64,000 bases of DNA from Ideonella oryzae (GTDB lineage: Bacteria > Pseudomonadota > Gammaproteobacteria > Burkholderiales > Burkholderiaceae_C): positions 62,001 to 126,000 of the forward strand of contig NZ_JAMXMC010000002.1 of NCBI RefSeq assembly GCF_024055665.1, written 5' to 3'. A program made the translations under genes and the position numbers. Shown here in pieces: positions 1 to 64,000 of the stretch (within the stretch, counting starts at the first letter, position 1; every line of letters starts with the position of its first letter). A model generated the notes under the pieces. That model was not told the DNA's origin, did not search any database, and saw only the letters and a program-made list of their open reading frames with translations.

Positions 1-1
1 C

Positions 2-916
2 CGTCTGGCGGTGGTCGAGCTGGGCATGAACCACCCTGGCGAGATCGCCGAGCTGGCCGCCATCGCCCAGCCCACGGTGGCCTTGGTCAACAACGCCCAG
101 CGCGAGCACCTGGAATTCATGCAGACGGTCGAGGCCGTGGCGCGCGAGAACGGCAGTGTGCTCAGCGCCCTGCCGGCCGATGGCGTGGCGGTGTTCCCGG
201 CCGACGAGCCCTACACCCCGCTGTGGCGCACGCTGGCCGGCGAGCGTCGCGTGCTCACCTTCGCCCCGGCGAACGCCGACGTCACCGGCGACGCCACATG
301 GCAGGTCGACCACTGGGCCCTGCAGCTGCACACCCCGGCCGGCGAGGCCGCGGTCAAGCTGTCCATCGCCGGGCGTCACAACATCCGCAACGCGCTGGCG
401 GCCACCGCCTGCGCCCTGGCTGCGGGCGTACCGCTGGCCGCCGTGGTGCAGGGCCTGCAGGCCTTCACGCCGGTCAAGGGCCGCTCGATGGTGCGCCCAC
501 TGGTCCTGAACGGCCAGGCCCGCACCCTGATCGACGACAGCTACAACGCCAACCCCGACTCGGTGCGGGCCGCCATCGCGGTGCTGGCCGAGCTGCCCGG
601 CCCGCGCTGGCTGGTGCTGGGCGACATGGGCGAGGTGGGCGATCAAGGTCCGGCCTTCCACGCCGAGGTGGGCCAGGCCGCGCGCGAGCAGGGCATCGAG
701 CAGCTCTGGTGTGCCGGCGCCGCCGCGGCCGATGCCGCCCGCGCCTATGGCGCAGGGGCCCGGCACTTCGCCACGACAGCCGAACTGGTGGCGGCCCTGG
801 GCCAGCGCCCGGCCTTCGCTTCGGTGCTGGTCAAGGGCTCGCGCTTCATGAAGATGGAACAGGTGGTGGCTGCCCTGCAGACCATTGCCGCGGGGGAGGA
901 CACCCATGCTGCTTAG
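2..916 (+). CDS. murF: UDP-N-acetylmuramoyl-tripeptide--D-alanyl-D-alanine ligase, 3' part
   Basis: Partial gene: the frame is open at the left window edge, so the start and the N-terminal ATP-binding segment lie outside. The 304 visible residues begin inside the Mur-ligase central domain ([12 protein letters not shown]) and include NIRNALAA and the [11 protein letters not shown] motif of the C-terminal domain, which are diagnostic of MurF. The enzyme adds D-Ala-D-Ala to UDP-MurNAc-tripeptide in the cytoplasm, completing the soluble pentapeptide precursor. The stop overlaps the mraY start by 11 bp, consistent with co-transcription in the dcw cluster. The family assignment is secure; the full length is unknown. 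Confidence 0.95.
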
Positions 917-2087
917 TCTGGCCCAGTGGCTGCAGGCGCTCTACCCGGAGCAGTTCGGTTTCCTGCGCGTCTTCCAGTACCTGACCTTCCGGGCCGTGAT
1001 GGCGGCCATGACCGCGCTGGTCATCGGCCTGGCCTTCGGCCCCTGGCTGATCCGCCGCCTGACCGAGCTGAAGATCGGTCAGCCCATCCGCGAATACGGG
1101 GTGCAGACCCACCTGGCCAAGGCCGGCACGCCCACCATGGGCGGCGCGCTGATCCTGATCGGCATCGGCGTGGCCACGCTGCTGTGGAGCGACTGGAGCA
1201 ACCGCTTCGTCTGGGTCGTGATGATGGTCACCTTCGGCTTTGGCGCCATCGGCTGGACCGACGACTGGCGCAAGGTGGTGGACAAGAACCCCGAGGGCAT
1301 GCGCTCGCGCGAGAAGTTCTTCTGGCAGACGCTGATCGGTGTGGTCGCGGCGCTGTACCTGGCCTTCAGCGTGTCCGAGACCACCAATGTGCGGGTCATC
1401 GAGCTCTTCGTGCGCTGGGTGCAGAGCGGCTTCTCCAACGAGCTGCCGCCCAAGGCCGACCTGATGCTGCCCTTCTTCAAGAGCATCAGCTACCCGCTGG
1501 GCGTGTTCGGCTTCATGGCCCTGACCTGGTTCGTCATCGTCGGCGCCAGCAATGCGGTGAACCTGACCGACGGCCTGGACGGCCTGGCCATCATGCCGGT
1601 GGTGCTGGTCTCGGGGGCGCTGGCCATCTTCGCCTATGTGGTGGGCAACGCGGTGTACGCCAAGTACCTGCTGTTCCCCTACATCCCGGGCGCGGGCGAG
1701 CTGATGATCTTCTGCGCGGCCATGGTCGGCGCCGGCCTGGCTTTCCTGTGGTTCAACGCCCACCCGGCCCAGGTCTTCATGGGCGACGTGGGTGCGCTGT
1801 CCCTGGGCGGGGCCCTGGGCACCGTCGCGGTCATCACCCGGCAGGAGATCCTGCTGGGCGTGATGGGCGGCGTGTTCGTCGCCGAGGCCCTGTCGGTGAT
1901 GCTGCAGGTCAGCTGGTTCAAGTACACGAAGAAGAAGTACGGCGAGGGCCGGCGCCTGCTGAAGATGGCGCCGCTGCACCACCACTTCGAGAAGTCGGGC
2001 TGGAACGAGACCCAGGTGGTGATCCGCTTCTGGATCATCACGATGCTGCTGTGCCTGATCGGCCTGGCCAGCCTGAAGCTGCGCTGA
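906..2087 (+). CDS. mraY: phospho-N-acetylmuramoyl-pentapeptide-transferase
   Basis: Integral membrane enzyme that transfers phospho-MurNAc-pentapeptide to undecaprenyl phosphate, making lipid I. It has 393 residues with about ten hydrophobic segments. Recognisable family signatures are KAGTPTMGG (from residue 72), [10 protein letters not shown] (from 219, with the catalytic-site Asp residues), [12 protein letters not shown] (from 291) and the triple-His motif [11 protein letters not shown] (first His 358). ATG 906 is chosen over an upstream in-frame start because MraY proteins begin with this MLL-LAQ sequence. It overlaps the end of murF by 11 bp and is followed by murD after 12 bp. Confidence 0.97.
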
Positions 2088-2099
2088 TCTGACGAGACC

Positions 2100-3935
2100 A
2101 TGAAACACCTGCAAGACCTGTCCGTGCTGATCCTGGGCCTGGGTGACTCCGGCCTGGCGATGGCGCGCTGGTGCGCGCGCCACGGCGCGGCCCGCATCCG
2201 GGTCTGGGATTCGCGTGCCAACCCGCCGCAGGCCGCGGCCCTGGCGGCCGAGGTGCCGGCGGCCACCTTCTTCAGCGGGGCGCTGGGCGCCGACGCGCTG
2301 GAGGATGCCCGTCTGCTGCTCAAGAGCCCCGGCCTGTCGCCCGCCAAGCCGGAACTGCAGCCGCTGCTGGCGGCGGCCCGGGCGGTGGGCGTGCCCGTGG
2401 CGGGTGAGCTGGACCTGTATGCCCGCGCCCTGGCCGACCTGAAGGCCGACTGGGGCTATGCGCCCAAGGTGCTGGCCATCACCGGCACGAATGGCAAAAC
2501 CACCACCACCTCGCTGACCGCGCAGCTGGTCGAGCGCTGCGACCGCCGCGTGGCGGTGGCCGGCAACATCGGCCCGACCCTGCTGGACACCCTGACCACC
2601 GCCTGGCTGGCCGAGGCCGAGGCCCGTGCCCTGGCGGCCGAGCAGGCGCAGGCCGAGGCGGAGGCCGCCGCTTCGGAGGCCGAAGCCGCCGCCGCTCAGG
2701 CGTCTCAGCTGGAATCGCCGGTGGACGAGAGTTTGCTCGAGGCCGCCGCGGCACTGCCGCCGACGGATGAGCCGCCCGTGGTGGGCGAGGCTGCGGCCGA
2801 GGCCCCCGAGACCGAGGACGGCGCTGACGAGCCGGCAGCGGTCGATGCGGCGCCCCTGGACGACGAGGCCGCGCCCGTGGTGTTGGCCCCGCCGCCCCCG
2901 ACCGAGCCGGTGTTCGAGCACCTGCCCCAGGTCTGGGTGCTGGAGCTCTCCAGCTTCCAGCTCGATGGCGTGCAGGGCTTCGAGCCCAGCGCCGCCACCG
3001 TGCTCAACGTCACCCAGGACCACCTGGACTGGCATGGTTCGATGGACGCCTACGCCGCGGCCAAGGCCCGCGTCTTCGGCCAGCAGGCGGTGATGGTGAT
3101 CAACCGCGATGACCCGCTGGTCGAGGCCATGGTGCCGGCGCCGGTGATGGTCAGCCCTGGCCGCGGCCGGCCCAAGAAGGCGGTCAGCCGCAACGTCTGC
3201 CGCTTCGGCCTGAACCCGCCGCAGCACCCCGGCGACTTCGGCCTGGTGGTGGAGGGCGGCATGGCCTGGCTGGTGCGCGCCATGCCGGCCGACGAGACCA
3301 TCAAGCGGCGCAAGGACGAGCCCGAAGAGATCATCCTGCAGCGCCTGATGCCGGCCGATGCTCTGCGCATCCGCGGCCGCCACAACGCGGCCAACGCGCT
3401 GGCCGCCCTGGCCCTGGCCACCGCCATCGGCTGCCCGCTGGCGCCGATGCTGCACGGCCTGCGCGAGTACCGCGGCGAGCCGCACCGTGTCGAATCGGTG
3501 GGCGTGGTCGGTGGCATCGAGGCCTTCGACGACAGCAAGGGCACCAATGTGGGCGCCACCGTGGCCGCGCTGGACGGCCTGGGCGCCGACCGCCATGGCA
3601 AGCTGGTGGTCATCCTGGGCGGCGATGGCAAGGGCCAGGACTTCGGCCCGCTGGCCGGTCCGGTGGCCCGCCATGCGCGTGCGGTGGCCACGATTGGCCG
3701 CGACGCCGAGGCCATCGAGGTCATGCTGGCCGCCACCGGCGTGCCCTTCCAGCGTCATGCCACGCTGGAGGCTGCCGTGCCCTGGTGCTTCGCCCAGGCG
3801 CAGAGCGGTGACGCCGTGCTGCTGAGCCCGGCCTGCGCCAGCCTGGACATGTTCCGCAACTACGCCCATCGCTCCGAGGTGTTCATCGCCGCGGTGCAGC
3901 AGTGGGCGGCCGACCAAGGGGAGCTGCTCGCATGA
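2100..3935 (+). CDS. murD: UDP-N-acetylmuramoylalanine--D-glutamate ligase with a ~100-residue acidic insertion
   Basis: Cytoplasmic ATP-dependent ligase adding D-Glu to UDP-MurNAc-L-Ala. The N-terminal Rossmann part starts [16 protein letters not shown], the P-loop is [10 protein letters not shown] (residues 128-137), the C-terminal domain carries [11 protein letters not shown] (about 477) and LSPACASLD (about 575). At 611 residues it is far longer than the usual 440-500. Most of the excess is an Ala/Glu/Asp/Pro-rich low-complexity block at about residues 171-272, inserted in the central domain between [11 protein letters not shown] and [12 protein letters not shown] smaller basic/hydrophobic expansion (about 355-415) precedes [14 protein letters not shown]. 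Catalytic motifs are intact, so the enzyme should be active. The stop overlaps the ftsW start (ATGA). Confidence 0.95.
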
Positions 3936-5203
3936 AGCTGGCCGCCACCCTGCCGGACTGGTCCGGGCTGCGCGAGCGGCTGGCGGGCCTGTGGGCGCGC
4001 GGCCGCGAGGGCACCGAGCACCTGCCCATCCGCGACTGGGTGGGCGGCGCCACCGCCCGTCCCGCCGCGGTGTCGGGCTATGACACGGCGCTGATCTGGG
4101 TGGTGGTCAGCCTGCTGGCCTTCAGCCTGGTGATGGTTTATTCGGCCTCGGTGGCCATGCCCGACAGCCCGAAATTTTCGCGCTACGACACCAGCTACTT
4201 CCTGGTGCGCCAATCGGCCTTCGTCGCGGTGGCCTTCGTCGCGGCGGTCATCACGCTGCAGATCCCGATCGCCACCTGGGAGAAGTGGGCGCCCTGGCTG
4301 TTCGCCACCACGCTGGCCCTGCTGATCCTCACGCTGATCCCCTTCATCGGCAAGGGCGTGAACGGTGCACGCCGCTGGATCCCGTTGGGCATCATGAACT
4401 TCCAGCCCAGCGAGCTGGCCAAGCTGGCCATGGCCATGTATGCGGCCAGCTACATGGTGCGCAAGATGGAGGTGAAGGAGAACTTCGTCAAGGCGGTCTG
4501 GCCGATGGCGGTGTCGCTGGGCGTGGTCGGCGTGCTGCTGCTGGCCGAGCCGGACATGGGCGCCTTCATGGTGATCGCCGCGATCGCGCTGGGCATCCTG
4601 TTCCTGGGCGGCGTGAACGGCCGCATGTTCCTGCTGAGCGTGGCGGTGCTGGTCGGTGCCTTCGTGCTGATGATCGTGTTCAGCGAGTTCCGGCGTCAGC
4701 GCATCTTCGCCTACCTGGACCCGTGGAACCCCAACTACGCCCAGGGCAAGGCCTACCAGCTGACCCACTCGCTGATCGCCTTCGGCCGCGGCGAGGTCTT
4801 CGGTCAGGGCCTGGGCAATTCGATCGAGAAGCTGCACTACCTGCCCGAGGCCCACACCGACTTCCTGATGGCGGTGATCGGCGAGGAGCTGGGCTTTGTG
4901 ACCGTGGTGGTGGTGATCCTGGCCTTCTTCTGGATCACCCGCCGCGTCTTCGTGATCGGCCGCCAGGCCATCGCGCTAGACCGTGTCTTCGCCGGTCTGA
5001 TGGCCCAGGGCATCGGCATCTGGTTCGGTGCCCAGAGCTTCATCAACATGGGCGTGAACCTGGGCGTGCTGCCCACCAAGGGCCTGACGCTGCCGCTGCT
5101 GTCCTACGGCGGCTCGGGCGTGCTGCTCAACCTGGTGGCCCTGGCCATCGTGCTGCGGGTGGACCAAGAAAACAGGCAGCTGATGCGGGGAGGCCGGGCA
5201 TGA
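3932..5203 (+). CDS. ftsW: septal peptidoglycan glycosyltransferase FtsW (SEDS family)
   Basis: Polytopic SEDS-family protein of the divisome that polymerises septal glycan from lipid II together with FtsI. It has 423 residues: an N-terminal cytoplasmic arm, then about ten membrane spans starting at [21 protein letters not shown]. Signatures include [12 protein letters not shown], a large periplasmic loop with DPWNP and LPEAHTDF, and [21 protein letters not shown] near residue 373. ATG 3932 overlaps the murD stop as ATGA; an in-frame start 30 bp upstream would lie well inside murD and is less likely. Confidence 0.97.
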
Positions 5204-6294
5204 GCGCGATGGCCCGCACCCGTCACCTGGTCATCATGGCCGCCGGCACCGGTGGGCATGTGATCCCCGGCCTGGCCGTGGCCCGCGAGATGGGCACCCG
5301 CGGCTGGACGGTCAGCTGGCTGGGCACCGAGGGCGGCATGGAAAACCGGCTGGTGCCGCCCACCGGGCTGCCGATGGACCGCCTGGCCTTCAGCGGCCTG
5401 CGTGGCAAGGGCCTGGCCCACAGCCTGGGCGGCGTCTTCCGCCTGTTCAAGGCCTTCTGGGACAGCCTCTGGATCTTCCGCCGCCGCCGTGCCGACGCGG
5501 TGCTGGGCATGGGCGGCTATGTCTGCTTCCCCGGCGGCTGGGTGGCCAAGCTGAGCGGCCGGCCGCTGGTGCTGGTCAATGCCGATGCGGCCCTGCTGAT
5601 GAGCAACAAGGCCCTGCTGCCGGTGGCCGACAAGGTGGCCTTCGGCTTCGACGGCCCGGCTGTCGAGAAGGTGAAGCAGGCGGTGGTGACGGGCAACCCG
5701 GTGCGCGCCGAGATCGAGGCCATGCCGGCCCCGGCCCAGCGCTTTGCCGGCCGCCAGGGCCCGCTGCGGGTGCTGGTGGTGGGCGGCAGCCTGGGCGCCC
5801 GGGTGCTCAACGAGCAGGTGCCCGCCGCCCTGGCTCATCTGCCGGTCGAGCAGCGGCCGCAGGTGACCCACCAGACCGGCATGGCCCATCTGGAAGATGT
5901 GCGGGCCCGCTACGCCACCCTGGGCCTGCAGGCCGAGGTGCTGCCCTTCATCGACGACATGGACCGCCGCCTGGCCGACTGCGATGTGATCGTCTGCCGG
6001 GCTGGCGCGATCACCGTCAGCGAGCTGTGCGCAGCCGGTGTGGCCAGCGTGCTGGTGCCGCTGGTGGTGAGCACCACCTCGCACCAACGCGACAACGCGG
6101 CCTGGATGGCGGCGCGCGGCGCAGCCATCCACCTGCCGCAGAACGAACTCAACCCGCAGTCGCTGGCGGAGCTGCTGTCGCAGCTCAGCCGCGAGAAGCT
6201 GCTGGCCATGGCCGAGCAGGCCCGCCTGCTGGCCCGGCCACAGGCCGCCGCCAAGGTGGCCGATGAAATCGAAAGGCTGGTGAAGCCGACATGA
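5200..6294 (+). CDS. murG: UDP-N-acetylglucosamine--N-acetylmuramyl-(pentapeptide) pyrophosphoryl-undecaprenol N-acetylglucosamine transferase
   Basis: Peripheral inner-membrane GT28 glycosyltransferase that converts lipid I to lipid II. It has 364 residues, with the N-terminal glycine-rich loop [15 protein letters not shown] (residues 14-28), a second glycine-rich loop [16 protein letters not shown], and the donor-binding C-terminal region [15 protein letters not shown] followed by [12 protein letters not shown] 5200 overlaps the ftsW stop (ATGA). The 3' end again overlaps murC by ATGA, so translation is probably coupled through the whole block. Confidence 0.97.
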
Positions 6295-7700
6295 AACACG
6301 CCGTCAAGCGCATCCACTTTGTGGGCATCGGGGGGGCCGGCATGAGCGGCATCGCCGAGATCCTGCACAACCTGGGCTACCAGGTCACCGGTTCCGACCA
6401 GGCTGAATCGGCCACCACCCGCCGCTTGGCCAGCCTGGGCATCGGCGTGGCCATCGGCCACGAGGCCGCCCACCTGGGCGCGGCCCAGGCCGTGGTCACC
6501 TCCTCGGCCGTGAAGGGTGACAACCCCGAGGTCATCGCCGCCCGGGCCCACCACATCCCGGTGGTGCCGCGCGCCGTGATGCTGGCCGAGCTGATGCGCC
6601 TGCGCAAGGGCATCGCCATCGCCGGCACCCATGGCAAGACGACCACCACCTCGCTGGTCACCAGCGTGCTGGCCGAGGCCGGCGTGGATCCGACCTTCGT
6701 GATCGGCGGCAAGCTCAATTCGGCCGGCGCCAACTCGCGCCTGGGTTCGGGCGAGTTCATCGTGGTCGAGGCCGACGAGTCGGACGCCTCCTTCCTGAAC
6801 CTGATGCCCATCCTGTCGGTGGTGACCAACATCGACCAGGACCACATGGACACCTACGGCCACGACTACGCGCGGCTGAAGCAGGCCTTCGTGGAGTTCA
6901 TCCACCGCATGCCCTTCTACGGCGCGGCGGTGCTGTGCGGCGACGATCCGGGTGTGCAGAGCATCATCCCGATGATCTCCCGCCCCGTGATTCAGTACGG
7001 CCTGGGCGAGGGCCTGCCGGTGCGGGCCGTCAATGTGCAGGCGCTGGCGGGCGGCCGCATGCACTTCACCTGCCAGCGGCGCAACGGCCACGTGATGCCC
7101 GACCTGGACATCACGCTGAACCTGCCGGGTGAGCACAACGTGCGCAATGCGCTGGCGGCCATCGCGGTGGCCACCGAGCTGGAGCTGCCGGACGAGCCCA
7201 TCGTGGCGGCGCTGGCCAAGTTCAGCGGCGTGGGCCGGCGCTTCCAGCGCTACGGCGAGCTGGCCTGCCAGGGCGGCGGCCAATTCACCCTGATCGACGA
7301 CTACGGCCACCACCCGGTGGAGATGGCCGCGGTCATCGCGGCCGCGCGCGGGGCCTTTCCGGGCCGGCGTCTGGTGCTGGCCTTCCAGCCGCACCGCTAC
7401 ACCCGCACCCGGGACTGCTTCGAGGACTTCGTCAAGGTGCTGGGCCAGGCCGACGCGGTGCTGCTGACCGAGGTCTACGCGGCGGGCGAGGCCCCCATCG
7501 TCGCGGCCGATGGCCGCTCGCTGGCACGGGCCCTGCGTGTGGCTGGCAAGGTCGATCCGCTGTTCGTCGACGAGGTCAAGCAGCTGCCGGCGGAGATCGC
7601 GGGCTTCGCACGCGACGGGGATGTGGTGATCGTGATGGGGGCCGGCTCGATCGGGGCTGTGCCGGCCCAGGTGGTGGAACAGGTGGGGCAAGCAGCATGA
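6291..7700 (+). CDS. murC: UDP-N-acetylmuramate--L-alanine ligase
   Basis: Cytoplasmic ATP-dependent Mur ligase that adds L-Ala to UDP-MurNAc. Its 469 residues are normal for the family. Visible motifs are the N-terminal [17 protein letters not shown], the P-loop GTHGKTTTT (112-120), [28 protein letters not shown] and [10 protein letters not shown]. It lies directly before ddl without an intervening murB, as is usual in Burkholderiales dcw clusters. Both ends share ATGA overlaps with neighbours. Confidence 0.98.
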
Positions 7701-8674
7701 GCACGGTGGACGTGAAGGCGCTGGGCAAGGTGGCGGTGTTGATGGGCGGCAGCTCGGCCGAGCGGCCGGTCTCGCTGATGTCGGGTGAGGGCGTGCTCAA
7801 GGCCCTGCGCTCGCGCGGTGTGGACGCCCACGCCTTCGATCCGGCCGAGCGGGACCTGGGCGATCTCAAGCGCGAGGGCTTCGACCGCTGCTTCATCGCC
7901 CTGCACGGCCGCCATGGCGAGGACGGCACGGTGCAGGGCGCGCTCGAACTGTTGGGCATTCCCTACACAGGCTCGGGCGTGATGGCCTCGGCCGTGGCGA
8001 TGGACAAGGTCATGACCAAGCGGGTCTGGCTGGCCGAAGGCCTGCCCACGCCACGCTGGCGCTGCCTCTCCACCGAGGAGCAGGGCCGCGACATCGTGCG
8101 TGAGGTGCCCGATGCGCTGGGCCTGCCGCTGATCGTCAAGCCGGCGAGGGAGGGCTCTTCCTTCGGTGTGACGAAGGTGCGGGGGTATTCCGGCATGCAG
8201 GAAGCGGTCACTCTCGCGGCACAATACGACCCTGACGTGCTTTGCGAAGAATTCATTGACGGTGACGAGGTGACCTGCCCCGTGCTGGGTGAGGGCGAAG
8301 CCTCCGCCGCGTTGCCGGTGATCCGCATCCAGGCCCCCGACGGCAACTACGATTTCGAGCACAAGTACTACTCCGAGGACACGCGCTACCTGGTCCCGTC
8401 CGGTCTGCCAGAGAACGAAGAGCGCGAGATCCAGCGCATCGTGGTGGCTGCCTACCGCGCCCTGGGCTGCCGTGGCTGGGGCCGCGCCGATCTGATGATC
8501 CGCGCCAGCGACCGCAAGCCCTTCCTGCTGGAAATGAACACCTCGCCCGGCATGACCGGCCACTCGCTTGTGCCGCAGTCGGCCAAGGCCGCCGGCATCA
8601 GCTACGAAGACCTCTGCCTGCGCCTGCTTGCCGGCGCCACCCTGGACAGCCACCCCACCGCCGCCCAGCCATGA
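7697..8674 (+). CDS. ddl: D-alanine--D-alanine ligase
   Basis: ATP-grasp enzyme making D-Ala-D-Ala for MurF. It has 325 residues with the DdlB-type N-terminus [19 protein letters not shown], the [14 protein letters not shown] motif, [14 protein letters not shown] in the ATP-grasp domain and the C-terminal metal/active-site segment [17 protein letters not shown]. It completes the precursor branch encoded by this operon. ATGA overlaps link it to murC and ftsQ. Confidence 0.97.
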
Positions 8675-9462
8675 ACACTGCGACCCTGTCCACCCCGCTG
8701 CCGCCGGATGTCCGCGTGACCCAGTTCACCACGCTCGTGGTGGCAGCGGCCGTGGGCGTGCTGCTGCTGACGGCGGCGGCGGGCTGGGTCGCGCGCCAGC
8801 CGCTGTTCGCCTTTGGCGGCATCCGGCTGGAGGGCGATGTGAGCCGCAACAGCGCGGCCAACATCCGGGCCAACATCGCCTCCAAGCTGGTCGGCAATTT
8901 CTTCACGCTGGACTTGCAATCTGCGCGCCAAGTCTTTGAAAGTCTGCCCTGGGTGCGCCATGCGGTGGTGCACCGCGTCTGGCCCAACCGGTTGGAAGTG
9001 ACGCTGGAAGAGCACAAGCCCGCGGCCGTCTGGAAGGGCGACGAGGGCAACGACCGCCTGGTCAACACCCACGGCGAGGTGTTCGAGGCGAATGTAGGCG
9101 ACGTCGACGACGACGATCTGCCCGAGTTTTCCGGCGACGAGGCCAGCGCTCCCGAGATGCTGGCCATGTACCGCCGCCTGAACCCGGTCTTTGCCCCGCT
9201 GGGCCTGGAAGTGGCGCGCCTGACCTTGTCCGGCCGCGGCTCCTGGGAGGCCGAGATGGACAACGGTGCCATGGTCGAGATCGGCCGTGGCAGCGACGAG
9301 GAAGTGCTGGCCCGTTGCGCGCGTTTCGTGCGCACCGTCACCCAGGCCGCGGCCCGCACGCCGCGCGGCTGGACCCTGGCCGATCTGCGGCACACCGATG
9401 GCTATGCGCTGCGCCTGAAAGGCGCGGCCGGCGCGGCCGCTCACCCCCCCATCACGCATTGA
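8671..9462 (+). CDS. ftsQ: cell division protein FtsQ
   Basis: Bitopic divisome protein that bridges early and late division proteins through FtsB and FtsL. It has 263 residues: a short cytoplasmic tail, one membrane span (about residues 22-42, [21 protein letters not shown]), a periplasmic POTRA domain starting at [16 protein letters not shown] (about 46-115, ending [15 protein letters not shown]) and a beta domain. An acidic stretch ([15 protein letters not shown]) lies in the middle. ATG 8671 overlaps the ddl stop. Seven bases separate it from ftsA. Confidence 0.95.
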
Positions 9463-9469
9463 GGAAGGC

Positions 9470-10702
9470 ATGGCCAAGGAATACAAGGATCTCGTCGTCG
9501 GACTGGACATCGGCACGGCCAAGGTGATGGCCGTGGTGGCCGAGGTCGTGGCCGGTGGCGAGTTGCGCGTGGCCGGCCTGGGCGTGGCGTCCTCGCACGG
9601 CCTCAAGCGCGGCGTGGTGGTCAACATCGATGCCACGGTGCAGAGCATCCAGCAGGCCTTGAAGGAGGCTGAGATGATGGCCGCCTGCAAGATCGAGCGG
9701 GTCTACACCGGCATCACCGGCAGCCACATCCGGGGCCAGAACAGCACCGGCATGGTGATCGTGCGTGACAACCGCGAGGTCACGCCCACCGATGTGGCCC
9801 GGGTGATCGAGACCGCCAAGGCGATCAACATCCCCAACGACCAGCGTCTGCTGCTGGTCGAGTCGCAGGAGTTCGTGATCGACGGCCACGAGGTCAAGGA
9901 GCCGATCGGCATGAGCGGCAGCCGGCTCGAGGTCAAGGTGCACATCGCCACCGGCGCGCAGAGCGCAGCCGAGAACATCATCAAGTGCGTGCGGCGCTGC
10001 GGCCTGGAAGTGGAACAGCTGTGCCTGACCCCGACCGCCTCGGCCGCCGCGGTGCTGACCGACGACGAGAAGGACCTGGGCGTGGCGGTGGTGGACATCG
10101 GCGCGGGCACCACCGACGTGGCCATCTACACCGGCGGCTCGATCCGCCACACGGCGGTCATCCCCATCGCCGGCGACCTGATCACCAGCGACATCGCGAT
10201 GGCGCTGCGCACCCCGACCAAGGATGCCGAGGAGATCAAGGTCGAGTACGGCGTGGCCAAGCAGCTGCTGGCCGACCCGGCCGAACAGCTCGAGGTGCCC
10301 GGCCTGGGCGACCGCGTGCCGCGCATGCTCAGTCGCCAGGCTCTGGCCGGTGTCATCGAGCCGCGGGTGGAAGAAATTTTTTCACTGGTGCACCAGGTGA
10401 TCCGCGAATCGGGCTACGAGGAACTGCTGTCCTCGGGCATCGTGATCACCGGGGGCACGGCGGTCATGCCGGGCATGGTCGAGCTGGGGGAGGACATCTT
10501 CCTCAAGCCGGTCCGCAAGGGCCTGCCGACCTACTCCAGCGCACTGTTCGACATGGTGGCCAACCCGCGCTCGGCCACCGTGATGGGTCTGCTCGAAGAA
10601 GCACGGCTCGCCCACACCCGCGGCCACAAGGCCGCGCAGCAGGCGGGATCGGTCAAGACCATGTTCGGGAAGGCGCGGGACTGGTTCCTGGGGAATTTTT
10701 GA
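9470..10702 (+). CDS. ftsA: cell division protein FtsA
   Basis: Actin-like ATPase that tethers FtsZ to the membrane and recruits downstream divisome proteins. It has 410 residues with the phosphate-1 loop VGLDIGTAKVMAVVAEV at the N-terminus, VVDIGAGTTDVAIYTGGSIRHTA in the second lobe, IVITGGTAVMPGMVELGED, and a C-terminal amphipathic membrane-targeting helix (KTMFGKARDWFLGNF). A GAGGAAGG Shine-Dalgarno precedes ATG 9470. The 99-bp gap to ftsZ carries the ftsZ ribosome-binding site. Confidence 0.97.
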   Translation: MAKEYKDLVVGLDIGTAKVMAVVAEVVAGGELRVAGLGVASSHGLKRGVVVNIDATVQSIQQALKEAEMMAACKIERVYTGITGSHIRGQNSTGMVIVRDNREVTPTDVARVIETAKAINIPNDQRLLLVESQEFVIDGHEVKEPIGMSGSRLEVKVHIATGAQSAAENIIKCVRRCGLEVEQLCLTPTASAAAVLTDDEKDLGVAVVDIGAGTTDVAIYTGGSIRHTAVIPIAGDLITSDIAMALRTPTKDAEEIKVEYGVAKQLLADPAEQLEVPGLGDRVPRMLSRQALAGVIEPRVEEIFSLVHQVIRESGYEELLSSGIVITGGTAVMPGMVELGEDIFLKPVRKGLPTYSSALFDMVANPRSATVMGLLEEARLAHTRGHKAAQQAGSVKTMFGKARDWFLGNF

Positions 10703-10801
10703 GTTTCTGAAGTGAGCGGTTCCAAGCGGCCGGCACAGGTCCGCAACGAACCCGGATTCAACGCAAACGGCAACTGCAACGAAACGGAGAAGGAGGTCAC
10801 C

Positions 10802-12040
10802 ATGGCCATCGAGATGATCGAAGAATTCGACCAAGGCACGCAGATCAAGGTGATCGGTGTGGGCGGCGGCGGCGGCAACGCGGTCGAGCACATGATTGCC
10901 CAGGGCGTTCAGGGCGTGGAGTTCATCTGCGCCAACACCGATGCCCAGGCGCTCAACCGCAGTGCCGCGCCGCACCTGGTGCAGCTGGGGGGCACCGGCC
11001 TGGGGGCGGGCTCCAAGCCCGATGTCGGCCAGCGCGCCGCCCAGGAGGCCGAGGACCGCATCCGTGAAGCGATCTCCGGCGCCCACATGCTGTTCATCAC
11101 CGCCGGCATGGGTGGCGGCACCGGCACCGGTGCGGCGCCGGTGATCGCCCGCGTCGCCAAGGAGATGGGCATCCTCACCGTGGGCGTGGTGACCAAGCCT
11201 TTCGAGTTCGAAGGCGGCCGCCGCAGCAAGCAGGCCGATGCCGGCGTGTCCGAACTGGAAGCCAATGTCGACTCGCTGATCGTTGTGCTCAACGAGAAGC
11301 TGCTGGAGGTGCTGGGTGACGACGTGACCCAGGACCAGGCTTTCGCCCATGCCAACGATGTGCTGAAGAACGCCGTGGGCGGCATCAGCGACATCATCCA
11401 CATGGACGCCTTCGTGAACGTCGACTTCGAAGACGTGAAGACGGTGATGAGCGAGCCGGGCAAGGCCATGATGGGCACCGCGATGGCCACCGGGCCGGAC
11501 CGCGCCATCAAGGCCGCTGAGTCCGCCGTGGCCTGCCCGCTGCTGGAAGGCATCGACCTGTCCGGCGCGCGCGGCGTGCTGGTGCTGATTGCCGCGGCCC
11601 GCTCGACCTTCAAGCTGTCCGAGAGCAAGAACGCGATGAACACGATCCGCCGCTATGCCGCGGAGGATGCGCACGTGATCTTCGGCGCGGCCTATGACGA
11701 CAGCCTGGGCGACCAGCTGCGCGTCACGGTGATCGCCACCGGCTTGTCGGGGGCCCGCCGCGCTGCGGCGCCGCTGACCGTGGTGCAGTCGCAGCCCGTG
11801 CTGCGCACCGGCACCGACAACCTGCCGATGCTCAACACCCCGATGGGCACGACCGCGGCACCCATCACCGCCCAGACGATGGGCGCGACGGCGCCGGTGC
11901 AGCAGGACTACGGCGCGCTGGCCACGCCCAGCGTGTGGCGCACGGGCCGCACCCAGGCGGCAGCCAAGGTCGAGGCCCTGTCCAACAACGGCATGGACGA
12001 GATCGAGATCCCGGCGTTTCTGCGCAAGCAGGCCGACTGA
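10802..12040 (+). CDS. ftsZ: cell division protein FtsZ
   Basis: Tubulin-like GTPase that forms the cytokinetic ring. It has 412 residues with KVIGVGGGGGNAVEHM at the N-terminus, the tubulin signature GGGTGTGAAP at about residues 104-113, a variable linker, and the conserved C-terminal peptide DEIEIPAFLRKQAD that binds FtsA and other partners. ATG 10802 is selected because it has an excellent AAGGAGG 5 bases upstream; an in-frame upstream ATG at 10712 would add a 30-residue tail not seen in FtsZ. A rho-independent terminator follows the gene. Confidence 0.98.
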   Translation: MAIEMIEEFDQGTQIKVIGVGGGGGNAVEHMIAQGVQGVEFICANTDAQALNRSAAPHLVQLGGTGLGAGSKPDVGQRAAQEAEDRIREAISGAHMLFITAGMGGGTGTGAAPVIARVAKEMGILTVGVVTKPFEFEGGRRSKQADAGVSELEANVDSLIVVLNEKLLEVLGDDVTQDQAFAHANDVLKNAVGGISDIIHMDAFVNVDFEDVKTVMSEPGKAMMGTAMATGPDRAIKAAESAVACPLLEGIDLSGARGVLVLIAAARSTFKLSESKNAMNTIRRYAAEDAHVIFGAAYDDSLGDQLRVTVIATGLSGARRAAAPLTVVQSQPVLRTGTDNLPMLNTPMGTTAAPITAQTMGATAPVQQDYGALATPSVWRTGRTQAAAKVEALSNNGMDEIEIPAFLRKQAD

Positions 12041-12072
12041 GTCGACATCCGTCTTTCGTTGCTGTGCATTCA

Positions 12073-12097
12073 GGGGGCGCCCAGGCGCCCCCTTTTT
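12073..12097 (+). terminator. rho-independent terminator after ftsZ
   Basis: Perfect 9-bp GC stem GGGGGCGCC / GGCGCCCCC (12073-12081 and 12084-12092) followed directly by five T residues. It should end the dcw transcript, so the two-component genes and lpxC downstream need their own promoter. Confidence 0.9.
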
Positions 12098-12150
12098 GCG
12101 TCCGCAGCTCCTGTCACCCAGCCAGGGGACACGCGAGATTTCCAGCCGTC

Positions 12151-12156
12151 TACACT
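12151..12156 (+). promoter_or_regulatory. -10-like TACACT box six bases before the response-regulator start
   Basis: TACACT followed by 6 nt and ATG 12163, with no purine-rich Shine-Dalgarno. If it is the -10 element, transcription would begin at or next to the A of the start codon, giving a leaderless mRNA. No convincing -35 is seen. Confidence 0.45.
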
Positions 12157-12162
12157 CGCTGC

Positions 12163-12810
12163 ATGCGCCCCATTTCCGTGGTCATCGTCGAGGACGACGA
12201 GCGCGTCCGTTGCGCCTTCTCCGCCATCCTGCAGACGGCGGAGGACATGCGCCTGCTGGGCATGGCCGCCGATGTGGGCGAAGGGCTGGCCTTGCTGGAC
12301 GCCACAAGGCCGGATGTGCTGCTGGTCGACCTGGGCCTGCCCAGTGGCAGCGGCATCCAGTTGATCCGCCATGCCCAGGCCCAGCTGCCGGACACCGACG
12401 TGATGGTGGTCACGGTCTTTGGCGACGAGCCCCATGTGATGGCTTCGCTGGAGGCGGGGGCGACCGGCTATTTGCTCAAGGACACCCATGCCGGCGACCT
12501 GATCGAGCAGATTCGCGCCCTGCGTGCGGGGGGCAGTCCCGTCAGTCCGGTCATCGCCCGCCAGCTCTTGCTGCGGCTGGCCCCACAGGGCACGCAACCC
12601 TTGGCCGACGAGGCGCTGCTGTCGCCCCAGGAGCGCCAGGTGCTGACCTACAGCGCCAAGGGCTTCAGCTTCGACGAGATCGCCAGCATGCTGGGCCTGT
12701 CCCGGCACACGGTCATGACCTACGTGAAGCGCAGCTACCGCAAGCTGCAGGTGCACTCCAAGACCGAGGCCATCTATGAGGCCCGCAAGCTGGGCCTCGT
12801 CCGCGACTGA
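12163..12810 (+). CDS. NarL/FixJ-family response regulator
   Basis: A 215-residue two-component regulator. The receiver domain (about 1-120) has the acidic pair Asp11/Asp12, phosphoacceptor Asp56 (VLLVDLGLPSG) and the conserved Lys in GYLLKD. The C-terminal LuxR-type helix-turn-helix begins LSPQERQVLTYSAKGFSFDEIA and contains LSRHTVMTYVKRSYRKL. It overlaps the sensor-kinase start by 35 bp, so the two are almost certainly partners. Its targets are unknown. The position between ftsZ and lpxC invites a role in envelope regulation, but this is only inference. Confidence 0.9.
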   Translation: MRPISVVIVEDDERVRCAFSAILQTAEDMRLLGMAADVGEGLALLDATRPDVLLVDLGLPSGSGIQLIRHAQAQLPDTDVMVVTVFGDEPHVMASLEAGATGYLLKDTHAGDLIEQIRALRAGGSPVSPVIARQLLLRLAPQGTQPLADEALLSPQERQVLTYSAKGFSFDEIASMLGLSRHTVMTYVKRSYRKLQVHSKTEAIYEARKLGLVRD

Positions 12811-14734
12811 GCTGCGCGCGGGCTGGGCCCGGCAGCTGCTGCTCCTGGGGGTGGCCCTGCTGATTCTTCTGGCGGCCGGCTGGGTGGTGGAGCTGCCCCG
12901 CCGCGCGGCGGCACCCCCTGAGCTGGTGGGCCTGTATGTCCAGCCGCTCGGGGCGGCGCAGGCGCAGGCGGGAACCCAGGCGCTGCTGAACCGGCTGCCC
13001 GCGCCGGGCAGCGCCCCGACCTGGCAGCCCCAGCATCTGCCCTTGACGGGGCCGGCCCCCGGTGGTCTGGCGGCCGATGAGCGCGCCATCTGGTGGCATC
13101 TGCTGCCCGCGCCCGAGGCTTCAGCGCTCTCGGCTCCGGGCCGGCGCTGCGCCCTGTATGTGCCTCGGGTGTCGGGCGGGGCCGTGCTGGTGGCCGGCTG
13201 GCGGGAGGGCCGCTGGTCGCTGCAGTGGGATGGCACTGACCTGTGGCGCGAGCAATGGAACCGACCGGTGTGGGTGGATGTCGGCACCTGCAGCCAGGCC
13301 GCCCTGACACGCTGGGTGGTGGGGGTCGCGCATCCCGCGGACCACGGGCACCGGATCAGCCGGGTCTATCTGGGGCCGACCGAGGCCCTGCTGCCGGCCT
13401 ATGAGGCGCGCACCCAGCTGCAGCAGTCCGGGGCCCAGGTCGGCAGCCTGGCCTTCCTGGCCCTGGGCGTGATCGCGCTGGTGTACTGGCTGGGGCGACC
13501 ACGGGAAAGCTCGTTCCTGGTCTTCGCGCTCACCTCGGTGGCCTGGACGCTGCGCAATCTGCACTACTACGCGACCCTGCCGCGCCAGCCAGAAGCCCTG
13601 GCCTGGTTCTGGTGGATGACCAATGCCTCCCTGGCCTGGGTGATGGCACTGATGTACCTGTTCGCGCTGCACTTCGATCCGCAGCCATCGCCGCGGCTCA
13701 CGCGGGCCTTGGTGGCGTTCGTGCTGGGCGTGTCCCTCCTGTCCATGCCCCTGGCCGGCATGCCGCTGAACAGCCTGCTGGCGGTGCACCTGATCAATGC
13801 CGTGGTGGCCAGCGCGGTGGGGGTGCTGCTGACGCTGAGGACGCTGCGCACGGGCGGCGAGGAACTGCGCCACATCACGCTGGCCTTCTGGCTCACCGAG
13901 GCCTTCGGTCTGCATGACCTGCTGCTGGTGACGGGCGCCATCGCGCCGTCGTCCATCTATCTGCTGCCCTATGCCAGCCTGGTGGTGCTGCTGGCTTTTC
14001 TCTATGCGGCGCAGCGCCGCTATGTGCAGGCCACCCGGCAGGCGGCCGAGGCCCAGCAGCGGCTGGAGGAGCAATTGGCCCGGCGCGAGGAGGAACTGCG
14101 CCAGAACCACGAGCGCCTGCGCAGTGTGGAGCGCGAGCAGGCACTGCTGCTGGAACGGCAGCGCCTGGTGCGGGACATGCATGACGGCCTGGGCTCCAAC
14201 CTGATGTCGGCCCTGGTGCTGGCCGAGCAGGGGCGTCTGTCCCGCGACGCGGTGACCGGGCTGCTGCGGGAGTGCCTGGACGATCTGCGCCTGGTGATCG
14301 ACTCGCTGGAGCCCATCGGCAACGATCTGGTGACCCTGCTGGCCCTGCTGCGCCACCGGCTGGCCCGCCGGCTGGAGGCGGCCGGCCTGAACCTGGTCTG
14401 GGCGGTGGATGACCTGCCGCCACTGGACTGGCTCACGCCCCCGGAAGCCCTGCAGGTGCTGCGCATCGTGCAGGAGGTGCTCAACAACGTGCTGCGCCAT
14501 GCCCATGCGCGCCAGGTGCGCATCGCCATCAGCCGCCAGCCCGAAGGGGTGCGCGTGGCCATCGAGGACGATGGCATCGGCTTCGACCCCGCGCTGACCA
14601 TGCCCGGCCGCGGGCTGCGCCATCTGCGCGAGCGGGCCGCCCGGCTCGGTGGCCGATTGCGCATCGACAGTCGCCCGGGCCTGGGCACCTGCGTGCAGCT
14701 GGACCTGGCGTTCCAGCGCAAAGCGCCGGCTTGA
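12776..14734 (+). CDS. membrane sensor histidine kinase with 7TM-type sensor region and HisKA_3 domain
   Basis: A 652-residue sensor kinase. An N-terminal membrane anchor (about 20-42) is followed by a periplasmic domain of about 180 residues, then about seven hydrophobic spans between about 220 and 415 (resembling 7TMR-DISM sensors), a coiled coil rich in Arg/Glu/Gln (about 420-460), the HisKA_3 phosphoacceptor helix RDMHDGLGSNLMSAL with His469, and a NarX-type ATPase domain (EVLNNVLRHAHA, EDDGIGFD, GRGLRHLRERAARLGG). ATG 12776 overlaps the response-regulator gene by 35 bp. The periplasmic domain could bind a ligand, but nothing in the sequence identifies it. Confidence 0.88.
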   Translation: MRPASWASSATELRAGWARQLLLLGVALLILLAAGWVVELPRRAAAPPELVGLYVQPLGAAQAQAGTQALLNRLPAPGSAPTWQPQHLPLTGPAPGGLAADERAIWWHLLPAPEASALSAPGRRCALYVPRVSGGAVLVAGWREGRWSLQWDGTDLWREQWNRPVWVDVGTCSQAALTRWVVGVAHPADHGHRISRVYLGPTEALLPAYEARTQLQQSGAQVGSLAFLALGVIALVYWLGRPRESSFLVFALTSVAWTLRNLHYYATLPRQPEALAWFWWMTNASLAWVMALMYLFALHFDPQPSPRLTRALVAFVLGVSLLSMPLAGMPLNSLLAVHLINAVVASAVGVLLTLRTLRTGGEELRHITLAFWLTEAFGLHDLLLVTGAIAPSSIYLLPYASLVVLLAFLYAAQRRYVQATRQAAEAQQRLEEQLARREEELRQNHERLRSVEREQALLLERQRLVRDMHDGLGSNLMSALVLAEQGRLSRDAVTGLLRECLDDLRLVIDSLEPIGNDLVTLLALLRHRLARRLEAAGLNLVWAVDDLPPLDWLTPPEALQVLRIVQEVLNNVLRHAHARQVRIAISRQPEGVRVAIEDDGIGFDPALTMPGRGLRHLRERAARLGGRLRIDSRPGLGTCVQLDLAFQRKAPA

Positions 14735-14772
14735 AGGACAATCCGCGCTGACCCGGATCCTCGCCTGCCTCC

Positions 14773-15708
14773 ATGCTCCAGCAACGCACCCTCAAGTCCC
14801 TGACCCGCGCCGTGGGCGTGGGCCTGCACAGCGGCCAGAAGGTCGAGCTGACCCTGCGGCCGGCGGCACCGGACACCGGCATCGTGTTCCGCCGTGTGGA
14901 CCTGCCTCAGCCGGTGGACATCCCGGTGCGCTTCGATTCGGTCTGCGACACCCGCATGGCCTCGACCATCTCCCCGGGCGGTGACCCTGGCGCGCCCAAG
15001 GTCCAGACCATCGAGCACCTGATGTCGGCCTGTGCCGGCCTGGGCATCGACAACCTCTACGTGGACATCACCGCCGACGAGGTGCCCATCCTGGATGGCT
15101 CCTCGGCCTCCTTCGTGTTTCTGCTGCAGAGTGCGGGCATCGAGCTGCAGAAGACCCCCAAGCGCTTCCTGCGGGTCAAGAAGACGGTGGAAGTGCGCGA
15201 AGGCGAAGGCCGGCGCCTGCTCTGGGCCCGCCTGGAGCCCTACCACGGCTACAAGCTCACCTTCCAGATCGACTTCAACCACCCGGCCGTGGACGCCACG
15301 CCGCAGGAAGTGACCTTCGACATGGGCTCGGGCCGCTACAAGCAGGAGATCGCCCGCGCCCGCACCTTCGGCTTCACCAAGGATGTCGAAGCCATGCGCT
15401 CGCGCGGCCTCACCCTGGGGGGCAGCATGGACAACGCCATCGTCATCGACGATTACAGGGTGCTCAACAGCGAAGGCCTGCGCTACGACGACGAGATCGC
15501 CAAGCACAAGATCCTCGACGCCATCGGCGACCTCTACATCGGTGGCCATCCCCTGCTGGCGGCTTACACCTCCTTCAAGGGGGGGCACGCCCTGAACAAC
15601 AAGCTGTTGCGCCAGTTGCTGGCCGACGAAAGCGCCTACGAGATCGTCACCTTCGAGGACGAGAAGAAGGCCCCGGCCGGCTTTGCCGAGCTGGCGCCGG
15701 CCTGGTGA
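14773..15708 (+). CDS. lpxC: UDP-3-O-acyl-N-acetylglucosamine deacetylase
   Basis: Zinc enzyme for the committed step of lipid A synthesis, in the cytoplasm. It has 311 residues; the zinc ligands are visible as His82 ([13 protein letters not shown]), His245 and Asp249 ([15 protein letters not shown]), and the catalytic His272 lies in FKGGHALNN. It starts [10 protein letters not shown], the family N-terminus. In many betaproteobacteria lpxC sits shortly after ftsZ; here a sensor/regulator pair is interposed. The 38 bp after the kinase gene leave room for little more than a ribosome-binding site, so it may be co-transcribed with the kinase. Confidence 0.97.
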
Positions 15709-15724
15709 ACGGGGCGGGCACGCG

Positions 15725-15910
15725 ATGTTCGTTTTCCGTCTGGTCTTCGGCCTGCTGCTGGTGGCGGGGCTGCTGTGCTTCGCGGCCTACGTGGCCACCG
15801 GCAACCCGCTCTGGCGTCGCCGTGGCCTGGTGACGGTCAAGTGGACCCTGATCGCGGCCCTGGGGGCCGCGGCGGTGTTGGTGCTGGAACGGCTGCCGGC
15901 CCTGCTCTGA
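15725..15910 (+). CDS. small two-span membrane protein of unknown function
   Basis: A predicted 61-residue protein with two hydrophobic segments (about 2-22, FVFRLVFGLLLVAGLLCFAAY, and about 38-55) separated by a basic loop (WRRRG). ATG 15725 follows the lpxC stop by 14 bp; upstream in-frame codons would extend into lpxC. Its length, codon use and position are compatible with a real gene read with lpxC. I do not recognise a named family, and a chance frame cannot be excluded. Confidence 0.6.
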   Translation: MFVFRLVFGLLLVAGLLCFAAYVATGNPLWRRRGLVTVKWTLIAALGAAAVLVLERLPALL

Positions 15911-15914
15911 GCGT

Positions 15915-16544
15915 TCAGTCGACGGGGCCGGCCAGGCCGCGCAGAAAGCTCACCACCCCCGCGCGCGCCACGGGCAGCAGCTCGAAGGCGGTGGGCCGGC
16001 GGGTCCAGTTGTGCATCAGGCCGTCGACCATCGCGAAGAGGGCCGTGGCCTGGGCGCGGCTGTCCAGGTGGGGGGGCAGCTCGCCCCGGCGCATGGCCTG
16101 ACGCAGCAGGCGGTCGATCTCGGCGATGTAGCGTCCCACGCCATCGTCACAGCGGGTCAGCACCGGGCTCATTTCGTCGGTGTACTCGGTGAAATGCATT
16201 GCGATCGTGAAGACCCGCCGCAGCCGGCCGTCGGTGCTCAGCTGTTCCAGCGGGGCCAGGGCCAGCGCGGTCACCGCGGACAGAGGATCCGGGTGCTCCT
16301 CCTCGATCTGCTCGGCATCGTCCATGGCCCATTCACAAGGCAGCAGGACGCGGTCCATCATGGCCGAGAAGAGTTCGGCCTTGTCCTTGAAGTGCCAGTA
16401 GATGGCCCCGCGCGTCACCCCGGCTGCGGCAGCCACCTGCTGCAGTGACGTGCGCGCAACACCCTGAGACTCGAACACCTGTTCGGCAGCGTCCAGAATG
16501 CGGTGGCGTGTGGCCAGAGCGTCTTCCTTGGTTCGGCGCGCCAT
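15915..16544 (-). CDS. TetR/AcrR-family repressor of the divergent RND efflux operon
   Basis: A 209-residue one-component regulator. The N-terminal helix-turn-helix (about 12-58) contains ILDAAEQVFESQGVARTSL and VTRGAIYWHFKDKAELF, an AcrR/TtgR-type recognition helix. The remaining ligand-binding domain ends with the typical AMVDGLMHNWTRRP region. It diverges from the RND operon across a 148-bp intergenic region that holds an AcrR-like palindrome (16574-16595), so repression of the pump and of itself, relieved by drugs, is the expected circuit. GAGG lies a few bases before the start. Confidence 0.92.
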   Translation of the reverse strand: MARRTKEDALATRHRILDAAEQVFESQGVARTSLQQVAAAAGVTRGAIYWHFKDKAELFSAMMDRVLLPCEWAMDDAEQIEEEHPDPLSAVTALALAPLEQLSTDGRLRRVFTIAMHFTEYTDEMSPVLTRCDDGVGRYIAEIDRLLRQAMRRGELPPHLDSRAQATALFAMVDGLMHNWTRRPTAFELLPVARAGVVSFLRGLAGPVD

Positions 16545-16573
16545 GGCTTACCTCGGCATAACCCTGTTGTGGA

Positions 16574-16595
16574 ACATACATCCAGGATTGTATGT
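16574..16595. promoter_or_regulatory. AcrR-type operator between tetR and RND genes
   Basis: Inverted repeat with perfect 7-bp arms ACATACA and TGTATGT separated by 8 bp. The E. coli AcrR operator has the same arms and spacing, extended by one base on each side. The site lies in the divergent intergenic region, about 50 bp from the repressor start and about 100 bp from the adaptor start, and overlaps a plausible -35/-10 region (TTGTGG at 16567, TATGTA at 16591). Repressor binding here should block both promoters. Confidence 0.85.
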
Positions 16596-16692
16596 AAACT
16601 CGCCGTTTGATTTTGTTCTCCCTCACAAGCCCCACCTCCGTCAAGGTTGACCCACCTGGCGGCGGTTTGACACGAGTCAACAAAGGATGAGC

Positions 16693-17946
16693 ATGGCTTT
16701 GAAGCCCCAGACTGCGCTGGATCCGGCGCCCCTGTCTTCCTCCACGGCGTTGGTGCGCCGTCTCCCTGTGCGGCCGCTGGCTGGTCTGGCGACCGTGGCG
16801 CTTGCCGCCGTGCTGGCCGCCTGCGGTCAGGGTGCGGGAGGACCGCAGGGTGGGCAGATGCCGCCAGCCCCGGTGGGGGTCATCACTGCCAAGACCTCCA
16901 CGGTGGACGTGAGCACCGAGTTGCCCGGCCGCCTGGAGGCCATCCGCACGGCCCAGGTGCGCGCCCGCGTCACCGGCGTGGTCAAGCGCCGGTTGTTCAC
17001 CGAAGGCAGCGTGGTCAAGGCCGGGCAGAGCCTGTTCGAGATCGATCCGGTGCCCTACCGCGCCGCCCTGGACAGCGCCCTGGCCACCGAGGCCAAGGCT
17101 GAAGCCGTGCTGATGCAGGCCCAGGCGACGCTGGAGCGCAACCGCCCGCTGGCCCAGGCCAAGGCCATCAGCGACCAGGATTGGGTGAGCACCCAGGCCA
17201 GCTTCAAGCAGGCCCAGGCCGACGTGGCGGCGGCCAAGGCAAACGTCGTGCAGGCCAAGCTCAACGTGGACTACGCCAGCGTGCTGTCGCCCATCAGCGG
17301 CCGCATCGGTCGGGCCGAGGTGACCGAGGGGGCCCTGGTCAGTGCGGGCGAGGCCACGCTGCTGGCCACCGTTCAGCAGATCGACAGCCTGTACGTCAAC
17401 TTCACCCAGTCCGCGGCCGACGCGATGAAGCTCAAGCGCGCCGTCGAGGCCGGCAAGTTTCAGAAGGCCGGTTCGGCCGAGGTGCACGTGGTGCTGGATG
17501 ACGGCACCGTGTACCCGGTGGCGGGCAAGCTGCTCTTCTCGGACATCACGGTGGACAGCACCTCCGGCCAGGTGACGCTGCGGGCCGAGCTGCCCAACCC
17601 CAAGGGCGAGCTGCTGCCGGGCCTCTATGTGAAGGTGCGCATCGCCACGGCACGGGCCACCGATGCCATCCTGGTGCCGCAGCAGGCCGTCTCCCGCGGC
17701 ACCACCGGCGACACCGTGATGGTCGTCACGCCCGACAAGCAGGTCAGCGTGCGCCCGGTGCAGCTGGGTGGCACCCAGGGCAGCCAGTGGGTGGTGTTGG
17801 GCGGCCTGCAGCCCGGCGACCAGGTGGTCGTCGATGGCTTCCAGAAGATCCGACCCAAGGCCGCCGTGAATCCGGTGCCCTGGACGCCGGAAGGTGCCGC
17901 TTCTGCCCCCGCGGCGGCGGCGCCGGCCTCGGCGGCCAGCCACTGA
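16693..17946 (+). CDS. RND efflux periplasmic adaptor lipoprotein (AcrA/MexA type)
   Basis: Membrane-fusion protein linking the inner-membrane pump to the outer-membrane channel. It begins with a basic, hydrophobic signal peptide and lipobox LAAC (Cys about residue 39), then the biotinyl-lipoyl and beta-barrel halves: GRLEAIRTAQVRARVTGVV, the alpha-helical hairpin (AEAVLMQAQATLERNRPLAQA), SPISGRIGRAEVTEGALV, and membrane-proximal FSDITVDSTSGQVTLRAELPNP. The tail is Ala-rich. ATG 16693 is preferred because AAAGGA lies at the proper distance; an ATG at 16687 directly abuts that element. It is the first gene of the efflux operon. Confidence 0.93.
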   Translation: MALKPQTALDPAPLSSSTALVRRLPVRPLAGLATVALAAVLAACGQGAGGPQGGQMPPAPVGVITAKTSTVDVSTELPGRLEAIRTAQVRARVTGVVKRRLFTEGSVVKAGQSLFEIDPVPYRAALDSALATEAKAEAVLMQAQATLERNRPLAQAKAISDQDWVSTQASFKQAQADVAAAKANVVQAKLNVDYASVLSPISGRIGRAEVTEGALVSAGEATLLATVQQIDSLYVNFTQSAADAMKLKRAVEAGKFQKAGSAEVHVVLDDGTVYPVAGKLLFSDITVDSTSGQVTLRAELPNPKGELLPGLYVKVRIATARATDAILVPQQAVSRGTTGDTVMVVTPDKQVSVRPVQLGGTQGSQWVVLGGLQPGDQVVVDGFQKIRPKAAVNPVPWTPEGAASAPAAAAPASAASH

Positions 17947-17962
17947 GCCAGGAGCGCATCGC

Positions 17963-20900
17963 ATGCGATCCCGTTTCTTCATCGACCGGCCCATCTTCGC
18001 GTGGGTCATCGCGCTGTTCATCGTCGTGATCGGGGCGGCGGCCATCACCCGGCTGCCTGTGGCCCAGTACCCGACGGTGGCACCTCCCTCCATCGTCATC
18101 ACCACGGCCTATCCGGGCGCCTCCGCCCAGGTGCTGGAAGACAGCGTGCTGTCCGTCATCGAGCAGGAGCTCAACGGCGCACCCGGCCTGATCTACATGG
18201 AGTCCAGCGCCGACGCCAACGGCGCCGGCTCCATCACCGTCACCTTTGAGCCGGGCACCGATGTCTCCATCGCCCAGATCGAGGTGCAGAACCGGCTGAG
18301 CCGGGCCACGCCACGGCTGCCTGCGGCCGTGACGCAGCAGGGCGTGCGCATCGACAAGGCGCGCTCGAACTTCCTGCTGTTCGTGATGATGACGTCGAAG
18401 AACCCGGCCTACGATCCCGTGGCCCTGGGTGACTACGCGGCGCGGAACATCCAGCCGGAGCTGCTGCGCATCCCCGGCGTGGGCCAGGCCCAGCTGTTCG
18501 GCACCGAGCGTTCGATGCGCATCTGGGTCGACCCGGCCAAGTTGGTGGGCTACGGCCTGTCGACGGCCGACGTCAATGCGGCCATCGCCGCGCAGAACCT
18601 GCAGGTCTCGGCCGGCAGCATCGGCGCGCTGCCCGCGGACAAGGGCCAGACGATCTACGCGACGATCAACGTCAACGGCCAGCTCCACACGGTCGAGGAC
18701 TTCGGCAAGATCATAGTGCGGGCCAACACCGACGGCTCCACGGTGCGCCTGAAGGACGTCGCCCGCATTGAGGTCGGCGGTCAGGCCTACACCAGCTCCT
18801 CGCGCCTGAACGGCGTGACGGCCTCGGGCATCGGCATCCAGCAGTCGCCAGGCGGCAATGCGCTGGCCACGGCCACCGCGATCAAGCGGCGCATGGCCGA
18901 GCTGCAGAAGTACATGCCGGAAGGGGTGAGCTACGACATCCCCTACGACAGCTCCAAGTTCGTGAAGATCTCGATCGAGGAGGTCGTCAAGACCCTGGTC
19001 GAGGCCATCGCGCTGGTGTTCATCGTGATGCTGGTGTTCCTGCAGAACATCCGCTACACGCTGATTCCGACCATCGTGGTGCCGGTGGCGCTGACGGGCA
19101 CCTTCTCGGTGATGCTGGCGCTGGGTTTCTCGATCAACGTGCTGACGCTGTTCGGCATGGTGCTGGCCATCGGCATCCTGGTGGACGATGCCATCGTGGT
19201 GGTCGAGAACGTCGAGCGCATCATGGCCGAGGAGGGCCTGTCGCCGCATGACGCGACGATCAAGGCCATGGGGCAGATCACCGGCGCCATCATCGGCATC
19301 ACCGTGGTGCTGGTCTCGGTGTTCCTGCCCATGGCCTTCTTCAGCGGCTCGGTGGGCAACATCTACCGCCAGTTCTCGCTGTCGATGGCGGTGTCCATCC
19401 TGTTCTCCGCCTTCCTGGCCCTGACCCTGACGCCCGCCCTGTGCGCAACGCTGCTCAGGCCCGTGTCCGAGGACCACCACGAGAAGAAGGGCTTCTTCGG
19501 CTGGTTCAACCGCCGCTTCAAGCGCACCGCCAAGGGCTATGAAGGCCTGGTGGCCCGGGTGCTGCCGCGTGCCGGCCGCTACCTGGTGATCTACGCCGCC
19601 ATCGTCGGTGCGGTCGGCTTCCTGTACACCAAGCTGCCGACCTCCTTCCTGCCCAACGAGGACCAGGGTTACCTGATCGTCAACATCCAGCTGCCGCCGG
19701 GGGCTTCGCAGACCCGCACCTCGGCCGTGGTGGGCCAGGTGGAGCAGTTCTTCCTGCATCAGCCCGAGGTGGACAAGGTGGTGGGGGTGCTGGGTTTCTC
19801 GTTCGCCGGCTCCGGCCAGAACGCGGCCCTGGCCTTCGTGCCACTCAAGCCCTGGGATGAGCGCAAGGGGGCTGAGCACTCGGCCCAGGCCCTGGCCGGC
19901 CGGGCCTTCGGGGCGCTGATGGGCATCCGCGATGCCTTCATCTTCCCGCTCAGCCCGCCGCCCATCCCCGAGCTGGGCACGGCCACCGGCTTCAGCTTCC
20001 GCCTGCAGGACCGCTCCGGCCAGGGTCATGAGGCCCTGCTGGCCGCGCGCAACCAGATGCTGGGCATGGCCATGCAGAGCAAGGTGCTGGCCGGCGTGCG
20101 GCCGGACGGCCTGGAAGACGCGCCGCAGCTGCAGCTGGACATCGACCGTGAGCGTGCGGCCGCCCTGGGCGTGTCCTTCAGCACAGTGGGCTCGGTGCTG
20201 TCCACGGCGCTGGGCTCCACCTACGTGAACGACTTCCCCAACGCGGGTCGTCTGCAGCGGGTGGTGGTGCAGGCCGAGGCCGCGACCCGCATGACGCCGG
20301 AGGACATCCTCAAGCTCTACGTGCCCAACAGCAAGGGCCAGCAGGTGCCGCTGTCCGCGTTCGCCTCGACCCGCTGGGTCAACGGTCCGATCCAGACCAT
20401 CCGCTACAACGGCTACCCGGCGATGAAGATCGCCGGTGACGCCGCGCCGGGCTATTCGACCGGCGATGCGATGAACGAGATGGAGAAGCTGGCCAGCCAG
20501 CTGCCGCCGGGCTTCGGCTTCGAGTGGACAGGCCAGTCGCGTGAGGAGAAGCTCTCCGGCTCGCAAGCCATCTACCTGATGGCCTTCTCGATGCTGGCCG
20601 TGTTCCTGTGCCTGGCCGCGCTGTACGAGAGCTGGAGCATTCCGGTGGCGGTGCTGCTGGTGGTGCCGCTGGGCGTGCTGGGCTCGCTGTGCGGTGTCTG
20701 GCTGCGGGGCATGCCCAACGACGTGTACTTCAAGGTCGGCCTGATCACCATCATCGGCCTGTCCGCGAAGAACGCCATCCTGATCATCGAGTTCGCCAAG
20801 GACCTGCAGGCCGAGGGCAAGAGCCTGCTCAAGGCCACGCTGGAAGCCTGTCACCTGCGCTTCCGTCCGATCATCATGACCTCCTTCGCCTTCATCCTGG

Positions 20901-21142
20901 GCGTGCTGCCGCTGGCCATTTCCAGTGGTGCCGGCTCGGCCAGCCAGCGGGCGATCGGCACGGGCGTGATGGGCGGCATGATCACGGCCACGGTGCTGGC
21001 CGTGTTCATGGTGCCGGTGTTCTATGTGGTGATCCGCCGCCTCTTCAAGGGCGGCCACGTCAGCGGCCACAACACGATGATCTCTTCGGAGAAGACTGAA
21101 AACGCCGTGGGCGGCATGCTGCCCGGCGAGGAGGACCGCTGA
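17963..21142 (+). CDS. RND multidrug efflux pump, HAE1 family (AcrB/MexB type)
   Basis: Inner-membrane proton/drug antiporter of 1059 residues, the normal length. It opens with the typical RSRFFIDRPIFAWVIALFI. The proton-relay motif GILVDDAIVVVENVER in TM4 retains both Asp residues. Other HAE1 signatures include NVNGQLHTVEDFGKI, TKLPTSFLPNEDQGYL and SAKNAILIIEFAKDL. ATG 17963 is chosen because it gives the conserved N-terminus; an upstream frame overlapping the adaptor would add a basic tail. The stop overlaps the outer-membrane gene start (TGATG). The substrate range cannot be read from sequence. Confidence 0.96.
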   Translation: MRSRFFIDRPIFAWVIALFIVVIGAAAITRLPVAQYPTVAPPSIVITTAYPGASAQVLEDSVLSVIEQELNGAPGLIYMESSADANGAGSITVTFEPGTDVSIAQIEVQNRLSRATPRLPAAVTQQGVRIDKARSNFLLFVMMTSKNPAYDPVALGDYAARNIQPELLRIPGVGQAQLFGTERSMRIWVDPAKLVGYGLSTADVNAAIAAQNLQVSAGSIGALPADKGQTIYATINVNGQLHTVEDFGKIIVRANTDGSTVRLKDVARIEVGGQAYTSSSRLNGVTASGIGIQQSPGGNALATATAIKRRMAELQKYMPEGVSYDIPYDSSKFVKISIEEVVKTLVEAIALVFIVMLVFLQNIRYTLIPTIVVPVALTGTFSVMLALGFSINVLTLFGMVLAIGILVDDAIVVVENVERIMAEEGLSPHDATIKAMGQITGAIIGITVVLVSVFLPMAFFSGSVGNIYRQFSLSMAVSILFSAFLALTLTPALCATLLRPVSEDHHEKKGFFGWFNRRFKRTAKGYEGLVARVLPRAGRYLVIYAAIVGAVGFLYTKLPTSFLPNEDQGYLIVNIQLPPGASQTRTSAVVGQVEQFFLHQPEVDKVVGVLGFSFAGSGQNAALAFVPLKPWDERKGAEHSAQALAGRAFGALMGIRDAFIFPLSPPPIPELGTATGFSFRLQDRSGQGHEALLAARNQMLGMAMQSKVLAGVRPDGLEDAPQLQLDIDRERAAALGVSFSTVGSVLSTALGSTYVNDFPNAGRLQRVVVQAEAATRMTPEDILKLYVPNSKGQQVPLSAFASTRWVNGPIQTIRYNGYPAMKIAGDAAPGYSTGDAMNEMEKLASQLPPGFGFEWTGQSREEKLSGSQAIYLMAFSMLAVFLCLAALYESWSIPVAVLLVVPLGVLGSLCGVWLRGMPNDVYFKVGLITIIGLSAKNAILIIEFAKDLQAEGKSLLKATLEACHLRFRPIIMTSFAFILGVLPLAISSGAGSASQRAIGTGVMGGMITATVLAVFMVPVFYVVIRRLFKGGHVSGHNTMISSEKTENAVGGMLPGEEDR

Positions 21143-22569
21143 TGATCCGGCGTCTGACGATGACCCTGACCCCGCTGGCCCTGAGCCTGGGCCTGGCGGG
21201 TTGCCTGAACCTGGCGCCGGACTACCAGCGCCCGGCGCTGCCGGTGCCGGCGGCGCTGCCGGAGGCCTCAGCCGCTGCCCCGGCGGCCCTGCCGGGTTGG
21301 CGTGAACTGGTCCGTGACGAGCGTCTGCGCCAGGTGCTCAACCGTGCACTGGCCCAGAGCCGCGACCTGCGGGTGGCGGTGCTGAACGTGGAGCGCAGCC
21401 GGGCCCAGCTGCGCATCACCGATGCCGACCGCTGGCCAGCACTGAGCGTGGGCGTGACCGGCCAGCGCGCACCCAACAGCAGCGGCAACGAGACCAACAC
21501 CTTCACCGGGGGCTTGCAGCTGGCGTCCTACGAGCTGGACCTGTTCGGCCGGCTGCGCAACAACAGCGATGCCGCCAGCGCCACCCTGCTCAGCAATGCG
21601 GCGGCGGCCCGCTCGGCCCGGCTCTCGCTGGTGACGGCCACCGCCACCGCCTGGCTGACGCTGGCGGCCGACGAGGAACAGCTGCGCCTGGCCCAGCGCA
21701 CGCTGGCCACGCGTGACGAAACCCTGCGCCTGGTCCGTCTGCAGGCCGATGTGGGGGCGGCTTCCGAGCTGGACCTGCGCGGCGTGCAGACCCTCTCGGC
21801 CCAGGCCCGCGCCACGGTGGCTCAGTTGCAGCGCCAGCGCGATGCCGATCTGAACGCGCTGAACCTGCTGGTCGGCGAGTCCCTGCCGCCTGAGCTGCTG
21901 CCCGGCTCGATGGCGGCCACCGACGCCCATTGGCTGGCCGACGTGCCGGCCTTTGCCTCTTCCGACCTGCTGCTGGGTCGCCCGGACCTGATGCAGGCCG
22001 AGCAAAGCCTGGTGGCGGCCAACGCCAACATCGGCGCAGCGCGCGCGGCCCTGTTCCCGGCCATCACCCTCAGCGGCAGCTACGGGGTGGCCAGCGACAG
22101 CCTGTCCGGCCTGATCCACGACGGCATCACCGCCTCCACGATCAGTGGCTCCGTGCTGCTGAGCATCTTCGACGCAGGCCGCCGCCAGGCCAATGTGAAG
22201 GTGGCCGAGGTCAATCGTGACATCGCCGTGGCCCAGTACGAGAAGGCGGTGCAGACCGCCTTCAGCGAGGCGGCCACCGCGCTGCAGGGCCAGGCGCAAT
22301 GGCGGGCCCAGGTGCAGGCCCAGAGCGGCCTGCTGGAAGCCGAGCGCGAGCGCTACCGCCTGACCAAGCTGAAGTACGACGTGGGGGCGGCCAGCCAGCT
22401 GGACTACCTGGACATCGAGCGCTCGCTGGCCAGTGCCGAGCAGGCCCTGGTGCAGGTGCGCCTGGGCGAGCTGCTCAACCGCCTGAGCCTGTACAAGGCC
22501 CTGGGCGGCGAGGAGCGGGGCACACCACTGAGCGCCGAAGCCCCCGCCAGCGCAGCCGAGCCGTCCTGA
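21142..22569 (+). CDS. RND efflux outer-membrane channel lipoprotein (OprM/NodT family)
   Basis: Outer-membrane component of the tripartite pump, 475 residues. The signal peptide ends in lipobox LAGC, with Cys21 as the acylated residue. The mature part shows two homologous TolC-like halves: RVAVLNVERSRAQLRITDADRWPAL and GRPDLMQAEQSLVAANANIGAARAALFPAITL. ATG 21142 shares a base with the pump stop, suggesting translational coupling. A strong terminator follows within 30 bp, so the operon consists of these three genes. Confidence 0.95.
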   Translation: MIRRLTMTLTPLALSLGLAGCLNLAPDYQRPALPVPAALPEASAAAPAALPGWRELVRDERLRQVLNRALAQSRDLRVAVLNVERSRAQLRITDADRWPALSVGVTGQRAPNSSGNETNTFTGGLQLASYELDLFGRLRNNSDAASATLLSNAAAARSARLSLVTATATAWLTLAADEEQLRLAQRTLATRDETLRLVRLQADVGAASELDLRGVQTLSAQARATVAQLQRQRDADLNALNLLVGESLPPELLPGSMAATDAHWLADVPAFASSDLLLGRPDLMQAEQSLVAANANIGAARAALFPAITLSGSYGVASDSLSGLIHDGITASTISGSVLLSIFDAGRRQANVKVAEVNRDIAVAQYEKAVQTAFSEAATALQGQAQWRAQVQAQSGLLEAERERYRLTKLKYDVGAASQLDYLDIERSLASAEQALVQVRLGELLNRLSLYKALGGEERGTPLSAEAPASAAEPS

Positions 22570-22592
22570 GCCCACGCTGAGCCGACCTGCCG

Positions 22593-22627
22593 GCCCGGTC
22601 ACGGAGTGCTCCGTGGCCGGGCTTTTT
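22593..22627 (+). terminator. rho-independent terminator of the RND efflux operon
   Basis: A 14-bp stem (22593-22606 with 22609-22622, one G-T type mismatch) followed by five T residues at 22623-22627. It closes the adaptor-pump-channel operon before the ArsR-type gene. Confidence 0.9.
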
Positions 22628-22658
22628 CATGTGTCGACGCATCGTCTTCCGGGCGCAC

Positions 22659-22687
22659 TTGACATTTATTCTGTCATTGGCGAAATT
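22659..22687 (+). promoter_or_regulatory. promoter with perfect -35 and a TGACA/TGTCA inverted repeat before the ArsR-type gene
   Basis: TTGACA (22659-22664) is a consensus -35, and the AT-rich GAAATT lies 17 bp further on as a weak -10. The -35 overlaps an inverted repeat, TGACA (22660-22664), 7 nt, TGTCA (22672-22676). The geometry suggests autorepression by the downstream ArsR-type protein. Confidence 0.55.
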
Positions 22688-22693
22688 GCGAAT

Positions 22694-22981
22694 ATGGACA
22701 AGATCTTCAAAGCCCTGAGCGACCCGACGCGGCGCCGCATCCTGCAGCTGCTGCGCGAGCGTGACATGACTGCCGGTGAATTGGCCGACCGCTTCACCCT
22801 GGGCAAGTCCACCTTGTCCGCCCACTTCCAGGTGCTGCGTGACGCTGAGCTGGTGACCTCCACCAAGTCCGGCACCAGCATCACCTACCGGCTCAACCTG
22901 TCGGTGTTGGAAGAAGCCTTGTTGAGCTTTGGCGACCTGTTCGGCCTGGCCCACCGGCGCGGCGAGGCTCCCCATGGCTGA
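22694..22981 (+). CDS. ArsR/SdpR-family winged-helix repressor
   Basis: A 95-residue winged-helix regulator beginning MDKIFKALSDPTRRRILQLLRERDMTAGELADRF, the typical SdpR-type ArsR N-terminus; the recognition helix is LGKSTLSAHFQVLRDAELV and the wing is TKSGTSITYRLN. No metal-binding CxC motif of the classical ArsR/SmtB sensors is present, as in SdpR-like proteins. ATG 22694 gives the family start. It overlaps the following SdpI-like gene by 8 bp, the same pairing as Bacillus sdpRI, where the membrane protein controls the repressor. Confidence 0.88.
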   Translation: MDKIFKALSDPTRRRILQLLRERDMTAGELADRFTLGKSTLSAHFQVLRDAELVTSTKSGTSITYRLNLSVLEEALLSFGDLFGLAHRRGEAPHG

Positions 22982-23644
22982 GACCCTGGCACGGCACGCT
23001 CAGCAGGGCCTGTTGTTGGGCAATGCCGCACTGGGCGTCTGGGCCTGGACCCGCCTGCCGGCTGACACGCAGGTGCCCTCCACTTCGGGCTGGACGGCCA
23101 GGCCGATGGGTGGGCTGCGCCCCTGCCGGGTCTGCTGTGCCTGCCCGCGCTGGCGCTGTTGCTCTACGGCCTGCGCCTGGGGCTGCCGCATCTCGATCCG
23201 CGTGGCGAACACCTGCGGCAGTCCGCGCGGGCGCTGGATGCGATCTGGCTCACTTTGCTGGGCTTCCTGGCCGGCATGCAGGTTTTCATCGTGCTGCAGG
23301 CCCTCGGCTGGATCGGGCCCGTGCCGCAATGGCCGGTCTGGGCCCTGGCTGCGTTGATGGCCGGCATCGGCAATGTGATGGGCAAGTTGCGGTCCAACTT
23401 CTTCGTGGGCGTCCGCACCCCCTGGACGCTCAGCAGCGAGCAGGTGTGGGACCAGACCCACCGCTGGGCAGGACGGCTGTTCGTCGGTGCCGCCGCCGTG
23501 CTGGCGGTGCTGGCTGGGGCCATGCCCCGTTCAGCGGCCCTGCTGCCGCTGGCCGTGACGGTGCTGGTCCTGGCCAGCCTGGCACCGGTGCTGCAGTCCT
23601 GGCGGCTGTGGCGGGCCGCACAGGGCGGTTCGGCGGATCAGTAA
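22974..23644 (+). pseudogene. SdpI-like membrane protein gene, interrupted by a frameshift
   Basis: The reading frame from ATG 22974 encodes an SdpI/DUF1648-type N-terminus (one membrane helix then WTRLPADTQVP), but the continuation of the motif, HFGLDGQADGWAAPLPG, lies in another frame from about 23078. That frame runs to 23644 with further membrane spans (LTLLGFLAGMQVFIVLQAL) and the SdpI-domain segment GKLRSNFFVGVRTPWTLSSEQVW. Restoring one C in the CCC at 23076-23078 would join the two halves. This is a genuine single-base frameshift or a sequencing error. An intact product would have about 223 residues. Its end overlaps the convergent ruvC stop by 7 bp. Confidence 0.8.
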
Positions 23645-24192
23645 GTCCGCCCGCCCTTGAACTGGGCGTGGGTGCGGCGGTTCAGGGTGGTGGCCTGGGC
23701 CATGGCGGCGAAGGAGCCACCGGCGTGCACATGGGTGATGGCCAGGCCCAGCGCGTCGGCCGCGTCCTTGCTGGGCAGGCCGGGCAGGTTCAGGAGGCGT
23801 TTGACCATCTCCTGGATCTGGTCCTTGCGCGCATGGCCGTGCCCCACCACCGACTTCTTCATCTGGAGCGCGGTGTACTCGTTGACCGGCAGGCCGCAGG
23901 TGGCCAGGGCGGTGATGGCCGCGCCCCGGGCCTGGCCCAGCAACAGCGTGCTCTGCGGGTTCACGTTGACGAAGACGATCTCGCAGGAGGCCTGGTCGGG
24001 CTCGTAGCGCCGCACCACCTCCTGCACGCCCTCGAAGATCATCTTCAGCCGGCCGGGCAGATCGCCCAGCGTGATGCCGCTGGTGGTGCGGATGGTGCCG
24101 CTGGCCACGTACTGCAGCTGGCTGCCGTCCTTCTGGACGACGCCGAAGCCGGTGCACTGCAGGCCAGGGTCGATGCCGATCACGCGGGTCAT
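23638..24192 (-). CDS. ruvC: crossover junction endodeoxyribonuclease RuvC
   Basis: Holliday-junction resolvase, 184 residues from ATG 24192. The N-terminus [16 protein letters not shown] carries the first catalytic Asp (residue 8). Other motifs are the Glu in [21 protein letters not shown] and the terminal acidic pair in [14 protein letters not shown] second in-frame ATG at 24201 is possible, but the start at 24192 matches the family and has a TAACAT box 7 nt before it. ruvA and ruvB are not adjacent. It is transcribed away from purH, whose terminator lies upstream. Confidence 0.93.
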
Positions 24193-24199
24193 GGCGGGC

Positions 24200-24205
24200 A
24201 TGTTA
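24200..24205 (-). promoter_or_regulatory. -10-like TAACAT box seven bases before the ruvC start
   Basis: Read on the minus strand, TAACAT is followed by seven bases and ATG 24192, with no Shine-Dalgarno. It is a weaker example of the short-leader or leaderless arrangement seen before several other genes in the window. Confidence 0.3.
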
Positions 24206-24236
24206 ATCGCTGGGTGATGGTGGGCCGGCGGACATG

Positions 24237-24260
24237 AAAAAGCCCGGCGCGGGGCCGGGC
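24237..24260 (-). terminator. rho-independent terminator of the dusB-fis-purH operon
   Basis: On the minus strand: GCCCGGC, a 5-nt loop, GCCGGGC, then a run of five T residues (A run at 24237-24241 on the plus strand). It lies 50 bp after the purH stop and separates that operon from ruvC. Confidence 0.9.
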
Positions 24261-24309
24261 TGCAGCGCAGGGCGGCGTGCGCCCTGGGCGGGAGATCAAA
24301 CGCGGACGC

Positions 24310-25896
24310 TCAATGGCGGAAGTGGCGGGTGCCCGTCAGCACCATCGCGATGCCGCGTTCGTCGGCGGCGGCGATCACTTCCTCGTCGCGCATCGAGCCA
24401 CCCGGGTGGATGACGCAGGTCGCGCCGGCGTCCACCACCACGTCCAGGCCGTCGCGGAACGGGAAGAAGGCGTCGCTGGCCACGGCCGTGCCCGACAGGC
24501 TCAGGCCGGCGGCCTGGGCCTTGATGCTGGCGATGCGGGCCGAATCCAGGCGGCTCATCTGGCCGGCGCCGACGCCGAAGGTCATGCCGTCCTTGCAGAA
24601 CACGATGGCGTTGGACTTGACGAAGCGCGCCACGGTCCAGGCGAACTTCAGGTCTTCCATCTGCTGGGCGGTAGGCTGCAGCTTGGTGACCACCTTCAGT
24701 TCGCCGACCACGTCGATGTTGTCGGCCGACTGCAGCAGCATGCCGCCGCCCACGCGCTTCATGTCCAGCGCGTTGACGGCACGGCTCACCGGCACTTCGA
24801 GCAGGCGCACATTGACCTTGCTGGCGTAGGCGGCGCGGGCGGCCGGCGTGATGACCGGGGCGATCGCCACTTCGACGAAGTGCTTGTTCGCATTGATCTT
24901 CTCGACCACGTCGGCGTCCAGCGGGCGGTTGAAGGCGATGATGCCGCCGAAGGCACTGGTCGGGTCGGTCTTCAGGGCCTTCTCATAGGCTTCCAGCAGC
25001 GTGGCGCCCACGGCCACGCCGCAGGGGTTGGCATGCTTGACGATCACGCAGGCCGGCACGTCGAAGGCCTTGACGCATTCCCAGGCAGCATCGGCGTCGG
25101 CGATGTTGTTGAAGGACAGCTCCTTGCCCTGGATCTGGGTCCAGCCGGCCAGCAGGCCCTCGGCGACCTTGGCTTCCTTGTAGAAGGCGGCGCTCTGGTG
25201 TGGGTTCTCGCCGTAGCGCATGCCCTGTACCTTGTGCAGCTGCAGGTTGAAGACGGCGGGGTATTCCTCGCGCTTCGGAACCTCGGCGGTCTTCTCTTCC
25301 GAACCGGCCTCCAGCGAGGTCAGGTAGTTGCTGATCATGCCGTCGTAGGCGGCGGTGTGCGAGAACACCTTCTTGGCCAGCATGAACTTGGTCTTGCGGG
25401 TCAGGGCGCTGCCCTTCGAATCGGCCAGTTCGGCCAGCACCTGCGGGTAGTCGGTCGGGTCGATCACCACGCCCACGTCCTGCCAGTTCTTGGCCGCGGC
25501 GCGCAGCATGGCGGGGCCGCCGATGTCGATGTTCTCGATCGCGTCCTCGAAGGTGCAGTCGGCCTTGGCGGTGGCCTGGGCGAAGGGGTAGAGGTTGATG
25601 ATCAGCAGGTCGATGGTGCCGATGCCGTGCTCCTTGAGCGCGGCCATGTGCTCGGGCACATCGCGGCGGGCCAGCAGGCCGCCGTGCACGCGCGGGTGCA
25701 GGGTCTTGACGCGGCCGTCGAGCATCTCCGGGAAGCCGGTGATCTCGCTGACCTCGGTCACCGGCAGGCCGGCCTGGGCCAGCAGCTTGGCGGTGCCGCC
25801 GGTGGACAGCAGGCGGATGCCGTGGCCGTGCAGGGCCTGGGCGAATTCGACGATGCCGGTCTTGTCGGAGACCGAGAGCAGGGCGGTGAGGGCCAT
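24310..25896 (-). CDS. purH: bifunctional AICAR transformylase / IMP cyclohydrolase
   Basis: Cytoplasmic enzyme for the last two steps of IMP synthesis, 528 residues. The N-terminal cyclohydrolase (MGS-like) domain starts [18 protein letters not shown] and includes [29 protein letters not shown] (given here in overlapping parts), with [15 protein letters not shown]. The C-terminal transformylase domain has [22 protein letters not shown] and the late [23 protein letters not shown] region. It is last in dusB-fis-purH, a linkage also known from other betaproteobacteria. The protein ends RHFRH, as expected for the family. Confidence 0.97.
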
Positions 25897-25951
25897 GGTG
25901 GTGTGCGTTTGGATGGAAGAAAAGGGGAGGGCGAGGCGGCGGGTCAGCGGC

Positions 25952-26191
25952 TCACTTGATCAGCTTGTGCTCGACGAGCTTGCGGCGCAAGGTGTTGCGG
26001 TTGATGCCCAGCCACTCGGCGGCCTTGCTCTGGTTGCCGTCGGCCTGTTGCATCACGACTTCCAGCAGCGGCTTCTCGACCGTGCGGATGACCATGTCGT
26101 GCAGCGAATGCGGCTCGGCGCCGCGCAGGTCCTTGAAGTACTGGTCCAGCGTCTCACGGACGCAGGCGTCGATGTCGTTGTTCTTGCTCAT
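25952..26191 (-). CDS. fis: nucleoid-associated DNA-bending protein Fis
   Basis: A small homodimeric nucleoid protein, 79 residues, slightly shorter than the 98-residue E. coli protein, as is usual in betaproteobacteria. The C-terminal helix-turn-helix (about 50-79) reads [24 protein letters not shown], the Fis/NtrC-type motif. The N-terminal part ([12 protein letters not shown]) corresponds to the dimer core; the mobile beta-hairpin arms look truncated. The dusB-fis order matches E. coli, where dusB sequences are needed for fis expression. Confidence 0.94.
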
Positions 26192-26241
26192 GGGTCAGGC
26201 AATGGGGCGGCCTCCAGGCCGGCGGTCGCGACCGCGCGGCG

Positions 26242-27282
26242 TCAGGCTTGTTGTGCAAGCGCGTCCTGGTTGGCAGCCGGTGGGGTCGAGGGCAGCAGCC
26301 GGTGGGTGTCGGCCAGGGCCTCGAAAAAGGTGGTGACCGCGCGCAGCTGGGCCTCGCAGTCGTCCAGGGTGTTCATGGCGGCGCGGAAGGCCTCGCCGCC
26401 GGGCAGGGCGCGCACCGCCCAGCCGATGTGCTTGCGCGCGCTGCGCACGCCCGCGTCCTCGCCGTAGAGCGCATAGTGGTCGCGCAGGTGCTCGGTCAGC
26501 CAGGCCTGCACCTCGCGCGTCTCGGGCGGGGGCAGGTGGGTGCCGGTGGTCAGGAAGTGGGCGATCTCGCGGAAGATCCAGGGCCGGCCCTGGGCCGCGC
26601 GGCCGATCATCACCGCATCGGCGCCGGTGGCCTGCAGCACGGCGCGGGCCTTCTCGGGCGAGTCGATGTCGCCATTGGCCACCACCGGGATGCCCAGCGC
26701 GGCCTTCACCGCGGCCACGGTGTCATATTCGGCCAGGCCCTTGTAGCCCTGCTCGCGGGTGCGGCCATGCACCGTCACCATGGCCACGCCGGCGGCCTCG
26801 GCGGCGCGCGCCAGGGCCACGGCATTGCGCTCGGTGTCGCACCAGCCGGTGCGCATCTTCAGCGTCACGGGCACGCCGCGCGGGGCGCAGGCGGCCACCA
26901 CCGCCTCAACGATGGCGATGGCGCCCGGCTCATCGCGCATCAGGGCCGAGCCCGCCCACTTGTTGCAGACCTTCTTGGCCGGGCAGCCCATGTTGATGTC
27001 GATGATCTGGGCGCCGCGGTCGATGTTGTAGGCGGCGGCCTCACCCATCATGCCCGGCTCGGTGCCGGCGATCTGCACCGCGATCGGCGCGGTCTCGCCG
27101 GTGTGGTCGGCCCGGCGCGAGGTCTTGAGCGAATTCCACAGGTCCCTGCGCGAGGTGACCATCTCGCTGACCGCATAGCCGGCCCCCAGGCGCTTGCACA
27201 GCGTGCGGAACGGCCGGTCCGTCACCCCGGCCATCGGGGCAACGAACAGCTGGTTCGGCAGCTCATGGGGGCCGATGCGCAT
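26242..27282 (-). CDS. dusB: tRNA-dihydrouridine synthase B
   Basis: FMN-dependent enzyme that reduces uridine in the tRNA D-loop, 346 residues. TIM-barrel motifs: LPNQLFVAPMAGVTDRPFR, QIIDINMGCPAKKV with the catalytic Cys, LKMRTGW, VHGRTREQGYKG, VVANGDIDSPEKARAVL and ADAVMIGRAAQGRPWIFREI. The C-terminal helical domain contains ARKHIGWAVRALPGGEAFR. ATG 27282 gives the canonical MRIGPHEL start. Its leader has no Shine-Dalgarno; it is pyrimidine-rich. It is first in the dusB-fis-purH operon. Confidence 0.96.
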   Translation of the reverse strand: MRIGPHELPNQLFVAPMAGVTDRPFRTLCKRLGAGYAVSEMVTSRRDLWNSLKTSRRADHTGETAPIAVQIAGTEPGMMGEAAAYNIDRGAQIIDINMGCPAKKVCNKWAGSALMRDEPGAIAIVEAVVAACAPRGVPVTLKMRTGWCDTERNAVALARAAEAAGVAMVTVHGRTREQGYKGLAEYDTVAAVKAALGIPVVANGDIDSPEKARAVLQATGADAVMIGRAAQGRPWIFREIAHFLTTGTHLPPPETREVQAWLTEHLRDHYALYGEDAGVRSARKHIGWAVRALPGGEAFRAAMNTLDDCEAQLRAVTTFFEALADTHRLLPSTPPAANQDALAQQA

Positions 27283-27321
27283 GGGAGGAGGAGGTGGGGA
27301 ATTGCTTAAAAAGGAGGCAGG

Positions 27322-27327
27322 ATTATA
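27322..27327 (-). promoter_or_regulatory. consensus -10 (TATAAT) for the dusB-fis-purH operon
   Basis: Minus-strand TATAAT, 39 bases upstream of the dusB ATG, implying a start near 27315 and a leader of about 33 nt. No matching -35 hexamer is visible at 16-18 bp, so an activator may be needed. Confidence 0.6.
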
Positions 27328-27387
27328 GACCTCCCGCTGCCGGCCGCCCGGCGACCCCGGGGCCCGCTGCGTGGGGGCGAGGCGGGC

Positions 27388-27393
27388 CACAAT
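27388..27393 (+). promoter_or_regulatory. -10-like CACAAT box six bases before a yqaA-like gene
   Basis: CACAAT, six bases, ATG 27400, and no Shine-Dalgarno. It is one of the recurrent boxes suggesting a leaderless transcript; -35 not evident. Confidence 0.4.
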
Positions 27394-27399
27394 CACGCC

Positions 27400-27885
27400 A
27401 TGGATTCCTGGATGCACACCCTGCTGTCCTGGCTGGCCCTGCCGGAGTTCGGCCTGAGCACCCTGTTCCTGGTGGCCCTGCTGTCGGCCACCCTGCTGCC
27501 GATGGGGTCGGAGGCGGTGCTGTTCGGCCTGGTCAAGCTCAACCCCGAACTGCTGTGGCCGGCCATCGTGGTGGCCACGCTGGGCAACACCGCCGGTGGC
27601 GCCATCACCTGGTGGACGGGCTACGGGGCCGAGCGGGCCTACGAGCACCTGCGCCACCGCCCGCCCCGGGAGTTGCGCCTGCTGCAATGGTTGCAACGCT
27701 TCGGCCCGCGGGCCTGCCTGGTCAGCTGGCTGCCCATCGTGGGTGACCCGCTGTGCGCGCTGGCCGGCTGGCTGCGTCTGTCCTTCTGGCCCTGTGTGGG
27801 CTACATGCTGGTGGGCAAGTTCCTGCGCTATGTGGTGATGACACTGGCCTTGCTGGGCTGGTTTCCGGGAACCTGGCAGCCCTGA
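27400..27885 (+). CDS. YqaA/DedA-like inner-membrane protein
   Basis: A 161-residue membrane protein resembling the YqaA branch of the DedA (SNARE-associated) family. About four hydrophobic stretches are visible: STLFLVALLSATLLPMGSEAVL, LLWPAIVVATLGNTAGGAITWW, the re-entrant region CLVSWLPIVGDPLCALAGWL, and VGYMLVGKFLRYVVMTLALLGW. The motif around LGNTAGGAITWWTGYG and the P-GD-L-AGWLR segment are family hallmarks. Relatives act in lipid-carrier transport or envelope homeostasis; the specific role here is not known. It is divergent from dusB. Confidence 0.85.
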   Translation: MDSWMHTLLSWLALPEFGLSTLFLVALLSATLLPMGSEAVLFGLVKLNPELLWPAIVVATLGNTAGGAITWWTGYGAERAYEHLRHRPPRELRLLQWLQRFGPRACLVSWLPIVGDPLCALAGWLRLSFWPCVGYMLVGKFLRYVVMTLALLGWFPGTWQP

Positions 27886-27953
27886 GTGCTCCCCGGGCGG
27901 CCTTGGCATCCCCCCTTGGAGGGAACCCCCTCCCGCCACCGGGGGACGGGCGC

Positions 27954-27959
27954 CACAAT
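27954..27959 (+). promoter_or_regulatory. -10-like CACAAT box six bases before the M32 carboxypeptidase
   Basis: CACAAT followed by six bases and ATG 27966; there is no Shine-Dalgarno in that gap. Same geometry as at 27388 and 12151. Confidence 0.4.
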
Positions 27960-27965
27960 GCCCGG

Positions 27966-29462
27966 ATGTCACAAGCTCACCCTGCCTACGACGCGCTGAC
28001 CGAGCGCCATGGCCGCCTGCACCGGCTGGCCCACCTGCAGTCCCTGGCCCACTGGGACCAGGCCGCCTTCATGCCGCCCGGCGGCAACGACGCCCGCACG
28101 GCGGCCCTGACCGAACTGGCCGGGCTGCTGCACCGCCAGCGCACCGACGAGGCGATCGGGCCGCTGCTGGCTCAGGCGGCGCAGGAGCCGCTGGACGACT
28201 GGGCGCGGGCCAATCTGCGCGAGATGCAGCGCGACTGGCAACTGGCCACCGCCCTGCCGGCGGCCCTGGTCGAACGCCGCTCGCTGGCCGTGTCCCGTTG
28301 TGGCCAGGCCTGGCGCCAGCAGCGCCCGGCCAATGACTGGGCCGGCTTCCTGGAGAACTTCCGCCCGGTGCTGGCCGTGGCGCGCGAGGAAGCCCGCCTG
28401 CTGGCCGAGCGCAGTGGCCTGTCGCCCTACGACGCGCTGCTGGACCAGTACGAGCCCGGCATGACCCGCGCCGGGGTGAAGAAGGTCTTTGACGAGGTGC
28501 GGCAATGGCTGCCGGGCCTGATCCAGGCGGCGGTGGCGCGCCAGGCCGCCCAGCCGCCGCTGATCGAGGCCCGCGGCCCCTTTCCCGTGGAGGCCCAGCG
28601 CCGCCTGAGCGAACAGGTCATGCACCTGCTGGGCTTCGACTTCAACGCCGGTCGGCTTGATGTCAGCGCCCATCCCTTCACCGGCGGTGTGCCGGAGGAC
28701 GTGCGCATGACCACCCGCTTCAACGAGGCGGACTTCCTCTCGGCCCTGATGGGCACGGTGCACGAGACCGGCCACGGCCGCTACGAGCAGAACCTGCCGC
28801 GCGAATGGCTGGGCCAGCCGGTGGCGCTGGCGCGCTCCATGGCCCTGCACGAAAGCCAGAGCCTGTTCTTTGAAATGCAACTGGGCTCGCACCCGGGCTT
28901 CGCCGCCCTGCTGGCCCCCATGCTGGCCCAGGCCTTCGGGGCCCAACCCGCCTTCGAGCCGGCGAATCTGCAGCGCCTGATGACCCGGGTGCAGCCCGGG
29001 CGGATCCGCGTGGAGGCCGACGAGGTGACCTACCCGGCCCACATCCTGCTGCGCTTCGACATCGAGCAAGCCCTGATCGACGGCACGGCCCAGGCCGAGG
29101 ACATCCCGGCGCTGTGGGACGCGGGCATGCGCGAGCTGCTGGGCATCGACACCCGCGGCAACTACCAGGATGGCCCGATGCAGGACGTGCACTGGCCCGA
29201 AGGTCTGTTCGGCTACTTCCCCTGCTACTCGTTGGGGGCCATGTACGCGGCGCAGTGGTTTGCGGCCCTGCGGCGCGCCATGCCGGACGTGGACGAGCGC
29301 ATCGCCCGCGGCGAGCTGGCGCCGGTGTTCGACTGGCTCAAGCAGTCCATCTGGCAGCAGGGCAGCCGCTGGACCACCCGCGAACTGACCGAGCGGATCA
29401 GCGGTGAGCCGCTGAACCCGGCCCACTTCAAGGCCCATCTGGAAGCCCGCTATCTGGGCTGA
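27966..29462 (+). CDS. thermostable-type carboxypeptidase 1 (Taq), peptidase family M32
   Basis: Metallocarboxypeptidase of 498 residues, the normal family size. The zinc motif HETGH spans residues 266-270 in GTVHETGHGRYEQNL, followed by the conserved ALHESQSLFFEMQ with the third-ligand Glu, and later RFDIEQALIDG and GYFPCYSLGAMYAAQ. It probably trims C-terminal residues of peptides in the cytoplasm; no signal peptide is seen. ATG 27966 starts MSQAHPAYDAL, matching relatives. It is followed by a convergent gene after about 30 bp. Confidence 0.95.
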   Translation: MSQAHPAYDALTERHGRLHRLAHLQSLAHWDQAAFMPPGGNDARTAALTELAGLLHRQRTDEAIGPLLAQAAQEPLDDWARANLREMQRDWQLATALPAALVERRSLAVSRCGQAWRQQRPANDWAGFLENFRPVLAVAREEARLLAERSGLSPYDALLDQYEPGMTRAGVKKVFDEVRQWLPGLIQAAVARQAAQPPLIEARGPFPVEAQRRLSEQVMHLLGFDFNAGRLDVSAHPFTGGVPEDVRMTTRFNEADFLSALMGTVHETGHGRYEQNLPREWLGQPVALARSMALHESQSLFFEMQLGSHPGFAALLAPMLAQAFGAQPAFEPANLQRLMTRVQPGRIRVEADEVTYPAHILLRFDIEQALIDGTAQAEDIPALWDAGMRELLGIDTRGNYQDGPMQDVHWPEGLFGYFPCYSLGAMYAAQWFAALRRAMPDVDERIARGELAPVFDWLKQSIWQQGSRWTTRELTERISGEPLNPAHFKAHLEARYLG

Positions 29463-29494
29463 GGGCGAGTGCGCGAGCCGCCGGCGGAGCGACT

Positions 29495-30007
29495 TCAGGT
29501 GGCTTCGTCGGGTGGCGCGGCCTTGGTGGCCACGGCCGGCCGGCTGCGCTTGCGGGCGGGTGCCGCGCCCGAGGCCTGAGCCGCCCGGCTCTTGCGGGCG
29601 GGGCGGGCGGCCTTCTTCAGGGCATCCACCTCCTGGCGCAGTCGGCCCACCTCGGCCTGCAGCGCCACCCAGGCCGCCGATGAAGGCAGGCCCAGGCGTT
29701 CCAGCCACAGCTGGCTGCGCGTGTCCAGGGCGGTTTCCAGGCGTTCCCAGGGTCGGCCGGCCTTGTCGGCCAGGGCCTCGGCCTTGGCGCTGAGCTGCTC
29801 CAGCGGGGTCTGCACCTTGCTCTGCAGGTGCTCGCCTTCCTTGACCAGGGCGTCGAAGACCTTGTTGCCCTCGGACTGGGCCTTGGCGAAGGCGCCCAGC
29901 CCGGCCAGCCAGATCTCCTGGGCCGATTGGCGCAGCGTGGCGCGCAGGTGGGGATCCTCGGCGGTCTGCGAGGAGCCGGTCTCAGCGTTCGCGGATGGGT
30001 CGGTCAT
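29495..30007 (-). CDS. PhaI/PhaF-like polyhydroxyalkanoate granule-associated protein
   Basis: A 170-residue phasin-like protein. The N-terminal half (about 30-75) contains SAQEIWLAGLGAFAKAQSEGNKVFDALVKEGE, the hallmark of the PhaI/PhaF (PF05597) family (cited by its key residues W-A-G-GAFA). The middle is helical, and the C-terminal about 45 residues are Lys/Arg/Ala/Pro-rich, like the histone-like tail of PhaF that contacts DNA. ATG 30007 is chosen for its AAGGAGA Shine-Dalgarno; an upstream ATG at 30037 lacks one. It suggests that the organism stores PHA. Confidence 0.85.
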   Translation of the reverse strand: MTDPSANAETGSSQTAEDPHLRATLRQSAQEIWLAGLGAFAKAQSEGNKVFDALVKEGEHLQSKVQTPLEQLSAKAEALADKAGRPWERLETALDTRSQLWLERLGLPSSAAWVALQAEVGRLRQEVDALKKAARPARKSRAAQASGAAPARKRSRPAVATKAAPPDEAT

Positions 30008-30075
30008 GCCTGCATCTCCTTGGATGGGATGCCGCATGGTGAACCCATTGCCCGGCCGGGATCAAGAGCCTGCCG

Positions 30076-30366
30076 TCAAGGCAGCTTGCGAATGGCGGTG
30101 ACCACGTACTGTCCGTCGACCTGGGCGGCCTCGAAGCTCACCTTGTCGCCCTCGGCCAGGCCGTTGAGCAGGCTGGGCGGCGTGGCCTTGAAGACCATGG
30201 TCATGGGCGGCATGTCCAGGTTGGCGATGGGGCCGGACTTGATGGTGATCTTGGCCTGGGCGGCGTTGATCTTGCGGACCTCGCCTTCGGCGGCCAGGGC
30301 GCTCAGGGACAGGCCGGCCAGCAGGGCAGCGGTCCACAGGCGCAGGCGGCGGGGTGTCTGGAACAT
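30076..30366 (-). CDS. CusF-like periplasmic copper-binding protein with altered metal ligands
   Basis: A 96-residue secreted protein: signal peptide (about 1-26, ending LSALAAEG) and a CusF-type beta-barrel ([23 protein letters not shown] in outline). E. coli CusF binds Cu(I)/Ag(I) with His36, Met47 and Met49 capped by Trp44. Here the MTM pair is kept, but the His position is Ser and the Trp position is Met. A GGAG-type Shine-Dalgarno supports ATG 30366; an upstream ATG at 30387 lacks one. No cus or cop genes are adjacent, so a role in copper handling is plausible but unproven. Confidence 0.8.
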
Positions 30367-30462
30367 GGCGAATCTCCTTCGGTACATTCAACGCGCCACC
30401 GCGGGCGGGCGCTGACAAGGGTGAGCGGACGAGGGTACCAGCAAGCCCGACGGCCCCGTGCC

Positions 30463-30468
30463 TACAAT
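30463..30468 (+). promoter_or_regulatory. possible -10 (TACAAT) for the argB transcription unit
   Basis: TACAAT about 100 bp before the argB start in a region with no gene. The 203-bp gap between the CusF-like gene and argB otherwise contains only GC-rich sequence. No convincing -35. Confidence 0.35.
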
Positions 30469-30569
30469 GCCCTGGCTGTCCGGATTCCCGGGCGCCGCGG
30501 CTGCCGCCGCGGGCCGCCGGACGGCATCGCCACCCCCTGTTGTCTGACGCCGCCACCGGCCCTGCCACC

Positions 30570-31481
30570 ATGAGCAACGACGCGCCCGAGCCCTCTTCCC
30601 TGGACGCCATCCAGCCCCGCGACAAGGCCGAGATCCTGGCCCAGGCCCTGCCTTACATCCGCAAGTTCCACGGCAAGACGCTGGTCATCAAGTACGGCGG
30701 CAACGCCATGACCGATCCTGCGTTGCAGCAGGATTTTGCCGAGGACGTGGTGCTGCTCAAGCTGGTGGGCATGAACCCCATCGTCGTGCACGGCGGTGGC
30801 CCGCAGATCGACGCCGCGCTGGCCAAGATCGGCAAGAAGGGCACCTTCGTGCAGGGCATGCGCGTGACCGACCCCGAGACCATGGACGTGGTCGAATGGG
30901 TGCTGGCCGGCGAGGTGCAGCAGGACATCGTGGGCCTGATCAACGCCGTGGGCGGCAAGGCCGTGGGCCTGACCGGCCGAGATGGCGCGATGATCCGCGC
31001 CCGCCAGATGCGCTTGGCCGACAAGGACGACCCGAGCAAGACCCACGACGTGGGCCAGGTCGGCGAAATCGTCTCGATCGATCCCAGTGTGGTGAAGGCC
31101 CTGCAGGACGACGCCTTCATTCCCGTCATCAGCCCGATCGGCTTTGGCGAGAAGAACGAGAGCTACAACATCAACGCCGACCTGGTGGCCTCCAAGCTGG
31201 CCGAGGTGCTCAAGGCCGAGAAGCTGCTGCTGCTGACCAACATCCGCGGTGTGCTGGACAAGGCCGGCAACCTGCTGACCGATCTGACTTCCCGCCAGAT
31301 CGACGAACTGGTGGCCGATGGCACGATCAGCGGCGGCATGCTGCCCAAGATCGCTGGCGCGCTCGATGCTGCCAAGAGCGGCGTGAATGCCGTGCACATC
31401 GTCGATGGCCGGGTGCCGCACGCCATGCTGCTGGAGATCCTGACCGACCAGGCCTACGGCACGATGATCCGTTCGCACTGA
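30570..31481 (+). CDS. argB: acetylglutamate kinase
   Basis: Amino-acid kinase for the second step of arginine synthesis, 303 residues. Visible motifs are VIKYGGNAM (phosphate-binding Lys), [55 protein letters not shown] and SGGMLPKI. A long N-terminal segment before the kinase core ([11 protein letters not shown]) resembles the N-terminal helix of arginine-inhibited enzymes. ATG 30570 is the first start near the family N-terminus. The stop overlaps the downstream exporter start (TGATG). Confidence 0.96.
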
Positions 31482-32413
31482 TGGTGTGGATGATGTCCGG
31501 CTCCCGTTCCGTCGCTGCTCTGGCCGCAGCCTGCTCGGCGGGCTTCCTGTGGGGCACCGGTGCCCTGGTGGTCAATCTCTTGATCGCCCGTTTCGGGATC
31601 GCGCCCGAGAACATCTCCTTCTGGCGCTTCGTGATCGGTGGGCTGGGTTTGCTGGCCGTGTTCGGCCGTGCCGGCCTGCTGCCTGCATTTCAGCGGGAGG
31701 CGGCGCTGTTGGGGGCCGCGGGGAGCTGCATGGCGCTCTATGTTCTGTGCTGGTTCCTGGGCATCGCCCGCATCGGGGCGGCCGTGCCGACGCTGATCGC
31801 GTTGTGTCTGCCACCGGTGCTGGTCACGCTGTCGGCGGTGCTGCGCGGGCGGGAGCGTCTGGATGGCCCGCTCGCCTTATGGCTGGCGATGGCCCTGGCG
31901 GGCACGGTGGCGGTGGTCTGGCGCAGCGGCGAGGGGCCGCTGTCGCAGGAACCCTCCATGCTCTGGTCGGGCATTGCCTTCTCGGTGGCCTCGGCTGTGC
32001 TGTATGCGGCCTTCACCTTGGTGAGTGGCCGGCTGTCGCAGCGGCTGGGGGCCGGTCGCGCAACGACCGGACTGACCCTGGTTGCGGCGGCGGTGATGGG
32101 CCTGACCGCTGTCTACTCCCCCCTGTCCTGGCCGCGCGAGTTGCCGCCGGAGGCCTGGTTGCTGTACCTGGGCCTGTTCACCGCCGCGCTGGCATTGCTG
32201 GCCTTCAGTTGGGGGGCCGCCCGGCTGAGCCCCACCGCGCTCACCGTGGCCACCCTCGTGGAGCCCTTGACGGCAGTGCTGCTGGCAGCACTGCTGCTGG
32301 GCGAACAGATGGGTTGGAGCCAGTGGCTGGGGGCTGCGCTGATGCTGGCCAGTATTGCCGGCCTGGGTGTGCGCGACGCCCGCCAATCGCCTGGAGACCG
32401 GCATGCGCTGTGA
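31481..32413 (+). CDS. EamA-family (DMT superfamily) membrane transporter
   Basis: A 310-residue protein with ten hydrophobic segments in two EamA repeats. The first begins AACSAGFLWGTGALVVNLLI; the second SGIAFSVASAVLYAAFTLVSGRLSQ. It ends TALTVATLVEPLTAVLLAALLLGEQMGW, the typical end of an EamA repeat. Such proteins export amino acids, metabolites or drugs; the substrate cannot be deduced. ATG 31481 overlaps the argB stop; ATGs 9 and 12 bases further on are alternatives. The end overlaps the next gene by 11 bp. Confidence 0.88.
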   Translation: MVWMMSGSRSVAALAAACSAGFLWGTGALVVNLLIARFGIAPENISFWRFVIGGLGLLAVFGRAGLLPAFQREAALLGAAGSCMALYVLCWFLGIARIGAAVPTLIALCLPPVLVTLSAVLRGRERLDGPLALWLAMALAGTVAVVWRSGEGPLSQEPSMLWSGIAFSVASAVLYAAFTLVSGRLSQRLGAGRATTGLTLVAAAVMGLTAVYSPLSWPRELPPEAWLLYLGLFTAALALLAFSWGAARLSPTALTVATLVEPLTAVLLAALLLGEQMGWSQWLGAALMLASIAGLGVRDARQSPGDRHAL

Positions 32414-33098
32414 TCCAGGCCGGCGGGTCTGGCTGTTCGACCTGGACAACACGCTGCACAACGCCGGCGCCTCGGCCTTCCGTCACTTCGATGTGGCGAT
32501 GAACCGCTACATCGAGGACACCCTGGGCGTGCCCGCGCAGGAGGCCGACCGCCTGCGGGCCCACTACTGGGCCCATTACGGCAACACCCTGGTGGGCCTG
32601 GTGCGCCACCACGGCGTGCAGGTGGAGCACTTCGTGCGCCTCACCCACGCCTTTCCCGGGCTGGAAGGGGAGCTGGCCGCCCATGTGCACGACCTCGCCG
32701 CGCTCAAGCGCCTGCCGGGCCGCAAGATCGTGCTGACCAATGCGGGCCGGGGCTACGCGGTGCGGGTGCTGCGCGCCCTGGGGGTGCTGGGCTGCTTCGA
32801 GGCCGTCATCGGCGTGGAGCAGATGCGCTGTTTTGGCGATCTGCGGCCCAAGCCCGATGCGCGCATGCTGCGCCTGCTGGCCGCCCGGCTGAAGGTGCCG
32901 GTGCAGCGCTGCGTGCTGGTGGAAGACAGCCTGATGAACCAGAAGGCGGCGCACCGGGTGGGCATGCGCGCGGTGTGGATGCAGCGCTGGGCGCGGGGCC
33001 ACGGCCACGGGCCGGAACGGGGTGCTCGCCTGCGCCGTCGGCCCGCCTACGTGTATGCCAGAATCGGCTCGCTCCAACAGTTGCACCGCCTGTCGTGA
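32403..33098 (+). CDS. HAD-superfamily pyrimidine 5'-nucleotidase
   Basis: HAD hydrolase of 231 residues with motif I VWLFDLDNTLHNAG (nucleophile Asp within DLDNT), motif II KIVLTNAGRGYA, and motifs III/IV FGDLRPKPDARMLR and RCVLVEDSLMNQKAAHRVG. The small alpha-helical cap and these motifs match the PPA/yeast Sdt1-like pyrimidine 5'-nucleotidase group found next to slmA and argB in Burkholderiales. ATG 32403 gives the family N-terminus; it overlaps the exporter gene by 11 bp and the slmA start by one base (TGATG). Confidence 0.88.
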   Translation: MRCDPGRRVWLFDLDNTLHNAGASAFRHFDVAMNRYIEDTLGVPAQEADRLRAHYWAHYGNTLVGLVRHHGVQVEHFVRLTHAFPGLEGELAAHVHDLAALKRLPGRKIVLTNAGRGYAVRVLRALGVLGCFEAVIGVEQMRCFGDLRPKPDARMLRLLAARLKVPVQRCVLVEDSLMNQKAAHRVGMRAVWMQRWARGHGHGPERGARLRRRPAYVYARIGSLQQLHRLS

Positions 33099-33748
33099 TG
33101 TCTGACCTGCCTGAAGCCCTGGAACCGGAAGCCGAGACAGTCAGCACGAGCGAAGCCGTGAGTGCCCCGGCCGCACGCAAGCGGCCCAAGCCCGGCGAGC
33201 GGCGGGTGCAGATCCTGCAGACCCTGGCCGAGATGCTCGAGCAGCCCGGCGCCGAGCGCATCACCACCGCGGCCCTCGCCGCGCGCCTGTCGGTCAGCGA
33301 AGCAGCGCTCTATCGCCACTTCGCCAGCAAGGCCCAGATGTTCGAGGGCCTGATCGAGTTCATCGAATCCTCCGTCTTCACCCTGCTCAACCAGGTGGCC
33401 GAGCGCGAGCAGGCCGGCCAGGCCCAGCGCATGCTGCAGGTGCTGCTGCAGTTCGGCGAGCGCAACCCCGGCATGACCCGTGTGATGGTGGGCGATGCCC
33501 TGGTGTTCGAGCACGAGCGCCTGGGCCTGCGTATGAACCAGTTCTTTGACCGGGTGGAGTCGCTCCTGCGGCAGAGCCTGCGTCTGTCCGCCGAAGCGGC
33601 CGGTTCGGCCACGCCGACTGTGGAGGCCAACGGCCAGGCCTCGGCCCTGACCTGCTTCGCCATCGGTCGCCTGCAGCGCTTCGCGCGCTCGGGCTTCCGC
33701 CGCCTGCCCACCGAGCAGCTGGACATCGCCCTGCGCGCGCTGGGCTGA
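33098..33748 (+). CDS. slmA: nucleoid occlusion factor SlmA
   Basis: TetR-fold DNA-binding protein that blocks FtsZ-ring assembly over unsegregated DNA. It has 216 residues: a divergent acidic N-terminal tail (about 1-30), the helix-turn-helix ERITTAALAARLSVSEAALYRHFASKAQMFEGL (in outline; key segment SEAALYRHFASKAQ), and the SlmA-specific C-terminal region RNPGMTRVMVGDALVFEHERL and RMNQFFDR. The distinction from other TetR proteins rests on this C-terminal signature and on the conserved neighbourhood. The ftsZ target is in the same window. Confidence 0.92.
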   Translation: MSDLPEALEPEAETVSTSEAVSAPAARKRPKPGERRVQILQTLAEMLEQPGAERITTAALAARLSVSEAALYRHFASKAQMFEGLIEFIESSVFTLLNQVAEREQAGQAQRMLQVLLQFGERNPGMTRVMVGDALVFEHERLGLRMNQFFDRVESLLRQSLRLSAEAAGSATPTVEANGQASALTCFAIGRLQRFARSGFRRLPTEQLDIALRALG

Positions 33749-33789
33749 GGCCGGCGACATCGCCCCCAGAACATGGGGGCATCGCGCTT

Positions 33790-33807
33790 CCGTCAAGCGG
33801 CTGTCAC
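33790..33807 (+). promoter_or_regulatory. PHO-box-like direct repeat before the 5'-nucleotidase
   Basis: Half-sites CCGTCA (33790) and CTGTCA (33801) stand exactly 11 bp apart, the spacing of PhoB-binding repeats. They end about 48 bp before the nucleotidase ATG. The AT-content between half-sites is lower than consensus (AGCGG), so this is only suggestive. Confidence 0.45.
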
Positions 33808-33854
33808 GGGCCGGCCGCTCCAATTGGGACTCCAACAACACGCAGGGAGTCCCC

Positions 33855-35720
33855 ATGTTCGCTCTGAACCGCCTGGCGCTGGCCCTGATGGCCGCGCTGG
33901 CCGTCGCCGGTGCCCACGCCGCAGCCGGCGCCAAGACCACCATCGTCCGCGCCGCCGCGGCCAAGGACACCAGCAACCCCGTGATCAAGGTGCTGGCGCT
34001 CAACGACTTCCACGGTGCGCTGGAGTCTCCGGGGACCTACAAGGCCGACGGCAATGCCGCAGCCGTGCCGGCCGGGGGGGTGGACGAGATCGCCGGCTAC
34101 ATCGCCGCGGCGCGGGCCGCCAATCCGAACACCGTGGTCGTCTCCGCGGGCGACCTGATCGGCGCGAGTCCGCTGGTCTCGGCCCTGTTCCACGACGAGC
34201 CGACCATCGAGACCATGAACCGGGCCGGCCTGGACTTCAACGCCGTGGGCAACCACGAGTTCGACGACGGCAAGGCCGATCTCAAGCGCATGGCCCAGGG
34301 CGGCTGCCACCCCACCGACACCGTCAACAGCTGCCGCGGTGCGGATGTGGGCACGCCGGTGCCGTTCGAGGGCGCGCAGTTCAAGTTCCTGGCGGCCAAT
34401 GTGGCCAACGCCAAGACCGGCGACACGCTGTTCAAGCCCTATGGCATCAAGGCCTTCAAGGCTGGCGGCAAGAAGGTCAAGGTGGCCTTCATCGGTCTGA
34501 CCCTCAAGGAAACGCCGCAGATCGTCACACCCTCGGCGGTCAAGGGCCTGGTGTTCAACGACGAGGCGGCCACCATCAACCGGCTGGTCCCCGAGCTGCG
34601 TGCCCAGGGCGTGGAGGCCATCGTCGTGCTGATCCACCAGGGCGGCGTGCAGACCGGCTCCACGGTGGACATCAACGCCTGCGCCGGCAACCTGGACGGC
34701 TCGCCGATCAAGACCATCGTCAGCCAGCTCGATGACGCGGTGGACCTGGTGATCAGCGGCCACACCCATGCGGCCTACAACTGCCAGCTGCCGCTGGCCT
34801 CGGGCCGGCTGATTCCGGTGACCAGTGCCAACACCCAGGGCAAGGTGCTGACCGACATCGACATCACGCTGGACCGCGCCACCGGCCAGGTGGCCGCCAT
34901 CACCGCGCAGAACAAGGTGGTGGACCGCAGCAACGCCGCCATCGTGCCCAACGCGCAGATCGCCGGCATCGTGGCGGCCTACAAGGCCCTGGCCGCGCCG
35001 GTGGCCAACCAGGTGATCGGCGCCATCACCACCGACGTACCGAACACCAAGGACGCCGCCTGCAACATGCCCGCGGGCGACCTGATCGCCGATTCGCAGT
35101 GGGCCGCCACCAGCCCGTCCAACCTGGGCGGCGCGCAGTTCGCGCTGATGAACCCGGGCGGCGTGCGCAACCCGGGCTTCCTCTACGCGGGCAGCGCGGT
35201 GGGCGAGGGCGATGGCAACGTCACCTACGGCGAAGCCTTCACCGTCCAGCCCTTCGGCAACAGCCTGGTGACGCTGACGCTGACCACCCAGCAGGTGCGT
35301 GACACGCTGGAGCAGCAGTTCCCCGGCTGCCTGGGGCAGACCAGCACCTACGCCAAGGTGCTGCTGCCCTCCAAGGGCATCCGCTACGAATGGGACTACA
35401 CCCAGGCCTGCGGGGCCAAGGTGCGTAACCTGACGCTGACCAGCGGGGCTGGCGTGCAGACGCTGGTGGATGCCGCGGGCCAGGTGGTGGATGCCGGCAA
35501 GACCTGGCGCGTGACGGTCAACAACTTCCTGGCGGATGGCGGGGACGGCTTCAGCGCGCTGAAGGGCGGCAGCAACCGCCTGGGCGGCGCCCAGGACATC
35601 GATGCGCTGTCGGCCTACCTGGCCGCCTACAAGGCGCCGGCCCCGGCCTATGACCCGGCGGCGGCCAACCTGGGCAAGCCGCGCATCGCGCGCCTGGACG
35701 TCGGCACCAGCTGCCCCTGA
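33855..35720 (+). CDS. secreted bifunctional 5'-nucleotidase / metallophosphatase (UshA/NadN type)
   Basis: A 621-residue periplasmic nucleotidase. The signal peptide covers about residues 1-24. The N-terminal calcineurin-like domain has NDFHG (50-54), GDLIGASPL, GNHEFD (Asn133-His134-Glu135), LIHQGG and GHTH (302-305), which are the dimetal ligands. The C-terminal 5'-nucleotidase domain includes NPGGVRN and ends with VNNFLADGGDGFSALKGG. It would release phosphate and nucleosides from external nucleotides. AGGGAG precedes the ATG. The PHO-box-like repeat upstream suggests induction by phosphate starvation. A perfect hairpin follows the stop. Confidence 0.92.
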   Translation: MFALNRLALALMAALAVAGAHAAAGAKTTIVRAAAAKDTSNPVIKVLALNDFHGALESPGTYKADGNAAAVPAGGVDEIAGYIAAARAANPNTVVVSAGDLIGASPLVSALFHDEPTIETMNRAGLDFNAVGNHEFDDGKADLKRMAQGGCHPTDTVNSCRGADVGTPVPFEGAQFKFLAANVANAKTGDTLFKPYGIKAFKAGGKKVKVAFIGLTLKETPQIVTPSAVKGLVFNDEAATINRLVPELRAQGVEAIVVLIHQGGVQTGSTVDINACAGNLDGSPIKTIVSQLDDAVDLVISGHTHAAYNCQLPLASGRLIPVTSANTQGKVLTDIDITLDRATGQVAAITAQNKVVDRSNAAIVPNAQIAGIVAAYKALAAPVANQVIGAITTDVPNTKDAACNMPAGDLIADSQWAATSPSNLGGAQFALMNPGGVRNPGFLYAGSAVGEGDGNVTYGEAFTVQPFGNSLVTLTLTTQQVRDTLEQQFPGCLGQTSTYAKVLLPSKGIRYEWDYTQACGAKVRNLTLTSGAGVQTLVDAAGQVVDAGKTWRVTVNNFLADGGDGFSALKGGSNRLGGAQDIDALSAYLAAYKAPAPAYDPAAANLGKPRIARLDVGTSCP

Positions 35721-35727
35721 ACCGGCG

Positions 35728-35757
35728 GCGGGCCGGCCCGTGCATGGGCCGGCCCGC
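35728..35757 (+). terminator. perfect GC hairpin after the 5'-nucleotidase gene
   Basis: A 12-bp perfect stem (35728-35739 with 35746-35757) and a 6-nt loop, 8 bases after the stop codon. It lacks a T run, so it may act as an RNA-stabilising or Rho-assisted end rather than a classical terminator. Confidence 0.55.
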
Positions 35758-35770
35758 CTCCTGCGCCTCG

Positions 35771-35776
35771 TACACT
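35771..35776 (+). promoter_or_regulatory. -10-like TACACT box seven bases before the DUF815 ATPase
   Basis: TACACT, seven bases, ATG 35784; no Shine-Dalgarno in between. Same arrangement as upstream of hisI and of the response regulator at 12163. Confidence 0.45.
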
Positions 35777-35783
35777 CGGGGTC

Positions 35784-36677
35784 ATGAACCTGGAAGATCT
35801 GGAGCCCCTGCTGCTGCGTGCCGAGCGGGTGCTGGAACGGCTGGAGGCCTGGCTGCCCCGGCCCTTGGGTGCGCCCGATTGGGATTTGTCGACGGCGTTT
35901 CGCTATCGCCGTCGGCAGGGCATGGGACGGCTGGAGCCGGTGCGTCACGTGTCGACGATCCAGCTGGCCGACCTGCACGAGATCGAGCCGCAGAAGGAGC
36001 GCCTGTGGCGCAACACGGCGCAGTTCGTCTCGGGCCAGCCGGCCAACAACGTGCTGCTCACCGGGGCCCGTGGCACCGGCAAGAGCTCGCTGATCAAGGC
36101 CTGCCTGAACACCTTTGCCGACCAGGGCCTGCGCCTGATCGAGATCGACAAGGCCGATCTGGTGGACCTGCCCGATGTGGTGGAGCTGGTGTCGCGCCGA
36201 CCCGAGCGCTTCATTGTCTTCTGCGATGACCTGAGCTTCGAGGAAGGCGAGTCCGGCTACAAGGCGCTCAAGTCCATCCTGGACGGCTCGGTGGCCGCAG
36301 CCAGCGACAACCTGCTGATCTACGCCACCAGCAACCGGCGCCACCTGCTGCCCGAGACGATGAAGGACAACCTCAGCTACCAGCACACCGAGGATGGGGA
36401 ACTCCATCCCGGCGAAGTGGTGGAGGAGAAGATCTCCCTGTCCGAGCGCTTCGGCCTGTGGATCAGCTTCTACCCCTTCAGCCAACCGGAATATCTGGCC
36501 ATCGTCGCGCAGTGGCTGTCGCACTTCGGCCTGGATGCCGCCGCCATCGAGGCGGCCCGGCCTGAGGCCCTGGTGTTCGCGCTGGAGCGCGGCTCCCGCT
36601 CGGGTCGGGTGGCCTACCAGTTCGCACGCGATCTGGCGGGGCGCCGGGCCCTGGACAGCGGGGCCGGCAGCGCATGA
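35784..36677 (+). CDS. DUF815-family AAA-type ATPase
   Basis: A 297-residue cytoplasmic P-loop ATPase. Walker A is GARGTGKSS (residues 94-102, Lys100), Walker B is RFIVFCDDLSFEEGE, and the sensor-1-like segment is LLIYATSNRRHLLP, all typical of DUF815 (PF05673). An N-terminal helical region (about 1-60) precedes the core and ATSNRRHL is followed by the family's E-EKISLSERFGLWI motif. The function of the family is not established. Its stop overlaps the Nudix gene start by ATGA. Confidence 0.88.
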   Translation: MNLEDLEPLLLRAERVLERLEAWLPRPLGAPDWDLSTAFRYRRRQGMGRLEPVRHVSTIQLADLHEIEPQKERLWRNTAQFVSGQPANNVLLTGARGTGKSSLIKACLNTFADQGLRLIEIDKADLVDLPDVVELVSRRPERFIVFCDDLSFEEGESGYKALKSILDGSVAAASDNLLIYATSNRRHLLPETMKDNLSYQHTEDGELHPGEVVEEKISLSERFGLWISFYPFSQPEYLAIVAQWLSHFGLDAAAIEAARPEALVFALERGSRSGRVAYQFARDLAGRRALDSGAGSA

Positions 36678-37126
36678 GCGGGGCCTCCACAGAACGCACG
36701 CCGGTCGATGTGGCCGTGGGCGTGCTGGTCGAGCGCGACGGCACCGGGCGGGAAGGGCGCTTCCTGCTGACCTCCCGGCCCGAGGGCAAGGTCTACGCCG
36801 GCTACTGGGAATTCCCGGGTGGCAAGCTGGAGGCCAGCGAAACCGTGCACGAGGCCCTGGCCCGTGAGCTCTGGGAGGAGCTGGGCATCCGCATCGGCGA
36901 GAGCTTCGCCTGGCAGGAGCTGGTGATGGACTACCCCCACGCCCGGGTGCGTCTGCATTTCCGCAAGGTCTACGAGTGGAGCGGTGAGTTCCAGATGCGT
37001 GAGCAGCAGGCCATGGCCTGGGAGACCCTGCCGGTGGCCAGCCACCCGGTGCTGCCGGGCACTGTTCCCGTGCTGCAGTGGTTTGCCGCCGAGCGCGGTT
37101 TCACCGGCCCGACCCACCGCGACTGA
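36674..37126 (+). CDS. MutT-type Nudix hydrolase (8-oxo-dGTP diphosphatase family)
   Basis: A 150-residue Nudix protein. The Nudix box runs from Gly50 to about residue 72 (GKLEASE, ALARELWEELGI) and fits GX5EX7REUXEEXGU. Upstream FLLTSRPEGKVYAGYWEFPGG and downstream HARVRLHFRKVYEW match the MutT branch, which removes oxidised dGTP and prevents transversions. Other Nudix substrates are possible. It is translationally coupled to the DUF815 ATPase (ATGA), a pairing common in Burkholderiales. Confidence 0.9.
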   Translation: MSGASTERTPVDVAVGVLVERDGTGREGRFLLTSRPEGKVYAGYWEFPGGKLEASETVHEALARELWEELGIRIGESFAWQELVMDYPHARVRLHFRKVYEWSGEFQMREQQAMAWETLPVASHPVLPGTVPVLQWFAAERGFTGPTHRD

Positions 37127-37152
37127 GCCGGCGGCCCGGCTTCACGCTTCGC

Positions 37153-37158
37153 TACACT
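37153..37158 (+). promoter_or_regulatory. -10-like TACACT box seven bases before hisI
   Basis: TACACT, seven bases (GCCGCCC), ATG 37166. The gap contains no Shine-Dalgarno. It could drive a leaderless hisI-hisE transcript independent of the Nudix gene. Confidence 0.45.
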
Positions 37159-37165
37159 GCCGCCC

Positions 37166-37558
37166 ATGGATTGGTTGGATCACATCAAGTGGGACCGTGA
37201 CGGCCTGGTGCCGGTCATCGCCCAGGAAGCCGCGACCGGCGACGTGCTGATGTTCGCCTGGATGAACCGCGAGGCCCTGGCCCGCACCGCCGCGCTGAAG
37301 CAGGCGGTGTATTTCAGCCGTTCGCGCCAGAAGCTCTGGCACAAGGGCGAGGAGTCCGGCCATTTCCAGCAGGTGCACGAGATCCGCGTCGACTGCGACC
37401 AGGACGTGGTGCTGCTGAAGATCACCCAGCTGGGCCATGAGCCCGGCATCGCCTGCCACACCGGCCGCCACAGCTGCTTCTTCGAGCGGCTGGAGGGCGA
37501 CCAATGGCAGGCCGTGGACCCGGTCCTGAAGGACCCGGCCACCATCTACAAGGCATGA
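37166..37558 (+). CDS. hisI: phosphoribosyl-AMP cyclohydrolase
   Basis: Zinc/magnesium enzyme for the third step of histidine synthesis, 130 residues, cytoplasmic. It begins [20 protein letters not shown], and has [42 protein letters not shown] and the Cys/His segment [13 protein letters not shown] with the metal ligands. It is a single-domain protein, with the HisE activity encoded by the next gene (ATGA overlap) rather than fused as in enterobacteria. Confidence 0.96.
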
Positions 37559-37917
37559 GCATTCCCATGAGTTCGAACGACACGCTGCAACGCCTGCACG
37601 AGGTGATCGAGAGCCGGCGCGGTGGCGACCCCGACAAGAGCTATGTCGCCCGCCTGTTCCACAAGGGCACCGACACCATCCTGAAGAAGGTGGGCGAGGA
37701 GGCGGTCGAGACCGTGATGGCCGGCAAGGACGGCGACCGCAGCAAGATCATCTACGAGATGGCCGACCTGTGGTTCCATTCCCTGGTCGCGCTGGCGCAC
37801 TTCGGCCTGTCACCGGCCGATGTGCTCACCGAACTGGAGCGGCGCGAGGGCCTGTCCGGCCTGGAAGAATTCGCTGCCCGCAAGGCGCAGCAGCGCGAAC
37901 ACAAGGAGGGTTCATGA
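37555..37917 (+). CDS. hisE: phosphoribosyl-ATP pyrophosphatase
   Basis: Second-step histidine enzyme of the MazG-like fold, 120 residues. Diagnostic motifs are [40 protein letters not shown] and [23 protein letters not shown] 37555 overlaps the hisI stop; a second ATG at 37567 is possible but lacks any better ribosome-binding site. The stop overlaps the next membrane-protein gene (ATGA), whose Shine-Dalgarno AAGGAGG lies within the hisE end. Confidence 0.95.
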
Positions 37918-38273
37918 ACGATGTCGTCAACACCGCCCCGTCGTCCGAACGGCTGGCCAGCCTCAAGCAGCTCACGCTGATCACCTACATCCTGTATGCG
38001 CTAAGTGCCGTGATCGGCTTCACCGCCATCGTCGCGGTGATCATCAACTACGTGAAGCGCGAGGACACGGCCGGCACGATCTACGAAAGCCACTTCACCT
38101 GGCAGATCCGGACCTTCTGGTTCAGCCTGCTGTGGGCGGTCCTGGGCTTCATCACCGTGATCGTCGGCGTGGGCTTCATTGTGCTGTTCGCCGACTCGGT
38201 GTGGGTCATCTACCGTATCGTCAAGGGCATTCTCAACTGGAACGACGGCAAGCCCATGCCGATCAAGGCCTGA
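37914..38273 (+). CDS. DUF4870-like membrane protein
   Basis: A 119-residue inner-membrane protein with three hydrophobic stretches: [29 protein letters not shown] (about 22-50; key Y-LYALS and INYVKR), [21 protein letters not shown] (about 68-88) and the neighbouring [19 protein letters not shown]. The KRE and [12 protein letters not shown] segments match the DUF4870 family. Its function is unknown. It sits between hisE and the HIT gene, an arrangement conserved in Burkholderiales. Start supported by AAGGAGG. Confidence 0.82.
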
Positions 38274-38282
38274 AGGTCACCC

Positions 38283-38630
38283 ATGCACACCGATCCCGAT
38301 TGCCTCTTCTGCAAGATCGTCGCTGGCCAGATCCCTTCGAAGAAGGTCTACGAGGACGAGGACGTCCTGGCCTTCCACGACATCCATCCCTGGGCGCCGG
38401 TGCACTTCCTGATCATCCCCAAAACCCACATCGCCACCATGGCCGACGTCACGCCGGCCGAGCAGGCGCTGATGGGCAAGATGATGATCCTGGCACCGCA
38501 GCTGATGGCCCAGTTGGGCGTGACCGGCGGCTTCCGCCAGATCATCAACACCGGGCGCGACGGTGGGCAGGAGGTCTACCACCTGCACATGCACGTCATT
38601 GGTGGGCCGCGCCCCTGGGCCAAAGGCTGA
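38283..38630 (+). CDS. HIT-family nucleotide hydrolase (HinT-like)
   Basis: Histidine-triad protein of 115 residues. It starts DCLFCKIVAGQIPSKKVYED, has HFLIIPKTHIATM, and ends with the active-site triad HLHMH at residues 100-104 followed by VIGGPRPWAKG. HinT proteins hydrolyse aminoacyl- or purine-phosphoramidates. It follows the DUF4870-like gene by 9 bp and probably belongs to the his transcription unit. An inverted repeat and a promoter separate it from tatA. Confidence 0.93.
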   Translation: MHTDPDCLFCKIVAGQIPSKKVYEDEDVLAFHDIHPWAPVHFLIIPKTHIATMADVTPAEQALMGKMMILAPQLMAQLGVTGGFRQIINTGRDGGQEVYHLHMHVIGGPRPWAKG

Positions 38631-38654
38631 TCGGGGCTGCGCGGCTTGTCGGGT

Positions 38655-38686
38655 CCGTGACACGGGCTTGACGCAAAGTGTCACGG
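38655..38686. promoter_or_regulatory. 9-bp inverted repeat upstream of tatA
   Basis: CCGTGACAC (38655-38663) and GTGTCACGG (38678-38686) are perfect complements separated by 14 bp. The repeat lies 24 bp after the HIT gene stop and just before a TAGAAT box at 38696-38701. There is no T run, so an operator is as likely as a terminator. Confidence 0.5.
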
Positions 38687-38695
38687 AGCCCCCCG

Positions 38696-38701
38696 TAGAA
38701 T
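38696..38701 (+). promoter_or_regulatory. -10-like TAGAAT for tatABC
   Basis: TAGAAT 28 bp before the tatA ATG, leaving room for a short leader with the CTGGAG Shine-Dalgarno. A TTGACG at 38668 is 22 bp away, too far for a standard -35. Confidence 0.4.
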
Positions 38702-38729
38702 CGCAAGATTCGTTTTCTGGAGAATTGAC

Positions 38730-38963
38730 ATGGGATCGTTCAGCATCTGGCATTGGCTGATCGTGCTGGTCGTGGTGGTGCTGATCTTCGGCACCAAGAA
38801 GCTGAAGAACGTGGGCACCGACCTGGGTGCTGCCGTCAAGGGCTTCAAGGACGGCATGAAGACCGGCGCAGAAACCGATGAACCGGCCCCTCCCCAGGTG
38901 ACCGCGAAGAAGTCGACCGCCGACAGCAACACGGTGGACGTCGACGCGCGCCCCAAGTCCTGA
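38730..38963 (+). CDS. tatA: Sec-independent protein translocase TatA
   Basis: Pore-forming subunit of the twin-arginine translocase, 77 residues. It starts [25 protein letters not shown]: short N-terminus, one membrane helix, the FG-KKL hinge, then the amphipathic helix [19 protein letters not shown] and an acidic tail. It is the first gene of tatABC. CTGGAG precedes the ATG. The Rieske protein encoded 5 kb away is a likely client. Confidence 0.96.
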
Positions 38964-38997
38964 GCGTGTGCATGCCTGACCTCGTCTTCGCCGCAGC

Positions 38998-39495
38998 ATG
39001 ATCGATTTCGGCTTCGACAAGCTGGCCCTTATCGGTGCGGTGGCCCTGATTGTCATCGGCCCTGAGAAGCTGCCGCGCGTGGCCCGCACCGTGGGGCATT
39101 TCATCGGCAAGGCCCAGCGCTACGTGGCGGATGTGAAGGCCGAGGTCAACCGTTCGATCGAACTGGAGGAGCTTCAGAAGATGAAGTCCCAGTTTGAGAC
39201 CGCCGCGCGTGACGTCAGCCAGAGCGTGCAGCAGGAAGTCCAGCAGGCGGCCAGCGCCGTTGAAAGCGCCTGGAAGCCCGAAGGCAGTGCCGAGTACGCC
39301 GGTCTGGAGACCACTGCGCCGGCGTCCTTGACCTCCTCGGGCTGGACACCGGCCTACCAGCCTCCACGCAAGCGCTGGCGCATGAAGCGCGGAGCCGTGC
39401 CCCGCTGGTACAAGCAGCGCCAGGGTGTGCGCATGCATGTGCAGTCCGGTGCCGCGCGCGTGGCCCGGTTCCGTCCGCCCCATTCCGGGGCCTGA
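38998..39495 (+). CDS. tatB: Sec-independent protein translocase TatB
   Basis: Substrate-receptor subunit that pairs with TatC, 165 residues. The N-terminus [31 protein letters not shown] has the characteristic transmembrane helix and GPEKLP hinge (key residues cited), followed by a long amphipathic helix ([21 protein letters not shown]) and a variable C-terminal tail that is unusually basic ([20 protein letters not shown]). Confidence 0.94.
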
Positions 39496-39539
39496 ATTGA
39501 CACGGCCCCAGGCCCGCACCGCGGCTGGGTGGTAGTGAC

Positions 39540-40331
39540 ATGAGCCAAGAACCTCGCGACGAACTGGAGGGCACCGAAGCCCCCTTCGTCACCCACCTGA
39601 TCGAGCTGCGGGACCGCCTGGTGCGGGCCCTGCTGGCGGTTGGGGTGGCCTTCGGCGTCCTGGCCATCTGGCCGGGGCCAGCCGGTTTGTACGACCTGCT
39701 GGCGGCACCGCTGGTGAGCACGTTGCCGCATGGCGCGACGATGATTGCCACCAACGTGATCTCGCCCTTCCTGGTGCCGCTCAAGATCACCATGATGGCG
39801 GCCTTCCTGCTGGCGCTGCCGGTGGTGCTCTACCAGGTCTGGGCCTTTGTGGCGCCGGGCCTGTACAGCCACGAGAAGAAGCTGGTGCTGCCGTTGGTGG
39901 TCTCCAGCACCGTGCTCTTCTTCACCGGTGTGGCGTTCTGCTACTTCTTCGTGTTCGGCAAGGTGTTCAAGTTCATCCAGAGCTTCGCACCCCACAGCAT
40001 CACCGCGGCGCCGGACATCGAGGCCTACCTCAGCTTCGTGCTGACCATGTTCATCGCCTTCGGCGCGGCCTTCGAGGTGCCGGTCGCCGTGGTCGTGCTG
40101 GCCCGCATGGGCATCGTGTCGGTGGCCAAGCTGCGTGAGTTCCGCGGCTACTTCATCGTGCTGGCCTTCATCATCGCGGCCATCCTGACGCCGCCGGACA
40201 TCGTCTCGCAGCTGTCGCTGGCCATTCCGATGTGCGTGCTCTATGAGCTGGGCATCCTGGCGGCGGGCGTGTTCATCAAGCACACGCAGTTCCCGGACAG
40301 CGATCCGGCCGATTCCGACAAGACCGCCTGA
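39540..40331 (+). CDS. tatC: Sec-independent protein translocase TatC
   Basis: Signal-peptide-binding subunit of the Tat complex with six membrane spans, 263 residues. Signatures: FVTHLIELRDRLVRALLAV at the first span, the periplasmic FLVPLKITMMAAFLLALPVVLYQVWAFVAPGLY loop and helix (key segment YQVWAFVAPGLY), and FGAAFEVPVAVVVLARMGI. It closes the tatABC operon and converges on the protease gene, whose end lies 16 bp away. Confidence 0.97.
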   Translation: MSQEPRDELEGTEAPFVTHLIELRDRLVRALLAVGVAFGVLAIWPGPAGLYDLLAAPLVSTLPHGATMIATNVISPFLVPLKITMMAAFLLALPVVLYQVWAFVAPGLYSHEKKLVLPLVVSSTVLFFTGVAFCYFFVFGKVFKFIQSFAPHSITAAPDIEAYLSFVLTMFIAFGAAFEVPVAVVVLARMGIVSVAKLREFRGYFIVLAFIIAAILTPPDIVSQLSLAIPMCVLYELGILAAGVFIKHTQFPDSDPADSDKTA

Positions 40332-40347
40332 CGCCGCCAGGCGCTGC

Positions 40348-41532
40348 TCACTGCGTTTGTTGGCGCGGTCGTTGTGCGATGTGGACCTTCAGGTCCACCG
40401 CCTGCTGTCCGCGCAGCACACCCACCACGGCATCGGTCTGCGGCTTCAGCGCGGCCACCACATTGAGCAGCTGCGCCGTGTTGCGGATCGGTTGGCCAGC
40501 AATGCGCACCACCACGTCTCCCGGCTTCATGCCGGCTTTGCTGGCCGGGCCGTCCTGCAGCACGCCGGTGATCAACACGCCCTCGGCCACCGGGATTTTG
40601 AAGTTCTGTGCGAACTCCGGGTCCAGATCGCGCGGCTGCACGCCGATCCAGCCGCGCGTCACCTGACCCTCCCGCACCAGGCCGTTCATCACCTGCTGCG
40701 CCAGATCGATGGGAATGGCAAAACCGATGCCCATGCTGCCGCCGGAGCGCGAGTAGATGGCTGTGTTGATGCCGATGAGATTGCCGTTCACGTCGATCAG
40801 TGCGCCGCCGGAATTGCCAGGGTTGATCGCCGCATCCGTCTGGATGAAGTTCTCGAAGGTGGACAGGCCGAGGCCGCTGCGGCCCAGGGCGCTCACAATG
40901 CCCGAGGTGACGGTCTGGCCGACGTTGAAGGGGTTGCCGATGGCCAGCACCGCGTCGCCCACCACCACCTGGTCGATCCGTCCCAGGCTGACCACGGGCA
41001 GGCGGTCCAGATCCACCTTCAACACCGCGATGTCGCTCTCCGGGTCGGTGCCCACCAAGCGGGCCTTGGCGGTGCGGCCATCGGAGAGCTGCACCTGGAT
41101 CTCGTCGGCGCCATCGACCACGTGGTTGTTGGTGAGCAGATAGCCCTCGGACGACACGATCACGCCCGAGCCCAGGCCGATCTGGGGCTGTGGATCCTCG
41201 GCGTCCTGCTGGCCGCCCCGCTGTCCGAAGAAGTAGCGGAACCAGGGGTCTTCCGCATGGGGATTGGCGGAGTTCGTCTTGCTGGTCTTGCTGGCCGTCA
41301 CACTGACCACCGCCGGCGACGCCTTGCGCGCGGCCACGCTCAGCGGCTGCGTGGGCAGCGGGTCGTCGGACACCTGGACGGGCACGCCGGATGCCGGCGT
41401 GGTGGGGACGGCCTGGGGCCAGGCCATGCGCGGGGCCTGCTGCAGCCAGCCGGGCTTGAAGGTCCCCAGGACGAAGACCACCGCCACCGCGACGGTGACC
41501 GATTGGGCGAAAATGAGCCAGATTCTGCGCAT
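40348..41532 (-). CDS. DegS/DegQ-type periplasmic serine protease (HtrA family)
   Basis: A 394-residue membrane-anchored HtrA protease. A single N-terminal membrane helix (about 3-24) precedes a Pro/Thr-rich linker, the trypsin-like domain with triad His137 (NNHVVDG), Asp167 (ESDIAVLK) and Ser241 (NPGNSGGAL), spaced exactly as in DegS, and one PDZ domain (about 290-380, ITGVLQDGPASKAGMKPGDVVVRI). The single PDZ and the anchor favour DegS-like stress sensing over DegP; a DegQ-like quality-control role is possible. It is divergent from the Nif3-like gene. Confidence 0.92.
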   Translation of the reverse strand: MRRIWLIFAQSVTVAVAVVFVLGTFKPGWLQQAPRMAWPQAVPTTPASGVPVQVSDDPLPTQPLSVAARKASPAVVSVTASKTSKTNSANPHAEDPWFRYFFGQRGGQQDAEDPQPQIGLGSGVIVSSEGYLLTNNHVVDGADEIQVQLSDGRTAKARLVGTDPESDIAVLKVDLDRLPVVSLGRIDQVVVGDAVLAIGNPFNVGQTVTSGIVSALGRSGLGLSTFENFIQTDAAINPGNSGGALIDVNGNLIGINTAIYSRSGGSMGIGFAIPIDLAQQVMNGLVREGQVTRGWIGVQPRDLDPEFAQNFKIPVAEGVLITGVLQDGPASKAGMKPGDVVVRIAGQPIRNTAQLLNVVAALKPQTDAVVGVLRGQQAVDLKVHIAQRPRQQTQ

Positions 41533-41553
41533 GACACGTCGAGGAAGAAGCCC

Positions 41554-42303
41554 ATGGCTGCAAGAACGGAGATCGAGGGTTGCCTCAACCAGTGGCTGCA
41601 GCCTGAGCGGTTCAAGGATTATGGGCCGAACGGTCTGCAGGTCGAGGGGCGTGCCGAGATCCGGCGGCTCGTCTCCGGGGTGACCGCGAGCCTGGCGCTG
41701 ATCGACGCCGCGATCGCAGCCCAGGCCGATGCCATCCTGGTGCACCACGGCCTGTTCTGGCGCGGGCAGGATGGTCGCCTCACCGGTTGGCTGAAGACCC
41801 GGGTGGAACGGCTGCTGGGCCATGGCATCAATCTGTTGGCCTACCACCTGCCGCTGGATGCCCACCCCGAACTGGGCAACAACGCCCAGTGGGCCGCCCG
41901 ACTGGGTTGGCGGGCCGATGGCCGCTTCGGCGAGCAGGACCTGGGCTTTGTCGGCACCCAGGACGGCGCCACCACCGTGGAACAGCTGGCCGCCGATCTG
42001 CAATCTCGTCTGGACCGGGTGCCGACGGTGCTGCCTGGCGATGGCCGGCCACTGCGGCGCCTGGCCTGGTGCAGCGGTGGGGCCCAGGGCTACTTCGAGG
42101 CCGCCATCGCGGCCGGCGCGGACGTCTTCCTGACCGGGGAAATCTCCGAGCCGCAGGCTCATCTGTCGCGCGAGACGGGCGTGGCCTTCCTGGCTTGCGG
42201 CCACCATGCGACGGAGCGCTATGGCGCGCCGGCCGTGGGCACGCGCCTGGCGGCCCAGTTCGGGCTCGAGCACCACTTCATCGATTTGCCCAATCCCGCA
42301 TGA
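41554..42303 (+). CDS. Nif3-like dinuclear metal-center protein (YbgI family)
   Basis: A 249-residue member of the Nif3/YbgI family. It starts RTEIEGCLNQWLQPERFKDYGPNGLQVEG and contains ILVHHGLFWRG (two metal-ligand His), AYHLPLDAHPELGNN and CGHHATERYG near the C-terminus. The family has a dinuclear metal site and is annotated by some as GTP cyclohydrolase-like, but its real function is unsettled. A GAGGAAGAAG Shine-Dalgarno precedes the ATG. It overlaps pdxA by ATGA. Confidence 0.9.
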   Translation: MAARTEIEGCLNQWLQPERFKDYGPNGLQVEGRAEIRRLVSGVTASLALIDAAIAAQADAILVHHGLFWRGQDGRLTGWLKTRVERLLGHGINLLAYHLPLDAHPELGNNAQWAARLGWRADGRFGEQDLGFVGTQDGATTVEQLAADLQSRLDRVPTVLPGDGRPLRRLAWCSGGAQGYFEAAIAAGADVFLTGEISEPQAHLSRETGVAFLACGHHATERYGAPAVGTRLAAQFGLEHHFIDLPNPA

Positions 42304-43325
42304 ACGCCCCCAAGCCTCGCCTGCTGGTCACGATGGGGGATCCCGTGGGGATCGGTCCCGAGATCATCGCCAAGGCGTTCGCCGCGGGCGAACTTGCTGA
42401 TGCCCTGGTGGTAGGCGATGTGGGGGCGCTGCGCCGTGGGGCTCGCGCGGCCGGCCTGTCCCTGCCGGTGGCCTGGCTGGAGGTCGCGGGCGACTGGGCA
42501 TGTTGTCCACCGGGGTGTTTGCCAGTCTGGCAGCCACCGGGCCTGCCGCCGGGTGTGGATCAACTGCCCTGGGGCCGGGTTGACGCCCGCGCCGGGGCAG
42601 CCGCAGCGGCCTGCATCACCGGGGCTGTGGGGCTGCTGCAGGCGGGAGAGGCGGGCGGCCTTGTCACCGCCCCCCTGCACAAGGAGGCCCTGGGGGCGGC
42701 CGGCGTTGCCTTTCCTGGCCACACCGAGATGCTGCAGTCTCTCTGTGCGGTCGGTGGTGTGTTGCCGCCGGTGCGGATGATGCTCGCCAACGGGGAGCTG
42801 CGGGTGGTGCTGGTGACCATCCACATGGCACTGCGCCAGGCCATCGAGGCTCTGGACACCCCGGGCATCCTCGAAACCCTGCGCATCACCCAGGCGGCCG
42901 GCCGGCGCTTCGGCATGGCGGCCCCACGCATCGCCGTGGCCGGCCTGAACCCGCATGCCGGCGAGGGAGGGCTGTTTGGCGACGAGGAAGTCCGGCTGAT
43001 CGCGCCGGCGATTGAGGCCGCCCGGGCCGAAGGCATCGACGCCCGCGGGCCTTACGCGCCCGACACGGTCTTCATGCGGGCGCGCCATGCCCCAGGACAC
43101 CCCGGTGAATTCGACTTTGTGGTGGCCATGACACACGACCACGGTCTCATTCCGGTCAAGTACCTGGGGGTGGAGGAGGGGGTCAATGTGACCTTGGGGC
43201 TGCCCCTGGTGCGGACCAGCCCCGACCACGGCACGGCCTTCGACGTGGCGGGGCAGGGCGTGGCCAGTGCGGCCAGCCTGGTGGCGGCGGCCCGGATGGC
43301 CCGCCGCCTGCTGGGCATGCGCTGA
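42300..43325 (+). CDS. pdxA: 4-hydroxythreonine-4-phosphate dehydrogenase
   Basis: NAD-dependent enzyme of pyridoxal 5'-phosphate synthesis, 341 residues. Motifs: LLVTMGDPVGIGPEIIAKAF, GLVTAPLHKEALGAAG, FPGHTEML, VAGLNPHAGEGGLFGDEE and AMTHDHGLIPVKYLGVEEGVNVTLGLP (in outline); the His residues in these motifs bind the active-site metal. A locally Cys/Pro-rich segment (DWACCPPGCLPVWQPPGLPPG, about 64-84) replaces a normally less proline-rich loop. ATG 42300 overlaps the Nif3-like gene. It converges on mscL. Confidence 0.95.
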   Translation: MNAPKPRLLVTMGDPVGIGPEIIAKAFAAGELADALVVGDVGALRRGARAAGLSLPVAWLEVAGDWACCPPGCLPVWQPPGLPPGVDQLPWGRVDARAGAAAAACITGAVGLLQAGEAGGLVTAPLHKEALGAAGVAFPGHTEMLQSLCAVGGVLPPVRMMLANGELRVVLVTIHMALRQAIEALDTPGILETLRITQAAGRRFGMAAPRIAVAGLNPHAGEGGLFGDEEVRLIAPAIEAARAEGIDARGPYAPDTVFMRARHAPGHPGEFDFVVAMTHDHGLIPVKYLGVEEGVNVTLGLPLVRTSPDHGTAFDVAGQGVASAASLVAAARMARRLLGMR

Positions 43326-43748
43326 TCAGCGCTTGAGTGCGTCGCGGATCTCGCGCAACAGCAGCACATCCTCCGGCGTCACAGGCGCGGGGGCCGGTGC
43401 CGGTGCGGGTTCATTCGCCTTCCGCAGCCGGTTGATCTGGCGGACCATCACGAAGATGATGAAAGCCAGGATGATGAAGTTGAGCAGCACGGTCAGGAAG
43501 TTGCCGTACGCGAAGACGGCCCCAGCCTTCTTGGCCTCCGCCAGCGTGGCGGCGGGTGCCCCCGAGAGCTGCAGGAAATAGTTCGAGAAATCCAGTCCGC
43601 CGATGGCCAGGCCGACCAGGGGCATGATCAGGTCGCTGACCACCGAGTCGACGATCTTGCCGAAGGCGCCACCGATGATCACACCGACCGCCAGATCGAC
43701 CACATTGCCCTTGACGGCAAACTCCTTGAACTCGCTCATGATCGTCAT
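43326..43748 (-). CDS. mscL: large-conductance mechanosensitive channel
   Basis: Homopentameric inner-membrane emergency valve against osmotic downshock, 140 residues. It starts [33 protein letters not shown] (N-terminal amphipathic helix and TM1; key segment [14 protein letters not shown]), with TM2 in [22 protein letters not shown], an APAPAPAP linker and the C-terminal helix [17 protein letters not shown] 43748 is favoured by AAGGAG 4-5 bases upstream; an ATG 9 bases later is too far from it. Confidence 0.96.
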
Positions 43749-43873
43749 GGGTGCTCCTTGATGTTGGGTATAAGTGCTTGGGTGAAGTATTGCCCGGATG
43801 CCCACAGTGTCAATCCATAGCCGCAAACAAGTTGCGTCGGATTGCGCTAGATCGAATCGGAAGTGTTGTTCCA

Positions 43874-43889
43874 CTCACTAAAATGTGAG
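43874..43889 (+). promoter_or_regulatory. palindrome over the likely petABC -10 element
   Basis: CTCAC-TAAAAT-GTGAG: 5-bp arms flank TAAAAT (43879-43884), which is a good -10 about 68 bp before the petA ATG. A -35 is not clear. The 203-bp divergent mscL-petA region holds nothing else I can name. Confidence 0.45.
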
Positions 43890-43951
43890 ATTGCCCGTGA
43901 GCAGACACCCAGAGGTCTGCCTGTCTTTCCAAAGCTCCTAGAAGGACCCCC

Positions 43952-44548
43952 ATGAGTGATAACGCGGTGGACCAAGGCAAGCGCACCTGGCTGATTGCCA
44001 CGAGTTGTGCCGGTGCCGTCGGTGGCGTGGCGACTGCCGTGCCCTTCGTCAGCACATTCGCGCCTTCGGAGCGCGCCAAGGCGGCCGGTGCCGCGGTCGA
44101 GGTCGACATCAGTGCGCTTCAACCGGGCGAGAAGATGACCGTCGAATGGCGCGGCAAGCCGGTCTGGATCGTCCGTCGCACCAAGGAGCAGGTCGACGCG
44201 CTGAGTAAGAACGACGGCGAGCTGGCGGACCCCAAGTCCGAGCGCAAGGCCTATCCGATCCCCGACTATGCCAAGAACGAGTGGCGCTCGATCAAGCCGG
44301 AATACCTGGTGGTGATCGGCGTGTGCACGCACCTGGGCTGCTCGCCTTCCGACAAGTTCGCGGCCGGGGCGCAACCCTCGCTGCCCGACAACTGGCCGGG
44401 TGGCTTCCTGTGCCCCTGCCATGGCTCGACCTTCGACATGGCGGCCCGCGTCTTCAAGAACAAGCCTGCTCCAGACAACCTGGAAGTGCCTCCCCACATG
44501 TACCTGGCCGACACCAAGCTGTTGATCGGCGAGGACAAGAAGGCCTGA
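43952..44548 (+). CDS. petA: ubiquinol-cytochrome c reductase, Rieske iron-sulfur subunit
   Basis: [2Fe-2S] subunit of cytochrome bc1, anchored in the inner membrane and exposed to the periplasm, 198 residues. The N-terminal helix (about 13-36) follows GKRTWLIA, a Tat-type signal in which the usual RR is KR. Cluster ligands are Cys125/His127 (CTHLGC, 125-130) and Cys154/His157 (CPCHGS). First gene of petABC; tatABC is encoded nearby. The start follows a stretch ending in GAAGGACCCCC. Confidence 0.96.
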   Translation: MSDNAVDQGKRTWLIATSCAGAVGGVATAVPFVSTFAPSERAKAAGAAVEVDISALQPGEKMTVEWRGKPVWIVRRTKEQVDALSKNDGELADPKSERKAYPIPDYAKNEWRSIKPEYLVVIGVCTHLGCSPSDKFAAGAQPSLPDNWPGGFLCPCHGSTFDMAARVFKNKPAPDNLEVPPHMYLADTKLLIGEDKKA

Positions 44549-44587
44549 TCGGCGCCCCCAACGACAAGACGAAAGGCAACCATCAAC

Positions 44588-46009
44588 ATGGCTGAATTCA
44601 AAGTCGCGCCAGCGGACGCGCCGCTGGGCGTGAAGCTGATGACCTGGGTGGACAACCGCTTCCCGGCCACCAAGCTGTACAAGGAGCACCTGTCCGAGTA
44701 CTACGCGCCCAAGAACTTCAACTTCTGGTATTTCTTCGGCTCGCTGGCCCTGCTGGTGCTGGTGATCCAGATCGTCACCGGCATCTTCCTGGTGATGCAC
44801 TACAAGCCGGATGCTTCGCTGAACTCGGCGGGCGTGCCGGTGGCCTTCGCCTCCGTCGAGTACATCATGCGCGATGTGCCCTGGGGCTGGCTCATCCGCT
44901 ACATGCACTCCACCGGCGCCTCCTCGTTCTTCGTGGTGGTGTACCTGCACATGTTCCGGGGCATGCTGTACGGCTCCTACCGCAAGCCGCGTGAGCTGGT
45001 GTGGATCTTCGGTTGCGCCATCTTCCTGGCGCTGATGGCCGAGGCCTTCATGGGCTACCTGCTGCCCTGGGGTCAGATGTCCTTCTGGGGCGCCCAGGTG
45101 ATCGTGAACCTGTTCTCGGCCATCCCCTTCGTCGGTCCGGACCTGTCCTTGCTGATCCGTGGCGACTACGTGGTGGGCGATGCGACGCTGAACCGCTTCT
45201 TCAGCTTCCACGTCATCGCGGTGCCGCTGGTGCTGCTGGGCCTGGTGGTGGCGCACATCATCGCGCTGCACGAAGTGGGCTCCAACAACCCCGACGGCGT
45301 TGAGATCAAGGCCAAGAAGGACGAGCAAGGTCGCCCGCTGGACGGCATCCCCTTCCACCCGTACTACACGGTGCATGACATCCTGGGTGTCTCGGGCTTC
45401 CTGATGGTCTTCTGCGCCATCATCTTCTTCGGCCCCGAACTGGGCGGCTACTTCCTGGAGTACAACAACTTCATCCCGGCCGACCCGTTGAAGACCCCGC
45501 TGCATATCGCGCCGGTCTGGTACTTCACGCCCTTCTATTCGATGCTGCGCGCCACGACCGACGTGATGGTCAATGTGTTGAGCGGTGTGGTGGGCCTGGC
45601 GGCGGTCGCCGCCCTGCTGAAGGGGCGCTTCTCCAGCGTGGCGAAGGTGGGTGTGGTCGTGGCCGCACTGGTCGCGATCTTCCTGCTCAAGACCTTCGAC
45701 GCCAAGTTCTGGGGCGTGGTGGTGATGGGCGGTGCCGTGATCATCCTGTTCTTCCTGCCCTGGCTGGATCACAGCCCGGTCAAGTCGATCCGCTACCGTC
45801 CGAGCTGGCACAAGGCGCTGTACGGCGTGTTCGTGGTCTTCTTCGTCGTGCTGGCCTACCTGGGCATCCAGCCGCCGTCCGACACCGGCACCCTGATCGC
45901 TCAGGTCGGTACCCTGTTCTATTTCGGCTTCTTCCTGCTGATGCCGTGGTGGAGCCAGCTGGGCACCTTCAAGCCGGTGCCCGAGCGTGTGACCTTCCAC
46001 CCGCACTGA
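44588..46009 (+). CDS. petB: ubiquinol-cytochrome c reductase, cytochrome b subunit
   Basis: Di-heme core subunit of complex III, 473 residues, about eight or nine membrane helices. Heme-ligand regions are YMHSTGASSFFVVVYLHMFRG and FHVIAVPLVLLGLVVAHIIALHEVGSNNP (key His residues). The Qo-site motif, PEWY in mitochondria, is PVWY at 309-312, a variant known in some proteobacteria. The length matches the full-length, non-split form. Second gene of petABC; start with the AAAGG-type site upstream. Confidence 0.97.
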   Translation: MAEFKVAPADAPLGVKLMTWVDNRFPATKLYKEHLSEYYAPKNFNFWYFFGSLALLVLVIQIVTGIFLVMHYKPDASLNSAGVPVAFASVEYIMRDVPWGWLIRYMHSTGASSFFVVVYLHMFRGMLYGSYRKPRELVWIFGCAIFLALMAEAFMGYLLPWGQMSFWGAQVIVNLFSAIPFVGPDLSLLIRGDYVVGDATLNRFFSFHVIAVPLVLLGLVVAHIIALHEVGSNNPDGVEIKAKKDEQGRPLDGIPFHPYYTVHDILGVSGFLMVFCAIIFFGPELGGYFLEYNNFIPADPLKTPLHIAPVWYFTPFYSMLRATTDVMVNVLSGVVGLAAVAALLKGRFSSVAKVGVVVAALVAIFLLKTFDAKFWGVVVMGGAVIILFFLPWLDHSPVKSIRYRPSWHKALYGVFVVFFVVLAYLGIQPPSDTGTLIAQVGTLFYFGFFLLMPWWSQLGTFKPVPERVTFHPH

Positions 46010-46029
46010 ATCTCGGCAGGAGCAACAAC

Positions 46030-46782
46030 ATGATGAAGAAACTCATTGCGAGCTGCTTTGCGGCCCTGTGCCTGGTCGGTGGTGCGTCGGCCAACACCGG
46101 GGGCACGCCCTGGGACAAGTTCCCGACCGAGAAGGTGACGGATGTGGCGGCGCTTCAGCATGGCGCCAAGCTGTTCGTCAACTACTGCCTGAACTGCCAC
46201 GGCGCATCCTTCATGCGCTACAACCGCCTGCACGACATCGGGCTGACGGATGCGCAGATCAAGGACAACATGCTGTTCACCGGCGGGAAGGTCGGCGACC
46301 TGATGAAGGTCGCCATCGACCCGAAGGATGCCAAGGCCTGGTTCGGTGCCAATCCGCCGGACCTGAGCGTGATCGCCCGCTCGCGGGCCGGCGCGCAGGG
46401 CAGTGGCGCGGACTATCTCTACACCTATCTGCGCGGCTTCTACCGTGACGACACCCGTCCGACCGGCTGGAACAACACCGTGTTCCCGGCCGTGGGCATG
46501 CCCCATGCGTTGTGGGAGTTGCAGGGCCAGCAGACGGTTGAGGTGGAAGCCGGTGCCAACGGCGAGCACCATATCAAGCTGGTGCCGCCGGCCACGCCTG
46601 GGACGATGACGACCCAGGAGTACAACGAGTCCGTGGCCGATCTCGTGGCCTATCTGCAGTGGATGGGTGAGCCGGCACAGATCCAGCGCAAGCAGCTGGG
46701 CGTCTGGGTTTTGCTGTTCCTGGGCGTGCTCATGTTCCTGGCCTGGCGCCTGAACGCGGCCTACTGGAAGGACGTCAAGTAA
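46030..46782 (+). CDS. petC: ubiquinol-cytochrome c reductase, cytochrome c1 subunit
   Basis: Membrane-anchored c-type cytochrome of complex III, 250 residues. Signal peptide MMKKLIASCFAALCLVGGAS (1-20), heme motif CLNCH at residues 53-57 in VNYCLNCHGASFMRYNRL, the axial-Met region FPAVGMPHALWELQGQ, and a C-terminal anchor VWVLLFLGVLMFLAWRLN. ATG 46030 or the adjacent ATG 46033 is the start, behind AGGAG. A terminator follows, ending petABC. Confidence 0.96.
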   Translation: MMKKLIASCFAALCLVGGASANTGGTPWDKFPTEKVTDVAALQHGAKLFVNYCLNCHGASFMRYNRLHDIGLTDAQIKDNMLFTGGKVGDLMKVAIDPKDAKAWFGANPPDLSVIARSRAGAQGSGADYLYTYLRGFYRDDTRPTGWNNTVFPAVGMPHALWELQGQQTVEVEAGANGEHHIKLVPPATPGTMTTQEYNESVADLVAYLQWMGEPAQIQRKQLGVWVLLFLGVLMFLAWRLNAAYWKDVK

Positions 46783-46813
46783 AATCCAGTCCAGCCGCGA
46801 GGCTTGGACTCGC

Positions 46814-46845
46814 ACGCAGCGTGTCGTGAGGCACGCTGCGTTTTT
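46814..46845 (+). terminator. rho-independent terminator of petABC
   Basis: A 10-bp perfect stem (46814-46823 ACGCAGCGTG with 46832-46841), 8-nt loop, then T residues to 46845. It lies 32 bp after petC and before sspA. Confidence 0.9.
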
Positions 46846-46896
46846 CCGTTTTCGGCGTCTGTCGATTCTGTTTTGCTGTTGAGGGAGCCCACCGCC

Positions 46897-47508
46897 ATGA
46901 TGGTGCTGTATTCCGGAACTACCTGCCCCTACTCGCACCGTTGCCGCTTCGTGCTGTTCGAGAAGGGCATGGATTTTGAGATTCGCGATGTCGACCTGTT
47001 CGCCAAGCCCGAGGACATCGCGCTGATGAACCCCTACAACGAGGTGCCCATCCTCGTGGAGCGCGACCTGATCCTGTACGAGTCGCACATCATCAACGAG
47101 TACATCGACGAGCGCTTCCCGCACCCGCAGCTGATGCCGGGTGACCCGGTGGCCCGCGCCCGTGTGCGCCTGTTCCTGTTCAACTTCGAGAAGGAGCTGT
47201 TCGCCAACGTGAACATCCTCGAAGGTCGGGGCATCAAGGGCACGGACAAGCAGCTGGAGAAGGCACGCGCCCAGATCCGCGACCGTCTGACGCAGCTGGC
47301 GCCCATCTTCCTGAAGAACAAGTACATGCTGGGCGACGACTTCTCGATGCTCGACGTGGCCATCGCGCCGCTGCTGTGGCGTCTGGATTACTACGGCATC
47401 GACCTGTCCAAGAACGCGGCACCGCTGCTGAAGTACGCCGAGCGCATCTTCTCGCGCCCGGCCTACATCGAGGCGCTGACCCCGTCCGAGAAGGTCATGC
47501 GCAAGTAA
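46897..47508 (+). CDS. sspA: stringent starvation protein A (GST-fold transcription regulator)
   Basis: A 203-residue glutathione-S-transferase-fold protein that binds RNA polymerase in other proteobacteria. It starts MMVLYSGTTCPYSHRCRFVLFEKGM (thioredoxin-like N-domain), has NPYNEVPILVERDLILYESHIINEYIDERFPHPQLMP (key segment YNEVPILVERDL) and the helical C-domain GDDFSMLDVAIAPLLWRLDYYG. ATG 46897 has GAGGGA upstream. The petABC-sspA-sspB order is conserved in betaproteobacteria. Confidence 0.95.
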   Translation: MMVLYSGTTCPYSHRCRFVLFEKGMDFEIRDVDLFAKPEDIALMNPYNEVPILVERDLILYESHIINEYIDERFPHPQLMPGDPVARARVRLFLFNFEKELFANVNILEGRGIKGTDKQLEKARAQIRDRLTQLAPIFLKNKYMLGDDFSMLDVAIAPLLWRLDYYGIDLSKNAAPLLKYAERIFSRPAYIEALTPSEKVMRK

Positions 47509-47526
47509 GAAGACAGGCCTGTCCCG

Positions 47527-48051
47527 ATGAGCAACGTGCCTCCCTCGCCACCTGCCGACACCCAGGGCAGTTCCACCCGGCCCTACCTGATCCGTGCGCT
47601 GCATGACTGGTGCACGGACAACGGGTTCACGCCCTATCTGGCGGTCTTTGTCGACCACTCGGTCCAGGTGCCGTTCGAGTATGTGAAGAACAACGAGATC
47701 GTGCTCAACGTCGGCTTCGAGGCCACCAGTGGGCTGAAGCTGGGCAACGACTTCGTCGAGTTCAAGGCCCGCTTTGGTGGCGTGGCGCGCGAGATCCAGG
47801 TGCCGGTGGATCATGTGGTGGCCATCTATGCCCGGGAGAACGGGCAGGGCATGGCCTTCCCCATGCCCACGGCGGCTGCCGAAGCTGCGGGCGAGGAAGA
47901 AGCGCCCGCGCCGGCCGCCGAGCGCAGCACCGGCCTTCGCCTGGCCTCGGTCGAGACCGAAACGGACCGGGCAGGCGAGGACGTTCCCGAAGGGGACGAG
48001 CCGCCGCCTTCGGCGCCCACGCCGCGCCCCGCGCTCAAGCGCATCAAGTGA
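47527..48051 (+). CDS. sspB: ClpXP adaptor SspB
   Basis: Adaptor that delivers ssrA-tagged proteins to ClpXP, 174 residues. The folded N-terminal domain reads STRPYLIRALHDWCTDNGFTPYLAVFVD (key segment RPYLIRALHDWC) and includes GGVAREIQVPVDHVVAIYARENGQGM. A disordered acidic Pro/Glu-rich linker (about 120-165) leads to the C-terminal ALKRIK, matching the ClpX-binding XB motif. It forms a pair with sspA. Confidence 0.95.
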   Translation: MSNVPPSPPADTQGSSTRPYLIRALHDWCTDNGFTPYLAVFVDHSVQVPFEYVKNNEIVLNVGFEATSGLKLGNDFVEFKARFGGVAREIQVPVDHVVAIYARENGQGMAFPMPTAAAEAAGEEEAPAPAAERSTGLRLASVETETDRAGEDVPEGDEPPPSAPTPRPALKRIK

Positions 48052-48086
48052 CCCCGCTGCGATGCTGGCAGGCTTGCGCTTGCCAC

Positions 48087-48092
48087 TAGAAT
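48087..48092 (+). promoter_or_regulatory. -10-like TAGAAT for tRNA-Thr
   Basis: TAGAAT 16 bp before the mature tRNA 5' end, so transcription would begin about 10 bases upstream of it. No clear -35. Confidence 0.45.
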
Positions 48093-48108
48093 CGCAGCCT
48101 CTTCATCC

Positions 48109-48184
48109 GCCGGCTTAGCTCAGTTGGTAGAGCAACGGTCTTGTAAACCGTAGGTCGTCCGTTCGATTCGGACAGCCGGCACCA
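48109..48184 (+). tRNA. tRNA-Thr (anticodon UGU)
   Basis: A 76-nt cloverleaf with the CCA end encoded. Acceptor strands GCCGGCT (48109-48115) and AGCCGGC (48174-48180) pair fully. The D arm has AGCTCAGTTGGTAGAGC. The anticodon stem ACGGT/ACCGT encloses the loop CTTGTAA, with anticodon TGT, decoding ACA. The T arm contains GTTCGATTC. Discriminator A48181 is followed by CCA. It lies between sspB and the convergent DUF721 gene. Confidence 0.97.
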
Positions 48185-48222
48185 TCGCTTGAGCCGGGCA
48201 TCGGCAGGCGCCGCGCGCGGCC

Positions 48223-48543
48223 TCAGCGCTCTGGTGCCTGGACCTTGACCCGCAGCGCCACCCGCGCCCAGCCCTCGTCCAGCAGAACCTGTTCGATCAG
48301 GGGCAGGCACTGGCGCAACTTGGCCGCCACGGCGCTGTTCGGGACCAGCAGGTTCCAGCCCTCCTCGTCCAGAACGCCGCCACGCACATGGGCTCGCATC
48401 GCGGGCGGCAGGACCTGGCGCACGCAACGCAGTCGGGCTTCCGATTCGCGCAGGCGCTCCAGCAGCCGCCCCAACATGGCGTTGGCTCCCAGGGCCTCGG
48501 AAACGGGCCGGGTGTGGGCTTGCTGCTTGGGTGGGGGCGCCAT
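48223..48543 (-). CDS. DUF721 (DciA-like) protein
   Basis: A 106-residue protein of the DUF721/DciA family. The conserved core is LLERLRESEARLRCVRQVLPPAMRAHVRGG, then WNLLVPNSAVAAKLRQCLPLIEQVLL (key W-LLVPNSA-AAKLRQ). DciA proteins load or regulate the replicative helicase in bacteria lacking DnaC; some DUF721 relatives are RNA-binding. It diverges from secA, as commonly seen. ATG 48543 has no Shine-Dalgarno but a TACACT box 7 bases upstream. Confidence 0.85.
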   Translation of the reverse strand: MAPPPKQQAHTRPVSEALGANAMLGRLLERLRESEARLRCVRQVLPPAMRAHVRGGVLDEEGWNLLVPNSAVAAKLRQCLPLIEQVLLDEGWARVALRVKVQAPER

Positions 48544-48550
48544 GGCTGCC

Positions 48551-48556
48551 AGTGTA
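48551..48556 (-). promoter_or_regulatory. -10-like TACACT box seven bases before the DUF721 gene
   Basis: Read on the minus strand, TACACT then seven bases then ATG 48543, without a Shine-Dalgarno. It is the same geometry as the boxes at 35771 and 37153, here on the opposite strand. Confidence 0.45.
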
Positions 48557-48658
48557 GCGGTCCGCCTTTGGTGGGGATCGCCCCCCGAACCTGGCATCCG
48601 GAAGCTGACACCCCCCGGTGCTAAACTCAAACGCTTTGTTCAGCCCCGTTGACGCCGC

Positions 48659-51409
<2,751 letters not shown>

Positions 51410-51446
51410 GGCCAAAGGGGCCGAGCGCCCCAACCTTTCTTCACGG

Positions 51447-51480
51447 CCCCGCCGCGCCCCTGGTCCGGCGGGGTTCTTCA
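51447..51480 (+). terminator. rho-independent terminator after secA
   Basis: An 8-bp stem CCCCGCCG (51447-51454) / CGGCGGGG (51466-51473) with an 11-nt loop and a T-rich tail (TTCTTCA). Confidence 0.75.
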
Positions 51481-51496
51481 TTCAGGGACGCACACC

Positions 51497-52522
51497 GTGT
51501 TCAAGAATCTCATCGTCTACCGCATCGGCCCCGAGTGGGTGCCGGACCTGGCCGTGGCCGAACAGGCCCTGGCCAAGGAGCCTTTCGTGCCTTGCGCGCC
51601 TTCGCAGCCGCTGTCGCTGGGCTGGGTGCCGCCGCGCGGCGTCGAGCATGCGCCCTTTGTCGAGTCGATCGGCGGTCAGTGGCTGGTCAAGCTCAAGCTC
51701 GAGCAAAAGATGCTGCCCGCCTCGGTGGTCAAGCGCCGCACCGATGAGATCGCGACCCAGATCGAGCAGACCACCGGCCGCAAGCCGGGCAAGAAGCAGA
51801 GCAAGGAGCTGAAGGAGCAGGCCACGCACGAGCTGCTGCCCATGGCCTTCACCAAGCAGGCCCATGTGCTGGCCTGGATCGATCCCGAGCGCCGTCTGCT
51901 GATGGTGGATGCCGGCAGCACCAAGCGCGCCGAGGCGGTGGTCACCCCGCTGATCAAGGCCTGGGAACACTTCGCGCTGCGTCCGCTGCAGACCCGCCTG
52001 TCGCCCGCCGTGGCCATGGCCGCCTGGCTGACCCAGGGCGAGGCGCCGGCGGGCTTCAGCATCGACCGCGAGTGCGAGCTCAAGTCCCAGGACGAGATGA
52101 AGTCGGTGGTGCGCTATGCCCGGCATGCGCTGGACATCGACGAGGTGCGCGAGCACATCGCCCAGGGCAAGGCGCCCACGCGCCTGGCCATGACCTGGGC
52201 CGGCCGCGTCGGCTTCACGCTGACCGAGCAGGGGGTGATCCGCAAGCTGGCCTTCGAGGACGTGGTGTTCGAGGGCCGCCAGGGCTCGGCCGACCGGCCG
52301 GAGGAGGCCTTCGACACCGATGCGGCCATCGCCACCGGCGAGCTGTGCCAGCTGATCCCGGATCTGGTCGAGGCCCTGGACGGTGAGTTGCAGCCGGGTG
52401 AACTGCCCAGCGATCTGGTCGGCAGTGCCCCGGCGCCGACCCCGCCGGTTGCAGCCCCGGCGCCCGTGTCCGCCGCCCACGTCCCCGCCGCCGCCACCGA
52501 CGAACTGCCGCCCTGGGCGTGA
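51497..52522 (+). CDS. rdgC: recombination-associated protein RdgC
   Basis: Ring-forming DNA-binding protein that modulates RecA, 341 residues. It starts at GTG 51497 (FKNLIVYRIGPEW), the family N-terminus. Other motifs are GWVPPRGVEHAPFVESIGGQWLVKL (key WVPPRG), KLEQKMLPASVV, ATHELLPMAFTKQ and the late CQLIPDLVEALDGE. The C-terminal 45 residues are Ala/Pro-rich and end LPPWA, a natural extension beyond the core. It stands alone between the secA terminator and the sensor-kinase gene. Confidence 0.94.
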   Translation: MFKNLIVYRIGPEWVPDLAVAEQALAKEPFVPCAPSQPLSLGWVPPRGVEHAPFVESIGGQWLVKLKLEQKMLPASVVKRRTDEIATQIEQTTGRKPGKKQSKELKEQATHELLPMAFTKQAHVLAWIDPERRLLMVDAGSTKRAEAVVTPLIKAWEHFALRPLQTRLSPAVAMAAWLTQGEAPAGFSIDRECELKSQDEMKSVVRYARHALDIDEVREHIAQGKAPTRLAMTWAGRVGFTLTEQGVIRKLAFEDVVFEGRQGSADRPEEAFDTDAAIATGELCQLIPDLVEALDGELQPGELPSDLVGSAPAPTPPVAAPAPVSAAHVPAAATDELPPWA

Positions 52523-52558
52523 ATCCGGCATGGGGCCGTGGGATGATCCGGCCCTGAG

Positions 52559-55500
52559 ATGAACCCGTCGCCATCCGCCACCGAGCCAGCCACGCCGTCC
52601 ACCTCGCTGCCTGCCTCCCAGCAGGTGGTGAAGATCCGGCGTGACTACAACCTCTGGGTGGTCAGCGAGACCATGGAGGACTACGCGCTGCGCTTCACGC
52701 CGCGCGCCTTCCGCAAATGGTCCGACTGGCGGGTGGCCAACACGGCCTTCGGCGCCGCCTCCTTCCTGGTGCTGGAGGCGGTGGGCGCCACGCTGCTGGT
52801 GCGCTACGGCTTCGTCAACGCCTTCTGGGCCATCCTGGCCACCGGGCTGATCATCTTCCTGGCCGGCTGGCCGATCAGCGTCTACGCCGCCCGCCACGGT
52901 GTGGACATGGACCTGCTGACCCGTGGCGCCGGCTTCGGCTACCTGGGCTCCACGATCACCTCGCTGATCTACGCCAGCTTCACCTTCATCTTCTTCGCCC
53001 TCGAAGCGGCGGTGATGGCCTATGCGCTGGACCTGGCCTTCGACATCCCGCCGGCCTGGGGTTACCTGGTCTGCGCGCTGGCGGTCATCCCCCTGGTCAC
53101 CTACGGCGTCACCCACATCAGCCGGCTGCAGGTGTGGACCCAGCCGCTGTGGCTGGCCATGCTGGTGCTGCCCTATGTCTACGTCTTTCGCGAGAACCCG
53201 GGCCTCATCGAAGGCCTGATGCGCTACCCCGGCGAGAGTGGCCAGTTCGGCGCCTTCCACCTCCAGGCCTTCGGCGCCGCGATGACGGTGGGCGTGGCCC
53301 TCATCACCCAGATGGGCGAGCAGGTGGACTACCTGCGCTTCATGCCCGAATGCCGGCCCGGTCACCGCCTGCGCTGGTGGACGGCGGTGCTGGTGGGTGG
53401 GCCGGGCTGGGTGCTGCCGGGGGTGCTGAAGATGCTGGGCGGCGCGCTGCTGGCCTACCTCGCCATCGGCCACATGGTGCCGGTGGAGCGGGCGGTGGAC
53501 CCGAGCCAGATGTACCTGGCGGCCTACGAGTTCGTCTTTCCGCACTACGGTGCGGCGGTGGCGGCCACGGCGCTGTTCGTCATCGTCTCCCAGCTCAAGA
53601 TCAACGTCACCAACGCCTACGCCGGCTCGCTGGCCTGGTCCAACTTCTTCTCCCGCGTCACGCACAGCCACCCGGGTCGGGTGGTGTGGATGGTGTTCAA
53701 CATCCTGATTGCCCTGATGCTGATGGAGCTGGACGTGTTCCAGGCCCTGGGCGGGGTGCTGGGCCTGTTCTCCAACATCGCCATCAGCTGGATCATGGCC
53801 GTGGTGGCCGACCTGGTCATCAACAAGCCGCTGGGTTGGAGTCCCAAGGGCATCGAGTTCCGCCGGGCCTATCTGCATGACGTCAATCCGGTGGGCGTGG
53901 GCGCGATGGCCCTGGCTTCGGCCTTGTCGATCGCGGCCCACCTGGGCGCCTTCGGGCCGACTGCCCAGGCCTTCTCGGCCCTGATCGCGCTGGTCACGGC
54001 GATGCTCACCTCGCCACTGATCGCCTGGGCCACCCAGGGGCGCTATTACCTGGCCCGCCAGCCCGAGCCGGTGCCGGCGGCGGGTCTGGGGCTGGCCGAT
54101 GGCGAGGGCAGTTACCGCCGCCTGCAGCGCTGTGTGGTCTGCGAGCGCGACTACGAGACCGAGGACATGGCGCGCTGCCCGGCCTACGGGGGCTTCATCT
54201 GCTCGCTGTGTTGCACGCTGGAGGCCCGCTGCGCCGACCGCTGCAAGCCCCAGCCCCGGCTGGTGGACCAGGTCTGGGCGGCCTGGCGGCGGCTGCTGCA
54301 GCGCGCATTGCCCCGGCGCCTGGCGCCCCAGGTGGACACGGGCCTGGGCCAGTACCTGCTGCTGATGGGCGTCATCGTGCCGGCCCTGGGGGCCCTGTTC
54401 GGCCTGCTGTACCACCAGGAGATGAAGGTGCTGGCCGAGCGCGGCGCGCAGTTCGTGCCGCTGCTGGCGCCCTCGTTGCGTGCGGGGTTCATCAAGGCCT
54501 ATGCGGCCCTGCTGCTGGTGGCCGGCGTGGTGGCCTGGTGGCTGGTGCTGGCCCACAAGAGCCGCCAGGTGGCGCAGGAAGAAACCTCCCGCCAGACCGA
54601 GGCGCTGATGCGGGAGATCGACTCGCACCGCCAGACCGACCTGGCCCTGCAGGCCGCCAAGCGCGCCGCTGATACCGCCAACCAGGCCAAGACGCGCTAC
54701 ATCACAGCCATCAGCCACGAGCTGCGCACGCCGCTCAACAGCATCCTGGGCTATGCCCAGCTGCTGGAGGAGGATGCGGCCATGCCGGCCCACCGCCGCC
54801 ATGCCGTGTCGGTCATCCGGCGCGGGGGCGACCACCTGCTGGGCCTGATCGAGGGCACGCTGGACCTGGCCCGCATCGAGGGTGGCAAGCTCACGCTGGA
54901 CCGCAAGCCCATGCGCTTTCGGGACTGCATGGGCGAGATCGCCGGCCTGTTCGAGCTGCAGGCGGCAGCCAAGGGCATCCGCTTCCGGGCCGAACTGGCG
55001 GCCGACCTGCCGGAGGTGGTGCGCGCCGACGAGCGGCGGCTGCGCCAGATCCTGATCAACCTGCTGGGCAACGCGGTGAAGTTCACCGCCCAGGGCGAGG
55101 TGGTGTTCCGCGTCCACTACGCGCGGGAGATGGCCCGCATCGAGATCAGCGACACCGGGCCGGGCATGACGCCCGAGGAGCTCGAACGCGTGTTCGAGCC
55201 CTTTGCCCGCGGCTCCTCGGCCGGCACAGCAGCCACCGGCGGCACCGGGTTGGGGCTGACCATCGGCAAGATGCTGACCGACCTGATGGGTGGCGAGATG
55301 ACGGTGCGCAGCACGCCGGGGCAGGGCAGCACCTTCGGCCTGCGCCTGTTCCTGCCGGCGCTGCCGGCCGACACGCCCAGCGCCGCGCCGCCGCAGCGCC
55401 TGGCCCGCGGTGGCTATGCCGGGCCGCGTCGCATCATCCTGGTGGTGGACAACGAGGAGGCCGACCGCATGCTGCTGGCCGATCTGCTGCAGCCACTGGG

Positions 55501-56062
55501 CTTCCAGATCGAGCAGGCGGCCTCCGGCGAGGAGTGCCTGCTGCGGCTGCAGACGCTGCAGCCCGACGTGATCTTCCTGGACCTGGCCATGCCCGGCATC
55601 GACGGCTGGGAGACGCTGCGCCGCATCCGCGCCCAGGGCCTGAGCCAGGCGGCGGTGGCCATCATCTCGGCCAACGCCTTCGACAAGGGGCTGGACAACG
55701 ACCTGGGCCTGCCGGCCAACGATTTCCTGGTCAAGCCGGTGCGGCTGGGCGAGTTGCTGGACTGGCTGGGCCAGCACCTGGGCCTGACCTGGCTGCCCGG
55801 CGAGGCGGCGGTGGCCGAGGCCCGGGAGGCTGCGCAGGCGGACCAGCACCTGCCCCCGCCTGCCGCACTGGCGGCCCTGCGCGAGGTGGTGGCGCTGGGC
55901 TATCCCCGTGGCGTGCAACGCCAGCTCGAGGTCATCGCCCAGGGCCACCCGGAGGCGGCGGTCTTCACCGAGCGGGCGCGCACCATGGCCCGCAACTTCC
56001 AGCTCGACACCCTCCACGACTGGTTGAAACGACTGCTCGATGAACCCCGATCTGATCGCTGA
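52559..56062 (+). CDS. NCS1-type permease fused to a hybrid sensor histidine kinase/receiver
   Basis: A 1167-residue fusion. Residues about 25-510 form a complete NCS1 purine/pyrimidine-permease-like domain with about 12 membrane spans (DYNLWVVSETMEDYALRF opening, GGVLGLFSNIAISWIMAVVADLV near the end; key segments). An eight-Cys cluster (C525, C528, C540, C548, C551, C552, C558, C562) follows, then two more spans (about 598-618 and 644-666), a coiled coil, HisKA His720 (ISHELRTPLNSILGYAQLL), HATPase with NLLGNAVKF, DTGPGM and GGTGLGLTI, and a receiver with Asp1008 (FLDLAMPG). It overlaps its LuxR-type partner by 23 bp. The likely role is transport-coupled sensing of a nitrogenous ligand; whether it transports is unknown. 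Confidence 0.88.
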   Translation: MNPSPSATEPATPSTSLPASQQVVKIRRDYNLWVVSETMEDYALRFTPRAFRKWSDWRVANTAFGAASFLVLEAVGATLLVRYGFVNAFWAILATGLIIFLAGWPISVYAARHGVDMDLLTRGAGFGYLGSTITSLIYASFTFIFFALEAAVMAYALDLAFDIPPAWGYLVCALAVIPLVTYGVTHISRLQVWTQPLWLAMLVLPYVYVFRENPGLIEGLMRYPGESGQFGAFHLQAFGAAMTVGVALITQMGEQVDYLRFMPECRPGHRLRWWTAVLVGGPGWVLPGVLKMLGGALLAYLAIGHMVPVERAVDPSQMYLAAYEFVFPHYGAAVAATALFVIVSQLKINVTNAYAGSLAWSNFFSRVTHSHPGRVVWMVFNILIALMLMELDVFQALGGVLGLFSNIAISWIMAVVADLVINKPLGWSPKGIEFRRAYLHDVNPVGVGAMALASALSIAAHLGAFGPTAQAFSALIALVTAMLTSPLIAWATQGRYYLARQPEPVPAAGLGLADGEGSYRRLQRCVVCERDYETEDMARCPAYGGFICSLCCTLEARCADRCKPQPRLVDQVWAAWRRLLQRALPRRLAPQVDTGLGQYLLLMGVIVPALGALFGLLYHQEMKVLAERGAQFVPLLAPSLRAGFIKAYAALLLVAGVVAWWLVLAHKSRQVAQEETSRQTEALMREIDSHRQTDLALQAAKRAADTANQAKTRYITAISHELRTPLNSILGYAQLLEEDAAMPAHRRHAVSVIRRGGDHLLGLIEGTLDLARIEGGKLTLDRKPMRFRDCMGEIAGLFELQAAAKGIRFRAELAADLPEVVRADERRLRQILINLLGNAVKFTAQGEVVFRVHYAREMARIEISDTGPGMTPEELERVFEPFARGSSAGTAATGGTGLGLTIGKMLTDLMGGEMTVRSTPGQGSTFGLRLFLPALPADTPSAAPPQRLARGGYAGPRRIILVVDNEEADRMLLADLLQPLGFQIEQAASGEECLLRLQTLQPDVIFLDLAMPGIDGWETLRRIRAQGLSQAAVAIISANAFDKGLDNDLGLPANDFLVKPVRLGELLDWLGQHLGLTWLPGEAAVAEAREAAQADQHLPPPAALAALREVVALGYPRGVQRQLEVIAQGHPEAAVFTERARTMARNFQLDTLHDWLKRLLDEPRSDR

Positions 56063-57002
56063 TGCCCGCGACGGCGGCCTGGTGCTGATCGTCGACGACG
56101 TGCCCGACAACCTGGCGGTGCTGCACGACGCGCTGGACGAATCCGGCTACACGGTGCTGGTGGCCACGCATGGCGAGGCCGCGCTGCAGCGCGCGGCCCA
56201 GGCCCAGCCCGATGTCATCCTGCTGGATGCGGTGATGCCAGGGCTCGATGGCTTCGAGGTGGCCCGCCGGCTCAAGGCCGATCCGGTCACGGCCGGCATC
56301 CCGATCATCTTCATGACCGGCCTGACCGAGACCGACGCCGTGGTGGAGGCCTTCGCCGCGGGCGGGGCTGACTACGTGACCAAGCCCCTGCGCCCGCGCG
56401 AGGTGTTGGCCCGACTGGCCACCCATCTGCGCACCGCGCGCGACCAGCGCCAGGCCCGCAACGCGCTGGACGCCTTCGGCCATGCCACGCTGGTGGTGCG
56501 CGAGCGCGACGGCCGCCGCCTCTGGCAGACGGCGCTGGCGCGGCGGCTGATGGCCGAGGTCTTCCCGGAGATTCCCGAGCTGCTGCTGCCGGCCGAGGTC
56601 TCGGCCTGGCTGGCCCGCGAGGGTGAGCGTAGGCGCGCCGGGGGCGAGGCGACGGCGCTGCAGATCACCCGTGGCGACCGGCGCCTGGGTTTCGATCTGC
56701 ACCCGATGCCGGGGGACCAAGGCAGCGAACGCGAATGGCTGTTGGTGCTGCGCGAGACCTCGGAAGCCGCGCTGACCCAGGCCCTGATGCAGGCCCTGCC
56801 GCTGACCGCCCGGGAGGCCGAGGTGCTGCACTGGGTCATCCAGGGCAAGACCAACCGCGACATCGGCGAGATCCTGGGCACCAGCCCCCGCACGGTGCAC
56901 AAGCACCTGGAGCACGTCTTCGAGAAGCTGGGGGTGGAGACGCGCACGGCCGCCGCGGCCCTGGCCCTGGGCAAGCTGCGCCGGGGCGGCGAAGGCACCT
57001 GA
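56040..57002 (+). CDS. response regulator, receiver plus LuxR-type DNA-binding domain
   Basis: A 320-residue regulator. The receiver (about 12-132) has Asp19/Asp20, phosphoacceptor Asp63 (VILLDAVMPGLDGF) and Lys in DYVTKPLRP. A middle region (about 135-240) resembles a short PAS-like or linker domain. The C-terminal LuxR helix-turn-helix reads LTAREAEVLHWVIQGKTNRDIGEILGTSPRTVHKHLEHVFEKL (key segments TAREAEVLHW, SPRTVHKHL). ATG 56040 overlaps the kinase by 23 bp, so it is the cognate output. Control of the adjacent urt genes is plausible but not shown. Confidence 0.9.
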   Translation: MNPDLIADARDGGLVLIVDDVPDNLAVLHDALDESGYTVLVATHGEAALQRAAQAQPDVILLDAVMPGLDGFEVARRLKADPVTAGIPIIFMTGLTETDAVVEAFAAGGADYVTKPLRPREVLARLATHLRTARDQRQARNALDAFGHATLVVRERDGRRLWQTALARRLMAEVFPEIPELLLPAEVSAWLAREGERRRAGGEATALQITRGDRRLGFDLHPMPGDQGSEREWLLVLRETSEAALTQALMQALPLTAREAEVLHWVIQGKTNRDIGEILGTSPRTVHKHLEHVFEKLGVETRTAAAALALGKLRRGGEGT

Positions 57003-57023
57003 AGACGGCGGCGCCCGTCCTGC

Positions 57024-57611
57024 TCAGGCGAAGCGGCGTGCCTCGGTGGGCAGAGGCGTCACCATGCGCCGCTGCCGGGCTTCCAGCACCCGCTGCACCA
57101 GCTTGCAGACCAGGCGGGCCTGGTTCTCGTCGATCTCGGCACCCTCGACCACCGACTTGCGAAAGCGCAGCCGGCAGACCTGGCCGCTAGTCGTGACGAA
57201 GCCCAGCACCAGGGTGCGGGCCATCAGCCCGTAGCCGGCGGCAAACAGCAGGCCCAGAAGGGCCACACCCACGCCCAGCAACTGGTTGGACGGCTCCACC
57301 ATCAGCGGGGCGGCCACCAGGCCGAACAGCAGGGCGATGGCCACGACCATGCCCCAGGGCCGCTCGTGCCCATAGTGGCTGGAGGCGATGCTCTCCAGCG
57401 GCACGAGCATGCCCCATTGCCCCCACATCGACGATTGCGTGAGTTCCAGGCGCTCGATGCCGATGGCCAGCCGCACGGTCGGGGCCAGCCGGTGCCGAAA
57501 CAGCCAACGCGACAGCAGACCGCTGCGCCGGCCCACGATGTGCACGTAATGGCCTTCGTCATCGACGGGGCGCTGGCCGCACCGCCAAGACTTGATGACA
57601 TACACCCCCAC
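57024..57611 (-). CDS. conserved two-span membrane protein of unknown function
   Basis: A 195-residue protein starting at GTG 57611 behind AAGGGG with 5-nt spacing. The N-terminal soluble part (YVHIVGRRSGLLSRWLFRH, then VRLAIGIERLELTQSSMWGQ and MLVPLESIASSHYGHERPW) looks like a PH-type beta domain. Two adjacent hydrophobic segments (about 87-105 and 112-133) follow, and the C-terminal part contains VTTSGQVCRLRFRKSVVEGAEIDE with a terminal helix QARLVCKLVQRVLEARQ. I recall similar proteins as uncharacterised in Burkholderiales. It lies between the response regulator and urtA, on the opposite strand and divergent from urt. Confidence 0.75.
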   Translation of the reverse strand: MGVYVIKSWRCGQRPVDDEGHYVHIVGRRSGLLSRWLFRHRLAPTVRLAIGIERLELTQSSMWGQWGMLVPLESIASSHYGHERPWGMVVAIALLFGLVAAPLMVEPSNQLLGVGVALLGLLFAAGYGLMARTLVLGFVTTSGQVCRLRFRKSVVEGAEIDENQARLVCKLVQRVLEARQRRMVTPLPTEARRFA

Positions 57612-57643
57612 GACGACCCCTTGTTGTGCCTTGTGTTGTGTTC

Positions 57644-57658
57644 TGGCAGCCCAGTGGC
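57644..57658 (+). promoter_or_regulatory. sigma-54-like -24/-12 element upstream of urtA
   Basis: TGGCAG, 5 bp, TGGC: the invariant GG and GC are spaced by exactly 10 bp as in TGGCAC-N5-TTGC, with one mismatch in each half. It lies about 155 bp before the urtA ATG, in the 201-bp region divergent from the small membrane-protein gene. Confidence 0.45.
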
Positions 57659-57812
57659 GTTGATTGTGGCAGAGGCGGGCGCCGGCGCCCGGCTACGCAG
57701 GATGGCGTATTGGTGCGCATGGACAGCGCTCCTAACCTTGCGTCAGCCCGTCAGGCACGGGACAACGCCTCGGCAAGAGGCTCGACAACCCCTCGGTTTG
57801 GAGCACCCACCC

Positions 57813-59078
57813 ATGAAGATTTCCCGCCGTTCCGTCACCGCCCTGGCCGCTGCGGCCTGCGCGCTCGGCTTCTCCTCGCTGGCCCAGGCGGCCGACACCA
57901 TCAAGGTCGGCGTTCTGCACTCGCTGTCGGGCACGATGGCAATCTCCGAGACCGTGCTGAAGGACGTGGCCCTGATGACGATCGACGAGATCAATGCCAA
58001 GGGCGGCGTGCTGGGCAAGAAGCTCGAGCCGGTGGTCGTGGACCCGGCTTCGAACTGGCCGCTGTTCGCCGAGAAGGCCAAGCAGCTGATCGACCAGGAC
58101 AAGGTCGCCGTCACCTTCGGCTGCTGGACCTCGGTGTCGCGCAAGTCGGTGCTGCCGGTCTTCGAAGAGAAGAACTCGCTGCTGTTCTACCCAGTGCAGT
58201 ACGAGGGTGAAGAGCTGAGCAAGAACGTGTTCTACACCGGTGCCGCGCCCAACCAGCAGGCCATTCCCGCGGTGGAATACCTGATGAGCAAGGACGGCGG
58301 CTCGGCCAAGCGCTTCGTGCTGCTGGGCACCGACTACGTCTACCCCCGCACCACCAACAAGATCCTGCGCGCCTTCCTGCACAGCAAGGGTGTGGCCGAC
58401 GCCGACATCATGGAGGAGTACACCCCCTTCGGCCACGCCGACTACCAGTCCATCATCGCCAAGATCAAGAAGTTCGCTGGCGAAGGCAAGAAGACCGCGG
58501 TGGTCTCGACCATCAACGGCGACTCCAACGTGCCCTTCTACAAAGAACTGGGCAACCAGGGCCTGAAGGCGACCGACGTGCCGGTGGTGGCCTTCTCGGT
58601 GGGTGAGGAAGAGCTGCGCGGTGTGGACACCAAGCCGCTGGTGGGCCACCTGGCCGCCTGGAACTACTTCATGTCCATCAAGAACCCGACCAACGCCGCC
58701 TTCATCAAGCAGTGGTCCGAGTACGCCAAGGCCAAGAAGATCCCGGGCCAGATGGACAAGCCGCTGACCAATGACCCGATGGAGGCCACCTACATCGGCA
58801 TCCATATGTGGGCCCAGGCCGTCGAGAAGGCCAAGTCCACCGACACCGACAAGGTGATCGCGGCGATGGCCGGCCAGACCTTCAAGGGCCCGGATGGCTT
58901 CACCATCGAGATGGACAAGAAGAACCACCACCTGCACAAGCCGGTGTTCATCGGCGAAGTGAAGGCCGATGGCCAGTTCAACGTGGTGTGGAAGACCCCG
59001 GGCCCGATCAAGGCCCAGCCCTGGAGCCCCTACATCCCCGAGAACAAGGGCAAGAAGGACGAGCCCGAGAAGAAGTAA
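57813..59078 (+). CDS. urtA: urea ABC transporter, substrate-binding protein
   Basis: Periplasmic binding protein of the urea uptake system, 421 residues. The signal peptide covers about 1-27 (RRSVTALAAAACALGFSSLAQA), and the mature protein starts ADTIKVGVLHSLSGTMAISET, typical of UrtA. Further family segments are VTFGCWTSVSRKSVLPVFEE, LLFYPVQYEGEE, NGDSNVPFYKELGNQG and the lysine-rich C-terminus. GGAG precedes the ATG. It is first in urtABCDE, with a hairpin between it and urtB that could lower downstream expression. Confidence 0.96.
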   Translation: MKISRRSVTALAAAACALGFSSLAQAADTIKVGVLHSLSGTMAISETVLKDVALMTIDEINAKGGVLGKKLEPVVVDPASNWPLFAEKAKQLIDQDKVAVTFGCWTSVSRKSVLPVFEEKNSLLFYPVQYEGEELSKNVFYTGAAPNQQAIPAVEYLMSKDGGSAKRFVLLGTDYVYPRTTNKILRAFLHSKGVADADIMEEYTPFGHADYQSIIAKIKKFAGEGKKTAVVSTINGDSNVPFYKELGNQGLKATDVPVVAFSVGEEELRGVDTKPLVGHLAAWNYFMSIKNPTNAAFIKQWSEYAKAKKIPGQMDKPLTNDPMEATYIGIHMWAQAVEKAKSTDTDKVIAAMAGQTFKGPDGFTIEMDKKNHHLHKPVFIGEVKADGQFNVVWKTPGPIKAQPWSPYIPENKGKKDEPEKK

Positions 59079-59125
59079 GCAGCGCCGGGCCCGTGCCGCC
59101 TTGGCATGACGGGCCCCCTGCTGAC

Positions 59126-59160
59126 ACGGGCCGGCCGGTGACGGACCGGCCCGTTCTCTT
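59126..59160 (+). terminator. stem-loop between urtA and urtB, probable attenuating terminator
   Basis: A 9-bp perfect stem ACGGGCCGG (59126-59134) / CCGGCCCGT (59146-59154), 11-nt loop, then the T-rich TCTCTTCTT. Partial read-through would give more UrtA than membrane components, the usual stoichiometry for binding-protein operons. Confidence 0.65.
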
Positions 59161-59190
59161 CTTGTCCCCAGCCCCCGAGGAAAGTCTTCC

Positions 59191-60777
59191 ATGCGCTTGT
59201 GCAGAACGCTGCTGCTGGCGGGCCTGACCGCCCTGGCCGCCGCGGCCCACGCCCTCACGCCCGAACAGGCGCGGGCCATCGCCAGCGGCGAGACCGACGA
59301 CCGCATCACGGCCCTGGACCAGGCCGTGGCCCGCGGCGACACCGGCTTGCCGGCCCTGGTCAATGCCCTGCTGGACGATGCCGTCAAGCTCACCCCCAAG
59401 CAGGTCCTGATCGTCCAGGGCGAATCGGTGGTGGACGCCGCCACCGGCGCGCCCGCGACCCTGCCGGAAGACGCCGAGGACGTGGTCAACAACAACCGCA
59501 TGCGCAGTGCGCTGCAGGCGGCCCAGGCGGCAGCCCAGCTGCTCTCGCCCGATCTGGCGGTGCGCCGGGAGGCTGTCGCGGCCCTGGGCAAGCAGACGCT
59601 GGAGATGACCCAGCTGCCCCTGATCGACAAGGCGCTGTCGGCCGAGAAGGACCTCGAGCTGCAGGAGGTGCTGGGCCGCATGAAGGCCTCCATCCTGGTG
59701 GCTGCACCGGACAAGGCCCAGCGGCTGGAGGCCGTGCGCTTGCTGGGCGCCAGTGGTCGCACCCAGGTCAAGAGCTTGCTGCAGGAGCGCCTGGCGCCCG
59801 GCGCCGAGACCGACCCCGAGGTGCGTGGCGCGCTGCTCGCCTCGCTGGACAAGGTGTCGGCCCGGCTGGCCTGGGGCGAGCGCCTGGGCGTGCTGTTCAC
59901 CGGCCTGAGCCTGGGCAGCATCCTGCTGCTGGTGGCCCTGGGCCTGGCCATCACCTACGGCCTGATGGGCGTGATCAACATGGCCCACGGCGAGCTGATG
60001 ATGATCGGCGCCTACGCCACTTACGTGGTGCAGAACCTCTTCAAGACCTACGCGCCCGGCGCGGTGGACTATTACCTGTGGCTGGCGGTGCCGGCCGCCT
60101 TCCTGGCCGCGGCCGTGGTGGGCGCGGTGCTGGAGCGCCTGGTCATCCGCTGGCTCTATGGCCGGCCGCTGGAGACGTTGCTGGCCACCTGGGGCATCTC
60201 GCTGGTGCTGATGCAGGGCGTGCGCAGCCTCTTCGGGGCGCAGAACGTGCCGGTGGAGAACCCGGCCTGGCTGTCCGGCGGCATCGACGTCATGAGCAAC
60301 CTGACGCTGCCCTACAACCGCATCGCCATCATCGCCTTCGCCTTCCTGGTGCTGGGTGGCGTGGCGCTGCTGATCGCCAAGACCCGGCTGGGCCTGTTCG
60401 TGCGGGGCGTGACGCAGAACCGCCGCATGGCGGCCTGCATGGGCGTCAACACCGCCCGCATCGACACCTACGCTTTCAGCCTGGGCGCGGGCATTGCCGG
60501 CTTGGCCGGCTGCGCGCTCAGCCAGGTCGGCAACGTCGGCCCCGATCTGGGCCAGGGCTACATCGTGGACTCGTTCATGGTGGTGGTGCTGGGCGGGGTG
60601 GGTCAGCTGGCCGGCACCGTCTACGCCGCCCTGGGCCTGGGCGTGCTGAACAAGTTCCTGGAGGGCTGGGCGGGTGCCGTGCTCGCCAAGATCATGGTGC
60701 TGGTCGTCATCGTCGTCTTCATCCAGAAGCGGCCGCAAGGGCTGTTCGCGATGAAGGGCCGCAGCGCAGAGGCTTGA
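59191..60777 (+). CDS. urtB: urea ABC transporter, permease UrtB
   Basis: Membrane permease of the branched-chain/urea type, 528 residues, the long form with a soluble extracytoplasmic region. The signal peptide (about 1-20) is followed by a helical domain of about 210 residues (TPEQARAIASGETDDRITAL, VVDAATGAPATLPED) and then about eight membrane spans from LGVLFTGLSLGSILLLVALGLAITYGLMGVINMAHGELMM (key GLMGVINMAHGE). SFMVVVLGGVGQLAGT is the EAA-like loop. It is spaced 7 bp from urtC. Confidence 0.96.
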   Translation: MRLCRTLLLAGLTALAAAAHALTPEQARAIASGETDDRITALDQAVARGDTGLPALVNALLDDAVKLTPKQVLIVQGESVVDAATGAPATLPEDAEDVVNNNRMRSALQAAQAAAQLLSPDLAVRREAVAALGKQTLEMTQLPLIDKALSAEKDLELQEVLGRMKASILVAAPDKAQRLEAVRLLGASGRTQVKSLLQERLAPGAETDPEVRGALLASLDKVSARLAWGERLGVLFTGLSLGSILLLVALGLAITYGLMGVINMAHGELMMIGAYATYVVQNLFKTYAPGAVDYYLWLAVPAAFLAAAVVGAVLERLVIRWLYGRPLETLLATWGISLVLMQGVRSLFGAQNVPVENPAWLSGGIDVMSNLTLPYNRIAIIAFAFLVLGGVALLIAKTRLGLFVRGVTQNRRMAACMGVNTARIDTYAFSLGAGIAGLAGCALSQVGNVGPDLGQGYIVDSFMVVVLGGVGQLAGTVYAALGLGVLNKFLEGWAGAVLAKIMVLVVIVVFIQKRPQGLFAMKGRSAEA

Positions 60778-60784
60778 GAACCGC

Positions 60785-61915
60785 ATGAGCTCCCCCCAAC
60801 TTACCTCTCTTCCCACGCCGCGCCGCGGCCTGCTGCTGGGCACGGCCGGCTGGACGGCGGTGGCCGCCGCCACCGCGCTGGTGGCCGTGCTGGTGCCCGT
60901 GCTGAACCTGCTGGTGCCCGAGGGCAGCCCGCTGCACCTCAGCGACTACGCCGTGGCTCTGGTCGGCAAGATCATGTGCTATGCCATCTGCGCGCTGGCC
61001 ATGGACCTGATCTGGGGCTACACCGGCATCCTCTCGCTGGGTCACGGCGTGTTCTTCGCGCTGGGCGGCTACGCCATGGGCATGTACCTGATGCGCCAGA
61101 TCGGCCGCGACGGCAACTACCAGAGTGATCTGCCGGACTTCATGGTCTTCCTCGACTGGAAGACGCTGCCCTGGCACTGGGCGGTGTCCGACAGCTTCGT
61201 GGCCCAGCTGTTGCTGGTGCTGCTGGTGCCTGGCCTGCTGGCCTTCGTGTTCGGCTTCTTCGCCTTCCGCTCGCGCATCAAGGGCGTGTACTTCAGCATC
61301 ATCACGCAGGCCATGACCTTCGCGGCGATGCTGCTGTTCTTCCGCAACGAGACGGGCTTCGGCGGCAACAACGGCTTCACCGATTTCAAGCGCATCCTGG
61401 GCATCCCCGTCGCCCAGCCCTCCACCCGCATGGTGCTGTTCGTGCTGACCGGCCTGACGCTGATCGGCTTCTACCTGATGGCCCGCTGGATCGTGAACAG
61501 CAAGTTCGGCCGCGTGCTGCAGGCCATTCGCGATGCCGAGAACCGCGTCATGTTCACCGGCTACAACCCGCTGGCCTACAAGCTGGCCATCTGGACCCTG
61601 TCGGCCGTGATGTGCGGCGTGGCCGGAGCGCTTTACGTGCCGCAGGTGGGCATCATCAACCCCAGCGAGATGAGCCCCGCGGCCTCGATCGAGATCGCCA
61701 TCTGGGCGGCCGTGGGCGGACGGGCCAGCCTGATCGGCCCCATCGTCGGCGCCTTCTTCGTCAACGGCGCCAAGAGCTGGTTCACCCAGGTCTTCCCCGA
61801 GTTCTGGCTCTACTTCCTGGGGGCCTTGTTCATCGCCGTCACGCTGTTCCTGCCCAACGGCATCGTGGGCCTGGCCGCCAAACTGAACGGCCGCAAGAAG
61901 GAGGAACGCGCATGA
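60785..61915 (+). CDS. urtC: urea ABC transporter, permease UrtC
   Basis: Second permease of the urea transporter, 376 residues, about ten spans. Typical segments are YAICALAMDLIWGYTGILSLGHGVFFALGGYAMGMYLMR (key WGYTGILSLGHG), GGNNGFTDFKRILG, RDAENRVMFTGYNPLAYKL and the loop AIWAAVGGRASLIGPIVGAF. Its stop overlaps the urtD start by ATGA. Confidence 0.96.
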   Translation: MSSPQLTSLPTPRRGLLLGTAGWTAVAAATALVAVLVPVLNLLVPEGSPLHLSDYAVALVGKIMCYAICALAMDLIWGYTGILSLGHGVFFALGGYAMGMYLMRQIGRDGNYQSDLPDFMVFLDWKTLPWHWAVSDSFVAQLLLVLLVPGLLAFVFGFFAFRSRIKGVYFSIITQAMTFAAMLLFFRNETGFGGNNGFTDFKRILGIPVAQPSTRMVLFVLTGLTLIGFYLMARWIVNSKFGRVLQAIRDAENRVMFTGYNPLAYKLAIWTLSAVMCGVAGALYVPQVGIINPSEMSPAASIEIAIWAAVGGRASLIGPIVGAFFVNGAKSWFTQVFPEFWLYFLGALFIAVTLFLPNGIVGLAAKLNGRKKEERA

Positions 61916-62790
61916 CCCCCGACCTGATGGAGGCCGGCGCCAAGCGCGTGGCCGAACACGAAGCCCTGCTGCAGTCCGCCTCCTCGGGCGACCGCGAGGC
62001 CAGCTTCGGCCGCGTGCTGAACGGGGCCGAGCCGGATTTCGCCCACGGCGTGGCGCTGTACCTGGACGGCATCACCGTGAGCTTCGATGGCTTCCGGGCG
62101 CTCAACAACCTCAGCCTGGCCGTCAACGTGGGCGAGCTGCGCTGCATCATCGGCCCCAATGGCGCGGGCAAGACGACGATGATGGACGTCATCACCGGCA
62201 AGACCCGGCCCGACCTGGGCACGGCGTCCTTCGGCTCCAACATCGACCTGCTGCGCCTGCGCGAGAACGAGATCGCCCAAATCGGCATCGGCCGCAAGTT
62301 CCAGAAGCCCACGGTGTTCGAGGAACTCCCGGTCTTCGAGAACCTGGAGCTGGCGCTCAAGGCCGACCGCCGGGCTCGGGCCGGCCTGTTCGCCCGCCTG
62401 AGTGGCGCCCAGCTGGACCGCATCGCCGAGACCCTGCAGCTCATTCACCTGCTGCCCCAGGCCCAGCGCACCGCCGGCCTGCTGAGCCATGGTCAGAAGC
62501 AGTGGCTGGAGATCGGCATGCTGCTGATGCAGGACCCCAAGCTGCTGCTGCTGGACGAGCCGGTGGCCGGCATGACCGACGAGGAGACCGAGCGCACTGC
62601 CGAGCTCTTCCTCAGCCTGGAAGGCAAGCATTCGCTGGTGGTGGTCGAGCACGACATGAAGTTCGTCGACGAGCTGACCGAGGGCCGCAAGACGGTCACC
62701 GTGCTGCACGAAGGCAGCGTGCTGGCCGAGGGCCTGCTGTCCGAGGTGCAGGCCAATGAGAAGGTCGTCGAGGTCTACCTGGGCCGCTGA
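61912..62790 (+). CDS. urtD: urea ABC transporter, ATP-binding protein UrtD
   Basis: Cytoplasmic ATPase of the urea transporter, 292 residues. An N-terminal extension of about 45 residues precedes the ABC domain: Walker A IIGPNGAGKTTMMDVI, IGRKFQKPTVFEEL, signature SHGQKQWLEIGMLL, Walker B LLLLDEPVAGM and switch His in VEHDMKFV. The GQKQ-type signature is characteristic of UrtD. ATG 61912 overlaps the urtC stop and is preceded by AGGAGG. Confidence 0.96.
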   Translation: MTPDLMEAGAKRVAEHEALLQSASSGDREASFGRVLNGAEPDFAHGVALYLDGITVSFDGFRALNNLSLAVNVGELRCIIGPNGAGKTTMMDVITGKTRPDLGTASFGSNIDLLRLRENEIAQIGIGRKFQKPTVFEELPVFENLELALKADRRARAGLFARLSGAQLDRIAETLQLIHLLPQAQRTAGLLSHGQKQWLEIGMLLMQDPKLLLLDEPVAGMTDEETERTAELFLSLEGKHSLVVVEHDMKFVDELTEGRKTVTVLHEGSVLAEGLLSEVQANEKVVEVYLGR

Positions 62791-62814
62791 GCAGCGCACA
62801 CAAGGAATCACACG

Positions 62815-63507
62815 ATGCTGAAGGTCGAGGGACTGAACCAGTACTACGGTGGCAGCCACATCCTGCGCGGCCTGGACTTCGAGGCCAGGCAGGGCGAGGT
62901 GACCGTGGTGCTGGGCCGCAACGGCGTGGGCAAGACCACGCTGCTCAAGAGCCTGATGGGGGTGGTGCCGATCAAGACCGGCACCATCGGGCTGGATGGC
63001 CAGGACATCACCCACGACACGCCCTATGAGCGGGTCCGCAAGGGCGTGGGCTATGTGCCCCAGGGGCGCGAGATCTTCGGCCGGCTCACGGTGGAGGAGA
63101 ACCTGCGCATGGGCCTGGCCTACAAGCCGGGCGGCACGCCCATCCCGGCCGAGCTCTTCGAGCTGTTTCCCATCCTGAAGCAGTTTCTGCACCGCCGCGG
63201 GGGCGACCTCTCCGGCGGCCAGCAGCAGCAGCTGGCCATCGCCCGCGCCTTGGCGGCCGGGCCCAAGCTGCTGATCCTGGACGAGCCCACCGAGGGCATC
63301 CAGCCCAGCATCATCAAGGACATCGGCCGGGTCATCCGCATGCTGGCCGATCGTGGCGACATGGCCATCGTGCTGGTGGAGCAGTACTACGACTTTGCCG
63401 CGGAGCTGGCCGACCAGTACCTGGTGATGGAACGCGGCGAGATCGTCCAGCGCGGCCGTGGCGCCGACATGGAAGCCGAGGGTGCCCGCCAGCGGATGTC
63501 GATCTGA
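62815..63507 (+). CDS. urtE: urea ABC transporter, ATP-binding protein UrtE
   Basis: Second ATPase of the urea transporter, 230 residues. It starts MLKVEGLNQYYGGSHILRG. Walker A GRNGVGKTTLLKSLMG, signature LSGGQQQQLAIARAL, Walker B LLILDEPTEGIQPS and the closing LVEQYYDFA motif identify LivF-like UrtE. AAGGAA lies upstream of the ATG. It ends the operon; no urease genes follow in the window. Confidence 0.96.
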   Translation: MLKVEGLNQYYGGSHILRGLDFEARQGEVTVVLGRNGVGKTTLLKSLMGVVPIKTGTIGLDGQDITHDTPYERVRKGVGYVPQGREIFGRLTVEENLRMGLAYKPGGTPIPAELFELFPILKQFLHRRGGDLSGGQQQQLAIARALAAGPKLLILDEPTEGIQPSIIKDIGRVIRMLADRGDMAIVLVEQYYDFAAELADQYLVMERGEIVQRGRGADMEAEGARQRMSI

Positions 63508-63514
63508 AGGGCGC

Positions 63515-64000
63515 TCAGGGCCGGCGGCTGGCCGCCTGCGAGGCCGGCTTGGCCGCCGCCGCTGCGGCCTGTCGGTCCATGCTGGCCATGATGGCGGCCA
63601 CCACATCGGCGTCGGGATCGGGTTCGGCACGCTGACGGGCTGCCTTGGTGCGCGCCTTGGCGCCATGGCCGCTGTCCGCAGTCTCGCCGCCCTTTGTCCC
63701 GCCAGCCGGCTTGACCGTCGGCTTCTTCGGCGGCGTCTTGTGCATGGCCTTGTGCTCGGTCGGGGTGTCGCCCGGGTTGGCCGCAGGCCGCTCGGCCAGC
63801 GACTCGGCTGCCAGCGCGTTGACCGCTCCGGGGGCGGGGGGCGTGTTGCTCTCGCCGGACCGGGCGCTGGCATCGGACGGCGCCGCCATGGCGACGATCT
63901 GGGCCGGCGTGGCGACGACCTGCGGCGCCGACGCTGCCGCCAAGGGCTGTTCGCCGGACGATGCTGGCGCTGAGGCTGGGGCCGGCGGGGTAGGCACCGC
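63515..64000 (-). CDS. Ala/Pro-rich protein, C-terminal part (gene runs off the window)
   Basis: Minus-strand frame open to the right edge; a GTG at 63997 is possible but the true start probably lies beyond. The visible about 160 residues are low-complexity: Ala/Pro/Ser-rich, with a basic patch (KAMHKTPPKKPTVKPAGGTKGG) and a C-terminal helix-prone segment (DPDADVVAAIMASMDRQAAAAAAK, in outline). No family is recognised. It converges on urtE with 7 bp between stops. It could be the tail of a larger envelope or nucleic-acid-binding protein. Confidence 0.55.
   Translation of the reverse strand, partial: AVPTPPAPASAPASSGEQPLAAASAPQVVATPAQIVAMAAPSDASARSGESNTPPAPGAVNALAAESLAERPAANPGDTPTEHKAMHKTPPKKPTVKPAGGTKGGETADSGHGAKARTKAARQRAEPDPDADVVAAIMASMDRQAAAAAAKPASQAASRRP

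Follow-up and report, generated by a model that had tools for sequence, protein, structure and literature searches.

An NCS1-fold permease joined to a hybrid histidine kinase beside the urea transporter genes of Ideonella oryzae: a candidate receptor for urea or small amides

In Ideonella oryzae, a gene encoding a sensor kinase whose input region has the predicted fold of a complete permease lies, together with the gene of a LuxR-type response regulator, upstream of urtABCDE, which raises the question of what such a protein could perceive and which genes its regulator could control. The answer that we consider likely is that it is a receptor kinase derived from a transporter (a "transceptor") that responds to urea or close small amides, and whose partner regulator would bind the palindrome TACG-N8-CGTA and most likely activate urtABCDE.

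The permease-kinase fusion and its regulator

The features of the window (the whole stretch of DNA analysed, 64 kb in length) that bear on this question are as follows.

52559..56062, + strand: fusion of an NCS1-fold permease and a hybrid histidine kinase (1167-aa ORF, ATG start; domain searches and AlphaFold fold match)
52559..54088, + strand: permease domain, residues 1-510 (fold match to CodB and Mhp1)
54110..54253, + strand: Cys-rich linker, residues 518-565 (C525, C528, C540, C548, C551, C552, C558, C562)
54344..54553, + strand: two further putative membrane helices leading into the kinase, approximately residues 596-665 (model; membrane nature predicted from sequence)
54689..54886, + strand: HisKA, phospho-acceptor H720 (Pfam)
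55028..55354, + strand: HATPase_c (Pfam)
55436..55762, + strand: receiver domain, D1008 (Pfam)
56040..57002, + strand: response regulator with REC (D63), alpha/beta middle domain and LuxR/GerE HTH (320-aa ORF, ATG start; Pfam and model)
57694..57709, no strand assigned: candidate operator TACGCAGGATGGCGTA, a 7-2-7 inverted repeat 103 bp before the urtA ATG (motif search)
57813..59078, + strand: urtA, urea ABC transporter binding protein (TIGR03407, 593 bits, cut-off 492.75)
59191..60777, + strand: urtB (TIGR03409, 432 bits, cut-off 250)
60785..61915, + strand: urtC (TIGR03408, 463 bits, cut-off 296)
61912..62790, + strand: urtD (TIGR03411, 370 bits, cut-off 304)
62815..63507, + strand: urtE (TIGR03410, 344 bits, cut-off 286)

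A preliminary description of this DNA had proposed that a permease domain is joined to a hybrid histidine kinase, and this is confirmed by the NCS1 fold of the model and by Pfam, which recognizes HisKA (residues 711-776, 60.8 bits), HATPase_c (824-932, 99.7 bits) and Response_reg (960-1068, 75.2 bits) within the 1167-aa ORF, with no HPt domain at E<=0.01. H720 is kept in all 185 aligned sequences, and the position of D1008 holds Asp in 179 of them, the remainder comprising four gaps and two other residues. The ORF coordinates also bear out the proposed 23-bp overlap with the regulator gene, whose product matches Response_reg (15-126, 96.4 bits) and GerE/LuxR (254-309, 64.9 bits) and thus combines the two features that define the LuxR-type/NarL-type class, a REC domain with a phospho-acceptor Asp and a GerE HTH; D63 is invariant in 74 sequences, and Foldseek matches of the regulator model include LiaR, StyR and FixJ. 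In relatives, the regulator gene mostly follows the kinase gene directly, and 77 of 80, 61 of 67 and 38 of 40 loci (genome-contig, order and phylum sets, defined below) contain a regulator match of at least 100 bits at some position.

The claim of a full-length NCS1 domain stood as regards the predicted fold, but not as regards sequence profiles. In the AlphaFold model of the fused protein (pLDDT 87.7), 12 membrane helices plus two extra ones can be read, the Cys-rich linker forms short strands, and helices span residues 596-627 and 633-699. The best solved structures for this model are two NCS1 proteins, CodB (Z 35.7 over 397 residues) and Mhp1 (Z 30.6), whereas non-NCS1 families reach a Z of at most 24.9 among the 50 entries listed. 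Residues 1-510, in turn, match no Pfam family at E<=10 and, in a single-sequence search, no PDB chain; in a scan of 70 homologues, the 25 families listed do not include PF02133, so that at most one member can match it at E<=1, and the kinase-less permease of locus L135 gives no PF02133 match at E<=0.1. A search of PDB sequences with the permease profile returned two matches, at E 0.95 and 4.4, both judged chance-like and set aside. A bridge to the Pfam NCS1 family is provided by a distant standalone permease, L230, since it is 28% identical to the window domain (E 2e-44, 151 bits), scores 176.6 bits against the family profile A1, and passes PF02133 with 36.4 bits (cut-off 23.5); its surroundings hold CN-hydrolases, a UrtA/AmiC-like protein and AmiR_N-ANTAR. 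The permease part is therefore a member of NCS1 by its modelled fold, and is not placed there by sequence searches. The preliminary description had overlooked three features, namely the Cys-rich segment, the additional pair of membrane helices and the palindrome that precedes urtA.

Gene neighbourhood and substrate-site residues

The permease domain occurs in 66 of 399 Burkholderiales genomes, and homologues are widespread in Proteobacteria; because 66 of the 69 places found in the Burkholderiales genomes sit in open frames longer than 900 aa, the permease-kinase arrangement is not a chance one. Neighbourhoods were compared in three sets: a genome-contig set holding the best 80 of 534 loci, which favours close relatives and possibly overlaps in species with the next; an order set of 67 of the 69 places, from which the window itself and a 94-aa fragment (G347) were left out; and a phylum set of 40 places, after removal of four fragments (G669, G622, G467, G584), of L258, a short contig, and of L230, which is distant. 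Genes for urease, UrtA-type proteins, FmdA, amidase or AmiS lie nearby in 65/80, 54/67 and 39/40 loci, respectively, in counts uncorrected for contig ends, and only three of the 15 loci without such a match in the first set (L032, L063, L087) have approximately 10 kb on both sides. The nearness to urtABCDE, of which each gene scores above its NCBIfam cut-off, thus holds in the window, and the link to urea and nitrogen genes, on whose consistency the earlier reading had been made to depend, is repeated across homologue loci, where the kinase module stands either at urt-like transporters with formamidase or amidase, or at a kinase-less permease of the family. In the last draw (L350-L363, several cut by contig ends), urea or amide genes were present in only seven of 14 loci and the exact palindrome at the kinase in five of 14; L352-L354 lack both, and also show no match to the window kinase part beside the permease. 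No urea or amide genes were found within approximately 9 kb in L130 and L131, the former adjoining phenol-hydroxylase-like genes (named by eye). Locus L281 comprises 381 bp only.

The preliminary description had suggested that purine, pyrimidine or allantoin-like nitrogen is what the relay senses, with the use of urea being adjusted since urea is a product of their breakdown; in a wider form, this proposal takes in hydantoins as ligands of the permease domain and urt as the genes adjusted. This idea draws on the best fold matches, CodB and Mhp1, which transport cytosine and hydantoins, and on N352, the kept counterpart of the TM8 Asn that contacts substrate in Mhp1. However, the genes that recur around these kinases are those of urease, urt, formamidase FmdA, aliphatic amidase and AmiS/UreI. 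In the recurring clusters of neighbours, for which genes were called with a simple script and names given by eye unless an HMM is cited, no purine-catabolism genes were recognized. In addition, Gln121 of Mhp1, a substrate-site residue, corresponds to an invariant Glu149, and Ser312, the Na2-site Ser/Thr of TM8, to an invariant Lys347, in an alignment that rests on a one-residue gap and two chained alignments, so that the Na2 feature of NCS1 is lacking here; E149, K347, N352 and Y354 are each found in 185 of 185 aligned sequences. The comparison with Mhp1 hence kept one of the expected residues and replaced two. Allantoicase was not found in the genome of the strain itself, a result that says little, since a control query was equally without match. 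Sensing of purine or allantoin by the kinase is thus unlikely, and the wider proposal, nucleobases and hydantoins included, has in our view a very slim chance of being correct.

A candidate operator before urtA

The palindrome TACG-N8-CGTA, first found in promoters of amide clusters, occurs in exact form once in the window, at 57694-57709; the perfect palindrome TACGTCANNTGACGTA is absent from the window even with up to three mismatches, the shorter core being present. Among 99 loci checked, the exact site lies upstream of UrtA-type genes in 82 and is missing in 17. It is present in 45 of 53 divergent regions between UrtA-type and kinase genes, against 0.12 expected, these sequences being related and thus not independent, and in all 24 UrtA-holding genome-contig loci, none of which belonged to the discovery set; 24 of the 26 exact sites of the 80 genome-contig loci fall within 300 bp before UrtA. 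Where urtA and the kinase are unlinked, nine of 20 urtA promoters from kinase-positive genomes carry the site, against none of 40 UrtA-type promoters from kinase-negative genomes (p 1.1e-5), the latter having been hand-picked from listed places (35 near-typical UrtA, five of a second type) and defined by having no match in the permease-domain search of genomes. If only promoters from genomes with the kinase outside an amide cluster are retained, a grouping made post hoc, the figures are eight of 12 against 0/40 (p 6.6e-7). Of the 11 unlinked promoters without the site, seven belong to genomes with the kinase at an amide cluster, and in the other four (G374, G047, G091, G340) it is not at such a cluster.

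These counts bear on another explanation, in which a different regulator, for instance of the nitrogen-control kind, binds the palindrome, or the palindrome is an element of the promoter, and the LuxR-type regulator acts elsewhere. In its favour, the operator role rests on sequence comparison, and the genome of the strain holds five exact sites, no more than expected from shuffling (approximately 2.4 per 1.49 Mb); this being the chance level, no wider regulon is claimed. The association of the site with the presence of the kinase in unlinked promoters argues against it, as do the 7-2-7 layout, which fits regulators of the NarL/FixJ type, and the occurrence of the exact site between kinase and permease genes in L348 and L350, where no urt gene was found. 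We regard this explanation as quite unlikely. As to the remaining sites of the genome, one (L261) is just upstream of a formate-dehydrogenase-like ORF, one (L262) is near an acetyl-CoA-hydrolase-like ORF, and L260 and L263 hold two more.

In the mechanism that we favour, the NCS1-fold domain would bind urea or a related small amide, and the ligand-induced change would reach the HisKA/HATPase core by way of the Cys-rich linker and the two additional helices. The kinase would phosphorylate the product of the overlapping gene, the LuxR-type regulator, either directly or with its own REC domain as a gate, and the phosphorylated regulator would bind TACG-N8-CGTA 103 bp before urtA, where it would most likely activate urtABCDE. 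Between divergent kinase and urease genes, none of the 80 loci has an exact site, so that the model leaves the control of urease unaccounted for; in L014, one exact site falls within a urease gene. On the urease side, a dyad search yielded AAGA-N11-TCTT in 31 of 61 regions, a lead only, as these come from closely related genera.

Kinase-less permeases and known systems

Members of the family without a kinase are found directly after ureG in Klebsiella, and also in L350 and in L348 (A. baumannii). In L350, the permease gene is divergent from a kinase gene and followed by FmdA and an amidase, in L348 it points away from the genes of a kinase and its regulator, and the exact site lies between the divergent genes in both. 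The kinase-less permeases of L135, Klebsiella L328 and L348 carry a shorter motif, CxxC...CSLC, right after which the proteins end, and the Cys motif therefore came with the permease. The kinase-fused sensor probably descends from kinase-less permeases of its own family. The family tree is a quick, midpoint-rooted one with long branches. A broader proposal, to which we give an even chance, is that this NCS1-fold family consists of unrecognized urea/short-chain-amide permeases, of which the kinase-less ones serve urease or formamidase operons and the kinase-fused ones are receptors controlling these and urt through one shared operator, AmsSR and a Klebsiella plasmid urea-transport cluster (see below) being members. 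In Klebsiella L349, one unbroken ureC match (1969-3666) is followed by an insertion element.

The linker could also be the sensor itself, its cysteines making the kinase respond to nickel, zinc, redox or energy state, with the permease fold as a mere anchor. Each of the eight Cys is kept in 185 of 185 aligned sequences, urease requires nickel, and L135 adjoins a gene with what we take, by eye, to be a NiCoT-like motif. Nevertheless, the three kinase-less permeases keep the shorter Cys motif, we know of no need for nickel in formamidase clusters, and the substrate-site residues are invariant family-wide, which would be needless for an anchor; we rank the anchor-only reading lower. Sensing through the linker is thus unlikely, and its remaining argument comes from AmsSR of Acinetobacter baumannii, which is tied to energy state and for which cysteine quinone sensing has been speculated on by its authors (PMC10112286).

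AmsSR is reported to be induced by CCCP and to affect energy metabolism, not urea (PMC10112286). Like the present system, it has 14 predicted membrane helices, a hybrid kinase without HPt and a LuxR-type regulator directly downstream (PMC10112286), and a record of A. baumannii holds a family member with approximately 54% identity over the permease domain and an overlapping LuxR regulator. By its architecture, rather than by the sequence of ABUW_2427, AmsSR is probably a member of the permease-kinase family, and its reported function counts against the urea/amide model; the main text of the paper makes no mention of NCS1, urea, amidase or permease (PMC10112286).

In the open-access literature searched, no fused kinase of the NCS1 type was found described. 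CbrA and other SLC5/STAC kinases also join a permease fold to a sensor kinase, as transceptors, but are described with an SLC5 fold, as opposed to the NCS1 fold here, with a STAC linker, the linker here being Cys-rich, and in histidine, acetate and pyruvate systems rather than beside urea genes (PMC13022988, PMC9100948, PMC5715377). An SSF/SLC5 permease domain was matched neither in the window nor among the families listed for 70 members, and SLC5 structures reach a Z of approximately 22-24 among the entries listed, against 35.7 for NCS1; no STAC match was seen in the Pfam output for the window or among the families listed for the 70 members, from a library that may lack a STAC model. The sensor kinase Ks-Amt5 shares the fusion of a nitrogen-source transporter fold to a kinase (PMC5764959; mentioned in PMC12918730), and differs in its Amt fold, its ammonium ligand and its origin in an anammox bacterium (PMC5764959). 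The symporters Mhp1 (2jln, 4d1a) and CodB (7qoa) share the fold, but have no kinase, a sequence match below detection, and a Na2-site and one substrate-site residue that are changed here. A gene set similar to fmdCABDEF of Methylophilus methylotrophus adjoins the amide-type kinases, and the review that covers it mentions no histidine kinase (PMC10781810). Finally, a single Klebsiella plasmid, L329, was read in detail: its urtABCDE and formamidase genes point away from those of a fused kinase and its regulator, and the exact palindrome lies between the two groups. The gene content of L329 suggests the same cluster as the urea transport system (UTS) of the CG307 plasmid, whose paper mentions neither histidine kinase nor two-component (PMC13060141).

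Were the preferred urea/amide reading true, a widespread two-component system would be given its signal, its target and the DNA site through which it acts, and NCS1 would join the permease folds turned into receptors. Candidates for a bacterial urea sensor and for a new class of urea/amide permeases would follow, along with a reinterpretation of AmsSR. As permease-only and kinase-fused members coexist in L348 and L350, the change from transporter to receptor could be tested within one family. In the plasmid records listed, the fused kinase is often labelled just "ATP-binding protein".

Architecture, predicted fold and conserved residues of the fused kinase

The system is best read as an NCS1-fold transceptor kinase with its own regulator and a candidate operator ahead of urtA. 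The two open reading frames, with their coordinates and 23-bp overlap, agree with the preliminary description, and Pfam HMM searches clearly revealed the kinase, ATPase, receiver and LuxR domains expected of a hybrid kinase and a LuxR-type regulator; the urt genes reported close by were identified as urtA-E with NCBIfam.

Features of the kinase and urt region in the window
52559-56062 (+), 1167-aa permease/hybrid histidine kinase fusion, starting 36 bp after the end of rdgC
56040-57002 (+), LuxR-type regulator
57024-57611 (-), 195-aa open reading frame without a Pfam or NCBIfam match
57694-57709, exact TACG-N8-CGTA copy, the only one in the window, 103 bp ahead of the urtA ATG
59191-60777, UrtB, with a long N-terminal extension (weak HEAT-repeat match) ahead of its permease domain

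The start of urtA lies 1.75 kb past the end of the kinase gene.

The N-terminal region had also been described as an NCS1-like permease, an assignment that required structural evidence, since residues 1-510 had no sequence match in Pfam or the PDB. The family profile gave only chance-like matches against PDB sequences, and PF02133 was absent among the families listed for 70 relatives. The assignment thus fails by sequence but holds by predicted fold: in an AlphaFold model built from an alignment of 70 sequences (pLDDT 87.7, pTM 0.87), the best solved match among the entries listed was the NCS1 protein CodB (Z 35.7 over 397 residues), followed by a second NCS1 protein, Mhp1 (Z 30.6, 28.6 and 27.6), while other listed families did not exceed 24.9. 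In the predicted model, the permease part is followed by a Cys-rich segment, two further helices and then the kinase, and our reading suggests a total of 14 membrane helices. The regulator model comprises REC, a middle alpha/beta domain and HTH, with the LuxR-class regulators LiaR, StyR and FixJ among the Foldseek matches listed.

Over 185 aligned fused proteins, window included, the phospho-acceptor H720, eight Cys and residues E149, K347, N349, N352 and Y354 are kept in all, and the receiver's D1008 in 179, the others having gaps (four) or other residues (two). Alignments chained via L324 (Mhp1 with L324, then L324 with the family) place E149, N352 and K347 at Mhp1 Q121, N318 and S312, residues with roles in substrate and sodium binding. 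Judged from these alignments, K347 may take the place of sodium, and E149 would suit the NH2 groups of amides. Both residues are retained in two standalone permeases as well, and are therefore not sensor-specific.

Urea and amide genes around the kinase

The supposed linkage of homologues to urt and urease genes was borne out by a tblastn census of fetched loci (approximately 10 kb per side where the contig permits), in which urea or amide genes accompany the kinase at 65/80, 54/67 and 39/40 loci of three sets. The genome_contigs set (best 80 of 534) contains ureC at 61 loci and UrtA-type genes at 24; the 67 Burkholderiales loci hold ureC (22), UrtA-type genes (39), FmdA (35), amidase (13) and AmiS (2), and the 40 other proteobacterial loci hold the same genes at 4, 35, 29, 16 and 2 loci, their sole exception, L201, being cut by a contig end. 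For FmdA, aliphatic amidase, FmdB and AmiS/UreI, a single example apiece was checked against Pfam or NCBIfam. Since only 151 and 148 of 399 Burkholderiales genomes carry ureC and UrtA, respectively, chance neighbours within 10 kb would, by our own rough estimate, amount to about 1 in 100. In relatives the kinase is often divergent from urease genes, with urt beyond; at many amide-type loci it is divergent from a second UrtABCDE-like transporter, followed by formamidase. In the source genome, ureC lies approximately 136 kb from the kinase on the same contig.

The permease domain occurs in 66/399 Burkholderiales genomes at 69 places, 66 of them within open frames above 900 aa, and, by profile, in 56/398 Pseudomonadota genomes, a few being fragments. 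Context labels are clustered along a quickly built tree of 131 permease domains: they require 26 changes, vs 63.6 when shuffled (none of 200 shuffles as low). Amide context is scattered across many branches, and urea context forms several separate, well supported groups; the window falls in a large Burkholderiales urea group that also includes some amide-linked members. It is likely that amide sensing came earlier and that urea sensing arose several times afterwards, and the signal itself is likely to be urea or small amides.

L130 (9123-13313, 1396 aa) and L131 (9016-13263, 1415 aa), fused kinases devoid of urea or amide neighbours, pair separately on the tree; L130 adjoins genes that by eye appear phenol-hydroxylase-like. 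Shorter kinases (frames of ~890-950 aa) beside formamidase and AmiS/UreI, at L132, L133, L228 and L229, form one clade (support 99), and Pfam found no receiver domain in that of L132. Two loci carry two fused kinases each: L351 (6944, 16413) and L076 (2227-5667, 9929-13489), where one of the two and a UrtA-like gene are transcribed away from each other, and an exact site lies at 2180.

A candidate operator tied to kinase-bearing genomes

The TACG-N8-CGTA dyad, two inverted heptamers with a 2-base spacer, occurs in 45/53 divergent UrtA-type/kinase regions vs 0.12 expected from 40 shuffles; the consensus is TACGTCA-NN-TGACGTA at amide loci and TACGCCA-NN-TGGCGTA upstream of urtA. The window is outside this discovery set. 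Of 99 loci whose UrtA-type gene has sufficient sequence ahead of it, 82 carry an exact copy within 700 bp, namely the window, 24/24 genome_contigs loci, 32/38 of the order set, 25/35 from other proteobacteria and 0/1 for L230, a distant standalone permease locus. The order and phylum sets share loci with the discovery set; genome_contigs contributed none to it, and thus provides the cleaner test: 24 of its 26 exact sites are no more than 300 bp ahead of UrtA, and shuffling the full 80 loci five times gave 1 to 4 sites vs 26 real ones.

The site is also associated with the kinase in trans. UrtA-type promoters (up to 1.3 kb upstream) bear it in 0/40 kinase-less Burkholderiales genomes, which include G234 and G294, the two from the source organism's own family, vs 9/20 genomes whose kinase is located elsewhere (p 1.1e-5). 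Where the kinase sits at an amide cluster, unlinked UrtA-type promoters lack it (0/7), and the amide-cluster promoter of those seven genomes bears it in most cases; the G387 site, at 817 bp, may be chance. Of the remaining 12 promoters, eight (L264-L271) carry the site 232-301 bp upstream of the HMM start, and four lack it (L272, with a near match, L273, L274 and L282); 8/12 vs 0/40 gives p 6.6e-7, for a grouping chosen after the result was seen. The analysis directly shows the architecture, the predicted fold, conservation, linkage, and a DNA site that is conserved and associated with kinase-bearing genomes. Beyond this we infer that the permease domain would perceive a ligand and the kinase would signal by phosphotransfer to the regulator, which would bind the candidate site and probably activate urtABCDE. 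The 195-aa frame could be co-regulated, as the palindrome sits between it and urtA.

The source genome holds five exact sites, a chance-level total. One of these (L261 ~1501-1516, C26:193918) is immediately 5' of a formate-dehydrogenase-like frame and is included in that chance level; formamide hydrolysis yields formate. Among the 80 genome_contigs loci, the divergent regions between many kinases and urease genes have no exact site. A separate dyad, AAGA-N11-TCTT, is present in 31/61 kinase/urease intergenic regions (L009-L088) vs 0.03 expected, and is perhaps a urease promoter element.

Known systems, standalone members and plasmids

The system joins the known transporter-kinase fusions as a variant, and is not a new kind of system; no account of an NCS1-type fused kinase appeared among the best 10-20 titles of each search of the open-access literature, to which the searching was confined. 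The published A. baumannii system AmsSR matches the window pair in architecture, and its authors describe CCCP induction and altered energy metabolism, with no mention of urea or NCS1 in the main text (PMC10112286). Either this reflects a further side of one and the same system, or it speaks against a role confined to urea and amides.

Family proteins also exist without a kinase, such as that of L135 (534 aa). A K. pneumoniae record has a 535-aa member, annotated 'cytosine permease', immediately 3' of ureDABC-EFG, with a similar arrangement seen elsewhere in Klebsiella. In an A. baumannii record (L348), a 1154-aa hybrid kinase with an overlapping 319-aa LuxR regulator is divergent from a standalone member, and in G1025 (L350) the kinase and regulator diverge from a standalone member (617-aa frame), behind which come FmdA and amidase; in both, an exact site lies between permease and kinase/regulator. 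The standalone proteins of L135, L328 and L348 terminate just past CxxC...CSLC.

With the Klebsiella permease as query, relatives appeared in 15/274 genomes at 18 places, of which G1025's alone is short, so standalone members are rare in this draw. Among 14 loci fetched from it, seven have urea or amide genes and five (L350, L351, L355, L357, L362) carry the exact site by their kinase or permease. In the long frames of L352-L354 (1007-1272 aa), nothing matching this kinase part was found next to the permease, nor were urea or amide genes found nearby; these permease domains are perhaps fused to something else. Matching plasmid records number 533, of which 342 are from Klebsiella, and in one examined in detail the kinase diverges from urtABCDE and formamidase, and the exact site is present.
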